From Ancrocorticia populi (lineage in GTDB: Bacteria; Actinomycetota; Actinomycetes; Actinomycetales; Actinomycetaceae): DNA of 64,000 nt. Numbering within the stretch: position 1 is the stretch's first letter; each line of letters starts with the position of its first letter. A model generated the notes under the pieces. It was given only the letters and a program-made list of their open reading frames with translations. It did not search any database and had not been told where the DNA came from. Positions 1-64,000 of this stretch are shown in pieces. The translations under genes and the position numbers were made by a program. The stretch covers positions 310,001 to 374,000 of the forward strand of contig NZ_QETB01000001.1 in the NCBI RefSeq assembly GCF_003123745.1, read 5' to 3'.

Positions 1-61
1 CGACGTGTCCGTTGCGGCCGGCGCCTGTGGCTAGTGCCTCTGCGGTGTAGAGCGGGGGCAT
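1..61 (-). CDS. ohr: Organic hydroperoxide resistance protein Ohr, N-terminal part (cut by window edge)
   Basis: Only the first 20 codons are present, reading MPPLYTAEALATGAGRNGHV, which matches the start of Ohr (LYTA...ATGGR.GHV pattern). Ohr is a cytoplasmic thiol peroxidase that reduces organic and lipid hydroperoxides with a pair of cysteines; those cysteines lie beyond the window. The ATG follows the ohrR stop by one base, and an AAAGGA ribosome-binding site lies inside the end of ohrR, so the two genes are translated from one message. The partner OhrR gene immediately upstream supports the assignment. The truncation is only the window edge, not a mutation. Confidence 0.85.
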   Translation of the reverse strand, partial: MPPLYTAEALATGAGRNGHV

Positions 62-62
62 G

Positions 63-515
63 TCAGTCCTTTCGGGTGGGGGTGTGTGATGTGGAGGCGG
101 GGCCTTGATGGCCGATTTGCCGCAGGCTCCGGATGAGCCCGCTGGCGGTGGCGTCATCGGTGACTCCCATCGCGGCTGCGACGTCCCGGGGGATCCGGGA
201 CAGTGGTTCCCGCAGCTGCTCACCGGCTTCTGTGAGCCTGATGTTGACCACCCGCTCGTCTTCCGGGGTGCGATGCCGGCTGATGTAGCCGGCCTGCTCC
301 AGTCGCTTCACCAGCGGGGAGAGGGTGCCAGAGTCAAGCTCCATCTCCTCACCGAGTTTGCGGACGGTCTGCGGCCCCTGGTTCCAGAGGACGTAGAGCA
401 CCAGGTACTGGGGGTACGTCAGGTTCCAGGGGTCGAGAAACTCCCGGTAGGTGCGTATGGTCTTGCGGCTTGCGGAATAGAGGGCGAAGCACAGCATGCG
501 GTCGGTGGCTCCCAT
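63..515 (-). CDS. ohrR: MarR-family organic peroxide sensor OhrR
   Basis: About 150 aa if translation starts at the ATG at 515. The open frame extends to 551, but that upstream part overlaps a palindrome that looks like an operator, so the inner start is preferred. The N-terminus reads MLCFALYSASR, the OhrR signature in which the cysteine (about residue 9) is oxidised by organic hydroperoxides, releasing the dimer from DNA. A winged-helix MarR fold follows (LTYPQYLVLYVLW, then LSPLVKRLEQAGYI and the wing R.PEDERVV). It is the first gene of an ohrR-ohr pair, so it probably represses both genes and itself. Only the N-terminal cysteine is evident, as in one-cysteine OhrR proteins; this class call is an inference. 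Confidence 0.85.
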   Translation of the reverse strand: MGATDRMLCFALYSASRKTIRTYREFLDPWNLTYPQYLVLYVLWNQGPQTVRKLGEEMELDSGTLSPLVKRLEQAGYISRHRTPEDERVVNIRLTEAGEQLREPLSRIPRDVAAAMGVTDDATASGLIRSLRQIGHQGPASTSHTPTRKD

Positions 516-525
516 GTCGACAACT

Positions 526-552
526 ATTGCACACATTTCAATTGTGCACAAT
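526..552. promoter_or_regulatory. Probable OhrR operator upstream of ohrR-ohr
   Basis: The perfect 12-bp palindrome ATTGTGCACAAT (541-552) is preceded by a partial copy, ATTGCACAC, at 526. It lies 11-37 bases upstream of the preferred ohrR start at 515, where an autorepressor would bind. MarR/OhrR operators are AT-rich inverted repeats of this size. Assignment to OhrR is by position and symmetry only. Confidence 0.55.
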
Positions 553-660
553 CGTTATTGTGGCAGCAGGGCCCTCGCAGTGCCATCCCCAACTTTGCAA
601 CAGCACCACGGCGTGGATTCTTGGCCGCTGCGCGCCATCATCGCCAACCGGTTGGTGGCG

Positions 661-873
661 TCAGGGCTTTGAGCTCTTCAGTTTCCGCAGCCATTCCTGT
701 AGGAGGTGTGTCTCGGTAGGGCCCAGGACCGCCGGATTGGAAGCGGCGAGCTCGGGGACCGCCGAGATCGTGCCGGAGCCGGCAACGCCGTCCGGCCCGC
801 CGGTCTGGTCATAGAAGCACTCGACGAACTCTAAGGTAGCCGCTTTGAAACTGCCGCTCCGCGGTGTGCTCAT
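661..873 (-). CDS. Unrecognised 70-aa open frame, possibly a gene remnant
   Basis: An open frame of 70 aa with an amphipathic, protein-like C-terminal part (AVPELAASNPAVLGPTETHL). I do not recognise the family. A second frame upstream on the same strand (from about 909) also looks protein-like and overlaps it, so this could be the 3' part of a small gene with a frameshift. It lies in the 388-bp stretch between the ohrR operator and the broken kinase gene, otherwise without features. No clear ribosome-binding site was seen. It may be non-coding. Confidence 0.25.
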   Translation of the reverse strand: MSTPRSGSFKAATLEFVECFYDQTGGPDGVAGSGTISAVPELAASNPAVLGPTETHLLQEWLRKLKSSKP

Positions 874-939
874 CGTCCATCGCGTTGCAGGGAATGCCGT
901 TGGTCATCAATCAAGCCCCGGGCATGTCATCATGAGGCC

Positions 940-1486
940 ATGAACAGCGCGCATATGCTTCTGATCGGAGGGAGCTCCGGTGTAGGAAAATCTACCGTCG
1001 CCTTCGCCCTCCATGCCCTACTGTCAGCACACGGCGTCCATCACGCCGTCATCGAGGGCGATGTGCTCGATCTCGCGTACCCGGTACCGTGGGAGCAGTA
1101 GATGGCAGAGCGAAACCTCAGGGCCATGTGGAACAACTACGCCGCCGACGGGTATCGCCGACTGATCTACACCAACACAGTCAGTGTTCTGGAAGTAGAC
1201 AAGCTAGCTCGGGCACTGGGGGAAGATGCCGAAGTAACCATCCGTGTTGCTGCAAGCATCAGACAAGACAACGGAAGAGAGGCTAGGGCGCCGCGAGCAA
1301 GGCGACAGCCTGAGCGAACATGTCGACAGGAGCGCCCGGGCGGCCCGTTTCCTCGACGCCCGATCTCCAATTGCCGTTCACCGGATCACCACCGACACCC
1401 TAGAGCCCGACGACATTGCCGAGGAGATCATCAAGATCCTTGGATGGCGACCCCTATACATCTTCCTTCATGGGATAAATATATAA
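940..1486 (+). pseudogene. P-loop kinase-like ATP-binding protein, broken by a stop codon and a frameshift
   Basis: The reading frame starts MNSAHMLLIGGSSGVGKSTV, with a Walker A motif (GGSSGVGKST, residues 10-19), then continues to an in-frame TAG at 1099-1101. The next codon is ATG and the same frame resumes as MAERNLRAMWNNY, with no gap in the family pattern (WEHGLAERN is usual at this point). Near 1240-1250 the frame shifts by one base: the plus-one frame continues VLLQASDKTTEERLGRREQG and then HVDRSARAARFLDA. Together these parts match an actinobacterial family of small ATP-binding proteins related to adenylylsulfate kinases. The two independent lesions make it a pseudogene. The last residues before 1486 look unrelated to the family, so the 3' end may also be lost. 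Confidence 0.8.
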
Positions 1487-1675
1487 ACGGTGTATGTTCC
1501 TGACTCGAAGTGAAGTCGCCTCGTAAAACTAAAGGTTTACAAGACACGCACAACGAGCATCTCAAAATCCGCGGCTCCTGCGGAAACCAACACGAAAAAT
1601 GTCTTACCAACCTGTCTCACCGAAAAGTGTCCCGCCTTCTTCCATGCTGGGATTTAGTGAGGCATGATGGTGGGT

Positions 1676-2275
1676 ATGAGACTGTTGGGCTACACCCGGG
1701 TATCCACCGTCGGTCAGGATCCGACACTTCAACACGACGCCTTGGTCACCGCCGGGGTCCAGAACCGTGATGTCTTCAGCGATGTCACCTCCGGGGCGAA
1801 GAATGCGATCGAGCGTCCCGGAATGAAGAAACTTCTCGCCTATGCCCAACCCGGTGACACGGTGGTGGTGTGGCGCATCGACCGGCTGGGCCGATCCCTG
1901 CTCGACGTACTCAACACGGTGAACCTGCTGCGCGAACGAGAGGTGAAGATTAAGTCGGTCTCTGACGGCATCGACCCGGAGACGTCCTCGGGTCGGCTGA
2001 TGCTCGGGATGCTGGGGACTCTGGCTGAGTACGAACGAGAACTGATCACCGAACGCGTCAACGCCGGCATCGCCGCAGCGAAAGCCCAGGGCACCCGCTT
2101 CGGCCGACCACCTGTGGATCCAGAGGTGGTCGACCGCAAGCTCGCTATCGTCGCCGAGGAGAGAGCCAAAGGCCGTAGTGCCGAAGACGCCGCGAGCATG
2201 GTCGGCTGGTCGAGGGCAACACTGTACCGGCATCTGCAGGGTGCTAAACGACGACAGTCAGCACTGCCCGCCTGA
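1676..2275 (+). CDS. Serine recombinase (resolvase/invertase) of a transposon
   Basis: About 199 aa from the ATG at 1676, which gives the canonical start MRLLGYTRVST with the catalytic serine in YTRVST (residue 10). The resolvase domain continues with VVVWRIDRLGRS and the hinge region GMLGTLAEYERELI. A C-terminal Hin-like helix-turn-helix follows (AEDAASMVGWSRATLYRHLQ). The length is normal for small serine recombinases, so this copy looks intact. It stands just upstream of, and on the same strand as, a truncated DDE transposase; that order resembles Tn552/Tn5053-type transposons, where the resolvase separates cointegrates. The target res site was not identified, but the 180-bp non-coding stretch upstream is the natural place for one. 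Confidence 0.85.
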   Translation: MRLLGYTRVSTVGQDPTLQHDALVTAGVQNRDVFSDVTSGAKNAIERPGMKKLLAYAQPGDTVVVWRIDRLGRSLLDVLNTVNLLREREVKIKSVSDGIDPETSSGRLMLGMLGTLAEYERELITERVNAGIAAAKAQGTRFGRPPVDPEVVDRKLAIVAEERAKGRSAEDAASMVGWSRATLYRHLQGAKRRQSALPA

Positions 2276-2301
2276 TGCGGGCACAATGACCAGGTCGTGA
2301 G

Positions 2302-2684
2302 GTGATGGTGATGGACGAGATGCAGCGCTGGGAGATCCTTCGCCTGCACATCGAAGACGGCATCACCCTGACCGACCTGGCACGGTCCACCGGCATCAGC
2401 ACCCGCACTCTATCCCGGTGGGCTGCCCGCTACCGGGCCGACGGAATCCACGGTCTGCGCACCACCACACGATCCGATGCCGGGGCACATCGCATATCCG
2501 CGGAACTGGTCGCCTACATAGAACACCTCGGGCTCACCAGGCCACGGCCATCGATGGCCGCCCTGCACCGCCTGGTGAACTCCCGAGCACAGCAACTATC
2601 GGTGAAACCACCCAGCTACGCCACGGTGCGTGGCATCATCCAAGCGCTTGACCCGGCGAGGGTGACCATCGCCGGGTCCGGCAG
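2302..2684 (+). pseudogene. N-terminal fragment of a Mu/Tn552-type DDE transposase
   Basis: The frame encodes a helix-turn-helix (ITLTDLARSTGISTRTLSRW, about residues 18-37) and a second DNA-binding segment (PSMAALHRLVN, YATVRGIIQAL). This layout is seen at the N-terminus of TniA/Tn552-type transposases of 450-550 aa. Similarity ends near DPARVTIA, about residue 125, and no catalytic DDE core follows. After about 2670-2685 the sequence becomes the 5' end of an IS21 transposase on the other strand, so a rearrangement removed the rest. The open frame itself runs on to 2733 through unrelated sequence. It lies 26 bp after the resolvase gene. Confidence 0.65.
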
Positions 2685-2839
2685 GCTTTCACCGGGACCT
2701 GTGGGGAAAAGTCGTCTATCGCCACATATTTAGCGACCGTGTCACGAGAAACACCGAGCCGGCGAGCGATCTCGCGTCCACTAGTTCCATCACGGTCTAA
2801 CGACCTGATATCTTCAATAAGAGGCATGGGTACCGTCAT
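2680..2839 (-). pseudogene. istA: IS21-family transposase (IstA) N-terminal fragment
   Basis: Translation from the ATG at 2839 gives MTVPMPLIEDIRSL followed by GTSGREIARRLGVSRDTVAKYV, the helix-turn-helix typical of IstA N-termini. About 50 residues are preserved before the sequence joins the DDE-transposase fragment on the opposite strand. IstA is normally about 400-500 aa and is followed by the ATPase IstB; neither the core nor IstB is present. The stretch upstream of it (2840-3060) contains short repeated motifs like the multiple terminal repeats of IS21 elements. Confidence 0.65.
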
Positions 2840-2990
2840 AACTTTCCGTTCCTTTCAGGGCATCGACTACGAAACGACAAGCCCGAAAGAAACATATAAC
2901 AAGGGAGCAAAACGACGGGCCCATGCCTCCCACACACGAAGAACACACAAGCCAGCCACCCACCACAACAAGTGGCAGGATTTCTAACTG

Positions 2991-3047
2991 CAACACGGCC
3001 TAAAACCAGCCAGCAACACGGCCTAAAAACCCCCTCACAACGGCCTG
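2991..3047. repeat. Short direct repeats, probable IS21-type terminal repeats
   Basis: CAACACGGCCTAAAA occurs at 2991-3005 and again at 3014-3028, a 23-bp period, and a partial third copy (CACAACGGCCTG) is at 3036-3047. They lie upstream of the istA fragment. IS21-family ends carry several copies of transposase-binding repeats of this kind, so this is probably one end of the lost element. The rest of 2840-3060 holds no gene. Confidence 0.5.
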
Positions 3048-3066
3048 CCCCAACACTGCCAGATAC

Positions 3067-3324
3067 ACTCCAGCGGGGCGAATGATGTTCCAGATCGTTG
3101 GAGCCTTTGGAGAGTATGAGCGCTCTTTGATCCGTGACCGCACCCGAGAAGGGCTCGTCGCTGCTCAGTCACGTGGCGCGCGCATAGGAAGGCCGCCTGC
3201 CCTTAGCCAGGAGCAGGCGGCCACCGTGAGGCAATTGAGGAATGAGGGCCGGACAATTGCTTCTATTGCCCGTGTTTTCGGGGTTTCCCGGCGGACAATT
3301 CAGCGCGAGTTATCGTCGTATTAG
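3067..3324 (+). pseudogene. Serine resolvase, C-terminal fragment
   Basis: The frame reads TPAGRMMFQIVGAFGEYERS from 3067, the conserved end of the resolvase catalytic domain. It continues with the arginine-rich hinge (LVAAQSRGARIGRPP) and a helix-turn-helix (GRTIASIARVFGVSRRTIQR). The N-terminal two thirds, including the catalytic serine, is missing; just upstream is the IS21-like end. This copy is a different resolvase from the intact one at 1676-2275, judged by the C-terminal sequence. The internal ATG at 3082 could be used but would give only the DNA-binding part. Confidence 0.75.
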
Positions 3325-3327
3325 TTG

Positions 3328-3936
3328 TTACTTCTCGGGCACCGGCTGGACGCTAGCGGTTTGGGTCCCGTTGTTATCGGAGAGGATTTGAACTACTCGG
3401 GCTTGGGTCGTATCACCACTTTTTTTGCTGATCGTGACTGTCTTTCCTTCCTCGAGGTTGGAGCCTTTGATTCCCCACGTGCCGTCGTCGAGCCTGCGGA
3501 AGCTGATAGTGCCATCATCCCCGAATTCAGTGCCGTCGTGGACGTAGGTGGCTGTGGCGAGATTCTCGTCTAGGTCAGTGATGTCGTCCACGACAACCTC
3601 CCGCGTTGAACCGTCCTTCTTTGTAACGGTGACGGATTCGCCGGGTGTGAGGTCTAGTCCTTGGATTCCGAAGGTGCCGTCATCAAGTTTCTTGAAGATA
3701 GCGAGACCAGGAACGAAATCAACATCTGGCGCCCACTCGTAGAGTGCGGTCTGGATGCCGTGTGAGTCGTCCACTATGTCTTTGACAATGACTTCTCGGT
3801 CAGCTCCACTCTTTGTGGAGACCGTGACCACTTCACCTTCGGTGAGGCCGACGCCTTGGATTCCGAAGGTGCCGTCGTCGATCTTCTTAAAGACGATGAG
3901 TCCCTCGTCCATATTGGCTGGTTGTTCCTTGTTCAT
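3328..3936 (-). CDS. Protein of three tandem about 60-residue FGIQG repeats, unknown function
   Basis: 202 aa made of three units. Each has the form FKK[IL]DDGT[FW]GI[QK]G, then GE.VTV..K.G..REV.V.DI. The units begin near residues 15, 79 and 145. No signal peptide or membrane segment is seen, so it is probably cytoplasmic. The alternating pattern of hydrophobic and charged residues suggests small beta-barrel modules; this is an inference. Similar WG.R...G..V.V..K.G stretches occur in uncharacterised phage and plasmid proteins. Its ATG overlaps the stop of the 400-aa gene (ATGA), so the two are translationally coupled, and it is the last gene of the integrase-parAB operon. Confidence 0.75.
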   Translation of the reverse strand: MNKEQPANMDEGLIVFKKIDDGTFGIQGVGLTEGEVVTVSTKSGADREVIVKDIVDDSHGIQTALYEWAPDVDFVPGLAIFKKLDDGTFGIQGLDLTPGESVTVTKKDGSTREVVVDDITDLDENLATATYVHDGTEFGDDGTISFRRLDDGTWGIKGSNLEEGKTVTISKKSGDTTQARVVQILSDNNGTQTASVQPVPEK

Positions 3937-5135
3937 CGTGCGATTCCTTTCTTGTGGGCCGTGTTCTGGATTGGGAGGTACTGACTATCAAGGGTCTGTG
4001 TATGGAGTTTCTGGAGGTTCAGATGGGCATTGTCGAGGGCTTTGATTTCCTCCCGAATCTCTGTCTTTTCACCTGGTGTAAAGGGACTGTCCTCGGCTTC
4101 AAGTTCATGAGTAAGAGTGGCTTTCTTCATTTCCACAGCGTCTGAGATAAGCCAAAGATCAGAGGAATTCAGTGGCTCAAATGTCATGACGTGTGCAAGC
4201 GTTTCTGTTGCTTCCTCAGCATCTTGCGCTCGCTCAGTTGCTTCATCACCTGTCGAAAGGCGCGCAAAATCTCGTTGTTCTTCGACAAACTCAGTCAGGG
4301 GGTTCGCGATAGGGTTATAGATCTTTGGCCTGCGAGAGGAGACCCGTTCCGGCTCCTTCTCGCGCAGTGCCGTGACAAGTTGGGTTTCTGCTTCTGCCAG
4401 TGCGTCGTTCATTTGGATCAGGGCTTTGCCCACTTTTAGATCCTTCGAATCATAGGCGTCCTGATAGAGGTGCTCACCCTTGGATTGGACTGCGACCGCG
4501 ATAACGGAGACCATGTCCTCTGTGAGTGGTTCACCATTTCGAATGAGGCCGACAGCGGCATTTGCTGCCTGTATGGCCTGGTCTGCGGTGGCTACGATAT
4601 CAAGGGCGTAAGGTCTGGCGGCCTTCCCCTCTTCGCGTGCCCGTTGAATCTCGCGGTACGAGTCAGATGCGTTGATTCTGCGGAGTTCGCTGTAGTCGGT
4701 GAGCGCCTCACAGACGAGACGCTCACCGTTTGCGCTGAGTCCAGGAACGCCGGACTCTTGGTTGTCCTGAATCCTGTCAACGCGATGGTCAGGATGTTTA
4801 TAGAGATAGGTGAGGCTGAATTCAGAGCCTGCACTGCGGACAGCTTCGAGATCGCGCAGTGCCGCATCGAAGGTGGCTGATGTGGGGCTGAAATCATTCG
4901 GTGCCCTCCATCGCGTCGCTCGTTGAAGTTCTTCACTCCAAGCTTCGAGACTAAAACCGATCTCACGGACTTGTTCAGGGGATAGCTGGGACTGCTGATT
5001 CACCGAGTCAGTCAAGTCATTTTTTAGCTTGGCAATTTCGGGAACCCGTTCTGGCTCATTGATTGCGATTGCCACTGTCTGGGTCCGCTCGAGTGCCCGC
5101 TGGATAGTCTGATGTTGTTCTTCAGTTAAAGCCAT
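3933..5135 (-). CDS. 400-aa predicted helical protein of the par/integrase operon, unknown function
   Basis: The protein is charged and almost entirely helical in character, with many Glu, Ala, Gln and Leu residues. Examples are EEQHQTIQRALERTQTVAIA near the N-terminus and EIREEIKALDNAHLNLQKL near the C-terminus. No transmembrane segment, signal peptide or catalytic motif is evident. I do not recognise a family. It starts 22 bp after the parB stop and overlaps the next gene by four bases, which ties it to the partition module. Possible roles are a structural or mobilisation accessory protein of the element, but the sequence does not show which. Confidence 0.7.
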   Translation of the reverse strand: MALTEEQHQTIQRALERTQTVAIAINEPERVPEIAKLKNDLTDSVNQQSQLSPEQVREIGFSLEAWSEELQRATRWRAPNDFSPTSATFDAALRDLEAVRSAGSEFSLTYLYKHPDHRVDRIQDNQESGVPGLSANGERLVCEALTDYSELRRINASDSYREIQRAREEGKAARPYALDIVATADQAIQAANAAVGLIRNGEPLTEDMVSVIAVAVQSKGEHLYQDAYDSKDLKVGKALIQMNDALAEAETQLVTALREKEPERVSSRRPKIYNPIANPLTEFVEEQRDFARLSTGDEATERAQDAEEATETLAHVMTFEPLNSSDLWLISDAVEMKKATLTHELEAEDSPFTPGEKTEIREEIKALDNAHLNLQKLHTQTLDSQYLPIQNTAHKKGIAR

Positions 5136-5156
5136 AATCTTCTTCGCTCGTTTCAG

Positions 5157-5519
5157 CTAGCCCAAGGGCCCTGTTGGGATGATTCCGGGGTCTAGTGGTG
5201 GTCTCGGCTGGCCGTCGTTGGTTCGTTGTTCGCTTTCTTCCACGGCTTTCTCAAGTTGGTGGGCTGCCCACTTTGACAATGTGTTTAGGCCGCTTCCATT
5301 GGCGGCATCTGCGAGATAGGCGGCGCGGATGCGCCCGAGAAGTTCCTGGTCGAGCCGGATAGTGAATTTCTTCTGGTTGCCAGCGTTGCTGGCCGGGCGT
5401 GCGGTGCTGGCGCTGCCAGCAACTATGGGATCGTTGACGTCTGCCTTTTTGAGTGCAGGTGTGCTCATGGTGCCAACGTCAAGATTTGATGGCCTTTTTG
5501 GCTTTGGTTGTGATTTCAC
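5157..5519 (-). CDS. parB: Small ParB-like DNA-binding partition protein
   Basis: 120 aa from a GTG start that overlaps the last base of the parA stop codon (TAGTG), the usual coupling of parA and its partner. The N-terminal 45 residues are low in structure, and KKFTIRLDQELLGRIRAAYL in the middle resembles a ribbon-helix-helix DNA-binding domain. A short proline-rich tail (RPPLDPGIIPTGPLG) ends the protein. Small plasmid-type partition systems use such RHH proteins in place of a large ParB. It would bind a centromere site near the operon and stimulate ParA ATPase. No centromere repeat was identified. An internal ATG at residue 18 is an alternative start. Confidence 0.65.
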   Translation of the reverse strand: MKSQPKPKRPSNLDVGTMSTPALKKADVNDPIVAGSASTARPASNAGNQKKFTIRLDQELLGRIRAAYLADAANGSGLNTLSKWAAHQLEKAVEESEQRTNDGQPRPPLDPGIIPTGPLG

Positions 5520-6301
5520 TAGTTCTTTCCTTCGAGGACGCGTGCAACGGACGTAAGGGCCTGATAGAGGTCACTTGTGGCACTACTCGCTGGGATAGGT
5601 GCATGGTTCGTTCGTGCGACGGAGACAATTTCTCGGTCTGGAATCGCATGGTCGAGAACGAAGGAACCGTAGATTTCGTGGAGCGCATCGACCCACGCTT
5701 TGCGGTCGGTACGGTCAGGGCGGTGGGCATTGATTGCAATCCCTGCAACCACAAGAGTTGGGTTGTAAGCATCCCGCACGGCACTGATGGTGTCCCAAAT
5801 ACCTGCAACGCCATCGGCGGCCTCAGAGCGCGGCGCGGTGACAATGAGGGCTTGGTCGGCCGCGACGAGAGCGTTTGTTGTGAGCATACCCAGTGAGGGT
5901 GGGCAGTCGATGAGAATGTGGTCGTAGGATTTTCTGACTGGAGCTAGGGAGCGGCGGAGGCGTGCTTCCCGGCCTATTGTGATGTCGGTTTCCCGGCTGG
6001 CGAGGGCCCGCTCGGCGGGCAAGATGTCGAGAGTGTTGTTGCCTCGCCACTCTTGGGTGGCGGGAACGATCGCTTCCTGGGCGGCGCCGGTTCCGCCGTT
6101 CGCGACGTCTGCCAGGACGTCGTTGAGGGTGAAGCTGGTTGGGGAGAGTTCTAGGCCGAAGATGCTTGTTGCATTGGCCTGTGGATCCGCATCGACGACG
6201 AGGACAGATGAGTTCTCTACTGTGGCGAGGACATGAGCGAGGTTGGTGGTTAGCGCGGTCTTGCCGACGCCACCTTTCTGATTCACGATTGCTGAAATCA
6301 C
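5519..6301 (-). CDS. parA: ParA-family partition ATPase
   Basis: 260 aa, the normal size of small (type Ib-like) ParA proteins. The deviant Walker A motif KGGVGKTALTT is at residues 9-19, the Walker A' VLVVDADPQAN is near residue 34, and Walker B is HILIDCPPS. ParA dimerises on ATP, coats DNA and moves plasmid copies through cycles of hydrolysis triggered by its partner. There is no N-terminal helix-turn-helix, so autoregulation would rest with the ParB-like partner. It is the third gene of the operon, 15 bp after a small ORF and ahead of parB. No replication initiator gene accompanies it here. Confidence 0.9.
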   Translation of the reverse strand: MISAIVNQKGGVGKTALTTNLAHVLATVENSSVLVVDADPQANATSIFGLELSPTSFTLNDVLADVANGGTGAAQEAIVPATQEWRGNNTLDILPAERALASRETDITIGREARLRRSLAPVRKSYDHILIDCPPSLGMLTTNALVAADQALIVTAPRSEAADGVAGIWDTISAVRDAYNPTLVVAGIAINAHRPDRTDRKAWVDALHEIYGSFVLDHAIPDREIVSVARTNHAPIPASSATSDLYQALTSVARVLEGKN

Positions 6302-6316
6302 TGGTGTACCTTTCGG

Positions 6317-6568
6317 TTAGTGGCCTGCGTGCTGGGTAAGGATCTGTTCGAGTTCACCGGAGATCATGATCTGATCGTTTATCCCGATGGGTGGGGCGAG
6401 CACGTCGCGTCCATCGACGTATTCCCTCGTCAGGGACGTGGTGACTTGCTGAAGAGTGACCGCTACCAGGGACGTTTCATATGTCCGCGTGGGATCCTTT
6501 TCGAGGTGGCGCAAGACTATTGCTAGAGCCTGGACTAGTTCGAATTCGTCTGTGAATGTGATCATCAT
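6317..6568 (-). CDS. Small 83-aa protein between integrase and parA, unknown
   Basis: MMITFTDEFELVQALAIVLR begins a short acidic protein with no recognised domain. Its ATG overlaps the integrase stop (ATGA, 6565-6568), and parA starts 15 bp downstream, so it belongs to the operon. The size and position would fit an excision or copy-number accessory factor, but it lacks the basic winged-helix look of typical Xis proteins. Function unassigned. Confidence 0.6.
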   Translation of the reverse strand: MMITFTDEFELVQALAIVLRHLEKDPTRTYETSLVAVTLQQVTTSLTREYVDGRDVLAPPIGINDQIMISGELEQILTQHAGH

Positions 6569-7422
6569 TCAGTCCTCTCGTTGTGGTATGTCAGTAGTTC
6601 AAGAGCATCGGACTGCTGTGGCTCCGAAACTTGTGTGTAAATTGCAGTACTTTGGATAGATTCATGACGCATGAGGGTTTGAACAACACGGATGTCTGCG
6701 CCGTTGCCGAGTAGTTGAGTCCCGAAGGAATGTCGAAGCTGGTGAGCTTGAATCGTCACTCCTGCGCGGCTGAATGCTTCCCTGATATTCTGGCTAACTG
6801 ACTTACCGCTGATATGCCCGCCCTTCGGTGAAGGGAACCAATAACCTCGACTAGGCAAATGCATCTCGTTAATGGCATCGCGTAGTTCGGAGTGGAGCGG
6901 GATGGCTTTGAGTTGTCCACCCTTGCTCTCGACAGTGAGTACTCCTGCCGCCGGATCGTAGTTGCTTCCGGTGATACTGGCGATTTCGGACACTCGGAGC
7001 CCTGCAACAACTGCAAGTTGAATCTGTAATCGGGTGGAAGGCCTGAGTTTCTGGGCTAGTGTGTTTTTGATGTGGATCTCGGCGATTGGCCGCGGATTAT
7101 ATTTAGGCCGTTTTGGGGGAATTAGCTCGAGCAAGGGATTCTCTACGCGTTGCTTTGTGACTTCGAGCCAGCGGAAGAAGGCACGCAGATGAGTGAAATA
7201 GGTCCATCGGGTGCCTGCCGTAGGTTTTGATGCTAGCCACTGTTCGATCTGGCGCGGACCAAGTAAATCCGCGTCTACATCGGAGTAAGAACTCACGGAA
7301 ACAACGGCACGAATCCGTTCCTCGATTGTTCGGGCGCTAAGGGATTGACTGCGCATGGTCAACTCCCAGTCCGCGAGAAGAACAGTCAGACGGTGAGATA
7401 CTGAAGGTTTTTCTGTAAACAT
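6565..7422 (-). CDS. Tyrosine recombinase (XerD/phage-type integrase)
   Basis: 285 aa with an N-terminal SAM-like core-binding domain (about residues 10-90) and a complete catalytic domain. The active-site residues can be placed: Arg143 in GLRVSEIA, Lys167 in VESKGG, His227 and Arg230 in HQLRHSFG, His253 in MRHESIQST, and Tyr262 in AIYTQV. It is the first gene of the six-gene operon and lies about 170 bp from a tRNA remnant, which is the expected arrangement of an element that integrates at a tRNA gene. The length is shorter than many phage integrases and closer to XerC/D, but its context argues for an element-borne enzyme. Confidence 0.85.
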   Translation of the reverse strand: MFTEKPSVSHRLTVLLADWELTMRSQSLSARTIEERIRAVVSVSSYSDVDADLLGPRQIEQWLASKPTAGTRWTYFTHLRAFFRWLEVTKQRVENPLLELIPPKRPKYNPRPIAEIHIKNTLAQKLRPSTRLQIQLAVVAGLRVSEIASITGSNYDPAAGVLTVESKGGQLKAIPLHSELRDAINEMHLPSRGYWFPSPKGGHISGKSVSQNIREAFSRAGVTIQAHQLRHSFGTQLLGNGADIRVVQTLMRHESIQSTAIYTQVSEPQQSDALELLTYHNERTE

Positions 7423-7590
7423 GTATCAACTGTGATCCAACTCCCATTTTAGGTCCGAATAATCTCGCTTATTAAGACATTCCTTGCTGGGTATGAGGGT
7501 TGTAGCTGCGGGCGTTGACGTAGTTGCTGGCAAGGCTTGCGGCCAGATTTGGATGGCGCTATAGATGAGCCTCGATATAAGCCAGATGAA

Positions 7591-7632
7591 CTCGTAATGA
7601 ATAGGTCGAGAGTTCGATTCTCTCAGGTGGCT
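7591..7632 (+). other. tRNA 3'-half remnant (tRNA-Thr CGT-like), probable attachment site
   Basis: The sequence starts at an anticodon loop CTCGTAA (anticodon CGT at 7593-7595). A T-arm follows with stem GAGAG/CTCTC around TTCGATT (7608-7624), then the acceptor strand AGGTGGC and discriminator T. The 5' side is not a tRNA: the anticodon stem does not pair and there is no D-arm or 5' acceptor strand. A 3' half that begins exactly in the anticodon loop is the classic footprint of tyrosine-recombinase integration, and the integrase gene is next to it. The intact tRNA and the second att copy are not in this window. Confidence 0.65.
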
Positions 7633-7637
7633 CAGAA

Positions 7638-7680
7638 AAGGGCTCCCTACCAACAAAAAGGTGGGGAGCCCTTGATTTTT
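7638..7680 (+). terminator. Rho-independent terminator after the tRNA remnant
   Basis: AAGGGCTCCC (7638-7647) pairs perfectly with GGGAGCCCTT (7664-7673) and is followed by GATTTTT. It probably was the terminator of the tRNA gene whose 3' end is retained. Confidence 0.75.
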
Positions 7681-7992
7681 GCAGGTGCTCCGGAATCAAC
7701 GCTGTTGCGGCTCCGGTAAGTTCTCCGAAAACTGTTATGGAGCCGGGCGCCGCAGGGCAGTTCGTCTCCGATTAGCCAGCAGGAACCGGTTGCACTGCCA
7801 CCAGGGAAGTAGTTCCACAAGCAACACTATGTGCGTTGCAGCACAGATTCTACTGGAGTAGAGTTTGTGGGAACGAGAGATTGGCAAGGCGGTCCAAGCC
7901 GTCGTTCCGAGCGAACATAGCTCGTATGCCGTACCTAGAGGATCTGGACAGAGCGCACAACAACGGCGAGTGGGTGCTGCCAGAGAAGGGGA
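7681..7992. other. Gene-free stretch between the element edge and the GH2 gene
   Basis: No supported gene. A 26-codon frame at 7926-8006 starting MPYLEDLDRAHNNGEW overlaps the GH2 start. It could be a leader peptide or the remnant of a lost gene, but has no recognisable family. No clear promoter or operator was found. Confidence 0.4.
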
Positions 7993-10815
7993 GTGAGTGG
8001 CATTAGTTTTGCGCGCTACGTGTGGCAGCGGGGCCCAGCGCACCAGCTGAATATCGATACGTGGGAGTTCGCATTCTCGCCTAAGGATGATACGTCGGAG
8101 GACGGCTCGCCCTCACTAGAAGCTACCCGCCAGGTACGGTGGCACACGGTTCGGGACTTCCCGGATATGGTCCAGTGGGAATGTTATCTGGCCGGGGTTG
8201 GCGCTCCCGGACAGCCTGTTCCGGGGCATCCCTATGTGGGAACCAACTCCAAAGGCTATCGCTGGACGGCTGACGTGACCTGGTGGATGCGCACATTCAT
8301 TCCAGCCGATGTACTTCATCAAACAGCTAGGTTCGCACAGCTCGTGTTTGACGGTGTTGATCACGACGTGTGGGTATGGATTGACGGACAGTTGGTGCAG
8401 GACCATCACGGCATGTTCGGCGGCCCTGTCGTGGACTGCACGGAGTGGTTGTCCAACGAACCTCCGCCGGAATCTCATCAGGGCAGCCACGAGGTTCTTC
8501 TGGCTCTAAATCCTGTTGGCTCCGGGCAAGGTAAGGAGATTCGTCCGGGAACAAAAGGGCGCTTGATCAAACCGGAAACTTTCTGCCGCTGGATCAACAA
8601 CCCTGATCTTATGACGGCCGGGATTTGGCAGCCCGTTCGTCTGGTCCAGACCGGTCATCATCGCCTGGAACGTCCTCGCGTTGTTACGAGGCTGCTAGAT
8701 GACGGCTCAGCGTTGGTGGAAGTGGAGGTTGAGGTTCTTCGCGCCTCAGTTCAGCCTGACCTCAATTGGGTCCAGCGGCACGGCGGGATTCCACCAAATT
8801 GGGACAACCGGTTTTTTGAGCCGCAGACTCCGCGGCTGGCGGAGGGTATCCCGGATCCAGCTGCGCCCGCGAGCCATGGACCGCTCAACGTGTTCGTTAC
8901 CATTACTGGCCCAGCCGGAGAGCAGGTTGCGACGGTAACTACGGCCGTTGATCCAACACCGGGACGTGTGTGGGCAAGGGTTTCTCTTGTGATCCCTGAG
9001 CCAGAGCTGTGGTGGCCAAATGGAATGGGGCCGGACGGCTCTAACCCCGCTTTATACACGGTTTCGATTGACCTTGAGGCGATCGACCACCTAGAGGTTC
9101 GAACAGGTCTGCGTCAGATTGAATGGGAGCAGACCTCGGGCCCGCGAACAGCGGATCACTGGTTCAATTGGAAGCTACGTGTCAACGGGAGGAGCGCGGC
9201 TGGCCCTGTTCGCGGTATGAACTGGATGCCCTCAGATCTCCTGCGTCAGGACCGAACGCGTACCCGCCACTTCCTCACGCTCATGCGTGATGCTGGGGTT
9301 CAGCTGGTACGAGTGTGGGGTGGTGGGCTGCTGGAGACTGAGGATTTCTACGACGCCTGCGATGAGCTGGGCCTTCTGGTATGGCAGGATTTCCCGATTA
9401 ACACCATGTATGACTGTTCGGGGATTCCGCTGGACGTCTGGGAGCAGCAGGTGACGTGGACCGCCGAGCGGCTGCGCAACCGAGCAAGCTTAGCAATATG
9501 GTGTGGTGGCAACGAGTTCGATCCCTACGCCCCGGAAAATGCCGCGGCTATCGGAATCTTGGAGCGGACGCTGCACGATCTCGATGGAACTCGCCCCTTC
9601 GTGCGATCTTGTAGCGATCCGGGGGACGTCCATCCCTATCTCGAATGTGATACGACTTGGTATCTCCCTATGTATCGCGAGGCTCCGGCGCTCTCGGAGT
9701 GGGGCGGCCACACACTGCCCACCGCCGCATCCTGTGCGGAGATCCTTCCCAAAGAAGAACGCGAGCGCCCCTTGACCTCCCTCCTCAGTCAAGAACCGGA
9801 CGCCTTTGCTCACACCCATCCAGTGCTGCGTCATCACTGGTCAGAGTTTAAGCCTGATCGGATTCCCCGAATGCTCGGACGTGCGCGTATCTATGACGAT
9901 CTGAGTTCACCGTTGACCTCGTTTGAGCAGGGGATCGAGGCCAACGGGCTCGGCGCCGCTGAGCTCTACCAGACAGTCATCAGTGATTTCTCCGCGGGCG
10001 ACACATTCTGCCAACTTCTCATGCCGTGGGTATACAACCGCCCTTGGCCCAGCGTGGGCATGCAGGTTGTTGATCACTCAGGCCGCCCAACGCTCGGCTA
10101 CTTCGCGATCCGCCGTGCGTATTGTAGCGATGCAATCGTGTTGCGTCCTGAAACTGAGGCTCTAGCCCCGGGAGAACCATTGAGGTTCAGCGTAGGTCTC
10201 GCCGCGCAGAGCACGCAACGCACTCTCGAGGTCCTCGTTTATAACGACCGGCTGAGAGAAGTGGAGCGACTCCGGCTCGATATAGCTCCTGGCCCTAAAG
10301 GCTTCGAAAGCGTGGTGACGGAGTTGCCGAGCGGTGCGGCGGATTCCGCGATCATCGTTGCAACCGATGTAGCGGACCCCGCCGTGCAGCATGTGCGAAT
10401 CATCCGAGTTGCACGCACTTTGGCGGATTCCGCCGTGCTAACCGAATATAGGGCAAAGCCTCGCCCTACGAGCCATTTCATGGAAGGTTCCTTGCGCCGA
10501 GCCATAGAGGATCATTGTGCTCGGGTGGTATGGATAGCAGAGAGCGATGGGGTCAGCGAGCCACTCGGGAGACGAGTCACGCTCACTTGTGAGAACACGA
10601 GCGATGTTCCAGCTGTGTTCGTGCAGATCGAGAGCCGTGACTCAAGATGGATGGTGCTTCCGTCCGATAGCGGTTTCTGGATCCCGCCTCACCGAAAGAG
10701 GACGCTCAAGGTTCATGTGAGGCCAACCGCCGAGGTATCAACTATCGCGACAGATCGCCCAAACCCAGGCGCTGGCCCTACCGCAGCGATAACAGTGAGC
10801 GGATGGAACGCGTGA
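7993..10815 (+). CDS. Glycoside hydrolase family 2, beta-mannosidase-like
   Basis: 940 aa, within the range of large GH2 enzymes. The N-terminal sugar-binding jelly-roll contains GYRWTADVTWWMRTF and VWVWIDGQLVQDHHGMFGG, then immunoglobulin-like and TIM-barrel domains follow. The acid/base glutamate is seen in WCGGNEFDPYAPEN (Glu508), and the likely nucleophile is Glu569 in ALSEWGGHTLP. There is no signal peptide, so it acts on oligosaccharides in the cytoplasm. Beta-mannosidase or exo-beta-glucosaminidase are the closest activities by motif; the substrate cannot be fixed. The start is a GTG with AAGGGGAG upstream. A short-chain dehydrogenase overlaps its 3' end. Confidence 0.8.
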   Translation: MSGISFARYVWQRGPAHQLNIDTWEFAFSPKDDTSEDGSPSLEATRQVRWHTVRDFPDMVQWECYLAGVGAPGQPVPGHPYVGTNSKGYRWTADVTWWMRTFIPADVLHQTARFAQLVFDGVDHDVWVWIDGQLVQDHHGMFGGPVVDCTEWLSNEPPPESHQGSHEVLLALNPVGSGQGKEIRPGTKGRLIKPETFCRWINNPDLMTAGIWQPVRLVQTGHHRLERPRVVTRLLDDGSALVEVEVEVLRASVQPDLNWVQRHGGIPPNWDNRFFEPQTPRLAEGIPDPAAPASHGPLNVFVTITGPAGEQVATVTTAVDPTPGRVWARVSLVIPEPELWWPNGMGPDGSNPALYTVSIDLEAIDHLEVRTGLRQIEWEQTSGPRTADHWFNWKLRVNGRSAAGPVRGMNWMPSDLLRQDRTRTRHFLTLMRDAGVQLVRVWGGGLLETEDFYDACDELGLLVWQDFPINTMYDCSGIPLDVWEQQVTWTAERLRNRASLAIWCGGNEFDPYAPENAAAIGILERTLHDLDGTRPFVRSCSDPGDVHPYLECDTTWYLPMYREAPALSEWGGHTLPTAASCAEILPKEERERPLTSLLSQEPDAFAHTHPVLRHHWSEFKPDRIPRMLGRARIYDDLSSPLTSFEQGIEANGLGAAELYQTVISDFSAGDTFCQLLMPWVYNRPWPSVGMQVVDHSGRPTLGYFAIRRAYCSDAIVLRPETEALAPGEPLRFSVGLAAQSTQRTLEVLVYNDRLREVERLRLDIAPGPKGFESVVTELPSGAADSAIIVATDVADPAVQHVRIIRVARTLADSAVLTEYRAKPRPTSHFMEGSLRRAIEDHCARVVWIAESDGVSEPLGRRVTLTCENTSDVPAVFVQIESRDSRWMVLPSDSGFWIPPHRKRTLKVHVRPTAEVSTIATDRPNPGAGPTAAITVSGWNA

Positions 10816-11426
10816 AAACCGCGCTGGTAACTGGAGGCGGAAGCGGTATCGGTTTGGCGACCACTGAGGCCCTCGAGCACGCCGGATATCGGGTACTCAC
10901 TGTTGCCAGGCGCCCGGCCGCACGTGGTCAGGACCATTTTCGGGCGGATCTGGGGGAACCTGAAGCTGTCTGCGCGATCGGGGCGTGGGCGACAGAGCGG
11001 CTTGGAGAAGGGCACGAAACCACCGGGCAGCCACCAGAGCTTGATCTCTTGGTCAATAATGCTGCAAGTTCGCACAAATGCGAACTTGCTGACGTGACCC
11101 TCGATATGTTCGATCGCCTCACCGCCGTCAATATGCGTGCACCGCTATTCCTCATCCAACAGTTCTCCCCGTTGCTAGCGGGGAGCGGATCCGTTGTCAC
11201 TGTCTCTTCGATTCGAGGTCAGCGCGGGTTTGCTGGCGATGTTGTGTATCAGATGGCTAAGGGAGCCCTAGAGGCCATGACCCGCGCACTCGCCGTCGAA
11301 CTGGCGGATCAGGGAATTCGAGTGAATGCTGTGGCACCCGGTGCCACAGCAACTCCGATGAATCGAGAGGTTCAACGGGAACACCTCCTCGTCGGCACAC
11401 ATTTGGTCCGTGATAATTGTGTGTAA
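10803..11426 (+). CDS. Short-chain dehydrogenase, 3'-truncated
   Basis: 207 aa, whereas classical SDRs are about 250. The Rossmann motif TGGGSGIG, the NNAA motif (LLVNNAAS), the catalytic serine in VTVSSIRG and the YQMAK active site are all present. After GATATPMNREVQRE the sequence turns into an unrelated tail (HLLVGTHLVRDNCV) and stops, so the C-terminal substrate loop and last strand are missing. The gene overlaps the GH2 stop, either from the ATG at 10803 or a GTG at 10812 (GTGA overlap). It probably once oxidised or reduced a sugar or polyol released by the glycosidase. Activity is doubtful because of the truncation. Confidence 0.65.
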   Translation: MERVKTALVTGGGSGIGLATTEALEHAGYRVLTVARRPAARGQDHFRADLGEPEAVCAIGAWATERLGEGHETTGQPPELDLLVNNAASSHKCELADVTLDMFDRLTAVNMRAPLFLIQQFSPLLAGSGSVVTVSSIRGQRGFAGDVVYQMAKGALEAMTRALAVELADQGIRVNAVAPGATATPMNREVQREHLLVGTHLVRDNCV

Positions 11427-11741
11427 GAGCTTTCACATGTTCTGGCTTTGTGAGTGTAGCGGCGAAGCTTCTCGCGCTGCTTCAAGGTTCTAAAAGCTCT
11501 CAATCGGGAAACTATTTTCTGGTACTTATCCGCACGATGCCGTGTTAATGCCTCTATACTGATGCAGAAATATAACAATTTGGTAACAGTTGGATTAGGT
11601 CAATAGTCCTGTGAGTCACTATCCGATATGTTCACAGTGTCAGTGTTTATCTTGATGTCGAGATAATGCCAACCACCTGCGGCTAACCCGATTCAAGATA
11701 TCTCAACCGGTCTCTGATCAATCGTCAGCAAAGGAAACCGA
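11427..11741. promoter_or_regulatory. Upstream region of the DASS transporter, with a 20-bp palindrome
   Basis: A 315-bp gene-free stretch, more AT-rich than its neighbours. It contains the imperfect palindrome TTATCTTGATGTCGAGATAA at 11647-11666 (9-bp arms, one mismatch), about 75 bp before the transporter start. A CTGTGA/TCACAG pair flanks 11609-11637. These are likely operator elements for the carboxylate transporter, but the regulator is not encoded nearby. The left part is where the truncated SDR ends. Confidence 0.4.
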
Positions 11742-13301
11742 ATGAGTACCCCAACCATCCATCCAAGTAGTTCAAAAGCAGAGGGCGAATCGGCACAGCC
11801 GGTTCCGAAGAATCGCCTTCACAAGAGAGTGTTCGGCATCATTATCGGAATAGTGCTGGCCGTAGCCGTATATTTCCTTATGCCAAATGAGCTCCCCGAT
11901 TCGCTCGCGTCAATGACAGGTGACGACGGTGAGCCGATGTTCACCGCCAACGGCCTCAAAATAACCGCGGCAACCGCGATCCTCATGGGAGCTTGGTGGA
12001 TCACCGAAGCAATTCCCTTGGCGGCAACGGCGCTCGTTCCGCTTGTGGTTTTCCCGCTGTCGCAAACCCAAGAATTCTCTGATACTGCCTCGCCATACGC
12101 CTCCGGAACCATCTTCCTCTTCATGGGAGGCTTCTTCTTGGCGCTTGCCATCCAGCGATGGAACCTTCATCGGCGGATCGCCCTAGTCACGGTCAAACTT
12201 GTTGGAACGCAACCCAAGCGAATCGTCCTCGGCTTTATGATTGCCACGGGATTCCTGACGATGTGGGTGTCCAACACTGCAACGGCCGTGATGATGCTTC
12301 CGATTGGCCTCTCCGTTCTCAAGCTGGTCAGTGATCAGAACGAGGGTATGAACCTGCTCAAGTCCAATTTTGGCAAATCGTTGATGCTCGGTATCGCATA
12401 CTCGTCCTCGATGGCGTCAGTCTCCACGCTGATCGGTACCCCGCCAAACACGCTGCTGCGAGCCTATCTCGCGGATAACCACGACATCATCTTGGGCTTT
12501 GGCCAGTGGATGCTGTTTGCGGCACCAATGGCGTGGATATTCCTCTTCATTGGTTGGTGGCTTCTGGTCAACGTTATTTTCAAGCCCGAGATTGATGAGA
12601 TCCCGGGTGGTAAGGAGCTAATCAATAACGAGCTAGACGAGATGGGTCCGATGTCTCGCGGTGAGAAGATGGTGGGTATCGTCTTCATCCTCGCCGCACT
12701 TTCGTGGGTGTTCTTACCAACTATCTTCCCCGATTCCGGGATCTCGGACGAGCTTATCGCCATGTGCATCGGCCTCGTCCTGTTCCTTCTCCCGGTTCAT
12801 CCGACGAAGGGTGTCGCCCTACTCGATTGGAAGACAGCCAAAGATATCCCGTGGGACGTCCTCCTTCTGTTCGGAGGTGGCCTCTCGCTCTCGGCGGCGT
12901 TCACAAACAATGGTCTTAGCCAGTGGATTGGTGAGCTTTCCTCCGGGATCGGTGGCTTGCCAGTAGTGCTTATTGTTCTCGTTGTGGCCGCCATTATCCT
13001 CGGCCTGACGGAGATGACCTCGAACACGGCAACCGCTGCGGCCTTCCTACCCATCATGGGCGGCGTGGCCGGCGGAATCGGCGTGGACGTTACGCTACTC
13101 GTAATCCCCGTGGCGCTCGTGGCAACATTCGCCTTCATGTTGCCGGTGGCAACGCCTCCAAACGCCATCGCGTTCGGCTCGGGCTACCTAAAGATTGGCG
13201 ATATGGTCAAGGCTGGCATAGTCCTCAATATCATTGGGCTGGTACTTATCACGATCAACGTGATGGTCATGGGCCCACTGGTCTTGGGCATAGCAATATA
13301 A
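11742..13301 (+). CDS. DASS-family (SLC13) sodium/dicarboxylate symporter
   Basis: 519 aa with about 11-12 membrane segments. It carries the two signature SNT motifs of divalent anion:Na+ symporters: TMWVSNTATAVMMLP in the first half and EMTSNTATAAAFLP in the second. The membrane-embedded helix GTIFLFMGGFFLALAIQRW is also typical. Family members import succinate, malate, fumarate, citrate or related carboxylates driven by sodium. A 25-residue hydrophilic N-terminus precedes the first helix. The ATG has a good AAAGGAAA site. It stands alone with its own terminator downstream, so it is a single-gene unit, perhaps under the palindrome at 11647. Confidence 0.85.
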   Translation: MSTPTIHPSSSKAEGESAQPVPKNRLHKRVFGIIIGIVLAVAVYFLMPNELPDSLASMTGDDGEPMFTANGLKITAATAILMGAWWITEAIPLAATALVPLVVFPLSQTQEFSDTASPYASGTIFLFMGGFFLALAIQRWNLHRRIALVTVKLVGTQPKRIVLGFMIATGFLTMWVSNTATAVMMLPIGLSVLKLVSDQNEGMNLLKSNFGKSLMLGIAYSSSMASVSTLIGTPPNTLLRAYLADNHDIILGFGQWMLFAAPMAWIFLFIGWWLLVNVIFKPEIDEIPGGKELINNELDEMGPMSRGEKMVGIVFILAALSWVFLPTIFPDSGISDELIAMCIGLVLFLLPVHPTKGVALLDWKTAKDIPWDVLLLFGGGLSLSAAFTNNGLSQWIGELSSGIGGLPVVLIVLVVAAIILGLTEMTSNTATAAAFLPIMGGVAGGIGVDVTLLVIPVALVATFAFMLPVATPPNAIAFGSGYLKIGDMVKAGIVLNIIGLVLITINVMVMGPLVLGIAI

Positions 13302-13320
13302 GCCGTAAACAACAAGAAGC

Positions 13321-13352
13321 AGGTGCCCGCGCTAGAAATGGCGCGGGCACCT
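13321..13352 (+). terminator. Terminator of the DASS transporter gene
   Basis: AGGTGCCCGCGC (13321-13332) pairs perfectly with GCGCGGGCACCT (13341-13352) across an 8-nt loop. The T-tract is weak (CTCTCTG). Confidence 0.75.
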
Positions 13353-13425
13353 CTCTGTGGAAGTCGTGAGAGCATGGTAAGACTGCCCGAACCCTGTTCG
13401 CACGATTGCTGGTGAGTAGTAGCCT

Positions 13426-13677
13426 GTGATCGTGAATACCACATACGCAGTTTCGATGGGTAATTGTGGACAGCTCGTAGTTCCACAGGATCTACGGCTC
13501 AGTCAAGATTGGAAGCAGGGAGCCAACCTCCTCTTGGTTGAGATGGAGAACGAGGTGATTCTTGTGAGTCAGGAACAGGCACTCAGAGTATTGAGGGACC
13601 AACTCAAGGGGAGCAGCCTCGCTGAAGAGCTGGCAAGTGATCATCGTGCCGATGCCGAGAGGGAAGCACGTTCCTGA
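13426..13677 (+). CDS. AbrB/MazE-type antitoxin-like DNA-binding protein (orphan)
   Basis: 83 aa. MGNCGQLVVPQDLRLSQDWKQ followed by GANLLLVEMENEVILVSQE matches the swapped-hairpin AbrB/MazE/SpoVT fold. The helical tail (SLAEELASDHRADAEREA) is typical of VapB antitoxins that neutralise PIN-domain toxins. The usual PIN toxin gene should overlap or follow directly, but the 90 bp downstream contain none. It is therefore an orphan, either a solitary regulator or the survivor of a decayed toxin-antitoxin pair. The ATG at residue 11 (13456) is an alternative start. Confidence 0.7.
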   Translation: MIVNTTYAVSMGNCGQLVVPQDLRLSQDWKQGANLLLVEMENEVILVSQEQALRVLRDQLKGSSLAEELASDHRADAEREARS

Positions 13678-13771
13678 CGGAACAAGAACCTTTAGCGGTA
13701 TTAGTATTTCTGTGGACCGGGCGTGGAGACAATCGGAGCGCATCTAGGGGCTGCAGTCGCATAGGCGCCAC

Positions 13772-15109
13772 CTATTCCGCGGCACGCAGGACGGCCAGCG
13801 TGGCGGACGTTGGTGCTAGCGCCCGGGAGGCCGCCACCGCCACGCACGTGGTGATCAAAGTGGCTAACGCAATAACTCCCACTTCAATCCATGGCCCTTC
13901 GCTCAATACCTGAGAGTTATCCACTTGGAAAATGTGCGCCCCTGCCAACAGGGAGCCAAACGTGATGGCCAAACCGGCAACCACGGCAGTCAGTGCGTGA
14001 ACAACGCCCTCGCATATGTCTATGCCCGTGAGTTGGCGTTCCTGAGCGCCGGCCGCAACTAGCAGGACGCCGTCGCGCCGCCGCTGCCCGGCGCTCATTG
14101 CGATCACCGCAACGCCACCAACCCACGCGACGATCAGGGCGGGCCCGAAGAGTGCGAACATTCCCGCCGGTGTAACCCCCGAAGCTCCGAGCGCCTTCCA
14201 CCCAAAGAACAAACCGGTGAGCCCGATGGCTATCGTGAAGGGAAGGACGGTCGCGCTGGAACGGCCCGATTCCGCGGCGCAAGTACGGGTGGCCACGTAC
14301 CAGCTAACGGACTTGGAGCCGAGTACACCCAGCGCACGCTCGACTAAGGGAGAGACCCATGGCGTCAGCAAAATAACTAGAGCCAGCACGGCGAATCCAG
14401 ATCCGGTCACAATGCTGAAGATGTCCTCCACCTCCTGAGGATTAACAACCAGCGTGGCGATGAGTCCGGCCGCTGCGCCACTGGCAAGGGCCGCACGTAC
14501 GAGCCCACCTGCAATACGCCGCACCACGGAAACACTGTTATTACCCCGCATGAGCCTTGCCTCAGGTGTCCGCATAGCTCCACGAACCGCGAACCAGCCG
14601 CTCACCGCACAGGTCCCAGCAACGATGACTGCACACCATACCGCGCTCGATCCCGCCAAGGTGGGACGTGCAGTGGGAAGCATGACCTGCTCGGACTTCA
14701 GCAAGGGAAGGAGAGCTTTCGCGCACGGCACGGCAAGTACGCTTCCCACAATTCCTGCCAGCGTCCCGATCACGCACAGTTCACCCACGATAATGCCGCC
14801 GGCCGTCCGCGGCTTCATGCCGAGTGCACGCCATAGCCCGATGTCGGGGCGCCTGCCTTCGATCGCCAACCGTGTGGTGGAGCTGAGTACTGCCAGCGCG
14901 CTCAGCGCCACGAACACAATGACAGTCACAGAAACGCTCATGGCTGCATCAGCCATGTCCTGATCGTCCAAAGCTAGCGCGGCGTGCCTCCCTCCCTCAA
15001 GCAAGGCAAACTGTGAGGAAACGGCGGCGCCACACACAGTGGCCACAACAAAGGTCCATGTCCAGATCCGGGCGTTTTGTCGCAGATCGGCAAAGAGTAG
15101 ACGAATCAT
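13772..15109 (-). CDS. ABC transporter permease, FtsX/MacB type
   Basis: 445 aa. An N-terminal membrane helix (WTFVVATVCGAAVSSQFAL) is followed by two FtsX-like blocks with several membrane segments. The family sequence RRPDIGLWRALGMKPRT, usual after the first helix pair, is present. Such permeases pair with a LolD/MacB-type ATPase and move lipids or peptides outward or act in antimicrobial-peptide resistance. Its start overlaps the stop of the ATPase gene by four bases (ATGA), so the pair forms one operon. The adjacent two-component system probably controls it, as in bacitracin- and lantibiotic-type modules; this is an inference from gene order. Confidence 0.8.
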   Translation of the reverse strand: MIRLLFADLRQNARIWTWTFVVATVCGAAVSSQFALLEGGRHAALALDDQDMADAAMSVSVTVIVFVALSALAVLSSTTRLAIEGRRPDIGLWRALGMKPRTAGGIIVGELCVIGTLAGIVGSVLAVPCAKALLPLLKSEQVMLPTARPTLAGSSAVWCAVIVAGTCAVSGWFAVRGAMRTPEARLMRGNNSVSVVRRIAGGLVRAALASGAAAGLIATLVVNPQEVEDIFSIVTGSGFAVLALVILLTPWVSPLVERALGVLGSKSVSWYVATRTCAAESGRSSATVLPFTIAIGLTGLFFGWKALGASGVTPAGMFALFGPALIVAWVGGVAVIAMSAGQRRRDGVLLVAAGAQERQLTGIDICEGVVHALTAVVAGLAITFGSLLAGAHIFQVDNSQVLSEGPWIEVGVIALATLITTCVAVAASRALAPTSATLAVLRAAE

Positions 15110-15891
15110 CGGAGTGCTCCTTCACAAGATTTATCTGATGCCGCCAGTGCATCGTGGCCAGTCCGCTCGTCCAACACCGCCCGTGACACGGCTTCCGAAT
15201 CTCCGCCAGCCAGTTCGCTCGCAATCCGTCCGGAATCCATCACGAGCACCCGATCGGCCCGCGCTGCTGCTTGCGCATCATGCGTGACCATCAAGACGGC
15301 GCTTCCGGAGTCGGCAGCCTCGCGCAGCCACCCGAGCACTTTGTGCCCCGAAGCAAGATCAAGAGCCGCCGTGGGCTCATCCGCAAAGATTACAGCCGGT
15401 TGCGACGCCAGCACGCGAGCCACGGCAACCCGTTGGCGTTCGCCGCCGGATAGTGCTGAGGGCCGCCGCCGAGCCTGACCCGTCAGCCCAACTCGCTCCA
15501 GTGCCTCGTCCACCGCTTCCCGTTTCAACGCCCTGTGGCGCAGCTTCCCTGGTAGCGCGACGTTCTCCCGCGCGGTCAGCGAACTGACTAAGTTGCCATC
15601 CTGGAAGATGAATCCCACGTTTGCGGCGCGGAATGTGGCGCGCTGAGACCGCCCCATAGCGCTCGTCTCCTTCCCGAGTATCTGGACGGTCCCGGAGGTT
15701 GGCTGATCCAGCCCCGCTACGCACAGCATCAGCGTGGACTTACCGGAGCCAGATGCACCCACGATCGCGGTGAATGATCCACGCGCCAAAGAGAGGCTTG
15801 CCTCGTCCACCGCCCGCACCCGTTCACGTCTGCCGGGGATCTTGAATTCTCTGGCGAGTTGCTCAACATGTACCGCTAGTTTTTCCGTCAT
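15106..15891 (-). CDS. ABC transporter ATP-binding protein, LolD/MacB-like
   Basis: About 261 aa from the ATG giving MTEKLAVHVEQLAREF; the longer frame to 15966 adds an unlikely arginine-rich leader. Walker A is GASGSGKST, the Q-loop is FIFQDGNLV, the signature is SALSGGERQRVAVARVL, Walker B is VIFADEPTAALD, and the switch histidine is in MVTHD. It powers the FtsX-type permease encoded right after it. A histidine kinase gene begins divergently about 130 bp upstream, and a response regulator follows that. Confidence 0.85.
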   Translation of the reverse strand: MTEKLAVHVEQLAREFKIPGRRERVRAVDEASLSLARGSFTAIVGASGSGKSTLMLCVAGLDQPTSGTVQILGKETSAMGRSQRATFRAANVGFIFQDGNLVSSLTARENVALPGKLRHRALKREAVDEALERVGLTGQARRRPSALSGGERQRVAVARVLASQPAVIFADEPTAALDLASGHKVLGWLREAADSGSAVLMVTHDAQAAARADRVLVMDSGRIASELAGGDSEAVSRAVLDERTGHDALAASDKSCEGALR

Positions 15892-16022
15892 GTCACTATT
15901 GCAGCCCCTGCGCCGTCGCGAGACACTGGCGGCCGGTACCGGCCGGCGGTGGACTTTACTCCACACTTTCCGGGTACTCGGCTACCTTGGGTTCGTTGGG
16001 GCGGGCCCGTATTGTCGGATTT

Positions 16023-17228
16023 GTGAAGAACGACGACGGAAACCGCGCACCACATCCGGCTGCCATTATCCTGAGTGAGCTGGCTCATGCAGTCTTTTGG
16101 CTATTCGAGCTGATCGGGATCGTGATTCTGGTTCTCATCGCACACCTGACGGTGCCGCTGTTGGCGGAAGCCGAACGGTGGGGAGTGCGGATGGTGGGTG
16201 GCCGCGCCCCAAGCGGACGAGTTGATCAACGCTTGGGTAAGTGGCTATACAGCAGGGTGACTGCTGCGGAGTTTTGGCGCAAAGATCTTCCTCTGGTCCT
16301 TTCCACTCTCCTGCTCTCAACCGTTACGTTTGCGGTAGCATTCTTTGGACTAATTGTCGGCGTCACTCTTATCGTTTCGCCGTTCATATCCCCGCCAACC
16401 GAACCTGTTCTCCTCATTGGAGAATGGGAGGTTGCGGGTACGTTCAAGGACCTGTGGTGGCTGATGCTCCTAGGCCTGACGATGCTGATTCTTGTCTTAT
16501 GGATCATGTGGCTCCTTGGCAAGATCCGCCTGCGGATTGTTGGCTCCCTCAGCAGAACACTGGAAGATGAACGCGCTGCGGAGCTGGAGGGGCAGGTCAG
16601 CGGGCTGCGGCGCGGTCGGGTTACACTCGTGGATGCTTTCGAGGCGGAGCGCTCGCGGATTGAGCGGGATCTGCACGATGGGACCCAACAGGAGCTTGTG
16701 GCGCTCACCCTCAAACTTGCGCAAGCGCGCATGGTGGCCAGAGACCCAGAGGCGCGTGATCGGGTGCTCACGCTGATTGACGATGCCCAAGCCCAGGCCG
16801 AATCCTCGCTGAGCCACCTGCGCGAGGTGGTTCACGGTATTCACCCGGCGGTGCTCACGGACCTAGGGCTGCGGGCCGCCCTAGAAGATCTCTGTTCACG
16901 ATCGGGCCTAGACGTTGCCATCAAAGTGCGAGGCGATCAGGAGCCCTCGCTACCCGTTGCCACCGCCGTGTATTTCGCGGTGTCCGAGGCGTTGACGAAC
17001 GTGGCTAAGCACTCGGGTACGGACTCGGCCACCCTTGAAATGGAGCTGGGGGCTACGGGAGTTTTCGTCGTCGTCCAAGATCAGGGAACCGGTGGGGCAA
17101 CACTGGAAGGTCAGGGACTCGCCGGAATTGTGGAGCGGCTGGCCGTCGTGGGAGGAACGGTTCGGATCGAATCTCCGGAAAGTGGCGGGACCGCGGTGCG
17201 CATATGTGCGCCGGCCGAGCCGGAGTAG
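16023..17228 (+). CDS. Sensor histidine kinase, NarL-partner (HisKA_3) type
   Basis: About 401 aa from the GTG at 16023; an in-frame ATG at 15987 is the alternative. The N-terminal half carries about four membrane segments in two pairs with a short extracytoplasmic loop, so it probably senses a signal within or near the membrane. The HisKA_3 motif IERDLHDGTQQELVAL holds the phospho-acceptor histidine. The HATPase domain follows (ALTNVAKHSG, then QGLAGIVERLAVVGG). It is divergent from the ABC exporter and convergent with its partner response regulator: the stop codons abut at 17228/17229. Confidence 0.85.
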   Translation: MKNDDGNRAPHPAAIILSELAHAVFWLFELIGIVILVLIAHLTVPLLAEAERWGVRMVGGRAPSGRVDQRLGKWLYSRVTAAEFWRKDLPLVLSTLLLSTVTFAVAFFGLIVGVTLIVSPFISPPTEPVLLIGEWEVAGTFKDLWWLMLLGLTMLILVLWIMWLLGKIRLRIVGSLSRTLEDERAAELEGQVSGLRRGRVTLVDAFEAERSRIERDLHDGTQQELVALTLKLAQARMVARDPEARDRVLTLIDDAQAQAESSLSHLREVVHGIHPAVLTDLGLRAALEDLCSRSGLDVAIKVRGDQEPSLPVATAVYFAVSEALTNVAKHSGTDSATLEMELGATGVFVVVQDQGTGGATLEGQGLAGIVERLAVVGGTVRIESPESGGTAVRICAPAEPE

Positions 17229-17888
17229 CTACGGCTTTTCTGCGCGCAGCCACGTCAGGACGGCGCGGACTCGGCGGTTTTCCTCGCCGGGTGGCAGATC
17301 GAGCTTCATGAAGATGTTCGCCACGTGCTTGGAGACGGCCGTGCGGGAGAGGACGAGGCGATCGCCAATTTGGGAGTTGGAGAGGCCCTCGGCCATGAGG
17401 GAGAGCACGGCGCGCTCGCGATCGGTCAGGCGGGCCAGCGCGCGGGACGAACCGCTCATGAGGTGGGAGACAACCTCGGGATCAACCACAACTCCGCCGG
17501 CCACAACCACTTCAAGCGTGTGGAGGAAATCCTCGATGCGGCCGACGCGTTCCTTGAGGAGGTAGCCGGTGCCGCCCTCGGAATCGGCGAGGAGCTGATC
17601 CACATATGGGCCGGCTACGTAGGCGGACAGCACCACAACGGGTAGGCCGGGATACTTGCCGCGAAGATCAACGGCAGCAACCAGCCCATCGTTCGTGTTG
17701 TTGGGTGGCATCCGGATATCTGTGATTACCACGTCCGGCGAATCGGGCGTTCCCATGAGTGAGCGCACAACGGTTCGTAGCTCATCTGCATCCGACGCCG
17801 TCCCCACGATGCTGTGCCCGGCTCCCTGCAGGAGTGCCGCGAGCCCATCGCGGAGGAGGGCAACGTCATCTGCCAGCACAAGCTTCAT
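17229..17888 (-). CDS. LuxR/NarL-family response regulator
   Basis: About 219 aa from the ATG giving MKLVLADDVALLRDGL. The acidic pocket DD is at residues 7-8, the phospho-acceptor is Asp57 in VVITDIRMPP, and the switch lysine is in LLKERV. The C-terminal LuxR helix-turn-helix reads LTDRERAVLSLMAEGLSNSQ and then LSRTAVSKHVANI. It is the likely partner of the kinase on the opposite strand. The unusual convergent arrangement means kinase and regulator need separate promoters. The target is probably the ABC exporter nearby. Confidence 0.85.
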   Translation of the reverse strand: MKLVLADDVALLRDGLAALLQGAGHSIVGTASDADELRTVVRSLMGTPDSPDVVITDIRMPPNNTNDGLVAAVDLRGKYPGLPVVVLSAYVAGPYVDQLLADSEGGTGYLLKERVGRIEDFLHTLEVVVAGGVVVDPEVVSHLMSGSSRALARLTDRERAVLSLMAEGLSNSQIGDRLVLSRTAVSKHVANIFMKLDLPPGEENRRVRAVLTWLRAEKP

Positions 17889-18114
17889 GATCTGAACGTG
17901 CCACACTCGCGCCAAATAGTCTAGTTGCGCCGCTGCGAGCGCATCGACGGTGCCAATTCCCCGTCTAATCGTCGTATCTGCGCCCCAACATGCGCATTTG
18001 TGCGAAACTGGAGGCCCCGTTGTGGCCTAGGACACTCGGTGCTACCGTAAGTGCGGGGTCAGCAGCGCGGCTGGTCCCGCCCAACTGGAGAGCCGACGGT
18101 CAGGAGAACCCAGA

Positions 18115-19161
18115 ATGGAGGCATTACGCTTTTACGCCCCACATGATGCCCGCTTGGAGGACATTCCTGAGCCAGCATGTGGAGAGGGCGAGATCAAGAT
18201 CCGCGTGAAGAACTGTTCGGCGTGCGGTACCGATCTCAAGACATTCCGCAACGGACATCGCGAGATGACGCCCGTGACTACGATGGGGCACGAGATCGCC
18301 GGGGAGATTGTTGAGATCGGCCGGGACGTTGTTGGCAATTGGAAGGTTGGTGACCGGGTCCAGTCCATCGCAGCGGTTCCATGCGGAGATTGCTACGAAT
18401 GTGCAAAGAATTGGCCCTCGTTGTGCCAGAACCAGAAGCTAATGGGTTTTTGGTACGACGGCGGATTCGCCGAATACATGATCATCCCCGCGGCAGTGCT
18501 TGACGCAGACGGGCTCAATCGCATCCCTGACGGAGTTGCGTTCGCGGAGGCGAGCGCCGCTGAACCGCTCGCATGTGCGCTCAACGCTCAGGAACAGCTA
18601 GGCATTGAGGAGGGCGACGTTGTTGTAGTGTTCGGTGCTGGCCCCATCGGTTGCATGCACGTTCGGATTGCTCGCGGTGTGTATGGTGCCGGCAAGGTCA
18701 TCATGGTGAACCGCAATCCGGATCGCATGGCGATCGCGGCGGACCTCGTGAAGCCAGACGTCACCATCGATTCATCGGCGACAGATGTAGTGGCTGAGGT
18801 GATGGCACTAACCGGCGGAAGAGGAGCGGACGTGATCATTACGGCCACCCCATCGGGAAAGAATCAGGAGCAGGCGGTCGCGATGGCCGCGCGCAATGGC
18901 AGGATTTCGTTCTTCGGTGGGCTGCCGAAGGATTCGCCAACCATCACTTTGGATTCGAATCTGGTGCACTACCGCCAGCTGCATATTCATGGCGCGAACG
19001 CTTCGGCGCCAGCGCAGCATCGAAAGGCAATGGAATACATAGCCACCGGCCAGCTCCCGGTGGCCGACCTGATTACCAAGCATGTTCCGCTTGCGGAGGC
19101 GGAGGGAATCTTCGATGCTCTTGCCAGCGGGCAGGATATTAAGGTGACTGTGGAGCCTTAG
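18115..19161 (+). CDS. Zinc-dependent alcohol/polyol dehydrogenase (MDR)
   Basis: 348 aa. The catalytic zinc ligands are visible in NCSACGTDLK and TMGHEIAGEI, the structural zinc cluster in CGDCYECAKNWPSLC, and the Rossmann motif in VVVFGAGPIGC. This is the sorbitol/threonine dehydrogenase class, which oxidises a secondary hydroxyl of a polyol or sugar acid with NAD(P). The AGGAGA site is well placed. It opens a five-gene plus-strand cluster with a second dehydrogenase, a SorC regulator and two sugar kinases, so it probably interconverts a polyol and a ketose within that pathway. The substrate is not evident. Confidence 0.8.
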   Translation: MEALRFYAPHDARLEDIPEPACGEGEIKIRVKNCSACGTDLKTFRNGHREMTPVTTMGHEIAGEIVEIGRDVVGNWKVGDRVQSIAAVPCGDCYECAKNWPSLCQNQKLMGFWYDGGFAEYMIIPAAVLDADGLNRIPDGVAFAEASAAEPLACALNAQEQLGIEEGDVVVVFGAGPIGCMHVRIARGVYGAGKVIMVNRNPDRMAIAADLVKPDVTIDSSATDVVAEVMALTGGRGADVIITATPSGKNQEQAVAMAARNGRISFFGGLPKDSPTITLDSNLVHYRQLHIHGANASAPAQHRKAMEYIATGQLPVADLITKHVPLAEAEGIFDALASGQDIKVTVEP

Positions 19162-19271
19162 GCGAATTCCATGTTGCTACATATGTGCAGTTTTGCATCG
19201 GTTTTCCTGCAGGACGTGAAGGCGCACTTAGTGTAGAAACGTCGAGAAATTGGATACAGGGAGGTAAACCA

Positions 19272-20321
19272 ATGGTGCAGATGAATGCTGTGATGATGTA
19301 CGGCGTTGGAGACATTCGGCTTGAGCAGGTGGAGAAGCCGGAGCCCGGGCCCGGCGAGGCATTGATCAAGGTGGCCGCGTGTGGCGTATGTGGCTCGGAT
19401 ATGGACCGGATGTACAAGAAGGGGCCGCACAAGCTCCCTCTGATTTGCGGACACGAGTTTTCTGGTGTCATCGAGGCTGTTGGCGAGGGCGTGACAAGCG
19501 TGGCCCCCGGTGATCATGTGACGGTGCCGCCGATGCTGCCCTGCTTTAAGTGCGGCCCGTGCGAGCAGGGGCACTACTCGCTATGCGAGGACTACGATTA
19601 CTACGGTTCACGGCGTCACGGCGCCTACGCCGATTACGTGGCGGGCCCGGCGGATCTGCTTCTTAAGGTCCCGGACAGTCTAGACCTGAGGGCAGCGGCC
19701 ATGGTGGATCCTGCCGCGATCGCTCTCCACGCGATCTTGAAGACTAAGCTGACGATCGGCTCTCGTGTTGCCGTAACGGGCGGGGGCGGACCAATCGGCC
19801 TTTTCGCGATCCAGTGGGCAAAGCTCATGGGGGCGAGCGAGGTTGTCTCGATTGACGTGTCGAAGGAAAAGGTGGCTCTGGCCCTTGAAGCTGGCGCCAC
19901 GGCCGCGCCGATTGGAGCCGATGAGCTGGCCGCCGTTGTGGGTGATGGCTTCGACGTGATTATTGATACCTCCGGGGCGAAGGCCGTGCCGGATCAGGCA
20001 GTAGCTATGACGGCTCGGCACGGGCAGGTAGTTCTTATCGGAATTCCAAACGCGGATATCACGATCTCGGATAAGAGCTGGGCGCGGATGATGCGCTTGG
20101 AGACCCAGATCCTCGGCTCGTGGAACTCCTTCTCCGCTCCATTCCCAGGAACGGAGTGGACCACCACGGTGGAGAAGCTGGCTTCCGGCGATCTCAAGTG
20201 GGAATTCATGATTACCCATGAGCTTGGGTTGGACGCCGTGGCCGAGACGATCAAGAACATGAAAGAGCGGACCATCCACTCCTCGAAGGTCATCTTCATG
20301 CCGGAGAAGACGCAGCTCTGA
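19272..20321 (+). CDS. Galactitol-1-phosphate 5-dehydrogenase-like zinc enzyme
   Basis: 349 aa from the ATG at 19272, chosen because GGGAGG lies just upstream; the longer frame from 19185 is unlikely. Zinc motifs are AACGVCGSD, ICGHEFSG and CFKCGPCEQGHYSLC, and the cofactor motif is VTGGGGPIGLFA. The segment GSWNSFSAPFPGTEW is characteristic of GatD, which oxidises galactitol-1-phosphate to tagatose-6-phosphate. The presence of kinases rather than a PTS in the cluster means the substrate could be another sugar-alcohol phosphate. It follows the first dehydrogenase by 110 bp. Confidence 0.75.
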   Translation: MVQMNAVMMYGVGDIRLEQVEKPEPGPGEALIKVAACGVCGSDMDRMYKKGPHKLPLICGHEFSGVIEAVGEGVTSVAPGDHVTVPPMLPCFKCGPCEQGHYSLCEDYDYYGSRRHGAYADYVAGPADLLLKVPDSLDLRAAAMVDPAAIALHAILKTKLTIGSRVAVTGGGGPIGLFAIQWAKLMGASEVVSIDVSKEKVALALEAGATAAPIGADELAAVVGDGFDVIIDTSGAKAVPDQAVAMTARHGQVVLIGIPNADITISDKSWARMMRLETQILGSWNSFSAPFPGTEWTTTVEKLASGDLKWEFMITHELGLDAVAETIKNMKERTIHSSKVIFMPEKTQL

Positions 20322-20365
20322 GGCAACACTGAAGCGAGCGAGAACCAGTAGTCCGAGGTGGTGTA

Positions 20366-21325
20366 ATGAAGCCTGACGATACCGAGCGCCGCGAAGCGGT
20401 GATGAAGGTGTGCCAGCTCTTCTATGTGCGCGGGCTGAATCATCAGCAGATCTCGGAGGAAATCGGCTTCTCGCGGTGGAAGGTGAGCCGCCTCTTAGAG
20501 GTAGGCCGCACCGAGGGATTCGTGCAGTTTCGGGTGCAAGATCCGTACTCTCGCGATGGCGAATTAGAGGCTGAGCTACTCCGGCGGTATTCGCTCGAAG
20601 AGGCCGTGGTGGTCCGCGATCGGAGGACTCTATCGCAGACCATCCGGGAGGTGTGCGCCCATGCTGCCCAGCTCATGGCGCAGATCCGGCCCACTCCCGA
20701 GGTTGTAGGCGTTTCGTGGGGCAACACCATGGCGGAGGTTGCCGCCCAGTTACCCGATGGCTGGGCTGACAGCCCTACGGTGGTTCAGCTTAATGGGGGC
20801 GTGGCCACGCTGGGACGCGTTCCGTCCGCGGCGCAGACCATCGTCAACGTTGCGAAACGCGCGAGAGGAGAAGCCCTCGTGTTGCCGTGCCCGGCAATCG
20901 TGGGGTCAGCGGAGTTGGCGTCCGCGCTTGGTCAGGACTCTTCGGTTGCCAGCGTGCTTGCGCAGGGGCGCAGGGCTAGCGTTGCCCTCTTCTCGCTGGG
21001 GGCGTTGCGTGCCGATTCGGTACTCGTGGAATCCGGGTGCCTAACCCGCGCCGATGTCACATGGCTGCGCGGCCAAGGCGGTGTTGGCGATGTGTTGGGT
21101 CATTTTATTAACGGTGTAGGGGACATTGTGGACAAAGGCTGGGAGGCCCGCACGATCGGGCTTCCCGCGGATGAGCTCAAGCAGGTAGATACGTCTATTG
21201 CCGTAGCAGTTGGCTTGCAAAAGAGCGCGATCACGCGGGCCGCCCTGATCGGTGGCTACTCGAACATCCTCATCACTAGCCAATCCACGGCCCGCGAGGT
21301 CTTGCGGGAAAGAGATCCGAGTTAG
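20366..21325 (+). CDS. SorC-family sugar-responsive transcription regulator
   Basis: 319 aa. The N-terminal helix-turn-helix reads GLNHQQISEEIGFSRWKVSR (about residues 23-42). The remainder is the SorC sugar-binding domain, with VVGVSWGNTMAEVA, VVQLNGGVA and the C-terminal VAVGLQKSAITRAALIGGY. These regulators bind sugar phosphates and control sorbitol, deoxyribonucleoside, glycerol or erythritol genes. It sits in the middle of the polyol cluster and probably regulates it in response to a phosphorylated intermediate made by the kinase downstream. Confidence 0.85.
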   Translation: MKPDDTERREAVMKVCQLFYVRGLNHQQISEEIGFSRWKVSRLLEVGRTEGFVQFRVQDPYSRDGELEAELLRRYSLEEAVVVRDRRTLSQTIREVCAHAAQLMAQIRPTPEVVGVSWGNTMAEVAAQLPDGWADSPTVVQLNGGVATLGRVPSAAQTIVNVAKRARGEALVLPCPAIVGSAELASALGQDSSVASVLAQGRRASVALFSLGALRADSVLVESGCLTRADVTWLRGQGGVGDVLGHFINGVGDIVDKGWEARTIGLPADELKQVDTSIAVAVGLQKSAITRAALIGGYSNILITSQSTAREVLRERDPS

Positions 21326-21362
21326 CGGAATAAGTAGTTTTACAAAGACGTAAGGAAAGAAC

Positions 21363-22907
21363 ATGGCTGAACAATTATTACTAGCGGTAGACGTGGGAAC
21401 GGGTGGGGTGCGGGTAGCGCTCCTCGATCCTCACGGAAACCTTGAGGCAACGGCATCGGTTCCGGTGGAAACCGCCACGCCTCGCCCTGCATGGGCGGAG
21501 CAGAGGCCAGAGGATTGGTGGGAAGGTCTGAAGGCTGCGCTCCCCAAAGCGCTCGAGGGAATCGACACCTCGCGTATTGCGGGAATCTGCGTGGATGGAA
21601 CTGCCTCCACTCTGATCGCCTGTAATCAGGATGGCGTTCCGCTGCGCCCAGCGCTCCTGTGGATGGATGTGCGAGCGGCCCAAGAGGCCGATGACCTGAC
21701 GAACACCGGAGATCCCGCCCTCAAGTACGCTGGCCAAGAGACGGTTTCGGCCGAATGGGGTGTTCCCAAGCTCATGTGGCTCAGCCGCCACGAACCCGAA
21801 ACCTACGCGAACGCGGAAGTGTTCGCCGATTGCGTGGACTGGATGAACTTCCGGCTTACGGGCGAATGGACCATGTCTATCTGCACGGCCACGTGCAAGT
21901 ACTTCTACGATTCCAACTGGTCGGGTTGGCCAACGAACCTATACTCCCACGCAGGCATTAGCGATGCCTTGGGCAAGATCCCGTCTAGGGTACTGAAGAT
22001 GGGCGAGAAAGTCGGGACCCTCGGCTCCGCCGCCGCGGCCGAACTTGGGCTGCCTACCGGTATTCCGGTAGCAATGGGCGGCATTGACGCCCACGTGGGT
22101 GCAGTTGGACTGGGCGTTGTGGTTCCAGGATCGCTCGCCCTCATTACCGGCTCTTCGCACGTCATGCTCGGGCAAACCGATCAGGCCATCTATTCGAAGG
22201 GGCTCTGGGGCGCCTACTTTGACGCTATTGTTCCCGGGCAATACACGGTAGAGGCCGGGCAGATCTCCTCCGGATCCGTCAACAACTGGTTCGCGAAGAA
22301 TTTCACGTTGCAGGCGCACCTAGAAGAGTCAGCAACCGGCCGCGACATCTACCAGATCCTCGATGAGAAGGCGAAGGATGTCCCGATCGGGTCTGACGGT
22401 GTGATTGCTTTGGACCATTTCCAAGGCAACCGCTCGCCGTTCTCGAATGCATACTCCCGCGGTGCATTTACCGGACTCACGCTGAGCCACACAGAGAATC
22501 ACCTGTACCGTGCGGTCCTCGAGAGTGTTTGCTTCGGTACACGCACCATCTTTGACACGATGCGCGAAAAGGGACTTGATCCCACGACCGTCATGGTTTC
22601 GGGAGGCCCAACCAAGTCTGAGTTCTGGATGCAGATGCATGCGGATGTGACTGGTGTGCCGATGTCCCTTCCCAACAACACGGAGGGTCCTCTGGTTGGC
22701 TGCGCCATCTTGGCGGCAGTGGGTGCCGGCCTCTACGAGAACATTCAGGAGGCCGCGCAGAACATGATGAGCATTGCTCATACCATCGAGCCGCGGCCAG
22801 GCGCATACGAAGAATACGATTTCTACTTCCATCGCTACCTTGAGATCTACCGCGCCCTTGAGCCAATCGCGGCCCAAACCTCGCGGCACATCGGAGCCCG
22901 GGAGTAG
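21363..22907 (+). CDS. FGGY-family carbohydrate kinase
   Basis: 514 aa, typical of the family. The N-terminal ATPase fold starts LLAVDVGTGGVRVALLD. The substrate region contains WAEQRPEDWW and GICVDGTAST, and the second domain ends with VMVSGGPTKSEFWMQMHADV and VPMSLPNNTEGPLVGCA. FGGY kinases phosphorylate ribulose, xylulose, erythritol, glycerol and similar substrates. The pattern with DGTAST and MDVRAAQEAD is closer to ribulokinase-like members than to xylulokinase; the substrate is not fixed. It follows the SorC gene by 37 bp with an AAGGAAAG site. Confidence 0.8.
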   Translation: MAEQLLLAVDVGTGGVRVALLDPHGNLEATASVPVETATPRPAWAEQRPEDWWEGLKAALPKALEGIDTSRIAGICVDGTASTLIACNQDGVPLRPALLWMDVRAAQEADDLTNTGDPALKYAGQETVSAEWGVPKLMWLSRHEPETYANAEVFADCVDWMNFRLTGEWTMSICTATCKYFYDSNWSGWPTNLYSHAGISDALGKIPSRVLKMGEKVGTLGSAAAAELGLPTGIPVAMGGIDAHVGAVGLGVVVPGSLALITGSSHVMLGQTDQAIYSKGLWGAYFDAIVPGQYTVEAGQISSGSVNNWFAKNFTLQAHLEESATGRDIYQILDEKAKDVPIGSDGVIALDHFQGNRSPFSNAYSRGAFTGLTLSHTENHLYRAVLESVCFGTRTIFDTMREKGLDPTTVMVSGGPTKSEFWMQMHADVTGVPMSLPNNTEGPLVGCAILAAVGAGLYENIQEAAQNMMSIAHTIEPRPGAYEEYDFYFHRYLEIYRALEPIAAQTSRHIGARE

Positions 22908-23023
22908 TAACTACCGATGACATCAACACGTGGCGCGGGCCAGCCGATAGAATAGTGGCCTGCGCCACGGTGTTGTGTGGGGAGCGCCGTCGTCGTCAAA
23001 AAACCTATCCGAGAGGAACTGAA

Positions 23024-23929
23024 GTGGATATCGCAGTAATTGGTTCGAATATGGTGGATCTGATCTCATACGTGGACCGCATGCCCGAACAGGGCGAAAC
23101 GCTGGCGGCTCCCGATTTCCAAATGGGCTGTGGCGGCAAGGGCGCCAACCAAGCGGTTGCGGCGTCGCGGCTTGGCTCGGACGTGCTGATGGTGACGCGC
23201 GTGGGCAACGATATTTTCGCGAAGAATACGATCGATAATTTCGCGAAGAACGGCATTGACACGCGGTTTGTTCTGGAGACCGAATCGACTTCCGGCGTGG
23301 CTCCCATCTTCGTGGATAAGGATTCGAACAATTCCATCATCATCGTGCTCGGCGCGAATGAGAAGCTCTCGCCAGCCGATATTGACGCCGCCGCGGATGA
23401 AATCGCCGCCTGCAAGCTCATCGTGCTACAGCTGGAGGTGCCGCTGGAAACGGTGTACGCCGCGATCGAATTCGGCAACGCCCACGATATTCCCGTGCTG
23501 CTGAATCCAGCGCCCGCCCATCCAGACCTCGATATCGAGCGGGTCAAGAGCTGCACGTACTTCATGCCGAACGAAACTGAGCTTGCGCTGTTAACGAGCA
23601 AGCCCGTGGATACGATCGAACAGATCCGCGAGGCTGCCCAAGGGCTGGTTGATCAAGGCGTCAAGGACGTGATTGTGACGATGGGATCGCGCGGGGCCCT
23701 CTGGGTGAATTCGACTTTCACGAAGGAAATTCCGGCCGTGCGTGTGGAAGCGAAGGACACGACTGGGGCGGGGGACGCCTTCATCGGATGCTTCAGTCAC
23801 TACCTCGTCAAGAGCGGCGACGTGGAGAAGGCGATGGCGATGGCCAGCAAGTATGCCGCCGATTCGGTCACCAAACTTGGGACACAGAGCTCCTACGCCA
23901 CCGCGGCCGAATTCGTGGGGGCGCGTTAG
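23024..23929 (+). CDS. rbsK: Ribokinase (PfkB family)
   Basis: About 301 aa from the GTG at 23024, preceded by GAGAGGAA; this start gives VDIAVIGSNMVDL, the family N-terminus. The substrate motif GGKGANQAVAASRLG and the catalytic motif DTTGAGDAFIGCF (catalytic Asp in GAGD) are intact, and NPAPAH and PNETELALL are also typical. It phosphorylates ribose or a related sugar at the 5 position. It closes the sugar cluster. Its untranslated leader carries the recurring CGTCGTCGTC-A-tract motif at 22987-23005. Confidence 0.85.
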   Translation: MDIAVIGSNMVDLISYVDRMPEQGETLAAPDFQMGCGGKGANQAVAASRLGSDVLMVTRVGNDIFAKNTIDNFAKNGIDTRFVLETESTSGVAPIFVDKDSNNSIIIVLGANEKLSPADIDAAADEIAACKLIVLQLEVPLETVYAAIEFGNAHDIPVLLNPAPAHPDLDIERVKSCTYFMPNETELALLTSKPVDTIEQIREAAQGLVDQGVKDVIVTMGSRGALWVNSTFTKEIPAVRVEAKDTTGAGDAFIGCFSHYLVKSGDVEKAMAMASKYAADSVTKLGTQSSYATAAEFVGAR

Positions 23930-23989
23930 CCCGTTAACCCAGATTTCGCATCAGAAATTCGTTCTGGGGACAACGACGTTTCTGACGCA

Positions 23990-24026
23990 AGCCCCACCGC
24001 GGCAAATCTCATGCTGAGGTGGGGCT
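23990..24026. terminator. Terminator between convergent rbsK and NCS1 permease genes
   Basis: AGCCCCACC (23990-23998) pairs with GGTGGGGCT (24018-24026) across a 19-nt loop. An A-tract lies on the right (about 24040-24046), giving a U-run for the minus-strand gene. It overlaps copies of both dispersed motifs described in the findings. Confidence 0.55.
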
Positions 24027-24048
24027 CCGTCGTCGTTCTAAAAAAGGA

Positions 24049-25497
24049 TTAAACCTCTTCTTGCTGGCGTACCCGCCGCGCGCAACCCGCGTAGTACCCA
24101 ACGAAACTGGTGGCCATCGCAACAATCACGCCGATGTTGCCGGCCGCCCACACGCCGTCCTTGCCTCCGATGAGCCCGAGCAGGTAACCCTGCCAATCAT
24201 TCCAGGAGGCATCGGAGTAGCCGTTGATAACAAGGCCCCAGCCGATCGCGCAGCTGACGGCCATCAGCACCAGTGATACCCAGTTGAAGGCACCGTAGCG
24301 TCCGGAGGAGTTGAACAGTGCGAATTCGTCGTAGCTGCGGCGGCGCAGCGCGATGTCGGCCATCATGATGCCTGCCCACGAGGCCAGTGGCACGCCCAGC
24401 GTCACGAGGAATGACTGGAATGGCCCGATGAACGTGGGGGAGAAGAACACCACGTAGATGGTTCCGGCAGTAAGGATCACGCCGTCAATGAGCGAGGCGA
24501 CCGGGCGCGGGATCTTGATTCCGAGGGTCAGCAAGGTCAAGCCCGAGGAGTAGATGCCGTTGATGGCGCCGGAGAGCAGAGAAAGAATCGCGGTCAGGAG
24601 GAAGGGAATGAGGAACCACGTGGGTAGCAGCGAGGCGAGCGCACCCACCGGATCGTTTCCGATCTCCGTGGAGAGATCGGCCGAAGAGCCCGCCAGCGTC
24701 AGTCCGAACGTAATGAGAACGACCGGCCCGAGCGATCCGCCCAGTGTGTTCCAGAAGATGATTGAACTGCCCTTGGCGTCCCGCGACTGGTAGCGCGACC
24801 AGTCCGCCGCGATGTTCACCCAGCCGAGTCCCATCCCCGTCATCACCATTGTCATGCCACCGATCATGGCTGGCACGGAACCGTTCGGGATTGCCAGCAG
24901 CACGTCCCAGTCGATGCTCGGAACCACAAGGAACACGTAGATGATCGTGGTAATACCGGTGAGCCACGTGAGGACAGCCTGCATCTTCATGATGATGTGG
25001 TAGCCGGCCACGGCCCCCAGAATAATGAGGGCGGCAACTACCACGGCCGCCGCGATGTTCACCATGGTGTGATCGCTACCAACCCAACCGAGCCGCTCAA
25101 AAACGGTCGCGGTGGCAAGCACCGCGGTGATGGCCAGCGAGGTCTCCCAACCGATCGACGTCAGCCACGAAACCACGCCAGGAATCTTCGCGCCTTGCAC
25201 GCCGAACGCTGATCGCGACATGACCATGGTGGGAACAGACCCGCGCTTGCCGCCCAGCGCGATCACGCCACAGATGGCGAAGGAGAGGATCACCCCAATC
25301 ACGGCCACAACGGTTGCCTGCCAGAACGAGATTCCGAAGCCGAGAACCCACGCGCCGTAAGCCATTCCGAACACGGAGATATTCGAGGCGAACCACGGTA
25401 GGAAGAGGTTGCGTGGCTGGGCCGTGCGTTCAGCCTCGCTCACGATTTCAATGCCGGTGAGCTCGATACCCGAGCCGCCCTGAGTTTGTGTGCTCAT
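24049..25497 (-). CDS. NCS1-family nucleobase/nucleoside cation symporter (CodB-like)
   Basis: About 482 aa from the ATG at 25497, which has AAGGAGT upstream. About 12 membrane segments are present, with family markers such as NLFLPWFASNISVFGMAYGA in the first segment and RSAFGVQGAKIPG. NCS1 carriers import cytosine, purines, allantoin, hydantoins, thiamine or pyridoxine-type compounds. The gene is divergent from a NadR-type nicotinamide riboside kinase/NMN adenylyltransferase with 147 bp between them, so a pyridine precursor is a reasonable but unproven substrate. Confidence 0.8.
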   Translation of the reverse strand: MSTQTQGGSGIELTGIEIVSEAERTAQPRNLFLPWFASNISVFGMAYGAWVLGFGISFWQATVVAVIGVILSFAICGVIALGGKRGSVPTMVMSRSAFGVQGAKIPGVVSWLTSIGWETSLAITAVLATATVFERLGWVGSDHTMVNIAAAVVVAALIILGAVAGYHIIMKMQAVLTWLTGITTIIYVFLVVPSIDWDVLLAIPNGSVPAMIGGMTMVMTGMGLGWVNIAADWSRYQSRDAKGSSIIFWNTLGGSLGPVVLITFGLTLAGSSADLSTEIGNDPVGALASLLPTWFLIPFLLTAILSLLSGAINGIYSSGLTLLTLGIKIPRPVASLIDGVILTAGTIYVVFFSPTFIGPFQSFLVTLGVPLASWAGIMMADIALRRRSYDEFALFNSSGRYGAFNWVSLVLMAVSCAIGWGLVINGYSDASWNDWQGYLLGLIGGKDGVWAAGNIGVIVAMATSFVGYYAGCARRVRQQEEV

Positions 25498-25644
25498 CGA
25501 AGCACTCCTTCGTGGTGGTGTTAGACGTGACCTTAGGATACTGCCAGTTCTCCCCAAAGGGGCACGTGTGCACGCCCATGATACGGAATAGCGCCTCACC
25601 CGCTACTATCTAGGCAGCACGATTCGCGAGTTTCAAGGAGGTCC

Positions 25645-26673
25645 GTGATGGATTTTGGGCCCGATGTTTCCACTTATGAGGGCAAGCGAGTGGGGCTATT
25701 CGGTGACTACTTCTATCCGCTCCATCGCGGCCACCTCACCCAGATTGATGAGGCCGCCACGCGCGTTGACGTGTTGTTTGTGGCCGTTTTTGCGAACGAT
25801 CCCCACGAGCAGTCACTGATCGCAGGAACCGAGTTCGCCCAGTTGAGCCCCCGGCTCCGCGAACGATGGCTCTCCGAGCTTTTCGCCGCACGCCCGAATA
25901 TTCGGGTGCTCACCGCTCCTGTTGGCTCCGATCACACGGCGAGCTTCCACGAACTGGCGCTCCGCTGTCACCACATCGACGAGGTGTTCGTCCAAGACGA
26001 TGAAACTGCAGCCGAGATGGAGACCGCCCTGCCCGGTACCGCACGCGTCACGCTGCCTCCCAATACCCCGGACGCCGCTACGATCCGCCGCGAAGGCACC
26101 AGTGCTCACTGGGAAGCCCTGCCCCGGCCGGTCCAGCTTCATTACACGAAACGGGTCGCGTTTTGCGGCTGGGAAAGCTCCGGAAAGTCTTTCACCGCCG
26201 AACACATCGCCCGCGTGCTCGCCACCACCTGTGTCCCCGAGTACGGCCGCGAATACTACGAGCAATTGGGTGGCTACGAGGACATCGCCGAAAGTCAGGA
26301 CGCCTTGAACACCGCTTCCGGCCAGCTCCATTCCCTTGAGCGGGCTGTAGGTAACCGGATTCTGTGCGTGGATACGGACTTGATATATACCCAGTTTTAT
26401 CATCTGAAGGATTTTGGGTGGATGCATCCCGCGCTTGACGCCCTGGTCCGAGCGAACGCCGAGAAAATCGACGAGTGGATTTTTCTAGAGCCCCGGAACC
26501 CTCTCGCTGATGACGGCTCCAGATTTAGGTATAACGACGACGAACGCCAATCCACCTCTAACTCCCTCCAAGAAGTGTACCGGCATTATGGGGTTAACCT
26601 GCATGTTGTCGATGAGGCGGATGACGCGAAGCGCTTGCAGGTATGCGAGGAGTTGGTGCGCTCCTTCATGTGA
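25645..26673 (+). CDS. nadR: NadR-type NMN adenylyltransferase / ribosylnicotinamide kinase
   Basis: 342 aa, two domains. The N-terminal nucleotidyltransferase has GLFGDYFYPLHRGHL, the HxGH-type motif at residues 27-30, for making NAD from NMN. The C-terminal kinase has a Walker A in GWESSGKS (residues 175-182) and VDTDLIYTQFYHL, typical of the NadR nicotinamide riboside kinase. The N-terminal helix-turn-helix repressor domain of enterobacterial NadR is absent, so this is an enzyme only. The start is GTG 25645 or ATG 25648, with a strong AAGGAGG. The divergent NCS1 carrier may feed it. Confidence 0.85.
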   Translation: MMDFGPDVSTYEGKRVGLFGDYFYPLHRGHLTQIDEAATRVDVLFVAVFANDPHEQSLIAGTEFAQLSPRLRERWLSELFAARPNIRVLTAPVGSDHTASFHELALRCHHIDEVFVQDDETAAEMETALPGTARVTLPPNTPDAATIRREGTSAHWEALPRPVQLHYTKRVAFCGWESSGKSFTAEHIARVLATTCVPEYGREYYEQLGGYEDIAESQDALNTASGQLHSLERAVGNRILCVDTDLIYTQFYHLKDFGWMHPALDALVRANAEKIDEWIFLEPRNPLADDGSRFRYNDDERQSTSNSLQEVYRHYGVNLHVVDEADDAKRLQVCEELVRSFM

Positions 26674-26863
26674 GGGCACGTCGTCGTCGGAAAAACTCCT
26701 CAACCACATTTTTCACGCAAACCCGGGTTTTGGATTAGCGGAAGGGTCCAAGGTTTGAAATTGGCATCCCACGTACTGGGATAACTCGTATTATCTGGTT
26801 ACGCGCCCAAGCGCGGGGGAGGGGACAACACACACGCCTCCCATGAATGGAAGGGATGTACCC

Positions 26864-27853
26864 GTGAAGAGGACACGTTCTTTGGCAGCGACGCTCGCCT
26901 GCGCAGCTCTCGTGCTGACCGCATGCGGATCGTCTGACGATGCCGACACAAGCAATGGCTCAAGCGATGAGTCTTACAACATCGCGGTGACACAGATTGT
27001 CACGCACGATTCACTCGATCAGTCGATCGAGGGATTCAAGCAGGCACTCGAAGATGAGGGCCTCGATGTCACATACGACGATCAGAACGCCAACAATGAC
27101 CAGACGGTTGTTGCTTCGATCTCAGGGACGATCGCCTCGAGCGATACCGATCTGGCACTCGGTGTGGGCACGCCAATGGCTCAGGGACTAGCGCAGTCCA
27201 TCGCGGACAAGCCGATCCTGTTCACTGCGGTGACCGATCCGGTGGACGCCGGGCTGGTGGATTCCCTTGAGGCACCTGGAGCAAACGTCACTGGAACAAC
27301 CGATGCGAACCCTGTTGTTGAACAGCTGGAACTCATCAAGCAGATCGTCCCAGATGTGGAGACCGTGGGGGTTATCTACAACTCTGGTGAGGCCAACTCC
27401 GCCGTGCAGGTGCAGTGGCTGAAGGACGCTGCTGCCGATCAGGACATTGAGGTAAAGGAAGCGACGCTCTCCAACACCTCCGAGGTGCAGCAGGCTGCCA
27501 ATTCGCTCGATGTGGATGCCATTTACGTCCCCACCGATAACACCGTGATTTCCGCCTTCGATTCCGTGATCCAGGTGGGCGAATCCAAGTCGATTCCTGT
27601 GTTCCCGGCCGAGGGCGATTCTGTTGCCAAGGGCGGGCTTGCCACCTACGGTCTTAACTACTTCGATCTGGGCTACCAGACGGGCGAGATGGCCATCGAG
27701 ATCCTCGTTAACGGCGCCGATCCTGCCAGCATGGCGGTAGAGACCCAGAAAGAGCCCGTCATTTACCTGAACCTTGGCGCAGCTGAACGCATGGGCGTTG
27801 AGCTGCCTCAAGAGGTTATTGACCAGGCCGACGAAGCCAACATCACCGAATAG
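26864..27853 (+). CDS. ABC transporter substrate-binding lipoprotein (TrpX-like family)
   Basis: About 329 aa from the GTG at 26864; GGAAGGGA 9-16 bases upstream supports it over the ATG at 26843, which would put that site inside the gene. The signal peptide is VKRTRSLAATLACAALVLTAC with lipobox LTAC, so the protein is anchored outside the membrane. The mature part is the periplasmic-binding fold of the family that includes TrpX (VTQIVTHDSLDQSIEGF, GVGTPMAQGLAQSI, GTTDANPVVEQLELIKQ). It works with the permease and ATPase downstream. Substrate not determined; tryptophan or another aromatic compound is possible from the family. Confidence 0.85.
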   Translation: MKRTRSLAATLACAALVLTACGSSDDADTSNGSSDESYNIAVTQIVTHDSLDQSIEGFKQALEDEGLDVTYDDQNANNDQTVVASISGTIASSDTDLALGVGTPMAQGLAQSIADKPILFTAVTDPVDAGLVDSLEAPGANVTGTTDANPVVEQLELIKQIVPDVETVGVIYNSGEANSAVQVQWLKDAAADQDIEVKEATLSNTSEVQQAANSLDVDAIYVPTDNTVISAFDSVIQVGESKSIPVFPAEGDSVAKGGLATYGLNYFDLGYQTGEMAIEILVNGADPASMAVETQKEPVIYLNLGAAERMGVELPQEVIDQADEANITE

Positions 27854-27923
27854 CTAGGGTTTGACGGATGTCCACAAAGGCCTCCGTCAAAACGCCGCCC
27901 TGGCCCAGCACTTAGGACCACAC

Positions 27924-28871
27924 ATGATAACTGCCGTTGAACTGGGATTGCTCTACGCCATCATGGCGCTAGGCGTCTATCTGACGTTCCGCATTCTCGA
28001 ATTTGCGGATCTAACGGTTGACGGCAGTTTTACTACGGGAGCCGCAGTTGCCGCCATTTCCATAGTGAATGGCGTGAATCCCTTCCTTGCAACTGCTGCA
28101 GCCTTCGTTGCTGGGCTCGGGGCTGGTGTGATCACCGGTATTCTGCACACCAAGGCGAATATCGATGGGCTACTGGCCGGTATTCTCACGCAGATTGGCC
28201 TGTATTCGGTCAACCTGCGGATCATGGGGGCGGCCAACGTTTCACTGCTGCGTAATGACACCTTGTTTTCGGGACTGCGTGCGGACGGTAACCTAGGCGG
28301 CGGATCTTGGCTTGGCACCGCCTACTTGGCGCCCGTGGCACTCGTAGTTCTCCTCCTCATGATTTGGTTCCTCAACACCAATCTTGGGTTGGCGATGCGA
28401 GCCACCGGCGATAACTCCGAAATGATCCGCTCCTTCGGAGTGTCAACCGACGCCCAGAAGATTCTCGGGCTATCACTCTCCAACGGGCTCGTTGCGCTCT
28501 CGGGTGCACTCGTGGCCCAATATCAGGGATTTGCTGATGTTTCGATGGGAATCGGCATCATCGTTGCGGGCCTCGCTTCGGTCATCATTGGTCAGGCGAT
28601 CTTCGGGCGCCTGACTATCGTGCGTGCCGCTACCGCGGCGGTATTTGGCGCGGTGCTCTACCGCGTTGTTATTCAGCTCGCCCTCATGGCGGGGCTGAAC
28701 CCGAACGATATGAAGCTGATCTCCGCAATCCTTGTGGTGATCGCACTCGTGGTTCCCCAGATGAAGATCGTGAAGAAAGTGCCTCATCGCTTCACACCCG
28801 CCTGGCGGACGGGAAAGTCCGAGGTAGTCCCCGCCGAAGGGGTAGAGCCCGCCGAAGGAGAGGAAGCCTGA
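27924..28871 (+). CDS. ABC transporter permease of the TrpX-like importer
   Basis: About 315 aa from the ATG giving MITAVELGLLYAIMALGVYL; the frame open from 27861 adds a hydrophilic leader without an obvious role. It has about 8-9 membrane segments and resembles the branched-chain/ribose-type permeases (TFRILEFADLTVDGSF, the family-specific early segment, and GLAMRATGDNSEMIRSFGVS, the cytoplasmic loop that meets the ATPase). The C-terminal tail is acidic and repetitive (VPAEGVEPAEGEEA). The stop overlaps the ATPase start by one base (TGATG). Confidence 0.8.
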   Translation: MITAVELGLLYAIMALGVYLTFRILEFADLTVDGSFTTGAAVAAISIVNGVNPFLATAAAFVAGLGAGVITGILHTKANIDGLLAGILTQIGLYSVNLRIMGAANVSLLRNDTLFSGLRADGNLGGGSWLGTAYLAPVALVVLLLMIWFLNTNLGLAMRATGDNSEMIRSFGVSTDAQKILGLSLSNGLVALSGALVAQYQGFADVSMGIGIIVAGLASVIIGQAIFGRLTIVRAATAAVFGAVLYRVVIQLALMAGLNPNDMKLISAILVVIALVVPQMKIVKKVPHRFTPAWRTGKSEVVPAEGVEPAEGEEA

Positions 28872-29662
28872 TGCTCGAACTAACTGGTATCACCAAGACC
28901 TTCTTCCCCGGAACGGTCAATGAGCGCAAGGCACTCGTCAACGTTGATCTCAACCTGCGCGAGGGCGATTTCGTCACCGTGATCGGCTCCAATGGCGCCG
29001 GCAAGTCCACCCTCCTCAACGTCGTGTCCGGTTCGATCCGTAGTGATAGCGGAACCGTTGTGATCGGCGGCAAGAACGTCACAAAGCTAACCGATTACCA
29101 GCGCGCCGCCTATATTGGCAGGGTCTTCCAGAACCCCTCGGCAGGCACCGCGCCGCACATGACCATCGAGGAGAACCTTGCGATGGCCAAGAAGCGCGGC
29201 AAGCGCCGCGGGCTCGGATGGTCCGTGAAGAAGTCATTGCGGCAGGAGTTTCGGGACGATCTGGCAACTCTGGAGCAGGGCCTGGAGGACCGGCTCGATG
29301 ATTGGGTCGGTCTACTTTCGGGCGGCCAGCGCCAGTCCCTTTCCCTCCTCATGGCCACCTTCACCAACCCGCAGATCCTCCTACTGGACGAGCACACGGC
29401 CGCCCTCGATCCCCAGCGCGCCGCCTCGGTCACGAAGATCACCGCGGAACTGGTGGAAGCTCAAGGGCTAACCACCCTCATGGTCACCCACAATATGGAG
29501 CAGGCCCTCGCCATGGGCAATCGCCTCATCATGATGCATCAAGGCGAAATCATCCTCGACGTTGATGGTATTGAGAAGGCATCGATGACAGTGCCCGATC
29601 TCCTCGCCGAGTTCGAGAAGCACCGTGGGGCCGAACTGAGCGATAAGGATCTGCTTCAGTAG
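28871..29662 (+). CDS. ABC transporter ATP-binding protein of the TrpX-like importer
   Basis: 263 aa. Walker A is GSNGAGKST, the Q-loop is RVFQNPSAGTAPHMTI, and the signature is LLSGGQRQSLSLLMA. Walker B is ILLLDEHTAALD, with His in place of the usual Pro, as is frequent in this subfamily, and the H-loop is MVTHNMEQAL. A basic insertion (KKRGKRRGLGWSVKK) precedes the signature. It energises uptake together with the two preceding genes, which form a complete operon: binding protein, permease, ATPase. Confidence 0.85.
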   Translation: MLELTGITKTFFPGTVNERKALVNVDLNLREGDFVTVIGSNGAGKSTLLNVVSGSIRSDSGTVVIGGKNVTKLTDYQRAAYIGRVFQNPSAGTAPHMTIEENLAMAKKRGKRRGLGWSVKKSLRQEFRDDLATLEQGLEDRLDDWVGLLSGGQRQSLSLLMATFTNPQILLLDEHTAALDPQRAASVTKITAELVEAQGLTTLMVTHNMEQALAMGNRLIMMHQGEIILDVDGIEKASMTVPDLLAEFEKHRGAELSDKDLLQ

Positions 29663-29791
29663 CGCGGCAGCGGCGTCGCGTTCGTTGTCTCGTCGTCGTC
29701 TTGTCGTAGTCTCGTCGTCGGTAAAAATACCCGTTCTCATAGGACCAACTTCAGTGGCACGGGACCCGGCGGGCGTGGGAGAATAGGGGCC

Positions 29792-30529
29792 ATGACTTAC
29801 ACCCTCGTACTGCTCCGCCACGGCGAGAGCGAATGGAACGCGAAGAACCTCTTCACGGGCTGGGTTGATGTGCCGCTCTCCGAAAAGGGCCGCGCGGAAG
29901 CCTCCCACGGAGGTGAGCTTCTCAAGGAAGCTGGCGTGCTACCCGACAAGCTGTACACCTCGATGCTGCGCCGCGCGATCATGACGGCCAACCTCTCGCT
30001 GGACGCGGCCGATCGCCACTGGATCCCAGTGGAGCGCAACTGGCGCCTGAACGAGCGCCATTACGGCGCCCTGCAAGGTCTCAACAAGAAGGAGACCCGC
30101 GACAAGTACGGCGAAGAGCAGTTCATGGCATGGCGCCGCTCCTATGATGTGCCGCCGCCCGCCATCGAGGCTGGCTCCGAGTACTCGCAGGATACCGATC
30201 CCCGCTACGCAGGCGAGCCCATCCCCATGACCGAGTGCCTCAAGGATGTTCTTGAGCGCCTGATGCCCTACTGGAACGACGTGATTGTTCCGGACATCAA
30301 GACTGGCAAGACGATTATGATTGCCGCACACGGTAACTCCCTGCGCGCGATCGTCAAGTACCTTGATGACATTTCCGATGATGAAATCGCCGGCGTCAAC
30401 ATCCCTACCGGAATTCCGCTCGTCTACGAGCTGGACGAGGAAACCTTGAAGCCCATCAAGAAGGGTGGCAAGTACCTCGATCCCGAGGCTGAGGCGAAGA
30501 TCGCCGCCGTTGCCAACCAGGGCAAGTAG
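29792..30529 (+). CDS. gpmA: 2,3-bisphosphoglycerate-dependent phosphoglycerate mutase
   Basis: 245 aa, normal length. The catalytic histidine is in [10 protein letters not shown] and the second in [15 protein letters not shown]. The cofactor-type insertion [14 protein letters not shown] is present in the form [11 protein letters not shown]. It interconverts 3- and 2-phosphoglycerate in glycolysis and gluconeogenesis. In many actinobacteria this gene stands next to senX3-regX3; here phoU lies between, on the other strand. A strong terminator follows 24 bp after the stop. Confidence 0.92.
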
Positions 30530-30553
30530 GCTGCGAAGCTAGAAAAGCGAAGA

Positions 30554-30588
30554 AAGGGGAGGCGGGACTTGGTGTCCTGCCTCCCCTT
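30554..30588 (+). terminator. Terminator of gpmA
   Basis: A 15-bp stem (30554-30568 with 30574-30588, one G-T wobble) closed by a 5-nt loop. The T-tract is short. Strong hairpin directly after the gene. Confidence 0.8.
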
Positions 30589-30727
30589 CGTACGTGTTCA
30601 TGCGTATTGGGCGTATTGGCCCGGTCGAGATTCGGATTTGGGCTCGCGGCTCGGGATGGGGATTAGGATTTGGGGTCAAGGTTGAGACCCTAGATCATGT
30701 TGGGTGTCAGGCGGTGGCTCGGGTTTT

Positions 30728-30780
30728 GTGACGGTGACGTTTCGGGTGTGACGGTGACACTCCGGGTGTGACGGTGAGGT
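30728..30780. repeat. Tandem 20-bp repeat, 2.8 copies
   Basis: GTGACGGTGAC recurs at 30728, 30748 and 30768 with an exact 20-bp period; the first two units share TCGGGT or CCGGGT ends. It lies in the gene-free stretch 30589-30846 between the 3' ends of gpmA and phoU. No other feature is seen in that stretch. Confidence 0.7.
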
Positions 30781-30846
30781 CTACGCCCGGTTCTAGAGGT
30801 CGCTGTCAGCACTGAAAGGGCACTCTCACGGGTTGAGGGAGGCATG

Positions 30847-31530
30847 CTACCCGAGCATCTCCTCCTCGGTTCCGGGCACGGACTCGTGTTCAGTGTTGAG
30901 CCCGGTTACGAGGAACACCATGCGCCGGGCAACGGAGACTGCGTGGTCCCCGTATCGCTCCAAGAAGCGCCCGAGCAGCACAACGTCTACCACTTCCTGG
31001 CGGGTGAGCGGGTGGTTCTCATCAAGGACAATCTCGAAGGAGCGGCGATGGAAGTTATCCAGAATCTCATCGTTCTCCTCGATTTCTCGGGCCAAACTGA
31101 GGTCCTGAGTCTCGACTAGCTTTGCCACCATCTTCCCCACAGAAGCGGCCTCATCGGCCATGGAGATGAGGAGTTCGTAGGTGGGGCCCTCGGCGGCGGT
31201 TTGCGGGAACCGTCCTCGGGCAATGTAGGCGACGTGCCGGGCCAGATCCCCCATGCGCTCTAGGGTTGCCGCAAGGCGCATTGCGGACACGACGGTGCGA
31301 AGATCGCCGGCTACAGGAGCCTGCCTAGCCAGCAGCGATACCGCCATCTCGTCAACGTTCTGCTCGAGGAAATCGATCTGATGATCGGCGTCAATCACGG
31401 ATTCGGCTAGAGCAAGGTTGGCGTCTTTCAGTGAGGCCGCCGCGCGTTCCATCGCGGTTGCTGCCTGTTTGGCGAGCATGGCGAGGGTGTCCTCTAGGAG
31501 GGACATCTCCTTGCGGAATTCGTGACGCAT
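30847..31530 (-). CDS. phoU: Phosphate transport regulator PhoU
   Basis: About 227 aa from the ATG giving MRHEFRKEMSLLEDTL. It is an all-helical protein of two three-helix bundles, each with the E/D-X-X-X-D metal-binding motif: DLRTVVSAMRLAATLERMGD and the second in LGRFLERYGDHAVSVARR. PhoU transmits the state of the Pst transporter to the phosphate-sensing kinase and limits phosphate uptake. It is divergent from senX3-regX3, its expected signalling partners, with about 160 bp between the starts. Confidence 0.92.
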   Translation of the reverse strand: MRHEFRKEMSLLEDTLAMLAKQAATAMERAAASLKDANLALAESVIDADHQIDFLEQNVDEMAVSLLARQAPVAGDLRTVVSAMRLAATLERMGDLARHVAYIARGRFPQTAAEGPTYELLISMADEAASVGKMVAKLVETQDLSLAREIEENDEILDNFHRRSFEIVLDENHPLTRQEVVDVVLLGRFLERYGDHAVSVARRMVFLVTGLNTEHESVPGTEEEMLG

Positions 31531-31693
31531 GGGGCTCCTTAACCTCGGTGGGCACAAAGTGAAGGCGGATGTGCCCAAGCTGCTCTCCTACGTTAACCCA
31601 AGCAGGTGAACGGGCGCTTTGACTTCGGTGAACACTCGGAAAAGTTTGGCTTCTACGAGTGGGAGCGCGCGCTCGGGACCGTAAACTGGGTTC

Positions 31694-32881
31694 ATGCCTA
31701 ATGGAGTGATTCTGTTACTTGCGGCCGGGCTCGGCTTGCTCGTGGGCGCATGGGCCACCGCCGCATTCTTCAATTATGAGCGAAAGCGTGAGCGCGACGT
31801 TGTTCTTCCGCCCCTGACCGATGATCAGGTAACAGCCAGCCCGATTCTGGATTCGCTTCCGCAGGATTACATCATCATTGAGAAAAGTGGCAAGGTTTCG
31901 AGGGCATCCACACGGGCTTATTCTTACGGGATTGTGAACGATGACGAAGTTATCCGCGCCGAATTCACCCGCCTCATCAACGCTGCTCATTCCGACGGGC
32001 TCATCCATGGCCAAGAGATCCGGATGAAGCGTTCCACGCTCACTGAGGATGTGGAATCCCGATTGATTGTACGGTCGGCACCGATGAACGGAGGGCGTGT
32101 GCTGGTGCTGTTCGAGGACAGCACAACGAGGTTGAGGCTTGAAGAGGCCAGGAGGGATTTCACGGCAAATGTGTCGCATGAGCTGAAGAGCCCTATTGGG
32201 TCCATTTCTCTTCTGTCGGAAACGATCGCTGATAGCGCGGATGATCCGGACGCTGTCCGGCACTTTTCTAGCCAGCTCATGACGGAATCGCGCAGGCTTG
32301 GGGTGCTGGTTCAAGAGTTGATCCAGCTGTCTCGGCTTCAAGAGGGGGATGCGTTCCGCACCTCAGAGCTAGTGAGCATCGATGATGTTGTTGCAGAGGC
32401 TATGGACCGCGTGTCTGTGGAGGCAGATACGAGGGACGTGACGTTGGTGACCGGAGGAACCCAAGGCTTATATGTATATGGGGATCAGGCGATGCTCACC
32501 ACTGCTGTACGTAATCTCATCGATAACGCGGTGCGCTACTCGCATCTTCATGGACGTGTTTCAATGGGGATTTCCACGCATGACGGGCTGGTTTCGATCG
32601 CTGTAGTTGATCAGGGAGAAGGCATTGCCCCTGATCAGAAGGATCGAGTATTCGAACGCTTCTATCGGGGAGATAAGGCACGCTCGCGCGAGACGGGCGG
32701 AAGCGGGCTAGGCTTATCCATTGTGAAGCATGTGGTTGCGGATCATGGTGGGCGGATGAGTTTGTGGAGCACGCCAGGGCAGGGATCAACCTTTACCATC
32801 TTGTTGCCCGAGGCAAATCGTCCGCAAGCCGAGGCTCTCGAACAAGAAGCCGTCACTGAGGAACCTGAGACCAACGAGTAA
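31694..32881 (+). CDS. senX3: Phosphate-sensing histidine kinase SenX3
   Basis: 395 aa. One N-terminal membrane helix (GVILLLAAGLGLLVGAWATA) is followed by a PAS-like sensor region (about residues 45-140). The HisKA domain has the phospho-acceptor His162 in NVSHELKSPIGS, and the HATPase domain has the N box (NLIDNAVRYS), G1 (DQGEGIA) and G2 (GGSGLGLSIVKHV) boxes. It lacks an extracellular sensor domain, as SenX3 does; the signal comes through PhoU and the Pst system. The response regulator gene follows by 10 bp. Confidence 0.9.
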   Translation: MPNGVILLLAAGLGLLVGAWATAAFFNYERKRERDVVLPPLTDDQVTASPILDSLPQDYIIIEKSGKVSRASTRAYSYGIVNDDEVIRAEFTRLINAAHSDGLIHGQEIRMKRSTLTEDVESRLIVRSAPMNGGRVLVLFEDSTTRLRLEEARRDFTANVSHELKSPIGSISLLSETIADSADDPDAVRHFSSQLMTESRRLGVLVQELIQLSRLQEGDAFRTSELVSIDDVVAEAMDRVSVEADTRDVTLVTGGTQGLYVYGDQAMLTTAVRNLIDNAVRYSHLHGRVSMGISTHDGLVSIAVVDQGEGIAPDQKDRVFERFYRGDKARSRETGGSGLGLSIVKHVVADHGGRMSLWSTPGQGSTFTILLPEANRPQAEALEQEAVTEEPETNE

Positions 32882-32891
32882 GGATAGACGA

Positions 32892-33587
32892 ATGGCCAAG
32901 ATTCTTGTGGTGGATGACGAGTTGGTTTTTCGTGACACCTTGGCATTTAATCTCAATCGAGACGGATACGAAGTTATCACAGCTGCTGACGGACTGGCTG
33001 CGGTGGAGATAGCATTAGCATCCCATCCGGATCTGGTGTTACTTGACCTCATGCTCCCTGGCATCTCTGGGATCGAGGTGTGCAAGCAGGTCCGTGCATA
33101 CTCCAATGTCCCGATCATTATGGTGACGGCCAAGGACGATGAAATCGATAAGGTTGTTGGCCTTGAGGTTGGGGCAGACGATTACTTGACGAAGCCGTAT
33201 TCATACCGGGAACTTGTTGCGCGGATTCGGGCGGTCCTGCGGCGATCCTCCGCCGATCAGGCGGAGGAAGAGGCGGGCGATACTCTGAGCGTTGGTCACA
33301 TCGTAATGAATACGGGAGCGCACGAAGTGAGCGTGGATGGCCAAGATGTCCAGATGCCGTTGCGTGAGTTCGAGCTACTTGAGCTTTTCATGAATAACCC
33401 TGATCGTGTGCTCACTCGTACTCAAATTCTTGATCGCATATGGGGACTGAATTACATCGGGGATACAAAAACGCTTGACGTCCATGTCAAGAGGATCCGC
33501 GCAAAGATTGAGTCAGATCCGAGCAATCCGTCTACTCTCGTGACTGTGCGAGGGCTTGGCTACAAGCTCGTTTCCTCGGACGAATAG
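32892..33587 (+). CDS. regX3: OmpR/PhoB-family response regulator RegX3
   Basis: 231 aa. The receiver domain has the acidic pair Asp8-Asp9, the phospho-acceptor Asp52 in LVLLDLMLPG and the conserved lysine in VTAKDDE. The winged-helix C-terminal domain includes LREFELLELFMNNPDRVLTR and DVHVKRIRAKIE. It activates phosphate-starvation genes (pst, phosphatases) when phosphorylated by SenX3. It is in an operon with senX3; carD follows from its own probable promoter. Confidence 0.92.
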   Translation: MAKILVVDDELVFRDTLAFNLNRDGYEVITAADGLAAVEIALASHPDLVLLDLMLPGISGIEVCKQVRAYSNVPIIMVTAKDDEIDKVVGLEVGADDYLTKPYSYRELVARIRAVLRRSSADQAEEEAGDTLSVGHIVMNTGAHEVSVDGQDVQMPLREFELLELFMNNPDRVLTRTQILDRIWGLNYIGDTKTLDVHVKRIRAKIESDPSNPSTLVTVRGLGYKLVSSDE

Positions 33588-33644
33588 CGGCGGTTCAGGG
33601 TGCGGGCCCCGGGGCCGAACGCCATCTCCGTTGCAGCGGGAAAG

Positions 33645-33673
33645 TTCTGAGCCTATACCTGCCGTGGTAGAAT
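33645..33673 (+). promoter_or_regulatory. Possible sigma70-type promoter of carD
   Basis: TTCTGA (33645-33650) and TAGAAT (33668-33673) are spaced by 17 bp and lie 43 bp before the carD start. The -10 hexamer is good, the -35 is moderate. An inverted GC-rich segment just before it (about 33600-33620) may end the regX3 message. Confidence 0.4.
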
Positions 33674-33715
33674 GTCTATCTGAACACTCATTCGCAACGA
33701 AGGAGCCTCAACCGA

Positions 33716-34231
33716 ATGGCTTTCAAAATCGGCGAGACAGTCGTCTACCCGCATCACGGAGCTGCCTACATCGAGGATATTTCAACGAAGAAGATTCGTG
33801 GTGAAGAAAAGCTCTATCTCACCCTCCGGGTTATGCAAGGCGACCTCGTGATTCAGGTTCCGGCCGATAAGGTGGAGGACGTAGGCGTTCGGGACGTCTC
33901 CAATGATCAGCAGCTTGAGAATGTCTTTGAGGTGCTGCGCGCTGATCACATTGAGGAACCCTCGAATTGGTCACGGCGCTTTAAGGCTAATAGCGAAAAG
34001 CTCACCTCCGGCGATGTTATCAAGGTTGCCGAGGTAGTCCGTGATCTCACGCGGCGCGATACCGGCCGTCACCTCTCCGCTGGAGAAAAGCGGATGTTAT
34101 CGCAGGCCCGTCAGATTCTTGGGTCCGAAGTTGCTCTGGCACGCGACGTTGATGAGGAAAGGGCGCTAGAGTTCCTCGATGAGATCCTCCAAGAGTCCGC
34201 TCCTGAAGTGGAAACAACCGAAACTGAGTAA
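33716..34231 (+). CDS. carD: CarD-family RNA polymerase-binding transcription factor
   Basis: 171 aa. The N-terminal Tudor-like RNAP-interaction domain begins [20 protein letters not shown] and binds the beta subunit. The helical C-terminal domain contains the [13 protein letters not shown] region with the tryptophan that stabilises the upstream edge of the transcription bubble. CarD stabilises open complexes at rRNA and many housekeeping promoters and is essential in mycobacteria. It heads an operon with ispD (9-bp gap) and ispF, an order conserved in actinobacteria. Confidence 0.93.
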
Positions 34232-34240
34232 GCTAACGCC

Positions 34241-34948
34241 ATGAGCGTTGCAGCAGTGATAGCGGGTGCCGGAAACGGCACCCGCCTTGGTTTAGATGGG
34301 CCGAAGGCCCTCATCAAACTTGCCGGCGAGCCACTTATTGTCCACGCCGTGCGATCCATGGCCGAATCGGGCGTTGTGGACCGTTGCGTCGTGACTGCCC
34401 CCACTGAAAGCGTCCAGCTTTTCGAAGAGACTCTCGAGCGGGCTGGTTTTGAAGCGACAGTGGTTGCTGGGGGAACAACGCGTCAGGCATCTGTGGCTGC
34501 GGGGCTGGATGCTGCCGGTACGGCCAATTTTGTCCTGATCCATGACGCGGCCCGCGCGCTCACTCCGCCCGGTCTCATTCGCAGGGTGGTGGAAGCCTTA
34601 GAGGCCGGCCATGCGGCCGTTGTGCCCGCGCTACCTGTGGTGGATACGATCAAGCTGGTGGGCGAGCGTGCTACGGACGGGACGGAACCCGTCCTTGAAA
34701 CTTTAGACCGAACCAGCTTGCGGGGTATGCAGACCCCGCAAGGCTTTGATATGGCGGCCGTGCGGGAAGCTCATGTACGGTTCGCGGCGGACGCGGCCGA
34801 GGAAGCTAGTTCGGCCCCCGATGATGCCTTCCTTGTTGAGGCGGTGGGCTATCCCGTTGCCCTCGTTGAAGGAAGCGAATTGGCTCTGAAGATCACTCGT
34901 CCCCTTGACCTGCGGATCGCTGAGCTTCTAGCGGCAAACGAAGGGTAA
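34241..34948 (+). CDS. ispD: 2-C-methyl-D-erythritol 4-phosphate cytidylyltransferase
   Basis: 235 aa. The nucleotide-binding loop is [21 protein letters not shown]; other family motifs are [35 protein letters not shown] and GMQTPQGFD. It transfers CMP to MEP, the third step of the non-mevalonate isoprenoid pathway, in the cytoplasm. ispF, two steps further on, follows immediately. The motif is GAGNGTRLG instead of the more common AAGSGTRLG, still compatible with function. Confidence 0.92.
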
Positions 34949-34950
34949 CC

Positions 34951-35427
34951 ATGGACATTCGAGTGGGCACGGGCGTTGACGTGCATGGCTACAGTGATGA
35001 TCCTGATCGGACGCTCGCACTCGCGTGCCTGCAGTGGCCCGGGGAGCGGGGTCTTGACGGGCATTCAGACGCCGATGTGGCTACCCATGCGGCCTGTGAC
35101 GCCGTGCTGATCGCCAGCGGTGTGGGTGATCTGGGTACGGTGTTCGGCACGGATCGGCCAGAGTGGGCCGGAGCGTCTGGGGAGCAGCTGCTTGGTGAGG
35201 CCGCGAGGCTGACACGCGAGGCCGGCTGGAGCATCTCGAATATCTCCATCCAGATTATTGGCCAGCGCCCCCGGTTCCTTCCCCGTAAGGCAGAAGCCGA
35301 GGCAGCCATGTCCGCCGTGGTTGGCGCGCCAGTGGGCGTGAGTGCTACAACCACCGATCACCTCGGTTTCACGGGTCGAGGTGAGGGCTTGGCGGCGATC
35401 GCGACGGCGCTCGTCACCCGCGGTTAA
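34951..35427 (+). CDS. ispF: 2-C-methyl-D-erythritol 2,4-cyclodiphosphate synthase
   Basis: 158 aa, the normal size of this trimeric zinc enzyme. Zinc ligands Asp10 and His12 are in GVDVHGYSD, and the third is in [16 protein letters not shown]. The C-terminal signature [19 protein letters not shown] is complete apart from normal variation. It cyclises CDP-ME 2-phosphate with release of CMP in isoprenoid synthesis. It starts two bases after the ispD stop and is the last gene of the carD operon; a 31-bp periodic repeat follows. Confidence 0.92.
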
Positions 35428-35460
35428 CAACCCCTCCCAGAGACAAACCCTCCCCGGGAA

Positions 35461-35540
35461 TTGATGCACTCCCGGTTTTATTTCCCGAGATTTGACGCAG
35501 ACCCGGTGTGTTTTTTGGAGGGTTGACGCAATCTCGGGTT
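35461..35540. repeat. Three copies of the TTGACGCA...CYCGGG motif at an exact 31-bp period
   Basis: TTGATGCACTCCCGG starts at 35461, TTGACGCAGACCCGG at 35492, and TTGACGCAATCTCGGG at 35523. The spacing is exactly 31 bp each time; between the motifs the sequence is T-rich and diverged. The array fills the gap between the converging ispF and MFS genes, and its last copy overlaps the stop codon of the latter. The same motif recurs elsewhere in the window (see findings). Confidence 0.75.
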
Positions 35541-36897
35541 AAGGGGCGCGCTGGGGCTTCACCGGGATGAACGCCAACAGGCCAACCAACAGAACCAGCA
35601 CGATGCCGAGGATGCCGAAGTATGCGGCGTCTGCCCGCGAGGTCCCCATGACGTTCGCTGCAATGGTGATGCAGGTGGAGTACATGAATGGTGCAAGGAA
35701 GGACACTGCACGGCCAGTGGTGGCGTAGAGCCCGAAGAGTTCGCCCTCCTCGCCGTGGGGCGCGATTCGCGCTAGATAGGTTCGCGAGGCGGATTGGGTT
35801 GGCCCCACAAAGACACACAGAATCAGACCAAAGATCCAGAACATAGCTGTTGGCGTGAGCTGAATTGGCCCGAGATCGATCCCCGCATGCGCGAAGAAGA
35901 TGATGAAGGCAACAACCACCATGGTGGTCAGGGACAAAAGGATGACGGCCCGCGAACCGCTCCGATCATCTAGCCGCCCGAACACGATCGTGGCAATGCC
36001 TGCTACTACGTTGGCGGCGATGCCGAAGATGAGCACTTCGTCCGCCTCAAAGCCGAAGGCCGCGGCCGCCAGCACGCCACCAAAGGAGAAGACTCCGGCT
36101 AGCCCATCACGGTAGATAGCGGACGAAATGAGGAACCAGACAACGGATCGGTCCGTCCGCCAGAACTGGGCGATGGATCGGAATACCTGACGGTAGGCCT
36201 CGATAATCCCGTGCGTTTGGCTTCCAGAGGGTTCGCGATCTTTGCCCTTGATCATGAGGGGGAGGGCAGAGAGGAGGAACCACGCCGCGGAGATCACCAT
36301 GGAAACTCGGATGTTCGTTCCATCTTCGCTGGTAACACCAAACCAGCCAACGTCTGGCGCAATGAATCCAACGTAGAGGATTGCCAGCAGCACAATGCCG
36401 CCAACGTATCCCATACCCCATCCAAAGCCGGAGACACGGCCAACGGTCTCCTTCGTTGAGATGTCTGAGACGGTGGAGTTGTAAACCACCGATCCGGTTT
36501 CAAAGATGATGTTGCCGAGCGCAACCAAGATGAGGCCAAGCCACATGTAAGTTCCGCCCCCGTCCGGCTTAACGAAGAACAGGAAGGCCATGATCACAAC
36601 TACGCCCAGCGTTGCCCATGTCAGAGTGCTGTTTCGCCTACCTGTCCGGTCGGTCCACTGACCCAAGGCAGGAGCAATGATGGCAACAACGATACCCGCG
36701 GCCGCAAGTACCCACCCGAGGTAGGAGTTCGCGTCCGGCCCAAAGAGATCCTTGTTCGTCAAATAGGCGGCAAAGACGAAGGTGGTGACTACCGAGTTAA
36801 ACGCAGCAGATCCCCAGTCCCACATGGCCCATCGCCACACGGCAGGAGAGAGAAAGCCCTGCTTTTTGGGCTGATCGGTGGATGTGTCTGCACTCAT
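35539..36897 (-). CDS. MFS transporter, UMF1/Atg22-like
   Basis: About 452 aa from the ATG giving MSADTSTDQPKKQGF. Twelve membrane segments are expected. The N-terminal signature WRWAMWDWGSAAFNSVVTTFVFAAYL is typical of the UMF1 family related to yeast Atg22, a vacuolar amino-acid exporter. The MFS loop motif is visible as GQWTDRTGRRN between helices 2 and 3. The substrate is unknown; an efflux role is an inference from the family. It is divergent from cysS with about 50 bp between the starts. Confidence 0.8.
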   Translation of the reverse strand: MSADTSTDQPKKQGFLSPAVWRWAMWDWGSAAFNSVVTTFVFAAYLTNKDLFGPDANSYLGWVLAAAGIVVAIIAPALGQWTDRTGRRNSTLTWATLGVVVIMAFLFFVKPDGGGTYMWLGLILVALGNIIFETGSVVYNSTVSDISTKETVGRVSGFGWGMGYVGGIVLLAILYVGFIAPDVGWFGVTSEDGTNIRVSMVISAAWFLLSALPLMIKGKDREPSGSQTHGIIEAYRQVFRSIAQFWRTDRSVVWFLISSAIYRDGLAGVFSFGGVLAAAAFGFEADEVLIFGIAANVVAGIATIVFGRLDDRSGSRAVILLSLTTMVVVAFIIFFAHAGIDLGPIQLTPTAMFWIFGLILCVFVGPTQSASRTYLARIAPHGEEGELFGLYATTGRAVSFLAPFMYSTCITIAANVMGTSRADAAYFGILGIVLVLLVGLLAFIPVKPQRAP

Positions 36898-36949
36898 GAC
36901 CCACAGCTTAGCGGGTAATAATGCTGCGCCGGTCCTCAGGCGATAGGCT

Positions 36950-38383
36950 ATGACCGTGAGCCTCACGATTTATGATTCTGCCACTCGGACTCAACGAGAA
37001 TTCGTTCCCTTAACACCGGGGAAGGTTGGCGTGTACCTGTGTGGCGCCACGGTGCAAGGCGCACCACACATCGGGCATATCCGATCGGCGGTTGCATTCG
37101 ATGTCCTCGTACGGTGGCTGCGCCGCTCGGGCTATGAGGTCACGATGGTCCGCAACGTGACGGATATTGACGATAAGATCCTTGATAAGTCCGCCGATGC
37201 CGGCCAGCCGTGGTGGGCATGGGCCTACACGTATGAGCAGGAGTTCGCCAAGGCGTACCGTACGCTCGGCCTGATTCCGCCCACGTACGAACCTCGCGCC
37301 ACGGGCCACATTCCGCAGATGATCGAACTGATCCAAGAGATCATCGATGCTGGCCACGCCTATGTGGGCAACCCTGGCAACGTGTACTTTGACGTGACCT
37401 CGCTGGACGATTACGGCTCGCTCACCCACCAGAAGGTATCCAACATGGTGGTGGATGAGACGGATATGGAGGCGGATAAGCGTAGCCCCCACGATTTTGC
37501 TTTGTGGAAGGCTCCCAAGCCGGGCGAACCGGAGACGGCCGGATGGGATTCCCCATGGGGCAAGGGCCGCCCGGGCTGGCACATTGAGTGCTCCGCAATG
37601 TCCGGCCGATACCTCGGCGAAACCTTCGATATTCACGGCGGTGGCATCGATCTCCGCTTCCCGCATCATGAGAATGAGCAGGCACAATCCCATGCCGCCG
37701 GCCGCGGCTTCGCCCGCTACTGGATGCACAACGCATGGGTCACGATCGAGGGCGAGAAGATGAGTAAATCGCTCGGAAACTCCCTCACAGTAGAGAACAT
37801 CGTGAAGAACGTGGATCCCGTAGTTCTCCGCCTAGCGCTCGGAACGGTGCAGTACCGCTCCACGGTGGCCTATTCGCCCGAAACCCTAACTGAGGCCACG
37901 GCTGTATGGGAGCGCCTCTCAGGATTCGTGGATCGCGCAGTCGCCGCCACAGGGGAGGTGCCTGCGGAAGAAATAGCTGCCCTCACTTCGGCCGATCTGC
38001 CGGAGGCCTTCGTGGCGGCCATGGATGACGATCTCAACGTTTCCGCCGCGCTCGCGGTAATCCATGAGACCGTGACGGAGGGAAATAATGCCCTCGCCGC
38101 CCATGACGATATCGCCGCCGCAGATGCCCAGCGCAATGTCCGGGCGATGCTCGATGTTCTGGGCCTCGATCCACTGGCGGCTCCATGGCGCGGCACCGGC
38201 GGGTCAGACAAGACCCATGAGGCGCTCGACGCACTGGTCACCCACGTGTTGAATGACCGCGCCGCTGCAAGAGCAGACAAGGACTGGGCCCGTGCTGATG
38301 CGCTGCGCGATTCCCTCCAAGCGGCAGGAATTGCCGTGGAAGACTCCGCAGAAGGCGCACATTGGCATTTGGAGGCACGCTGA
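36950..38383 (+). CDS. cysS: Cysteinyl-tRNA synthetase
   Basis: 477 aa. The zinc-binding Cys31 is in [10 protein letters not shown], the HIGH signature is at residues 40-43 ([10 protein letters not shown]), and the KMSKS loop is at 270-274 ([11 protein letters not shown]). The histidine- and zinc-binding segment [14 protein letters not shown] is complete. It charges tRNA-Cys. MshC is a paralogue of CysS, but this protein has the full CysS length with its C-terminal DALR-type helical domain ([19 protein letters not shown]), so cysS is preferred. The stop overlaps the rlmB start by one base. Confidence 0.93.
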
Positions 38384-39354
38384 TGGCTGACAATCACACG
38401 AGCCGCCCCAAGGGGAAAAAGGGGCCGTCAAAGGGTTCGGGCGGCAAGAATAGGCGCCGCCTCGAGGGTAAGGGCCCTACACCTAAGGCCGAGGACCGTA
38501 CATACCACCCCGCTTACAAGAAGAAGCAGGAAGCGGATGCGGCAAGGCGCAAGGCAGAAGCCCGCGCCACCAGCCGCGCGCTTCGTCCGGGCCTCCAACT
38601 CCCCGAAGGCCACGAACTCATCGCTGGCCGAAACCCAGTAATTGAGGCAGTCCGCTCGGGAATCCCGCTGACCCGAGTGTTCATGATCGGGTCGGCAGTA
38701 TCCGATGAACGCGTAGGCGAGGTAGTCCGCACGGCAACCGCGCTGGGCGCCCCACTCCTTGAGGTCTCTCGCTCGGAGCTAGACCGGATGACGGATGACG
38801 CCGTCCATCAAGGCGTCGCCATCGAAGTGCCGCCTCATGAGTACGCCACGATCGACGATCTCATCGTCCGAGGCAATCAGAAGGAAGCCCCTGGCCTGAT
38901 CGTCGCGCTCGATTCGGTGACGGACCCTCATAATCTTGGCGCCGTCATGCGTTCGGCCAGCGCCTTTTCCGCGGACGGCATCCTCATCCCCGAACGCCGC
39001 TCGGCCGGTGTGAATGTGACGGCGTGGAAGGTGTCCGCTGGCGCGGCGGCCCGCGTCCCGGTTGCACGCGAGACAAATCTTGTCCGCTCCCTCCAGCATC
39101 TGAAGAAGGCCGGCTATTTCGTGGTGGGCCTAGATGGCGGAGGCGACACGGAAATCGGTAACCTAACTGTCGCGGATATGCCGCTGGTGCTGGTCACCGG
39201 ATCGGAAGGTAAGGGCCTGGCCCGCCTCACACGCGAAACCTGTGACGTAGTTGCCTCCATACCCATCGCCCGTGATCTCGAATCGCTGAATGCGGCGGTT
39301 GCCACGGGGATCGCGCTCTACCAGATCGATATGCTGCGTAAGGCAGCGGAATAG
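38383..39354 (+). CDS. rlmB: 23S rRNA (guanosine-2'-O-)-methyltransferase, RlmB/TrmH family
   Basis: 323 aa from the ATG at 38383, which overlaps the cysS stop (TGATG). An 80-residue lysine/arginine-rich N-terminal extension, common in actinobacterial RlmB, precedes the substrate-binding domain (GRNPVIEAVRSGI). The SPOUT domain carries the knot motifs ALDSVTDPHNLGAVMRSA, LVTGSEGKGLARL and IPIARDLESLNAAVATGIAL. It methylates ribosomal RNA using SAM. The cysS-rlmB pair is a standard actinobacterial arrangement. Confidence 0.9.
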   Translation: MADNHTSRPKGKKGPSKGSGGKNRRRLEGKGPTPKAEDRTYHPAYKKKQEADAARRKAEARATSRALRPGLQLPEGHELIAGRNPVIEAVRSGIPLTRVFMIGSAVSDERVGEVVRTATALGAPLLEVSRSELDRMTDDAVHQGVAIEVPPHEYATIDDLIVRGNQKEAPGLIVALDSVTDPHNLGAVMRSASAFSADGILIPERRSAGVNVTAWKVSAGAAARVPVARETNLVRSLQHLKKAGYFVVGLDGGGDTEIGNLTVADMPLVLVTGSEGKGLARLTRETCDVVASIPIARDLESLNAAVATGIALYQIDMLRKAAE

Positions 39355-39362
39355 GAAACATC

Positions 39363-40676
39363 ATGGCTTCATGGCGTCCAGTCCGCGGCGAGATCATTCG
39401 CTTCGATCACACGCTTGCCAGCGTGGAGAGCATCGAGAAGTTCTTCGCCGATAACCGGATCATCGCCCGTGGCATTGACGCGGGGGATACCTATGAAGTC
39501 GAGTTGGCCGTGACGGGCCGGCGCCGTCGTGTGGCCACGCTGGACGAAGCTGGCGAGGTGGTGGTTCCCGGCCCATCGGTTCCCGATCTCGTGGAGTTGA
39601 TGGATAAGACCCTGCGCAAGGTACAGATAGATATCGCCGGGGAAGTGGCCTGGGGCAACATTGATCTGGGTGAAGTGGACGTGTCTTGGGACCTCTCAAC
39701 TCCCAGCCCCGAGCCCGAATCAGCGGATACTCCACCCACTGCTCTCCCTGCCGAAACCGAGCTGGCTCCTGGCGCGGACGAAGAAGGGGTTGAAGGTGCC
39801 TTCCCCGATCTGCCCGAGGGCCCGATGCTCCTTCTCTCGGACCTTTCCTTCGCCGAACTCCCCAGATACGCCGCAGCAGTGGGCACTCCAATCGCGGCGT
39901 TCGAATCTGGAGAGACCAAGGCGGTGCTTGCCGATTCGCGCATCCCGGGCCGCGGAGCGCTGGATTCGCCCAAGTTCGTCATCTTGCTGTCCACCGATCC
40001 CAGTGGCTTAGAATCCCCGGTGCTGGTAATTCGTCAGGACAATCAGAGGTTCGTCTGGGAGTGGGACTATTCCTTCACCGATATGCCGTGGGTTGGTGGC
40101 AATGAGATCGCAACGAATTTCGCCCACCAGCAACTGGGCGCGGGCGCGTTCGTTCTCCGCTTCGCGCAGGATCTCCACGATGTGGATGAAGCGGCCGTGC
40201 GCGCCGCGCTCACCGGTAACGCCGAGGAAGCGCCGCGTGCTCTGATCCGCGCAATCTCCCTGCCCGAAGAGGTGGCCGATTGCTTGGAGGGCCTGCTAGA
40301 TGCCCGCCTTGTCCCCGGTTCCGTTGTATTCGAGCCGAAGCCGTTTTCCGAGCGCTTCCAGACCTCGGTTGCCTACGAAGTGTCCGGCAAGGGCCGCGCC
40401 ACCCCAGAGTTCTGGAGTGTGTTCCGCAAGCTCTACCTGGATCATCCCCACATCATGGAGATCGTCGCTTCCGTCCAGGCTGGCGCCGGATCGGTGGCCG
40501 TTGCCGCAGCCGTGAAGAATTGGTCTAAGCCGCGCGGGAAGATCCTCGCTGGAATTGGCGGGGCCCTCATTCTGGACGCTGGTACGCGTATCTTCACTAC
40601 CCTGTGGGTCCAAGCCGCCCTAGAGTACGAAGGCTTGCGGCCCCGAAACCCGCTTTCTGCCGATACGGCCGAGTAG
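39363..40676 (+). CDS. Unrecognised 437-aa protein downstream of rlmB
   Basis: The protein starts 9 bp after rlmB and is probably in its operon. A first segment (about 1-115) is mixed alpha/beta, with a basic RRRR stretch. Then comes an acidic, proline-rich linker of about 45 residues (PSPEPESADTPPTALPAETE). A second domain (about 160-395) contains FVWEWDYSFTDMPW. The C-terminal end has a glycine/alanine-rich hydrophobic stretch (KILAGIGGALILDAGTRIF) that may be membrane-associated. No signal peptide is seen. I do not recognise the family. The codon use is like its core neighbours, so it is a real gene. Confidence 0.75.
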   Translation: MASWRPVRGEIIRFDHTLASVESIEKFFADNRIIARGIDAGDTYEVELAVTGRRRRVATLDEAGEVVVPGPSVPDLVELMDKTLRKVQIDIAGEVAWGNIDLGEVDVSWDLSTPSPEPESADTPPTALPAETELAPGADEEGVEGAFPDLPEGPMLLLSDLSFAELPRYAAAVGTPIAAFESGETKAVLADSRIPGRGALDSPKFVILLSTDPSGLESPVLVIRQDNQRFVWEWDYSFTDMPWVGGNEIATNFAHQQLGAGAFVLRFAQDLHDVDEAAVRAALTGNAEEAPRALIRAISLPEEVADCLEGLLDARLVPGSVVFEPKPFSERFQTSVAYEVSGKGRATPEFWSVFRKLYLDHPHIMEIVASVQAGAGSVAVAAAVKNWSKPRGKILAGIGGALILDAGTRIFTTLWVQAALEYEGLRPRNPLSADTAE

Positions 40677-40934
40677 TTTTTAACGACGACGGATTCGTCA
40701 CTCTCCCCACACTCAGCCTTGATAGAGAGCTAGCCGCTGATCGGCAATAACTGGCTGCGGCAAGGGAAAAGTGGTTGCGGCGGTAGTTCGTCGTCGTCGG
40801 AAAATAACCGAATGCTGGACCAGTAGCGTCCACGTAGTGAACCTAGAGCGTAAACAATGTCGCCCAATTCCTAGGATAGGCCGGGCGCTCGGCGGACCGG
40901 GTGACCAAGGCATACACCGGGAGGCACTTCGGTC
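40677..40934. repeat. Gene-free stretch holding an inverted pair of the GACGACGACG motif
   Basis: TTTTTAACGACGACGG at 40678 and TCGTCGTCGTCGGAAAATAA at 40787 are inverted copies of the recurring A-tract/CGTCGTCGTC motif. Nothing else is evident apart from the promoter region that must serve the uracil-permease-like gene at 40935. Confidence 0.5.
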
Positions 40935-42380
40935 ATGGCATGGAAACTACACGGAGACGGAAAGCATATCGCACCGGGGGAGGTTGTCCAACCGGACGAA
41001 CGCCTCGCGTGGCCCGCAACAATTGGCATCGGAGCGCAGCATGTGGTTGCAATGTTTGGCGCCACGTTCCTGGTGCCGCTGCTGACGGGATTCAATCCCT
41101 CCACCACACTGTTTTTTACGGGTATCGGAACGCTGCTATTTATTGGGATCACCTCCGGCCGGCTACCCAGCTACCTCGGATCGTCCTTCGCACTGATCGC
41201 ACCAATCGGTGCCGTGACCGGATACACGATGGATTCCGGTGTGCCGATCGATTCGCACAAGATGTCCTTGGCTCAGGGCGGCATCGTTTCCGCCGGACTT
41301 GCGCTGGCGATCGTGGGCGTGATCGTTCATTTCGCCGGATCGAAGTGGATCGATAAACTCATGCCACCGGTGGTGACTGGAACGATCGTGGCGCTCATCG
41401 GCTTCAACCTAGCGCCGGCCGCGTGGAATAACGTCAAGGCGGCACCGGTCACGGCCATTGCTACCATCGCGGGAGTACTGCTGGTGACCGTCCTATTCAA
41501 GGGAATTATCGGGCGGCTTTCCATTCTGTTCGGTGTGCTCTTTGGTTACGGCGTGGCAGTTGTGCGCGGCGAAGTTGATTTTAGTGCGATCTCGAACGCT
41601 GGCTGGGTTGGCGTTCCTGAATTCCACGGCCTCGCCTTCGATCCCACGCTGCTGGGCCTGTTCATCCCCGTGGTGCTGGTTCTGATTGCGGAGAACGTGG
41701 GGCACGTGAAGTCTGTTTCAGCCATGACGGGGCGTGAACTCGATGATCTCACCGGGCGGGCACTCTTCGCCGATGGCCTCTCCACGATGTTCGCTGGAAG
41801 CGGCGGCGGTTCGGGTACCACCACCTACGCTGAGAACATCGGCGTGATGGCGGCAACCAAGGTGTACTCCACCGCGGCCTATATCGTTGCGGCCATCTGT
41901 GCGCTCGGCCTATCCATGTTCCCGAAGTTCGGCCAGATCATCGCCACCATTCCCCCGGGAGTTTTGGGCGGTGCGGCAACTATCCTGTACGGCATGATCG
42001 GCATGCTAGGGGTGCGCATCTGGGTACAGAACCGCGTGGACTTCTCCGATCCGGTTAACCTCAACACGGCAGCCATTGCCATGGTAATCGCTATTGCGAA
42101 CTACACCTGGCACTGGGGCGACATGGTGTTCGAGGGCATCGCGCTCGGCTCTTTTGGCGCCATCATCCTGTACCACTTCATGCGCACAGTATCGCGGTGG
42201 CGTGGTACCTCGCTCGAATCGGCATCGCCGGCCTCTGCGCCCGCGGGTACCGAAATCGAAGAGCATTCCCTTTCCCGTGAGCACACCTACGGCTGGTGGA
42301 AGCGCGTTGGGCGCAAACTCAACGGAACTGATAGCGAGCCGACGGCGGAAGCGCCTGCAGAAGGCACGCCAACCAAGTAG
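40935..42380 (+). CDS. NCS2-family uracil/xanthine permease (UraA-like)
   Basis: 481 aa with about 14 membrane segments. Family motifs include GIGAQHVVAMFGATFLVP near the start and LVLIAENVGHVKSVSAMTG, the QNxG-type site (here AENVGH, the UraA/PyrP form) that binds the pyrimidine. The GGSGTTTYAENIGVMA segment is also typical of uracil carriers. It probably imports uracil with protons. The C-terminal 40 residues are hydrophilic. The ATG lies next to a GGAGG-like site (gggaggcactt). A hairpin terminator follows. Confidence 0.87.
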   Translation: MAWKLHGDGKHIAPGEVVQPDERLAWPATIGIGAQHVVAMFGATFLVPLLTGFNPSTTLFFTGIGTLLFIGITSGRLPSYLGSSFALIAPIGAVTGYTMDSGVPIDSHKMSLAQGGIVSAGLALAIVGVIVHFAGSKWIDKLMPPVVTGTIVALIGFNLAPAAWNNVKAAPVTAIATIAGVLLVTVLFKGIIGRLSILFGVLFGYGVAVVRGEVDFSAISNAGWVGVPEFHGLAFDPTLLGLFIPVVLVLIAENVGHVKSVSAMTGRELDDLTGRALFADGLSTMFAGSGGGSGTTTYAENIGVMAATKVYSTAAYIVAAICALGLSMFPKFGQIIATIPPGVLGGAATILYGMIGMLGVRIWVQNRVDFSDPVNLNTAAIAMVIAIANYTWHWGDMVFEGIALGSFGAIILYHFMRTVSRWRGTSLESASPASAPAGTEIEEHSLSREHTYGWWKRVGRKLNGTDSEPTAEAPAEGTPTK

Positions 42381-42411
42381 GGCTCAATCTTCGAAATCTT
42401 CATATAGACCA

Positions 42412-42443
42412 GCTGCCCCCTTGCCTGACGGTGAGGGGGCAGC
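42412..42443 (+). terminator. Hairpin terminator of the uraA-like gene
   Basis: GCTGCCCCCT (42412-42421) pairs with AGGGGGCAGC (42434-42443), loop of 12 nt. No T-run follows. Confidence 0.6.
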
Positions 42444-42515
42444 ACTGTGTGGATGTGGTTTGACCGACACATTCCATGAACAATGAAAGAAGCGTGGCCC
42501 TAGAGGAGGCAGCCG

Positions 42516-43118
42516 TTAATTATCCGCGGCCTCTTCAAGCGGCGTGCACTCAGGAACGTTCTCGAGCTTGCCCTCAGGGTATTCCTTCGCGACCTGCTTT
42601 GTGGTCAGGCGCCCGTCCCAGTCTGCTCCGATCACAACGTCGAGTGTTTCGGTTGTCTGATCCGGACTGAACTGGATCACGGCATCAGGAATGAACTGAG
42701 CGAGTGTGTAGGCCGCCTCAACGCCAGCGGAACCTGTACGGATTCGGGCAGGTTCTTGTAGAGACTCCCCGCCCCAGTTATCGGTGTTACTCACAACGAT
42801 GTCGAGCTTCTCGAGGGAGCCAGCCACCTCGCCAGCGAGGCCTGTACGAGTAGTTGAGTTATAGATGTTCACGTTGATCTTGGCAAGGTCAACTGGGTCC
42901 GTGGCGCCTTCCGGGAGGCACGGAGTGATGATTTCGTTGGGATCCGGGGCTTCGGAAAAGTCGCGCTTGAATGGGAAGGGAATGACTCCGGACCAAACAA
43001 GCATCGCGAGCAGCAACAACACCGCCATTATCGCCGAAACGGTCCCAAACACAACCGTTTGCCGTTGCTGAATACGCCGGCGATATTCCTCGCGTGCTGT
43101 TACGTTGCCATTACTCAC
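42516..43118 (-). CDS. LytR_C-domain membrane protein
   Basis: About 200 aa from the GTG at 43118 (VSNGNVTAREEYRRRIQQRQ). The upstream open frame to 43361 runs through the SRP RNA gene and is not coding. There is one membrane helix (VVFGTVSAIMAVLLLLAMLVW). The extracellular part has the LytR C-terminal fold (INVNIYNSTTRTGLAGEVAG, then VEAAYTLAQFIPDAVIQFSP). Such proteins accompany cell-wall polymer attachment by LytR-CpsA-Psr enzymes in actinobacteria, but this one has no LCP catalytic domain. Role inferred only from the domain. Confidence 0.8.
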   Translation of the reverse strand: MSNGNVTAREEYRRRIQQRQTVVFGTVSAIMAVLLLLAMLVWSGVIPFPFKRDFSEAPDPNEIITPCLPEGATDPVDLAKINVNIYNSTTRTGLAGEVAGSLEKLDIVVSNTDNWGGESLQEPARIRTGSAGVEAAYTLAQFIPDAVIQFSPDQTTETLDVVIGADWDGRLTTKQVAKEYPEGKLENVPECTPLEEAADN

Positions 43119-43180
43119 AGGATAAACCGTAGCCGAGAGCGAGCAATTCTGCATGGCCCGTGCCAAAATCGCTGCCAATA

Positions 43181-43272
43181 AGGGACTCCCCACGCACCCG
43201 CCAGAGCTCTCATACCCTTGCTGCCTTCCGGCCCTGGGGGAGTTTTGAAAGATGGCGCCACGTGGGGAGCCG
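43181..43272 (-). ncRNA. ffs: Signal recognition particle RNA (4.5S)
   Basis: On the minus strand the conserved apical loop is present as GGGCCGGAAGGCAGCAAGGG, the Ffh M-domain binding site with its GGAA tetraloop and symmetric internal loop. The ends pair as CTCCCCACG (5') with CGTGGGGAG (3'), and the total is about 92 nt, the small bacterial SRP RNA. It binds Ffh to target membrane proteins. Exact ends are approximate. It is transcribed toward the LytR_C gene, which starts 63 bp downstream. Confidence 0.9.
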
Positions 43273-43389
43273 AGTGCTAGTCTACGGCACGCTGGGACAG
43301 ATTCGCCAACTCGTGGATTTCTGTGCCGGGTACTGTCCGCTATTCGCGCATCGTGTGGCAATGCGAGAGACGATCATTAGGGTGGATGT

Positions 43390-43950
43390 ATGGCAGTACA
43401 AGGAATGGGAACGGCCCAGTGGGTCAAAGCACTAGATAATTTGGACTTGCTGGCTGAGCCAGTGGCGGCGGCACTCTCCACAATGAGTGAGGTGGCGCCA
43501 GAGCTGGCTAATCAGGCAGTTGTTGCCGCAATCGATCCGGAATTCGCGGATACACAGGCCATGACCAATCACTACCAGATGGATCTCTCGCTCTCCTGTA
43601 ACTGCGTGCTGGTAGCTGGCAAGCGGGCAGGCGAGGAACGAATTGCGGCGGCGGTTGTTCGTGCCACCACGCATGCCGATGTCAACCACGCCATCAAGAA
43701 GCTGCTCGATGTTCGGAAAGCCTCGTTCTGGCCACAGGATCGGGCAGTGGAGGCCTCCGGTATGGAATACGGTGGCATTACCCCGGTTGGCGTGCCTGAT
43801 GATTGGCACCTGTACCTTGATAGCCGTGTGTCCGAAGGCTTCTGTGTGATCGGTTCGGGGCTTCGCAGCTCGAAGCTTGCAGTGCCCGGCGCGCTCCTCG
43901 CGGCGCTCCCAGGCGCTGAGGTTGTGGAGGGCTTGGCTACCGAAATCTAA
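43390..43950 (+). CDS. YbaK/EbsC-domain protein, probable aminoacyl-tRNA deacylase
   Basis: 186 aa. The C-terminal region has the YbaK pattern: catalytic-lysine segment NHAIKKLLDVRKASFWP, then GMEYGGITPVGVPDDWHLYL and FCVIGSGLRSSKLAVPGALL. Members remove wrongly attached amino acids from tRNA (Cys-tRNA-Pro, Ala-tRNA-Pro). The N-terminal 60 residues are a less conserved helical extension. It is divergent from ffs and precedes tRNA-Ser. Confidence 0.82.
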   Translation: MAVQGMGTAQWVKALDNLDLLAEPVAAALSTMSEVAPELANQAVVAAIDPEFADTQAMTNHYQMDLSLSCNCVLVAGKRAGEERIAAAVVRATTHADVNHAIKKLLDVRKASFWPQDRAVEASGMEYGGITPVGVPDDWHLYLDSRVSEGFCVIGSGLRSSKLAVPGALLAALPGAEVVEGLATEI

Positions 43951-44026
43951 CGTGCTGGGCGTCTCACCCGGAGAATTCGCGAACCCATTAGGGCATCGGT
44001 TAAGCTAGGTGGGCGCGTTAGCGCAA

Positions 44027-44114
44027 GGAGGATTCGCCTAGTGGCCTATGGCGCACGCTTGGAAAGCGTGTTGGGTGCAAGCCCTCGGGGGTTCGAATCC
44101 CCCATCCTCCGCCA
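44027..44114 (+). tRNA. tRNA-Ser (anticodon GGA)
   Basis: GGAGGAT pairs with ATCCTCC in the acceptor stem. The anticodon loop is CTTGGAAAG with GGA, a long class II variable arm follows, the T-loop is GTTCGAATC, and an encoded CCA ends at 44114. A terminator hairpin follows directly. Confidence 0.95.
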
Positions 44115-44117
44115 TCT

Positions 44118-44147
44118 CCCCGTAACCCTTGTGGTTGCGGGGTTTTT
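44118..44147 (+). terminator. Terminator of tRNA-Ser
   Basis: CCCCGTAACC (44118-44127) pairs with GGTTGCGGGG (44133-44142), one G-T pair, followed by TTTTT. Confidence 0.85.
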
Positions 44148-44195
44148 CATTTTCGCCGCGCTTCAAGCGTTTTCCGCCCGCGACGGAGTGTTAAG

Positions 44196-45583
44196 GGCTC
44201 ATGGGATCTTGGTGGGGTGGTGAAGGTGTCTCATACTTTTAGGTGTGATCCAAGAAAAGAATAGAAACACCTTCACCGTTACTGATCCTACTTTGATTCT
44301 TCAGGCTCTGGTGAGCTTGAAAGATGTTCGTGTGCTTGATTATTACAGGGACCGCCAGAATGTGTGGCTCCGAGTTGAACAGGTCCTGAAAGGCCCGTCC
44401 TGTCCCACATGCAGGACCCGGGCATGGGTCAAAGACCGCCCAGAAGTCTCGTATATCGATTTACCGGTTTACGGTAAATCAATGCGCCTGATCTGGCGTA
44501 AGCACCGGTTGACATGCCCCAACCCGGCCTGTGCGGCCACCACGTGGATGAACACGGATCCCAGAATCGCGCCAGTGAAGGGATATCTGACAACCAGAGC
44601 CGCGAAATGGGCAACAAAACAAGTCGGGACCGGTCGCACTGTCAAGGAAGTAGCCCACGAGCTGGGCTGTGACTGGCACACCATCAACGATACCGTCACC
44701 AGATACGGGGCCGCTTTATTGAAAGCGGATCGTCAACGTGTCAATCGCACATGTGCGATCGGACTGGATGAGACCAGCTTCGTCAGATTGAAACGTCATC
44801 ACACCAGCTTCGTCACCACCGTGTGTGATGTCGAGAATCATCAGATCATCGATATTGTGCCAAGCCGTAACTATATCGATGTCGCACACTTCCTGACCGA
44901 TCAACCCAAGCAATGGAAAGAGCGTATCGAGTTTGGGACCCTAGACATGTCGCCTACCTACCGGGCAGTGTTCAACGTGATCCTGCCCAAGGTCACCCAA
45001 GTCGTTGATCATTTCCACGTCATCAAACTCGCCAACAACACGTTGGATCAGGTCAGGCGCAGAGTCCAACAAGACCAACTCCACCACCGAGGACGCAAAA
45101 ACGATCCGTTGTTCAAGATCCGCCGGACCCTACTGGTCGGTCAAGACAAACTATCGGAGAAAACCAGTGAGCGACTCACCTGCCTGCTCACGCTAGGAGA
45201 TCCCAACGGGGAAGTAGCAATCACCTACCGCATCAAAGAACGCCTACGCGAGTTCTACGATCAAACCAACATGGAAAGCGCGAGAGAACTCTTAGACGAA
45301 CTCATCACCACCTGCCGGAAAGCCTCCATGCCTGCCGAAGTGCAAAAACTCGGGGCAACACTGAAAACCTGGCACCCCCAGATCCTGGCCTACCACCACG
45401 CTCATCACTCCAACGGAATCACCGAAGCAATGAACAACCTCATCAAACGAGTCAAACGCGTCGGCTACGGGTTCCGCAACTTCAACAACTACAGAACCCG
45501 AGTCCTGCTCTACGCCGGCAAACCACACTGGCGCACCCTCGACTCCATCACCATCCCATAACCCCACCAAGATCCCATGAGCC
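44196..45583 (+). mobile_element. Complete ISL3-family insertion sequence, 1388 bp
   Basis: Perfect 23-bp terminal inverted repeats at 44196-44218 (beginning GGCTCATGGGATCTTGG) and 45561-45583. An 8-bp target duplication GTGTTAAG lies on both sides (44188-44195 and 45584-45591). One intact transposase gene fills the element. Perfect ends and duplication point to a recent, possibly still active copy. The site is about 80 bp downstream of tRNA-Ser. Confidence 0.95.
44245..45561 (+). CDS. ISL3-family transposase
   Basis: 438 aa, the usual length. An N-terminal zinc-ribbon has Cys pairs in SCPTCRTRAW and LTCPNPACAATTW. The helix-turn-helix is VKEVAHELGCDWHTINDTV. The DDE core follows: the first Asp in AIGLDETSFV, the second in VVDHFHVIKLAN, and the Glu in HSNGITEAMNNLIKRVKR. 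The stop codon overlaps the right inverted repeat. No frameshift or internal stop is present, so the enzyme should be functional. Confidence 0.93.
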   Translation: MIQEKNRNTFTVTDPTLILQALVSLKDVRVLDYYRDRQNVWLRVEQVLKGPSCPTCRTRAWVKDRPEVSYIDLPVYGKSMRLIWRKHRLTCPNPACAATTWMNTDPRIAPVKGYLTTRAAKWATKQVGTGRTVKEVAHELGCDWHTINDTVTRYGAALLKADRQRVNRTCAIGLDETSFVRLKRHHTSFVTTVCDVENHQIIDIVPSRNYIDVAHFLTDQPKQWKERIEFGTLDMSPTYRAVFNVILPKVTQVVDHFHVIKLANNTLDQVRRRVQQDQLHHRGRKNDPLFKIRRTLLVGQDKLSEKTSERLTCLLTLGDPNGEVAITYRIKERLREFYDQTNMESARELLDELITTCRKASMPAEVQKLGATLKTWHPQILAYHHAHHSNGITEAMNNLIKRVKRVGYGFRNFNNYRTRVLLYAGKPHWRTLDSITIP

Positions 45584-45600
45584 GTGTTAAGCCCGTACCC

Positions 45601-45619
45601 ACCACCGCAAGTTGGTGCG
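45601..45619. repeat. 19-bp repeat, first copy
   Basis: ACCACCGCAAGTTGGTGCG here recurs as ACCACCGCAAGCTGGTGCG at 46760-46778, flanking the lipoprotein gene in direct orientation. Each copy can form a small hairpin (CACC/GGTG). The rest of 45584-45847 has no gene; a CGTCGTCGTC motif is at about 45629. Confidence 0.55.
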
Positions 45620-45847
45620 GAGGGGGACTCGTCGTCGTCCCCAAAGATCGCATCGAATACCGGGAAAATGCTTGTTTTATTCAGGAAACCAATACAGAGA
45701 TTTCGTTGCTATAACGCAAGAAAGCGCGGATGAGGGTGTTGGTAGAACCATAGTGTTTTGGCTGTATATTCTGAGGTTAAGTACCTCGGCCGGCCGTATA
45801 ACAATCCAGTATCGATTGCTTATATAGCCAACAAATCGGTGGCGGAT

Positions 45848-45878
45848 CTCGCTAGGGTCATGCAATGACCCTAGCGAG
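45848..45878 (+). promoter_or_regulatory. Perfect 13-bp-arm inverted repeat before the lipoprotein gene
   Basis: CTCGCTAGGGTCA (45848-45860) and TGACCCTAGCGAG (45866-45878) are exactly complementary around a 5-nt centre. It lies 20 bp before the lipoprotein ATG and just before its AAGAGG site. With no T-run after it, an operator or an RNA hairpin affecting translation is more likely than a terminator. Confidence 0.6.
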
Positions 45879-45898
45879 GTCATGGAAGAGGTAATGCC

Positions 45899-46642
45899 AT
45901 GAAGAAGATAGTCAGTTTGGCGGGTGCGGCAGCACTCATTTTCGGTCTCAGCGGCTGTACAGATAGTCAGGCGGATTCATCGGAATCTGACAGTCAGCAA
46001 GCTGCGGAGACTACGGACTCATCAACAACCGGCGATACTACCTCGACTGAGCAAGTCGATATTGATACAGCCGAGAAAGCCTGGTTCGAGACAGAAGATG
46101 GGGCAGTGGGCGTCATCGAATTTGATGCCGAACCAGAGGGCGAAGCCGCAGAAGTGATCAAGAACGTGCAGGAAGTGCAAGAGCTATCCGGGTACACGGA
46201 GCAGCTTGATCCTTCTGCTCCGGTGATGCGGATCACCGTTGATAACCGCGACGGCGATGAGGATTTCGTTACCGAGGGCGTCACGGCATACGACAATGAC
46301 GAGGAGGCATTCTACGATCTGTTATTGCATAGTGCCGGTTACTACTCGGAAGGGGCACGCGAGCATCTGGACCTCGATAACCCCGAACATGCGGATGCCG
46401 ACGAGGCTTTGACGGAATCCCTAGAGCAACTGCCTGAGCCGAATACAGCCCAAGGGACAGTCCCTGCCGGAGAGCAGGGCACATACTGGCTCATTGCGGA
46501 TCAGCCAGACTTATCTGAGGCTTACACCGGTGTTGAGGTACTTTCTGCAGTCTGGGACTCCGACGGAACTGGACAGATGGGAACAGTTCAGGCTCAGCCC
46601 ATGACCAAGGCCCCCGATGAAGTACTCGACTTAGTCGAGTAA
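45899..46642 (+). CDS. Putative secreted lipoprotein, unknown function
   Basis: 247 aa. The signal peptide MKKIVSLAGAAALIFGLSGC ends in a lipobox (LSGC), so the mature protein is lipid-anchored on the outer face of the membrane. A 40-residue Ser/Thr/Asp/Glu-rich linker follows (SSESDSQQAAETTDSSTTG). The globular part of about 180 residues is strongly acidic and ends PDEVLDLVE. I do not recognise the family. It is monocistronic with a hairpin upstream, a terminator downstream and a 19-bp repeat on each side. Confidence 0.8.
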   Translation: MKKIVSLAGAAALIFGLSGCTDSQADSSESDSQQAAETTDSSTTGDTTSTEQVDIDTAEKAWFETEDGAVGVIEFDAEPEGEAAEVIKNVQEVQELSGYTEQLDPSAPVMRITVDNRDGDEDFVTEGVTAYDNDEEAFYDLLLHSAGYYSEGAREHLDLDNPEHADADEALTESLEQLPEPNTAQGTVPAGEQGTYWLIADQPDLSEAYTGVEVLSAVWDSDGTGQMGTVQAQPMTKAPDEVLDLVE

Positions 46643-46660
46643 CCCGGTCTCCCGAGGAAG

Positions 46661-46690
46661 CCCCGTAACTGCCATGGTTGCGGGGTTTTT
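46661..46690 (+). terminator. Terminator of the lipoprotein gene
   Basis: CCCCGTAAC (46661-46669) pairs with GTTGCGGGG (46677-46685), followed by TTTTT. Confidence 0.8.
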
Positions 46691-46759
46691 CCTTCCCCAA
46701 TTTTGTTCCAAGGGTGGTGGCTAGTTTTCCGACGACGACGTCTGCTTACCTACGTGCTT

Positions 46760-46778
46760 ACCACCGCAAGCTGGTGCG
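46760..46778. repeat. 19-bp repeat, second copy, in a gene-free stretch
   Basis: Second copy of the repeat at 45601, with one mismatch. The stretch 46691-47013 also contains an inverted CGTCGTCGTC motif (TTTTCCGACGACGACG at 46725) and no gene. A GAGGAGAA ribosome-binding site for the next gene is at about 47003. Confidence 0.5.
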
Positions 46779-47013
46779 CAGGTGAGGATTCGCCGCCATT
46801 CCCTAAAAATATGGAGAGATTTTACCGATCGAATTCTGAACCTGTACCATCAGACCCCGAGGCGCCACGCTTGTGACCGCCAAACAACAAACTCAAATAT
46901 CCACCGGCTGCTTCATTGATGAGATTGCCCTTTTTTGAATGCTTTGCCGCCCAACTGAATCTCGTTCACTGTGGCCTCGTTGCCCCGAGTGACCTAGCCC
47001 TTGAGGAGAACTT

Positions 47014-48165
47014 GTGATAACTGACGGCTTGATGTTGCTTGGCGTGCTAATGGCGTTGGCTTGCCTGCTCATAGTCCTTGAAAAGAACAGCGGCTGGAAA
47101 GTCTTCAAGTATGTGCCCGGCATGGTCTTTATGTACCTCGGTTGCGCGCTGCTGAATACAATCGGGGTATTTGGAAACGATGAGGCGGTTCGCGCGCCGG
47201 CCTCGGACCTGTCCAAAGTTTTGTTGCCAGCTATGATCTTCCTTTTCCTTTTCGAATGCGATCTTCGCAAGATTTGGCGGCTTGGTCCCAAATTGTTGAT
47301 GACATTCGCTGTGACCGTGGTTTCGATATTCACCGGCATGGTGCTTGTCTACTTCCTGTTCCAGTCCGTGCTGCAAGATGAGTCGTGGAAGGCCCTGAGC
47401 TCGCTACTGGCTTCTTGGACTGGCGGAAGCGCGAACATGGTTGCCGTCCAAGGTATTCTCGAAGCGCCAGATAACATCTTCGGTTATGCCCTTATCACGG
47501 ATACCACGATGTACTCGCTGTGGCTCATGGTTCTCTTCTCTTCCGTCGGCTTGGCCTCGCGGTTCAATCGCTTCACAAAAGCTGATACCTCGCACCTTGA
47601 CCTCACCGATGTCATCGAGGAGGATGACGAACGCCCCATCACTGCTAGTTCCCTTGCCGTGACCGTGTTTGGCTCGCTCTTCGTTGCGATTGTGGCCAAG
47701 TGGGTAGGCGACCACCTCCCGGAACTCGGCGATGTTGTCAATGCCACCACGTGGACCATCCTCATCGTCTCTGTGCTTGGCCTTGTCGTAGCGGTCACGC
47801 CGTTGAGCAGGACCGCGGGTGCCCGGCAAGTCGGATCGCTGATGCTCTACATGGTGATTGGTAACATCGCATCTGGTTCCGATTTCTCGGCCATTACACA
47901 AGCCCCGCTCTATCTGTTGGTTGGCGGCCTAGTGTTACTCTTCCACGCGTTGATCATGATTGGCTATGCCAAGCTCACCAAGACGGACCTGTTTACGATC
48001 GCGGTGGCGTCCGCATCGAACGTGGGTGGCTTGGCCTCTGCTCCGGCCGTTGCCGGGTCATTTAGCCAGCAGCTCATCCCAGTAGGTGTTCTTTTCGCTC
48101 TGCTCGGTTCGTTCCTAGGCACATTCGTTGGGTTGGCCGGTGCACAAGTGATGGGTGCCTTCTAG
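47014..48165 (+). CDS. DUF819-family integral membrane protein
   Basis: 383 aa from a GTG start with GAGGAGAA in front. About 10-12 membrane segments are expected. The motif LASWTGGSANMVAVQGILE and the related ASASNVGGLASAPAVAGSF in the second half look like an internal duplication, as in this family (YjcL-like). The layout suggests a secondary transporter. The next gene is a dipeptide epimerase-like enzyme, and the two families are often neighbours, so transport of murein-derived dipeptides or amino acids is possible but not shown. Confidence 0.8.
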   Translation: MITDGLMLLGVLMALACLLIVLEKNSGWKVFKYVPGMVFMYLGCALLNTIGVFGNDEAVRAPASDLSKVLLPAMIFLFLFECDLRKIWRLGPKLLMTFAVTVVSIFTGMVLVYFLFQSVLQDESWKALSSLLASWTGGSANMVAVQGILEAPDNIFGYALITDTTMYSLWLMVLFSSVGLASRFNRFTKADTSHLDLTDVIEEDDERPITASSLAVTVFGSLFVAIVAKWVGDHLPELGDVVNATTWTILIVSVLGLVVAVTPLSRTAGARQVGSLMLYMVIGNIASGSDFSAITQAPLYLLVGGLVLLFHALIMIGYAKLTKTDLFTIAVASASNVGGLASAPAVAGSFSQQLIPVGVLFALLGSFLGTFVGLAGAQVMGAF

Positions 48166-48251
48166 CCGTACCACCATTTCGTGCGGGATCATCGGCCCCT
48201 TGAGGCAGAATCACGTCGGGAGTATTAGAAGGTAGGAGAACGGAGAATACG

Positions 48252-49397
48252 ATGGCGGAGACTCCAACACACACATTAAGAATCAAACAGGTTCGGTGCC
48301 ACACGCATCAGGCGCCGCTGCTCCGGCCGTTCGTGACGGCAGCCCGCCGCACGGTGGCTGTCGAGTACGTGGTGGCCGAGGTGGAGCTAGCCGACGGCGT
48401 GGTGGGCCAAGGATCCGCTGCCGAGACAGTCGCCGTGACGGGTGAATCCGCCGCAACCATCCGTGAATCGATTTCTGGGCCCCTGCGCGAGGTGCTCGAA
48501 GGAGCTTCGGGAACGCTGGAGGAGCTTTCGGCAAGGATTTCGGGTGCACTTGAGGGTGCCACCAGCGCCAAGTCTGCGGTTGATGTGGCCCTGTTTGATG
48601 CACTGGGACGCAGCACGGGAGAGCCCCTCGTGAGCCTGCTGGGCGGTGGGAGTGGCGCGGCTGGGGAACTCGGCTCGATGGTCAATGACATGACTGTGTC
48701 ACTAGAATCCCCGAAAACCATGGCGATCCATGCGCGCGAGGCAGCGGAAGCTGGCTATCACATCCTGAAGATCAAGCTGGGCCGGGATATCGATGAGGAC
48801 CGGCGCAGGCTAGAGGCCGTGCTCGATGCCGTTCCGCATGCTCGCTTGCGCTTGGACGCGAATCAGGGCTGGGACGTGGCCGGAGCCGTTTCGATGATCC
48901 AGGGTCTGGAATCGGCTGGCCTCCCCGTGGACCTCGTGGAACAGCCGGTGGCAGCCGCTGATATAGCCGGGCTGGCCGAGGTGCGGCGGAATGTCTCAAC
49001 GCCGATCATGGCGGACGAATCCATCTGGTCGGCCGCCGATGCGCAGCGGATTATCGACCTTGAAGGAGCAGATCTCCTCAACATCAAGCTCGCGAAGACG
49101 GGCGGCCTCCTCGAGGCACTACGCATCGCCAACATTGCTGAAGCAGCGGGTCTTGAATGTATGGTCGGCTCGATGATGGAGCCTCGTATCTCGATCTCCG
49201 CGGCGGCTCAACTTGCTATAGCCCATCCCGCGGTCACGATGATTGATCTGGATGCACCGGAGTGGTTCACCTCGGATCTTCCGGCGGGCGGATTTGAGCA
49301 GCGCGGCGGTGTCCTTCAGCTACTGGGAGGTCACGGCCTAGGACTCGACATTCTGTCCCCAGATCAAGATTCGAGCGCGGACCCCACCGGCAACTAG
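48252..49397 (+). CDS. Enolase-superfamily epimerase, probable L-Ala-D/L-Glu (dipeptide) epimerase
   Basis: 381 aa. The two-domain enolase fold has the KxK base motif in ILKIKLGRD and metal ligands Asp in RLDANQGWD, Glu in DLVEQPV and Asp in IMADESIW. The opposite base is Lys in LLNIKLAKTGG, and the C-terminal part reads MVGSMMEPRISISAAAQLA. The motif set fits the MLE subgroup with two lysine bases, as in dipeptide epimerases that recycle murein peptides; muconate cycloisomerase or o-succinylbenzoate synthase are less likely alternatives. It follows the DUF819 gene by 86 bp. Confidence 0.8.
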   Translation: MAETPTHTLRIKQVRCHTHQAPLLRPFVTAARRTVAVEYVVAEVELADGVVGQGSAAETVAVTGESAATIRESISGPLREVLEGASGTLEELSARISGALEGATSAKSAVDVALFDALGRSTGEPLVSLLGGGSGAAGELGSMVNDMTVSLESPKTMAIHAREAAEAGYHILKIKLGRDIDEDRRRLEAVLDAVPHARLRLDANQGWDVAGAVSMIQGLESAGLPVDLVEQPVAAADIAGLAEVRRNVSTPIMADESIWSAADAQRIIDLEGADLLNIKLAKTGGLLEALRIANIAEAAGLECMVGSMMEPRISISAAAQLAIAHPAVTMIDLDAPEWFTSDLPAGGFEQRGGVLQLLGGHGLGLDILSPDQDSSADPTGN

Positions 49398-49407
49398 CAC
49401 GAGGCGC

Positions 49408-49947
49408 CTAGTGTGAATAGAGCACCTCGAAGTACTCGGTGAGCACCTGACCGTCGGGATCAAATGCGATGCCCAGCTCCTCGCATTCCCGGCGGAAGAA
49501 CGCATCGTGCTCCGCCTTCCACTGCGCGAAGGTGCCTTCGCCCTCCGCCATCGCGATCTCTGGGCCAGCTTCTTGGAAGGCCACCGTAGTGACTTTCCTG
49601 GTGCGGGCCAGCACGTGAGGTGTGCCAGAGCCGTCGCAGATGATGGAAAGCTCGCCAACTTCAGGAAGGGGTGCATCCTCTGCTTGGTAGGAAGCAACCC
49701 AAGAGGAGGTTGCGCGCTTCGTGCCGTCCATGACCAGTTTGCAGAGGCGATCGGCCTCTTCGGACGAGTCCCCGAGCGAGTAGGCGGAGGGCCGGAGCGC
49801 CGAGACGCTATCTAGGCCAACGATCACCTCGAGGGGATTGATTTTGGCTACGTTTTTCGCGCGCGTCCAGAAGGCCTCCAGTAGGGCGTCTTCAGGTTCG
49901 ATTAATTGCGACGACGAATTCTTTTCCGGCATCCCGTTCTCAGACAT
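49408..49947 (-). CDS. ASCH-domain protein
   Basis: 179 aa. The ASCH fold is indicated by LCKLVMDGTKRATSSWVASY, followed by PLPEVGELSIICDGSGTPHVLART and the C-terminal WKAEHDAFFRRECEE. ASCH proteins are small beta-barrels related to PUA domains that bind RNA or hydrolyse modified nucleosides (YqfB-type). The exact role is unknown. It converges with the epimerase gene (10 bp between stops) and lies 14 bp downstream of the ClC gene on the same strand. Confidence 0.75.
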   Translation of the reverse strand: MSENGMPEKNSSSQLIEPEDALLEAFWTRAKNVAKINPLEVIVGLDSVSALRPSAYSLGDSSEEADRLCKLVMDGTKRATSSWVASYQAEDAPLPEVGELSIICDGSGTPHVLARTRKVTTVAFQEAGPEIAMAEGEGTFAQWKAEHDAFFRRECEELGIAFDPDGQVLTEYFEVLYSH

Positions 49948-49961
49948 AAATGCAACCCTAC

Positions 49962-51278
49962 CTAGCGTTGGCGCCTGCGCTCCAACAAGGCGTCGTAAAT
50001 AGGCGGAACGCGTAAAGCGTCCGCTACGAAGATGGCGATGATAACCGCGGTGGCAATGGGCAGCAGGTGACTGAGGCTACCGGTCATCTCGGCGGTGAGG
50101 AGGATCGAGGTCAGAGGAGTGCGGACGGTTGCTGCGAGTAGTCCAGCCATCCCGCACACGGCCAAAGCTGCTTGGTAGCCTTCGGGCAGGCCCAGATTTT
50201 GTAGGGCCAGAGCGTAGGCGGAGCCCGTGAGTGTGCCAATGGCTAGGATTGGCATGAAGATTCCACCAGGAACGCCCGATCCGAAGCTGACGGCCGTGAA
50301 GACTACTTTCACGAGCAGGATTATGAGGACGGCCCCAATGCTCGTAGCGCCGAATTCTGCCCAGTCGATTGCCTTTTCGCCGCCACCAAGCGCCAAAGGA
50401 AAGAACAGGCCGCACGGCAGCGCAAGCGCCAGAGCAACGAACAGGGGAGCGGGTCCCGGCAGATGCTGGAGCATCTGAGATCCGAGAAGGATCTGATTAA
50501 AGAGGGCACCCACCAGACCGGCAATGATGCCGAGCGGGACCACCGCCCACAACAAACTGATCGGGATCGTCTCAACGGTACCGAACTGGAGGACCGGCTC
50601 CGAGCCGAAGGCCAGTCCTGCGATCACGTCAGCGGCAAGTGCTCCGGTGGCGGCAGAGGCGATGACGAGCGGCGAGAAGCTTCGGTGAAGCCCCTCAATC
50701 CCGAACATCAATCCAGACACAGGTGCGTTGAACGCTGCGGAGAGCCCCGCGGCCGCACCGCTTGTCATCAGGTGGCGTTCCTCCTCCGACGTGGCGCGCA
50801 GTGGGCGCTTGAGAAGCTCGGCGGAAGCCGCTCCAATGTGAATGGAAGGGCCTTCCCTTCCGAGCGAGAGTCCAAAGAGCGCGGCGGCCCCAGCCCCGGT
50901 GAATCGTGCTGCTAGAACCCGTAGCGGGCGCATCGGGGGATCGCCCTGTAGTAGCCCCTTGACCTGAGGGATTCCCGAGCCCGAGGCATCGGGGGAGAAG
51001 CGGATTGCGGCCCAGATGAGGGCGGACGCCGCGAGCGCAGCCACGAAGAACAGTGCAATGGCAATCGCGTGATCGCCGATGAACGCGTATGCCCAGCGTG
51101 CGAACTCGGTAGCCTTTCCGATCATGAACCGGTAGCCGCATGTGATGGTGCCAGCGAGAAGTCCCGCAAGAATGCCATTTCGGGCCACGCGCCAGCGCCG
51201 CGATCCAAAGAGATGAGAGATGCGAGCCGTCATTGCGTTGAAGGGCTCGGAGTTCTCGGAGGTGTTCTGATCAGACAT
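49962..51278 (-). CDS. ClC-family chloride channel/transporter
   Basis: 438 aa with about 16-18 helical membrane segments expected. The selectivity motifs are DASGSGIPQVKG (GSGIP) and LGREGPSIHIGA (GREGP, with the gating glutamate), and GSGVPGGIFMPILAIG in the second half. The gating glutamate means it can act as a Cl-/H+ exchanger or a gated channel. There are no CBS domains. It is divergent from an SDR gene, about 100 bp apart. Confidence 0.88.
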   Translation of the reverse strand: MSDQNTSENSEPFNAMTARISHLFGSRRWRVARNGILAGLLAGTITCGYRFMIGKATEFARWAYAFIGDHAIAIALFFVAALAASALIWAAIRFSPDASGSGIPQVKGLLQGDPPMRPLRVLAARFTGAGAAALFGLSLGREGPSIHIGAASAELLKRPLRATSEEERHLMTSGAAAGLSAAFNAPVSGLMFGIEGLHRSFSPLVIASAATGALAADVIAGLAFGSEPVLQFGTVETIPISLLWAVVPLGIIAGLVGALFNQILLGSQMLQHLPGPAPLFVALALALPCGLFFPLALGGGEKAIDWAEFGATSIGAVLIILLVKVVFTAVSFGSGVPGGIFMPILAIGTLTGSAYALALQNLGLPEGYQAALAVCGMAGLLAATVRTPLTSILLTAEMTGSLSHLLPIATAVIIAIFVADALRVPPIYDALLERRRQR

Positions 51279-51374
51279 AGACCGGTTCCGGTGGGTTATT
51301 GGTTTTCGATGCTCAGCTTAGTCTTCCCGCTTGGCCTACGTGCGCTGGTCCGGATGAACGGCCATACTCGAGGT

Positions 51375-52061
51375 ATGAAAACTCTCTTTCTGACTGGTGG
51401 CAGCCGTGGCGTAGGTGGTGCGCTCGCGGATCGCCTTGCGAACTCATGGAACCTCATCATGTTGGCGCGCAACGAAGAACGCGCTTCTGAGCTTGAAGGC
51501 CGCTATCCAGGATGCCGTACGGTGATCACGGATCTCTCTGATCCGAAGGCCGCTGCCGCGTCCGTGGCCCGATCGCTAGAGAATTCGGGCGCCACCATCG
51601 ATGCATTTGTAAGCTGCGCGGGCGTAGAGGGGGCCACAGCGCTTGAGAGCCTTGAGGCGGGTGCGCTAGAGAGGATTTACGCGATCAACGTGCTCTCTCC
51701 GGTGATGCTGACCAACGCGCTGTTGCCATACCTCAGGGAGTCCCGCGGAACAGTTGTTTTCGTGGGCTCGACCGCCGCCCAGCTCACCTTCCCCGGATGG
51801 CTGCCCTACTCCACGAGCAAGGCGGCCCTAGAAAAGGCGGCCAGCGTGCTTCGGGCCGAAGAACGAACTTTGCGGGTCAGCACAGTTACTCCCGGGCGAA
51901 TCGATACGGATATGCAACGCGATATGGCCGCCAAGCAGTCGCGGGAGTTCGATCCGGCCACGGCGATGTCCCCGGCATCTGTTGCATGGGCAATTCAGAT
52001 GGCGCTTGAGGCGCCATCTGACGTCGTCGTCGAACAAATAACGGTCACTCCAAACCGGTAG
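51375..52061 (+). CDS. Short-chain dehydrogenase/reductase
   Basis: 228 aa from the ATG giving MKTLFLTGGSRGVGGALADRL, with GAGG upstream; the open frame begins earlier, inside the ClC gene on the other strand, but that part is not coding. It has the cofactor motif TGGSRGVG, FVSCAGVEG in place of NNAG, catalytic Ser in VFVGSTAA and YSTSK. Family members reduce ketones, sugars or acyl groups with NAD(P)H. The 3' end carries the CGTCGTCGTCG motif within the codons for the last residues. Confidence 0.82.
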   Translation: MKTLFLTGGSRGVGGALADRLANSWNLIMLARNEERASELEGRYPGCRTVITDLSDPKAAAASVARSLENSGATIDAFVSCAGVEGATALESLEAGALERIYAINVLSPVMLTNALLPYLRESRGTVVFVGSTAAQLTFPGWLPYSTSKAALEKAASVLRAEERTLRVSTVTPGRIDTDMQRDMAAKQSREFDPATAMSPASVAWAIQMALEAPSDVVVEQITVTPNR

Positions 52062-52104
52062 GGGCCCACGAGGCGGTGAATCCCGTGGGCCCTTACCCGC
52101 ATTT

Positions 52105-52146
52105 CTGACGCACACTGGGGTTTCAAACCCGAGAATTGACGCTGTA
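52105..52146. repeat. Two copies of the 31-bp-period TGACGCA motif at the IS110 left flank
   Basis: CTGACGCACACTGGGG starts at 52105 and TTGACGCTGTA at 52136, again 31 bp apart as in the array at 35461. TTTCAAACCCGAG lies between them. The second copy breaks off where the IS110-type element appears to begin. The right flank of the element carries ATCAAACCCGGG (53508), compatible with the missing half of the motif. Confidence 0.55.
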
Positions 52147-52441
52147 AGTATGGGGTTGGCTGGTCTGGGACTGGCTGGCAGGGTTGGTGGTGGCTGTTCT
52201 TGGGGCTGGGCGTGACTCTAGTTGACGCTGTACCCACTCTTGGTGGTGTCTGGGGATTGATATGTCCGTCTAGTACTCGGGGGTGGCCGCTACCTGCCCG
52301 GTCCACGATGGTGATTTGATTAGAAGCTTGTCCGCCCCGTGGGGTGTGACTTTTTACAGCATTATCCCGCCGTGAAACTTTCCCGGACTGGTAACGGCCT
52401 ACGGTCATTCTTTATCAGTTGATAGTGAAAGGATCACCGCA
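52147..52441 (+). ncRNA. Candidate bridge-RNA region of the IS110 element
   Basis: 295 bp of non-coding sequence upstream of the transposase, G/T-rich on this strand with several possible stems (for example CCGCCCCGTGGGGTG around 52333). It repeats TTGACGCTGTA of the left flank at 52222-52232 and contains ACTCGGG at about 52274, both reminiscent of the target motif TTGACGCAnnCYCGGG. IS110 bridge RNAs carry guide loops matching target and donor. RNA limits are not determined. Confidence 0.4.
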
Positions 52442-53494
52442 ATGTCTATCGTTGCAGATCATCACGGGTTTGTCATAGGCGTGGACTGCCACGCCAGAAA
52501 CCATGTCTATAGTATCGCCGCCGCTAGGGGCGACATTCTAGCCACTCGCCAGTTCCCGACCACAAGGGCGGGGATGGGTCGGGCCATCTCGTGGGTCGGC
52601 AAACACACCGGTGGGGACATGTCGGCATTGTTCGCGATTGAGGGAACCCGCACCTATGGGGCCAACCTGTCTCGGCATGTTGGCCGGGCTGGCTACAAGC
52701 GAGTCGAGGCCCCGTGGACAGCCACGTCCGCCAAGGGTAAGAGCGATGAGATTGATGCCGGCAAGATCGCACGAGCGACCTTGGCCTGTCAGATCGACCA
52801 GTTGAGGGATCCGCGCGCGGACGGGATCCGCGGGGCCCTCGCCATTTTGCTGGCGTCTCGGAACCAGATGCAAAAGGCCAAGACCAGTGCGAAAAACCAG
52901 TTGACCGCGCTGATGCGTTTCCACGATTTGGGTATCGATGTACGCAAGGCCGTGAGCATGAAACAGGTCAAGACGATCGCTACCTGGCAGGCTCGCGATA
53001 CTGGGGATATTGCCGTGTTCTACGCGATAAGGGAGGCGATCGACCTAGCGCAGACGGTTCTTCAGTTGGAGAAAAATGCAGCTACCAACCGGGCGGAGAT
53101 TCTGGCGTTGGTTCGCCAGTGCGAAGCCGGGGTGTTGCTCAAAGAGAAGGGGTATGGTCCGATCTCGGTGGCCCAGATCTTCGTGTCTTTCTCCCATGTT
53201 GGCCGGATCGATTCTGAGGCTAAGTTTGCCGCCTTGGCCGGGGTTAACCCGGTCCCGGCTTCTTCCGGCAACACCGTCCGTCACCGCCTGAACAGGCGCG
53301 GAGATAGGCAGCTTAATCGTGCCCTGCACACGATCGCGCTGACGAGAATGAGGCAGGACGAGGAAACCGAAGCCTATGTCGCTCGCCGCCGCCTTGAGGG
53401 TAAAACCGACCGTGAAATCCGCCGCTGCCTCAAACGCTACCTCGCCCGCCACGCCTACCGGACACTCAACCAAACCCAACCCGCCCAGACTTGA
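52442..53494 (+). CDS. IS110-family transposase (RuvC-like DEDD recombinase)
   Basis: 350 aa. The N-terminal RuvC-like DEDD domain begins VIGVDCHARNHVYSIA, followed by FAIEGTRTYGANLS and KSDEIDAGKIARA, which supply the acidic residues. The C-terminal Tnp domain with the serine motif reads FAALAGVNPVPASSGNTVRH. Both halves are complete. These enzymes insert DNA with a bridge RNA choosing the target. GTGAAAGGA precedes the ATG. Confidence 0.92.
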   Translation: MSIVADHHGFVIGVDCHARNHVYSIAAARGDILATRQFPTTRAGMGRAISWVGKHTGGDMSALFAIEGTRTYGANLSRHVGRAGYKRVEAPWTATSAKGKSDEIDAGKIARATLACQIDQLRDPRADGIRGALAILLASRNQMQKAKTSAKNQLTALMRFHDLGIDVRKAVSMKQVKTIATWQARDTGDIAVFYAIREAIDLAQTVLQLEKNAATNRAEILALVRQCEAGVLLKEKGYGPISVAQIFVSFSHVGRIDSEAKFAALAGVNPVPASSGNTVRHRLNRRGDRQLNRALHTIALTRMRQDEETEAYVARRRLEGKTDREIRRCLKRYLARHAYRTLNQTQPAQT

Positions 53495-53541
53495 CACACA
53501 TAGAAGCATCAAACCCGGGCGAGGAAGGCGGCGTGTGAGGT

Positions 53542-54513
53542 CTACTCCACTGGCTCGATCACCAAAGAATCGTAATCGGGCTCCTCGGAGATGACGCCCT
53601 GGTCAAGGGCAGCCTCGCCGTATAGCTTGATGGATTCGGTATCCAGGCCCGTGGGGTACACCCCGAACAAGATGCGATCAGCAACATCCTGATCCAACCC
53701 AACTTCGGAGACGGCCAGCTCACGGAGCTTATCCGTGTTCTCAGTGGCGTATTCGTTGGACTTGTCCATGGCCTTTTGGAAGGATTCCACGATCTCCGGG
53801 TTGTTTTCAGCGAAATCGCCCGAGGTGATGTAGTAGCCCAGCGTCGCGTCGGGGAAGGCCTCAACGAAGTTGGACAGAACGGGCCGGTAGCCGTTGTCCA
53901 GCGCGATGGTGCGGAAGGGCTCAACCATCCAGATGGCGTCAACATCTCCGCGCTCTAGAGCTCCGGACATATCCGAGTAGTTCATGGGAACGTACTCGAT
54001 GCCTGAGGGATCGATCCCATTGTTTTCGAGCGCCACGGGAATGGTGACGTCGCCTAGATTCTTGGTGGAGTTCACCGCGATTTTCTTGCCCGGGAGGTCC
54101 TCCGGGCCCTGAATATCGGAATCCTCTTCCACGAACACCTGCGAGGTGGATTCGTCGGGATCGGAGCCAACGCCGCAGCAGGAGCTCACGAACTTGATGT
54201 CGAGTCCCTGATCGATGGCCGCGAGATCCGAAACCACGTTGGCGTATCCGATCGGGCTTTCGCCGTTCACCACAGAGGGAATGATGGCTGAGCCGGATTC
54301 GGCGATCTTTACCTCAACGTCCAAGCCCTCTTCCTCGAAGAATCCTTCTTGGATCCCCAGATAGAGCGGCGTGGAATCGGTGGTGGTGATCTGGTAAACC
54401 GTGAGTTTAGTGAGGCCGTCTTCGCCTTCTTCAAGGCCATCGTCGGAGCCGCACGCGGCCAGAGCGAGCATCGAGGACGCCGCCAAGGCAGCGAGTTTCA
54501 TTGATCTCTTCAT
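53542..54513 (-). CDS. ABC transporter substrate-binding lipoprotein, NitT/TauT (NMT1) type
   Basis: About 323 aa from the ATG giving MKRSMKLAALAASSMLALAAC, a signal peptide with lipobox LAAC. The mature protein has the NMT1/SsuA-like fold (PLYLGIQEGFFEEEGLDVEV, GESPIGYANVVSDLAAIDQG, DAIWMVEPFRTIA). An unusual Cys-Cys pair, VSSCCGVG, lies in the ligand region. It is the last gene of a six-gene minus-strand operon with an ATPase, two permeases, a thioesterase-ligase fusion and an oxidoreductase. The ligand is probably a carboxylate later activated by the ligase; this is an inference from context. Confidence 0.85.
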   Translation of the reverse strand: MKRSMKLAALAASSMLALAACGSDDGLEEGEDGLTKLTVYQITTTDSTPLYLGIQEGFFEEEGLDVEVKIAESGSAIIPSVVNGESPIGYANVVSDLAAIDQGLDIKFVSSCCGVGSDPDESTSQVFVEEDSDIQGPEDLPGKKIAVNSTKNLGDVTIPVALENNGIDPSGIEYVPMNYSDMSGALERGDVDAIWMVEPFRTIALDNGYRPVLSNFVEAFPDATLGYYITSGDFAENNPEIVESFQKAMDKSNEYATENTDKLRELAVSEVGLDQDVADRILFGVYPTGLDTESIKLYGEAALDQGVISEEPDYDSLVIEPVE

Positions 54514-54523
54514 GGGGTTTCCT

Positions 54524-55339
54524 TTAGATGGTGTATTCGGGAGGTGTGTTGGTAGGCACCACAAGATTGCGGATAGTGCCAAAGATATGTGCCCGAAGTT
54601 CGGAGAATTCGGGAAGGGCGCGGGTCTCGAGTTGGTTGCGATCAGCAGGCAGCCCGATTGGAACGATCTCTTCGATATGGCTGGGGGTCTGGGACAGAAT
54701 GGCCACGCGATCGGATAGATACACGGACTCATCCACATCGTGCGTCACGAACACGAAGGTTGCCCCGGTCTCTTGGCGGACCTGCAGCAGCAGATCCTCC
54801 AGATCGTTGCGAGTTTGGGCGTCCACGGAAGCGAAAGGCTCATCCAACACCATCACCTCGGGTTGGTAGGCGATGGCCCGAGCGATGGCCACGCGCTGTT
54901 GCATTCCGCCGGAGAGCTGCCACGGGTAGCGCCCCGCAGCCCCCTCCAACCCAACGCTGGCCAAACAGCTCTCCACGCGCTTGGCGATTTCGCCCTTATC
55001 GAGCCCCTGAGCGCGCAGCGGCAGAGCGATGTTCTTCCCCACGTTCATCCACGGGTAGAGGGAACGCGAGTAATCCTGAAATACGAGCGCGATCTCGCGG
55101 GGAGGCGCCGTGATCTCCTGATTATCCAGCAGCACCCGCCCGGAGGTGGGGGCGAGCAGCCCGGAGATGCAGCGGAGCAGAGTGGTCTTGCCAGCGCCGG
55201 AGGGGCCAACGATGGAGAGAAATTCGCCGTCGTGGACCTCTAGGTTGACGCCGCGGAGTACCTCGGTGCCCGGATCCTTGCGCCCGCGGGGCGGATAGGT
55301 TTTATGTAGGTCCTCGATCGTCAGACGAATATCCGTCAT
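54524..55339 (-). CDS. ABC transporter ATP-binding protein, NitT/TauT type
   Basis: About 271 aa from the ATG giving MTDIRLTIEDLHKTYPP. Walker A is GPSGAGKTT, the Q-loop is FQDYSRSLYPW, the signature is LSGGMQQRVAIARAI, Walker B is VMVLDEPFASVD and the H-loop is FVTHDVDESVYL. These are typical of the SsuB/TauB/ThiZ group. The start overlaps the permease stop (ATGA). It drives uptake with the two permeases upstream. Confidence 0.87.
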   Translation of the reverse strand: MTDIRLTIEDLHKTYPPRGRKDPGTEVLRGVNLEVHDGEFLSIVGPSGAGKTTLLRCISGLLAPTSGRVLLDNQEITAPPREIALVFQDYSRSLYPWMNVGKNIALPLRAQGLDKGEIAKRVESCLASVGLEGAAGRYPWQLSGGMQQRVAIARAIAYQPEVMVLDEPFASVDAQTRNDLEDLLLQVRQETGATFVFVTHDVDESVYLSDRVAILSQTPSHIEEIVPIGLPADRNQLETRALPEFSELRAHIFGTIRNLVVPTNTPPEYTI

Positions 55340-56103
55340 AGTTGATCCCTTCCGTTCAGGCCCCGATCCCACGCCAACAGGCGCCGCTCGATGAGGCCAA
55401 AGATGCTTGTGAGGACCGTCCCGAGCAAGCCCAAGATGATGATGACGCCCCACACGGCCGTCTGATTAAAAGAGTTCTGCGCGGTGACGAGAAAGTAGCC
55501 GATGCCTTCCGAAGAACCCGTCATCTCGCTGGTAACCACCAGAACTAGAGAGAGCGGGATGGCCACGGTAATCCCGGCCACGGCCCGCGGCGTGACCGCG
55601 GGCAGCACCACGTTGAGTTGTTTCGTCAGCCCCGTGATCCCGAAACTTCGCGCTGTATCGTGGGATTCGCGCGGAATTGAGCGCGCCCCGTCGATCACGT
55701 TGAGCAGCACCGGGAAGAACGTCCCCAGCGCAATGATGAAGATCTTCATCGAGTCGCCCAGCCCGAAAATCACCATCGCGAACGGGATAAGTGCGGTTGC
55801 TGGGATGGCCCGAATGAATTCGAAGGGCGGGGTAAGGCCGGTACGTACGAGCCGGATTTGTCCGATGATAAGGCCGACGACGATGCCAGCTACAATCCCG
55901 CATCCCAGCCCAATGGCTAAGTTGGTCAAGCTGGATGTGAGGTTCGATCGGCCTTCACCGGCCAGCCAGTACTCCCAGACGGATGTTGAGACGTCGGGTA
56001 GCGGCGGAAAGTAGATCTGGTTGGAGCTCGACGAGGCAAACCACCAGATGGCGATGGCACTGAGGGCGCCGAGCATGCCCAGCAAGGAGGTTAGGCGTTT
56101 CAT
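55336..56103 (-). CDS. ABC transporter permease (second of two), SsuC/TauC-like
   Basis: 255 aa with about six membrane segments. The coupling loop contains the EAA-type motif in ARSFGITGLTKQLNVVLPAVTPR, followed by VAGITVAIPLSLVLVVTSEM. The start overlaps the other permease's stop by four bases. Two homologous permease genes side by side suggest a heterodimeric channel. Confidence 0.85.
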   Translation of the reverse strand: MKRLTSLLGMLGALSAIAIWWFASSSSNQIYFPPLPDVSTSVWEYWLAGEGRSNLTSSLTNLAIGLGCGIVAGIVVGLIIGQIRLVRTGLTPPFEFIRAIPATALIPFAMVIFGLGDSMKIFIIALGTFFPVLLNVIDGARSIPRESHDTARSFGITGLTKQLNVVLPAVTPRAVAGITVAIPLSLVLVVTSEMTGSSEGIGYFLVTAQNSFNQTAVWGVIIILGLLGTVLTSIFGLIERRLLAWDRGLNGRDQL

Positions 56104-56888
56104 TGGGCCTCATTCCTATAGGACTCGTGCCATCCCAAGAGGCGCTTCTGGAGCGAGAGAAGTAGGGTGTTGAGGCCGAAACCCACGATTCCAATCACGA
56201 AAATGTAGGCGTACATGACGGGCAGGTTGCCCACTGATCGAGCTTGGCCGAGCTGGTTTCCCAGCCCGCTCATACCAACCAACAGCTCGGAGGTGATGCA
56301 CAAGACGAGGGCGGTGTTGGAGGCGATGCGAATGCCCGTGAGTAACTGCGGAAGCATGGACGGGACGATGAGGAATCGCACCCGTGCCCATAACGGCATC
56401 GAGTAGGCCGCTGCGGTCTCGCGCGCCACTGGATCCACGTCGCGTACCGCCGAGATTGCGGACATGAGCATCTGGAAGACGGCAGCATAGGTAGCGAGGA
56501 AGATCTCGGACGATTTGCCCGAACCCATCGTCAGGATCACGAGGGGAATCATCGCGATCGAGGGGATCGGCTTGAGGAACTCGATCACCGGCCGGAAGAA
56601 CGCTGAAAGGTAGCGAGAGGACCCAAGGATGAGGCCAACCGTGGTACCAATCACTACCGCTATCGCGAGGGCCTGAATCCACGCGGAGAGCGTGGCACCA
56701 ATCGCGGTCCAGAGCCCGGATCCGCCGAGCAGGCTTCCCAGTTCACCCAGAATCTGGGTGGGAGCCGGGGCAAATCGGCTGGGGAGCAGATCAACGATCG
56801 AGGCCAGTTGCCAGACGGCAAAGATCAGGAGGACTGTGATCGTGGGGATGAGCAGGCGGACGGTGCGGCTATGGTAATTCAGTCTCAT
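56100..56888 (-). CDS. ABC transporter permease (first of two), SsuC/TauC-like
   Basis: 262 aa with about six membrane segments. The coupling loop is in AAAYSMPLWARVRFLIVPSM, then LLTGIRIASNTALVLCITSE, the same pattern as in its neighbour but clearly diverged. It forms the channel with the second permease. ATGA overlaps with the ligase gene upstream and the permease downstream show strong translational coupling. Confidence 0.85.
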   Translation of the reverse strand: MRLNYHSRTVRLLIPTITVLLIFAVWQLASIVDLLPSRFAPAPTQILGELGSLLGGSGLWTAIGATLSAWIQALAIAVVIGTTVGLILGSSRYLSAFFRPVIEFLKPIPSIAMIPLVILTMGSGKSSEIFLATYAAVFQMLMSAISAVRDVDPVARETAAAYSMPLWARVRFLIVPSMLPQLLTGIRIASNTALVLCITSELLVGMSGLGNQLGQARSVGNLPVMYAYIFVIGIVGFGLNTLLLSLQKRLLGWHESYRNEAQ

Positions 56889-58831
56889 CGCACCTTCGCT
56901 TCGGCGCGTTGGGAGAGCAGCTTCTTATCCACCTTGTTGGTTCCGGACAGTGGGAAGCTCTCCTCGAAGAAGATGCGACGTGGATGAGCGTACGGCTCCA
57001 GATGCTCCAGAGTCCACGTGCGCAGCTCCTGCTCGCTTGGATTGGAGCCGGGAACGGGCACAACGAAAGCCACAGGCTTGGCGCCTTTGAGGGGATCAGG
57101 AATAGGAACTACTGCCGCTTCCTGAACGTCCGGGTGGTTTTCCAGCACTTTCTCTACAGCGGCCGGATACACGTTCTCCCCACCGGACGTGAACATGTCA
57201 TCTACTCTCCCGCGGAAGAAGTAAAAGCCCCGCTGATTGCGCTCGAACAGATCGCCAGTGAGGTAGAAGCCGCGATCATCGACCGGGCTGGGCACATCTG
57301 GGCGGTCCTTGTAGCCGAGCATTGTTGCAGGGGATTCGACGCAGAGTTCACCGCTGACCGAGCCGGTGTCCGATGCCAGTACCTTGCCGTCCGGGTCGCG
57401 AAGCTCCACGGCTACTTCGGGATGAGCGATACCTACCGAACCGCGCGGGGTTGGCAGGATCGGATGAGGAGCAAAGGCCACGGGCCCCGATTCGGTGGTG
57501 CCGAACCCCAAGGAGAAGGCAGCGCCGGGAAAAACCCGGCTACTCTCCTCGATCAGCTCATCGGACATGGGCGCCGAACCTAGCCAGAGCTCATTCACGC
57601 TGGACAGATCGATCTGGGGGTCGCGATCGCGCAGGGCCAGAGACATCATCGGGGGAACCCCGGTGATACGTGTGGCGCTGTGATCGGCAATCGCCTGCAG
57701 AAAGCCCTTCGGCTCGAACACCGGCTGAAGCACCACGTGATCGCCGTGCAGCAGAGCCCCCTGGCTAGTTGCCAAGGCATTCATGTGATAAAGCGGGGCG
57801 GACACCAGGAACACACGATCCCTGCCATCCGAATACTTCTCACCCGTTTCCATGATCCATTCATGAGAGGAGTGAGAGCGAACAACACCCTTGGGTTTGC
57901 CCGTGGAACCCGAGGTGTAGAGGATCATCGAAGGATCCTCTCCCGAGACCTCCACCGGCTCCGCGCCCTGGTCCGATGCAGCGGAAATGGAGGAGAGGAG
58001 ATAAACGGGGAAGGGAACGTCGTCGCCCTCAAAAAGTGGACGATCGGCCAAGACGAAGGATGAACCGGAGTTGGCCACCGCGTATTCCAGTACGGCGGCA
58101 GGAAACTTGTAGCTGAGGGGAACGGCAACGCCGCCGGCGCGCATGATGGCGAAGAATGCCACGAGGTACTCGATCGAGTTGATCCCCACGATCGCAACCG
58201 CGGTGCCTCGGCCTACCCCGTGGGCGGCGAGCCACTCTTGGGCCGCCCGGACTCTGGCGAGGAATTCACCATACGTGACGGTCTCGGGGTTGTCACCGGT
58301 CAGGGTAATCGCCGGGCGATCGGGATGGGCGGCGTTGATGGCCGCCCCGATGTTGCCGATGGCGAGCGCTTCCCTCACACCGGGGGAAAACGTCTCCTCG
58401 ATGGGCGCGGATGCTGACGCGGCGAATGTACCCTGCGCCGTGGCAGCCACCTTCTGCCCCTCGGTGTGAACCTCGGCCTGAGCGAAAGCGACGCCACGGC
58501 CAGGCTTGACTAGGCGGCCGGTGACGATGAGCCTGCCGGGGCGTGCCGGGCGGAGAAACTGAGTCTGGAGGTCGATAGTAGGGGCCGGGCCGCCGATCGT
58601 GCCGGTAAGCGCGAAGCAGGCTGCGGTGTCCAGAAGGGCGGAGAGGATGCCGCCGTGGATAACGCTCCCGTCTTGGGCGTTCGTCCATTCGGGGCGCGAG
58701 GCGGCTTCTAGAGTGATGGAGTCAGCCGTGATGGCAGTGACTTTCAGTCCGAGCCAGTTGTTGAAGGTGCCGCCCTCAAGGGTGCGCTGAACTGCGGCAA
58801 GTGAGGGAAGCGTCCGGGTAGCCGATGGCAT
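56885..58831 (-). CDS. Fusion protein: hotdog thioesterase plus AMP-forming acyl-CoA ligase
   Basis: 648 aa from the ATG at 58831, which overlaps the upstream oxidoreductase stop (TAATG). Residues about 1-140 are a PaaI-type hotdog domain (VIHGGILSALLDTAACFALT, with the HGG motif). Residues about 150-648 are an adenylate-forming ligase with the P-loop YTSGSTGKPKG at 305-315, FGTTESGPVAF, YLTGDLFERN, RGRVDDMFTSGGENVYP and the catalytic lysine near the end (SGTNKVDKKLL). The ligase would activate a carboxylic acid with ATP and CoA, and the thioesterase would hydrolyse an acyl-CoA. Having opposite activities in one chain is unusual. The substrate is presumably supplied by the co-transcribed ABC importer. 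Confidence 0.85.
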   Translation of the reverse strand: MPSATRTLPSLAAVQRTLEGGTFNNWLGLKVTAITADSITLEAASRPEWTNAQDGSVIHGGILSALLDTAACFALTGTIGGPAPTIDLQTQFLRPARPGRLIVTGRLVKPGRGVAFAQAEVHTEGQKVAATAQGTFAASASAPIEETFSPGVREALAIGNIGAAINAAHPDRPAITLTGDNPETVTYGEFLARVRAAQEWLAAHGVGRGTAVAIVGINSIEYLVAFFAIMRAGGVAVPLSYKFPAAVLEYAVANSGSSFVLADRPLFEGDDVPFPVYLLSSISAASDQGAEPVEVSGEDPSMILYTSGSTGKPKGVVRSHSSHEWIMETGEKYSDGRDRVFLVSAPLYHMNALATSQGALLHGDHVVLQPVFEPKGFLQAIADHSATRITGVPPMMSLALRDRDPQIDLSSVNELWLGSAPMSDELIEESSRVFPGAAFSLGFGTTESGPVAFAPHPILPTPRGSVGIAHPEVAVELRDPDGKVLASDTGSVSGELCVESPATMLGYKDRPDVPSPVDDRGFYLTGDLFERNQRGFYFFRGRVDDMFTSGGENVYPAAVEKVLENHPDVQEAAVVPIPDPLKGAKPVAFVVPVPGSNPSEQELRTWTLEHLEPYAHPRRIFFEESFPLSGTNKVDKKLLSQRAEAKVR

Positions 58832-59859
58832 TATGCCTCCTGACCCCACGGGGCGATGATTACCTTGCCAGTCACGCCGCGCTCTTCAAGGCGCTGGATC
58901 GCGGCCGGAGCCTCGTCAAGTGAGAGCACTGAGTCAATGACCGGGCGGAAATCACGGGTGTCTACCAGCTCCACGAGCGCCTCGATATCCTCACGTCCGA
59001 AACCGTTGGACCCCTGAATCTTTAGCTCGAAGCTCCAGATATAGCGGAGATCCTCGGCCGGATCGAAGCCCGCCGTAGCTCCGGCAACGAGGATTGTGCC
59101 GCCGAGTTTTGTGGACTTGAGCGTGGGGTGCCACGTGTCCCCGCCCGTATTGTTGATCACCACGTCAAACCCGGTCTCGGTGGAGTTGCGCGAAGGCTTA
59201 CCAAGGTTCTCGCGGGTCCATTGATCGATCCGGACCTCGCGATAGTTGAAGTAATCGTCCGCACCGATGGCCAGCAGGCGTTCCCCCTTTTCCTTTGAGC
59301 CAACCGCGGCTACAACGTAGGCGCCCAGCTGCTTGGCCAAGAGAACCGCAGCGGTACCCACGCCGCCAGAAGCCCCGAGAACCAGCACCTTATCTCCGGC
59401 CTTGACCGCGCCCTTACCAACTACCATGCGGTGCGCCGTCCCATAGGCCACAGGCATGGCCGCTGCCTCTACGAAGCTGACGGAATCCGGAAGGGGAATT
59501 ATCTGCGAGGCTTCCGCCACCGCATACTCTGCGAGCCCGCCGTCCTGTACCTCTCCCATAAGGTTGAAGTTGGAATCAAGCGGATTGACTAGAACGCGAT
59601 CGCCAGCCTTGACGCCAGACGTATCCGGGCCAACCTCCACGATTTCTCCGGCAAGGTCTAGGCCCGGCACTACCGGCATTGGGATCTTGATGCCCGGCAT
59701 GCCGCGTACGGTGAAGATATCGTGATAGTTCAATGATGACGCCCGAACCTTCAGCACCACTTTGCCGGAGGTGGCCTCGGGGCGTGGGTAGTCAGTTTCG
59801 ATCGTCAAGTTTTCAACTGATCCATGGTTTCGCAGGACCACGGCCTTCATCGTCTGCAC
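58831..59859 (-). CDS. MDR-family NAD(P)-dependent oxidoreductase (quinone oxidoreductase/enoyl reductase-like)
   Basis: 342 aa from a GTG with AGGAGT five bases upstream; the ATG three codons in is the alternative. The GroES-like domain includes SSLNYHDIFTVRG and VVPGLDLAGEIVEVG. The nucleotide site is VLVLGASGGVGTAAVLLAKQ. Zinc ligands of alcohol dehydrogenases are absent, so it resembles the zinc-independent enoyl-CoA or quinone reductases. It is the first gene of the operon with the ligase-thioesterase and ABC importer, and could reduce an unsaturated acyl-CoA; this is an inference. Confidence 0.82.
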   Translation of the reverse strand: MQTMKAVVLRNHGSVENLTIETDYPRPEATSGKVVLKVRASSLNYHDIFTVRGMPGIKIPMPVVPGLDLAGEIVEVGPDTSGVKAGDRVLVNPLDSNFNLMGEVQDGGLAEYAVAEASQIIPLPDSVSFVEAAAMPVAYGTAHRMVVGKGAVKAGDKVLVLGASGGVGTAAVLLAKQLGAYVVAAVGSKEKGERLLAIGADDYFNYREVRIDQWTRENLGKPSRNSTETGFDVVINNTGGDTWHPTLKSTKLGGTILVAGATAGFDPAEDLRYIWSFELKIQGSNGFGREDIEALVELVDTRDFRPVIDSVLSLDEAPAAIQRLEERGVTGKVIIAPWGQEA

Positions 59860-59982
59860 GGATGACTCCTGTTTCTTAAGGTTGCGATTTATGCGGCGCG
59901 AGTTCGGGTTTGCACGGGCTCACGCTCCATCGTGTTCAGGCTCGCTCGGGCCTAAGCACGCGGATGTGAACGTTGGGGCGCT

Positions 59983-60660
59983 TTACACTGTCCAGATGCC
60001 GGCCGGTCCCGAAACTTCGAGACAGAGGCGGGGCTGATCCGAGGTGCAGGCGCAGGTTTCAGTTTCGATAGCGGTTCCAAGAGCCGCCAGCTGCATTCGG
60101 AGCTCTGATGCGGAGGCCTCGGCGTTTTCGGACCTGCCTTCGGACTGCGGTACACAAAGGGTAAAACGGCGCAGTTCTGCCCGGGCCTGCGTAGAGGCGG
60201 CGGGCGAAACCGAATCCTGCCAGTCAATGATGAATGGTAGTGGCCCCGCCGTGGGCTGGGTGAGGCGCCAAGAGAGCAGCGCGCCATCAGGAGTGCGGCG
60301 GGACAGTGCTTCGAGCGGGGAAATGGGGATCCCGGCGGTGTTGGCGCGGGTCACCGTTGCGTCGGCATCGTCGGGATGAATAGCCCAAGTAGCTACCGTG
60401 GCGGTGGTGATGGTGTCCAAATCGAATGGATATGGGCCATCGGGGTGTGGGAGTGATTCATCAGCGCCCACGATCTCTAGATAGTGGCCGCCGCCGAAAG
60501 TGACTAGATAGTTTCGAGTCCCTAGGCTCTCGTGTGATCCGCCCTTATCGGGGCTGACGCCAGTGGCTCGCTCGAATTCGGCCACAGTGTCCTCGAGCGT
60601 TGGCGTGGCAACAACAATGTGGTCAAGAAGCGGTGGAACTGAAGTCCTGTCCTCTGTCAT
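59983..60660 (-). CDS. VOC-superfamily (glyoxalase-like) protein
   Basis: About 225 aa from the ATG at 60660, chosen because GAGAGGGA lies just upstream; the longer frame from 60711 is unlikely. Two beta-alpha-beta-beta-beta modules are suggested by PPLLDHIVVATPTLEDTVAEF and RFTLCVPQSEG. The pattern LVTFGGGHYLEIVG with a histidine and glutamate fits a metal site of the glyoxalase/dioxygenase family. The reaction is unknown. It lies 123 bp upstream of the oxidoreductase on the same strand and may belong to the same pathway. Confidence 0.75.
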   Translation of the reverse strand: MTEDRTSVPPLLDHIVVATPTLEDTVAEFERATGVSPDKGGSHESLGTRNYLVTFGGGHYLEIVGADESLPHPDGPYPFDLDTITTATVATWAIHPDDADATVTRANTAGIPISPLEALSRRTPDGALLSWRLTQPTAGPLPFIIDWQDSVSPAASTQARAELRRFTLCVPQSEGRSENAEASASELRMQLAALGTAIETETCACTSDQPRLCLEVSGPAGIWTV

Positions 60661-60733
60661 GGCTTCCCTCTCAGTCATTGAAGCGAGTATCTGTAATCCG
60701 AGATAAATCATCTCAGGATCCGGGGCGTGTGTA

Positions 60734-60754
60734 AACCTACTAAGTGGGTAGGTT
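60734..60754. promoter_or_regulatory. Inverted repeat in the VOC-metP divergent region
   Basis: AACCTAC (60734-60740) and GTAGGTT (60748-60754) form a 21-bp inverted repeat with a 7-bp centre, the size of TetR-type operators. It lies 74 bp upstream of the VOC gene and about 185 bp upstream of metP. No regulator gene is adjacent. The remaining gene-free DNA (60661-60937) shows nothing else clear. Confidence 0.4.
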
Positions 60755-60937
60755 ATCGGAGTTTATATGTTTAGGATACTCGCTCGCGGGTAAAGTGGAG
60801 CCGCGACTGTGATGAAGCTAATGGTAGCGCGCTGCTGATCCGTGCGAGTGGCGGATCCAGAACCGTCTACATGGCGAGACTTCTTGCGTTTATCGGTGAA
60901 TGGCCCAAAAATGGGTTGATTACTGGAAAGGGAGTCT

Positions 60938-62653
60938 ATGAGCACAGTATCGCCAAAAGGCGCAGAGGGATCACGAAAAGCGAACCGAGGTGCGTTCTCC
61001 GGCCGCAACGCCTTCATCTTCGCGGCGATTGGTTCCGCCGTTGGATTAGGGAACATTTGGCGTTTCCCCTATGTGGCCTACTCGAACGGTGGCGGTTCGT
61101 TCATCCTGCCGTACATCATTGCGCTTGTCACAGCTGGTATACCACTGCTCTTCTTGGACTACGCGATTGGGCATCGCTATCGCGGTTCGGCTCCGCTGTC
61201 CTTCCGGCGTCTACATCGCATGACCGAGCCCCTCGGTTGGTGGCAAGTGATGATCTGCTTCATTATTGGTATCTACTACGCGCTCATTCTGGCGTGGGCC
61301 ATCCGCTACTTCCTGTTCTCCTTTACCAAGGAGTGGGGTGATGATCCGGCCACATTCTTCACGGAGACGTTTACTCATTCGGTGCCGGCCGAAGAAGCTA
61401 CTTTCGGTCTAGATTTCGTGCCGGGTGTGGCTATCCCATTGATACTCGTCTGGGTAGGCGTGATTGGCGTACTTATTATGGGCGTTCAGAAAGGGATCGC
61501 GAGATTCTCGGGTATCTTCATGCCCATCCTTGTGGTCATGTTCGTGATCCTCGTTATCGTGGCACTGACCTTGCCTGGTTCGGGCGCAGGTCTAGATGCA
61601 CTCTTCACACCAGACTGGGGAGCGCTTACCGATTCGAGTGTGTGGGTGGCGGCCTATGGGCAGATCTTCTTCTCACTGTCCGTGGCGTTCGGCATCATGC
61701 TGACGTATTCCTCTTACCTCAAGAAGGATGAGGATCTTACCGGCTCGGGCCTCCTCGTTGGCTTCTCCAACTCCAGCTTCGAGATCCTTGCTGGAATCGG
61801 CGTATTCGCGGCGCTCGGATTCATGGCACAGTCCACCGGCCAGCCAATCGATGAAGTGGCCGGCGGTGGCATCGGACTAGCTTTCATCGCCTTCCCCACG
61901 ATCATCAATCAGGCGCCTGTGGGAGCCCTGATCGGTGTGCTCTTCTTCGGTTCGCTTGTGTTTGCTGGGTTTACTTCGATGATTTCGATCATCGAAGTAA
62001 TCATCGCCGCGATCCAAGACAAGTTGGGCCTTAATCGTGTCCCCGCGACCCTCGTAGTGGGTGTCCCGATGGCAGTGGTTTCCCTGTTGCTTTTCCCCAC
62101 CACAACGGGCATGAATCTCCTTGACATAACCGATGCCTTCGTTAACAACTTTGGGATCGTCGCGGTTGCGCTGGTTGCGACCGTGACGCTCTCGGCCGGC
62201 TTTGGCGCCTTGCCCACCTTGCGGAACCACCTGAACCGCTCCAGCTCCTTCAAGGTAGGGCGCATCTGGCAGATGTTCGTGGGTGGAGTGGCCCCGATCG
62301 TTCTGGGCTACATCCTCATCAACGAGATCCAGCGAACTGTCGCCGAAGGATACGGCGGCATGCCCGGCTGGTTCGTGAACGTATTCGGATGGGGCATGGT
62401 GATCGCCCTGGTGGTCATGGCCTTCTTGCTGACATCGATTCCGTGGGGTGAGCGTTCAAATGTTCATGTCCTCGATTCGGATGGGGACCTCATACCGCCG
62501 CCTATCTTGGATCGCCTCGTGGATCAAGGACGTTTCGGGCAGGTCAAGGCAGATCCAACTATTGCCGGCTACATACTTCCCGATCTGGATGAGCGGGCGG
62601 TAGCCGCATCCTCGTCCACACCAGCCTCAACCGATAAGGAGGAACTGCGATGA
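60938..62653 (+). CDS. metP: Sodium:neurotransmitter-symporter family amino-acid importer (MetP-like)
   Basis: 571 aa with about 12 membrane segments. The NSS signature is at the start: FIFAAIGSAVGLGNIWRFPY, with the unwound helix 1 that binds Na+ and the amino acid, then NGGGSFILPYIIAL. Helix 6 and 8 regions follow (VAAYGQIFFSLSVAFGIMLTY). The small hydrophobic gene overlapping its stop identifies it as a MetPS-type methionine/alanine importer, as in Corynebacterium glutamicum. The C-terminal 70 residues are hydrophilic. Confidence 0.88.
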   Translation: MSTVSPKGAEGSRKANRGAFSGRNAFIFAAIGSAVGLGNIWRFPYVAYSNGGGSFILPYIIALVTAGIPLLFLDYAIGHRYRGSAPLSFRRLHRMTEPLGWWQVMICFIIGIYYALILAWAIRYFLFSFTKEWGDDPATFFTETFTHSVPAEEATFGLDFVPGVAIPLILVWVGVIGVLIMGVQKGIARFSGIFMPILVVMFVILVIVALTLPGSGAGLDALFTPDWGALTDSSVWVAAYGQIFFSLSVAFGIMLTYSSYLKKDEDLTGSGLLVGFSNSSFEILAGIGVFAALGFMAQSTGQPIDEVAGGGIGLAFIAFPTIINQAPVGALIGVLFFGSLVFAGFTSMISIIEVIIAAIQDKLGLNRVPATLVVGVPMAVVSLLLFPTTTGMNLLDITDAFVNNFGIVAVALVATVTLSAGFGALPTLRNHLNRSSSFKVGRIWQMFVGGVAPIVLGYILINEIQRTVAEGYGGMPGWFVNVFGWGMVIALVVMAFLLTSIPWGERSNVHVLDSDGDLIPPPILDRLVDQGRFGQVKADPTIAGYILPDLDERAVAASSSTPASTDKEELR

Positions 62654-62823
62654 GCGGAGCCGCCATTGCCATGATGTTGGTTGCCATGGTTGTTATTTGG
62701 GGTGGCATGATCGCCTCCGGCCTCTACCTGCGTGCCCACCCCGAGGGTTCGGTCCAGCTACTCGACGAATTTGGGCGGCCTGTTGATCATCCCATGCTGG
62801 ACGTTGATCACCCGGAGTCTTAA
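62650..62823 (+). CDS. metS: Small subunit of the MetP-type importer (MetS-like)
   Basis: 57 aa, a single membrane helix (AAIAMMLVAMVVIWGGMIAS) and a short polar tail. The sequence pattern MSGAAI.MM...VVIWGG..AS..YL matches the methionine/alanine importer small-subunit family, which in corynebacteria is needed for MetP activity. The ATG overlaps the metP stop by four bases (ATGA). Confidence 0.85.
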   Translation: MSGAAIAMMLVAMVVIWGGMIASGLYLRAHPEGSVQLLDEFGRPVDHPMLDVDHPES

Positions 62824-63021
62824 CACGATTTCTTGGGACGACGACGGATTTCTCCCGTCCGCACCCGCTTGCCGAGGTGGGGTTTACGTTAGGAGACGTC
62901 GTTCCACCGAAAGACCTAAGATCCGCAGTTTTGACGCAATCTCTGGGAAAGCGTGGACAAGAGGGTAAGGGGCTGTGCACAGCCGAACGCACTCGGTGGA
63001 CTTGGCACGTAGACTGTGCCT

Positions 63022-64000
63022 GTGAGTATGGCACTGTATCGGCGTTACCGGCCCCAGAAGTTTCAAGATGTGATTGGCCAAGAGCAAGTCACTAAGCCCC
63101 TGATGGCTGCCCTGCGGGCTGGAAAAACTGCTCACGCCTATCTCTTTTCAGGTCCGCGTGGGTGTGGAAAGACAACATCTGCTCGCATTCTTGCGCGCTG
63201 TCTGAACTGTGTGGAGGCTCCTACGGATACCCCATGTGGGGTATGTGAATCGTGCCGCGAGCTTGCGGCTGAGGGCTCGGGTTCACTCGATGTGGTGGAG
63301 ATGGACGCCGCCAGCCATGGTGGAGTGGATGATGCTCGCGATCTCATTGAGCGGGCATCGTTCGCGCCTGCGCGTGACCGCTACAAGATCTTCATCATTG
63401 ACGAGGCCCACATGGTCTCGAATCAGGGTTTTAATGCGCTCCTCAAATTGGTGGAGGAACCTCCGGACCATATTAAGTTCATCTTTGCCACCACGGAGCC
63501 CGAAAAGGTTATCGGCACCATTCGGTCCCGTACCCATCACTACCCGTTCCGGCTCGTTCCTCCGGACGAACTGGAAGGTTACCTCGGGCAAATCTGTGCC
63601 GAGGAAGGCGTAGATGCGGGCGCTGGCGTTCTGCCGCTCGTGGTCCGCGCCGGTGGTGGGTCCGTACGTGACTCGCTCTCCGTGCTGGATCAGCTCATTG
63701 GCGGTTCGGAAGCCAATAGCCTCACGTACGAATCTGCGATTGCACTGCTTGGATTCACTGATGGCTCCTTGCTTGATGACTCAATCGGTGCCCTCGCCGC
63801 GCGCGATGGTGCCACGCTCTTCGCGGTGGTGGACCGCGTGATTCAGTCCGGTCACGATCCACGCCGGTTCGTGGAGGATCTCCTCCAGAGATTGCGGGAC
63901 ATCGTTGTGATTTCTCTTGCTGGGGAATCCGCGCATGATGTGCTGGTTTCCGTACCCGACGATCAGTACGAGCGGATGGTTCAGCAAGCCAACAATCTGG
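63022..64000 (+). CDS. dnaX: DNA polymerase III subunit gamma/tau, N-terminal part (runs off window)
   Basis: The frame opens at GTG 63022 (or ATG 63028) and is still open at 64000, about 326 codons. It begins MALYRRYRPQKFQDVIGQEQ. Walker A is in SGPRGCGKTT (residues 43-52), the zinc module has Cys60, 63, 72, 75 and 78, and Walker B is IIDEAHMVS. The family segments LLKLVEEPP and FIFATTEPEKVIGTIRSR follow. It is the clamp-loader ATPase that loads the sliding clamp in replication. The C-terminal tau part is outside the window. Confidence 0.93.
   Translation, partial: MSMALYRRYRPQKFQDVIGQEQVTKPLMAALRAGKTAHAYLFSGPRGCGKTTSARILARCLNCVEAPTDTPCGVCESCRELAAEGSGSLDVVEMDAASHGGVDDARDLIERASFAPARDRYKIFIIDEAHMVSNQGFNALLKLVEEPPDHIKFIFATTEPEKVIGTIRSRTHHYPFRLVPPDELEGYLGQICAEEGVDAGAGVLPLVVRAGGGSVRDSLSVLDQLIGGSEANSLTYESAIALLGFTDGSLLDDSIGALAARDGATLFAVVDRVIQSGHDPRRFVEDLLQRLRDIVVISLAGESAHDVLVSVPDDQYERMVQQANNL

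Follow-up and report, generated by a model that had tools for sequence, protein, structure and literature searches.

Some IS110-family insertion sequences are known to enter dispersed repeats of their own hosts. IS621 inserts into REP repeats, and a 2006 survey in which IS110 was the most represented family includes ISPa11, ISPpu9, ISPpu10 and ISRm19 (PMC1525189); the repeat-targeting cases described in the parts of these sources used here come from E. coli, Pseudomonas, Sinorhizobium and Neisseria (PMC11208160, PMC1525189). In IS621 and related orthologues the CT core is described as kept at both ends, with an almost invariant T (PMC11208158), and insertion of ISEc21 reportedly leaves no duplication of target bases (PMC11187229).

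Here we describe an IS110-family element from Ancrocorticia populi, located in a 64,000-nucleotide stretch of the genome (hereafter the window). As described for IS621 of E. coli, an RNA would be encoded in the left non-coding end, the left and right target guides (LTG, RTG) and the left and right donor guides (LDG, RDG) follow in the same order, and G80-A81-U82 and the handshake guides fall at corresponding places; in both elements the target is a dispersed genomic repeat (REP in IS621) and the circle junction forms a promoter, which for our element is a prediction (PMC11208160, PMC11208158). Unlike IS621, the element uses another repeat and its transposase is only distantly alike (phmmer E 1.6e-6), and whereas IS621 is described with CT cores at both ends, targets of the window type mostly read C followed by another base that is read by the guide. 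ISEc21/seekRNA, compared here through its published description, shares the IS110 type, an upstream non-coding RNA, the lack of target duplication, a transposase in the 345-385 aa cluster and a natural redirection seen in a relative, but its target is a conserved site within genes of the IS3 family rather than an intergenic repeat (PMC11187229). ISPa11, ISPpu9, ISPpu10 and ISRm19 likewise lie in repeats of their hosts; those repeats are REP (PMC1525189), whereas the window repeat has neither better-than-swapped pairing of its arms nor a Y1_Tnp match in the host genome. Taken together, we consider it very probable (about 0.93) that the element transposes by bridge-RNA-guided recombination with the host repeat as its target. 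The mechanism would follow IS621 by analogy, and what can be read from the DNA itself is the guides, the predicted structure and the target in three copies. The element thus described is ordinary in kind and has good sequence support; its repeat and guide words seem to be new as far as searched.

The coordinates of the element and its parts are collected in Table 1. The transposase matches PF01548 (2e-13) and PF02371 (1.1e-18), both over cut-off, which is the domain composition of the IS110 family, and it scores 155.6 bits against NCBIfam NF033542, 'IS110 family RNA-guided transposase' (cut-off 140). Motif assignment places D15, E67, D102, D105 and serine 274/275 in the catalytic-residue motifs of IS621. 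At E 0.001, the only solved relatives found by sequence were ISCro4 and IS621; the ISCro4 alignment, of which the first piece is weak, covers the catalytic residues except D15. Three copies of the element were found in the host genome, with transposases 100, 91 and 88% identical. Every copy starts with TGTAAGTAT and ends with AGAAGCAT. The left border is TTGACGC in each case and the right border either CAAACCC or CAATCCC, and the DNA further out differs between copies; all three insertions thus fall at one and the same base of the repeat. A target duplication is absent, as the junctions of the three copies have a single C in common with the repeat, and no inverted repeats were seen by eye between the ends CTGTAAG and AGAAGCAT. 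If the element were circularised, TTGACA of the right end would stand 17 bp ahead of AAGTAT in the left end (52146-52151), a promoter-like arrangement. The preliminary description had the left flank ending in the second TTGACGC of a 31-bp array, which agrees with the units observed (CTGACGC at 52105 and TTGACGC at 52136, spaced by 31 bp). It also had the right flank resuming within the motif, which is correct for CAAACCCGGG; the AT of its quoted ATCAAACCCGGG, however, belongs to the element, since all three copies end in AGAAGCAT, and the right flank therefore starts two bases later. Copies at sites lacking the motif, which would have spoken against its proposal, were not encountered: all three host-genome copies lie in the repeat.

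Table 1. Features of the IS110-family element, its predicted bridge RNA and its flanks (window positions)
Feature	Position	Strand	Remarks
IS110-family insertion sequence	52143..53509	+	1367 bp; same ends in three copies with differing outer DNA
Left flank	52105..52142	+	Two host-repeat units, 31-bp period; terminal TTGACGC is target positions 2-8
Right flank CAAACCCGGG	53510..53519	+	Second half of repeat unit
Core base	C at 52142 and C at 53510		Common to both junctions
Transposase/recombinase	52442..53494	+	350 aa; domains DEDD_Tnp_IS110 and Transposase_20
Element right end	53491..53509	+	Holds -35-like TTGACA
Bridge RNA core, target-binding to donor-binding loop	52207..52358	+	Covariance-model match
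Left target guide (LTG) GTTGACGC	52221..52228	+	Positions 1-8, of which 2-8 equal the left flank
Right target guide (RTG) GGGATTG	52253..52259	+	Pairs with CAATCCC; own flank CAAACCC is one mismatch
Target-loop handshake guide (A,U)	52260..52261	+	Pairs with donor positions 7 and 6 (T, A), right end
Left donor guide (LDG) AGAAGC	52322..52327	+	Equals AGAAGC in element right end (TAGAAGCAT)
Right donor guide (RDG) TTACAG	52354..52359	+	Pairs with left-end CTGTAA
Donor-loop handshake guide (C,A)	52360..52361	+	C pairs with target position 7 (G); A unpaired with position 6 (C)
Predicted target of window bridge RNA			TTGACGCAATCCCGGG
Two commonest repeat forms			TTGACGCAAACCCGG and TTGACGCAATCCCGG

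The repeat that receives the element has the approximate consensus CCGAGA(T/C)-TTGACGCA-A(T/A)C(C/T)CGGG. At up to one mismatch, TTGACGCANNCYCGGGT has 31 matches in the 2.65-Mb host genome and its reversed control none, and the shorter pattern TTGACGCANNCNCGG has 88 matches, 35 of them exact (control 21). Exact TTGACGCANNCCCGGG occurs 18 times in the host genome and zero or one time per genome in 297 others of the same family and order, none of them from the host genus (six of the 297 have one); the dispersed repeat is private to the host among these 298 genomes. A looser scan with three mismatches in the window alone gave 23 repeat matches versus 35 expected, which is below chance, and the case for the repeat therefore rests on the stricter genome-wide counts. 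In the window, further copies are seen at 26712 and 62931 and as a three-unit array with a 31-bp period at 35461-35539. The repeat tends to occur outside long open frames: no spanning frame of at least 150 codons was found at 30 of 58 repeat places, which include near-duplicates from overlapping loci, compared with 42 of 400 random positions in the window (median spanning frames of 144 versus 375 codons). By hand count, TTGACGCA is followed by AACCC in 9 and by ATCCC in 7 of the 35 exact copies. The abundance of such copies gives some ground for supposing that homologous recombination between repeats, or chance, spread the element instead of guided insertion; three copies with the same ends at the same repeat base, in differing surroundings, make this explanation scarcely credible.

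Single repeat units such as CCCGAGAT-TTGACGCA-ATCTCGGG suggested a conserved hairpin, and some can indeed pair near-perfectly, but a control in which arms were swapped between units speaks against it: the mean number of paired arm positions over 33 units is 5.48 of 10, versus 5.73 after swapping. An origin of the repeat from RAYT activity is likewise unsupported, as a search for Y1_Tnp (PF01797, E 0.001) gave no match in the host genome (the control was positive in 5 of 14 genomes). Because the arms pair no better than swapped ones and no Y1_Tnp match was found, the likeness of the repeat to REP is limited to its being short and dispersed.

The upstream non-coding end of the element had been proposed to contain a bridge RNA, and this is borne out by a covariance model for which only sequences of 14 relatives from other genomes were used, none from the host genome. 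Within the window it matches a single site at E values up to 10, the plus-strand core listed in Table 1 (97.1 bits, E 5.8e-20), and in the host genome, where the search scored 150 of 866 first-look candidates, it matches three sites, each just upstream of one copy of the element. The relatives' upstream ends share a layout. A stem that ends in GTGAC leads into two variable words, the second with a final G, on either side of an inner stretch, and GTCC then closes the stem; AGAAG lies further on, followed by a GTCC...GTGAC hairpin and, as a rule, by TTACAG or TCACAG. Across the 14 relatives the two stems are 95.4% paired, and 11 of the 17 pairs vary on both sides. None of 500 shuffles reached this pairing or the number of both-side changes, and 10 of 500 reached the number of pair types; sliding the stem partner by one base lowered pairing to 41% or 33%. 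With the host genome included (22 sequences), the stems are paired at 144 of 154 and 82 of 88 positions, exceeding all 5,000 arm shuffles. We infer from these comparisons that a structured RNA is encoded in the upstream non-coding end. In an energy fold of the window RNA alone, LTG pairs partly with RTG (mean pairing probabilities 0.76 and 0.64), and the open guide loop therefore rests on the relatives and on IS621 rather than on the fold. Searching the whole window with Rfam at gathering score returned SRP RNA and tRNA only, and Rfam may hold no bridge-RNA family; the hits are a small SRP RNA at 43178-43274 on the minus strand and a tRNA gene at 44027-44111 on the plus strand.

Guide positions were placed with the IS621 numbering as given in parts of its descriptions (PMC11208158, PMC11208160). 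So placed, the target-binding loop is predicted to read both halves of the repeat, TTGACGC and CAATCCC, and the donor-binding loop the element's own ends. Two of the sequence matches noted in the preliminary description fared differently under this alignment. The 11-bp flank copy TTGACGCTGTA at 52222 is present, and in the alignment with relatives 52222-52228 belongs to LTG, as would be expected of a guide loop there; because the match consists of seven target nucleotides plus the first bases of the element, only TTGACGC is meaningful, TGTA being the element's own left end. ACTCGGG near 52274 was mistaken for a guide, as 52275-52281 pairs with 52199-52204 in a predicted stem, the actual RTG being 52253-52259. 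Among the host-genome copies, the right guides read CAATCCC in two and CAAACCC in one, and these two guide alleles would read the two commonest forms of the repeat. The window copy has a guide for CAATCCC and a flank of CAAACCC, and matches its own flanks at 6 of 7 (left) and 5 of 6 (right) positions; the other two copies match at 7 of 7 and 6 of 6. With a perfect own-flank fit in only two of three copies, the numbers are too few to call co-variation between guide and repeat.

We then turn to relatives in other genomes for the relation between guides and flanks. At 1e-60, 22 of the other 297 genomes gave a match, and together with the three of the host genome there were 43 places. We took 42 (one in G288 was left out), excluded L036, L053 and L055 as short loci or partial matches, leaving 39, and dropped L043 (right end not found) and L057 (left end not found), which left 37 rows with 21 distinct guide pairs. 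The relatives are distant, at 43-55% identity. Over the 21 pairs, left guides agree with their own flanks at 120 of 147 positions (20,000 flank shuffles: mean 45, maximum 81) and right guides at 97 of 126 (mean 38, maximum 65). LDG agrees with the element's own right end at 125 of 126 positions (shuffle maximum 121). Handshake base 82 complements donor base 6 in all 21 (shuffle mean 8.5, maximum 17), through U-A in 11, C-G in 7 and A-T in 3. In the donor loop, base 166 forms a Watson-Crick pair with target base 7 in 18 of 21 (shuffle maximum 16) and a G-U pair in the other 3, and base 167 pairs with target base 6 in 14 of 21, a count reached by 4 of 20,000 shuffles; the latter pair is missing in the three host-genome copies. 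With the host genome left out (18 pairs), the left and right totals were never reached by shuffles and the donor-loop handshake counts were reached by 4 and 1. As flank shuffles treat related elements as independent, they were rerun on 13 elements, each standing for one cluster drawn by eye: the left (71 of 91) and right (58 of 78) totals were reached by none of 20,000 shuffles, and two handshake counts of 13 of 13 each (G-U allowed at base 166) by 1 and 10. Left guides fit poorly at the fixed register in L035 (1/7), L037 (1/7), L040 (3/7) and L042 (0/7); one base of slack raises these to 5/7, 4/7, 6/7 and 1/7, respectively. Altogether, the predicted target-loop guides are complementary to both strands of the target, and the predicted donor-loop guides to the element's own ends.

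These tests bear on a different explanation, namely that a protein recognises the repeat and picks the target, with the RNA-like match being an accident or the remnant of a neighbouring repeat unit inside the element. The repeat does form arrays, and a copied unit within the left end is conceivable. Against it, relatives at 43-55% identity carry other guide words at the same RNA positions, matching their own, different flanks; both halves of the repeat are matched, on opposite strands; and LDG and the handshake bases track the element ends as well. The guide-flank shuffle tests, for 21 pairs as well as for 13 clusters, oppose protein recognition strongly, and we regard it as highly improbable. 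Under RNA-guided insertion of the IS621 kind, the joined ends of an excised circle would form a promoter from which the 5' non-coding end is transcribed into the bridge RNA. Its target-binding loop would pair with both strands of the host repeat (TTGACGCAAACCCGG, TTGACGCAATCCCGG) and its donor-binding loop with the junction of the element's ends. Strand exchange by the recombinase would take place at the C of TTGACGC or beside it, as the junctions and the example of IS621 suggest. The host repeat would thus offer the element landing sites scattered over the genome, many of them outside genes. The prediction that an RNA-guided element targets its genome's own intergenic repeat is thus in line with guides that fit both repeat halves and with all three copies lying in the repeat. 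If so, the element is a clean natural case in which an RNA-guided transposon is tuned to the repeat of its host, with guide variants reading the commonest repeat variants.

The junctions point to a difference from IS621 in the core dinucleotide. The left junction reads CT in 20 of the 21 distinct elements (the sole exception, L039, has AT), and the right junction reads C followed by target position 9, which is A in 14, C in 5, G in 1 and T in 1; CT on both sides, the trait of the IS621 branch, is not seen as a rule, the right junction being CT in 1 of 21. RTG reads position 9 in 20 of 21. Empty sites are TTGACGCA for the host repeat, split TTGACG-CA, and ACTACCTGACGG in G285, split ACTA-CC-TGACGG, and their comparison with filled sites indicates that the T of the left junction comes from the element and the base of the right junction from the target. 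It would follow that usually just one base, the C, is common to both junctions; because the left-end T and right-end C are partly fixed by the search anchors TGTRA and TAGRAGNNT-C, we treat this core difference as a lead. One reading is the same guided insertion with a one-base core (CT in the donor, C plus any base in the target), strand cutting or mismatch resolution lying one base off that of IS621. Empty versus filled sites and the guide-read, variable position 9 favour it, and the preset anchors weigh against it; we hold it as possible, somewhat short of even odds. Either the cut would fall between positions 8 and 9, or mismatches would be resolved in one direction, and the junctions by themselves do not separate a shifted cut from biased mismatch repair. 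Such a core refines the explanation by guided insertion and does not oppose it. The broader proposal, that a branch of IS110 recombines with a one-base core while RTG reads the variable target base after the C, is more tentative still; if true, strand exchange would occur one base from that of IS621 and the choice of target would be freed from a fixed T. The published record may already imply something of the kind, since the ISEc21 report, in the part used here, describes insertion without duplication of target bases (PMC11187229).

The 21 natural guide pairs with their flanks, the host genome included, should help to work out the rules of bridge-RNA recognition, and they include targets without the T that IS621 prefers. 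The flanks of L035, L041, L047, L051, L056, L065-L069 and L075 resemble, by eye, what we take to be ISL3- and IS3/IS481-like transposase genes, and the guides of some relatives may be tuned to other insertion sequences. A scan of genome contigs for named relatives yielded three loci only, all in Arthrobacter (L062-L064, 40-47% identity). In plasmids, where 1831 records gave any match, the majority of records are enterobacterial; the best 15 are actinobacterial, with identities of at most 51.7% among the matches listed. G285, a genome of the same order, carries a 48-bp palindrome in some 70 copies (half-matches at up to two mismatches: 70 forward, 69 reverse). The palindrome hosts two IS110 relatives with different guides at two different points: six copies of one relative lie at the edge of the palindrome (L058, L070-L074) and a single copy of the other at its centre (L038).
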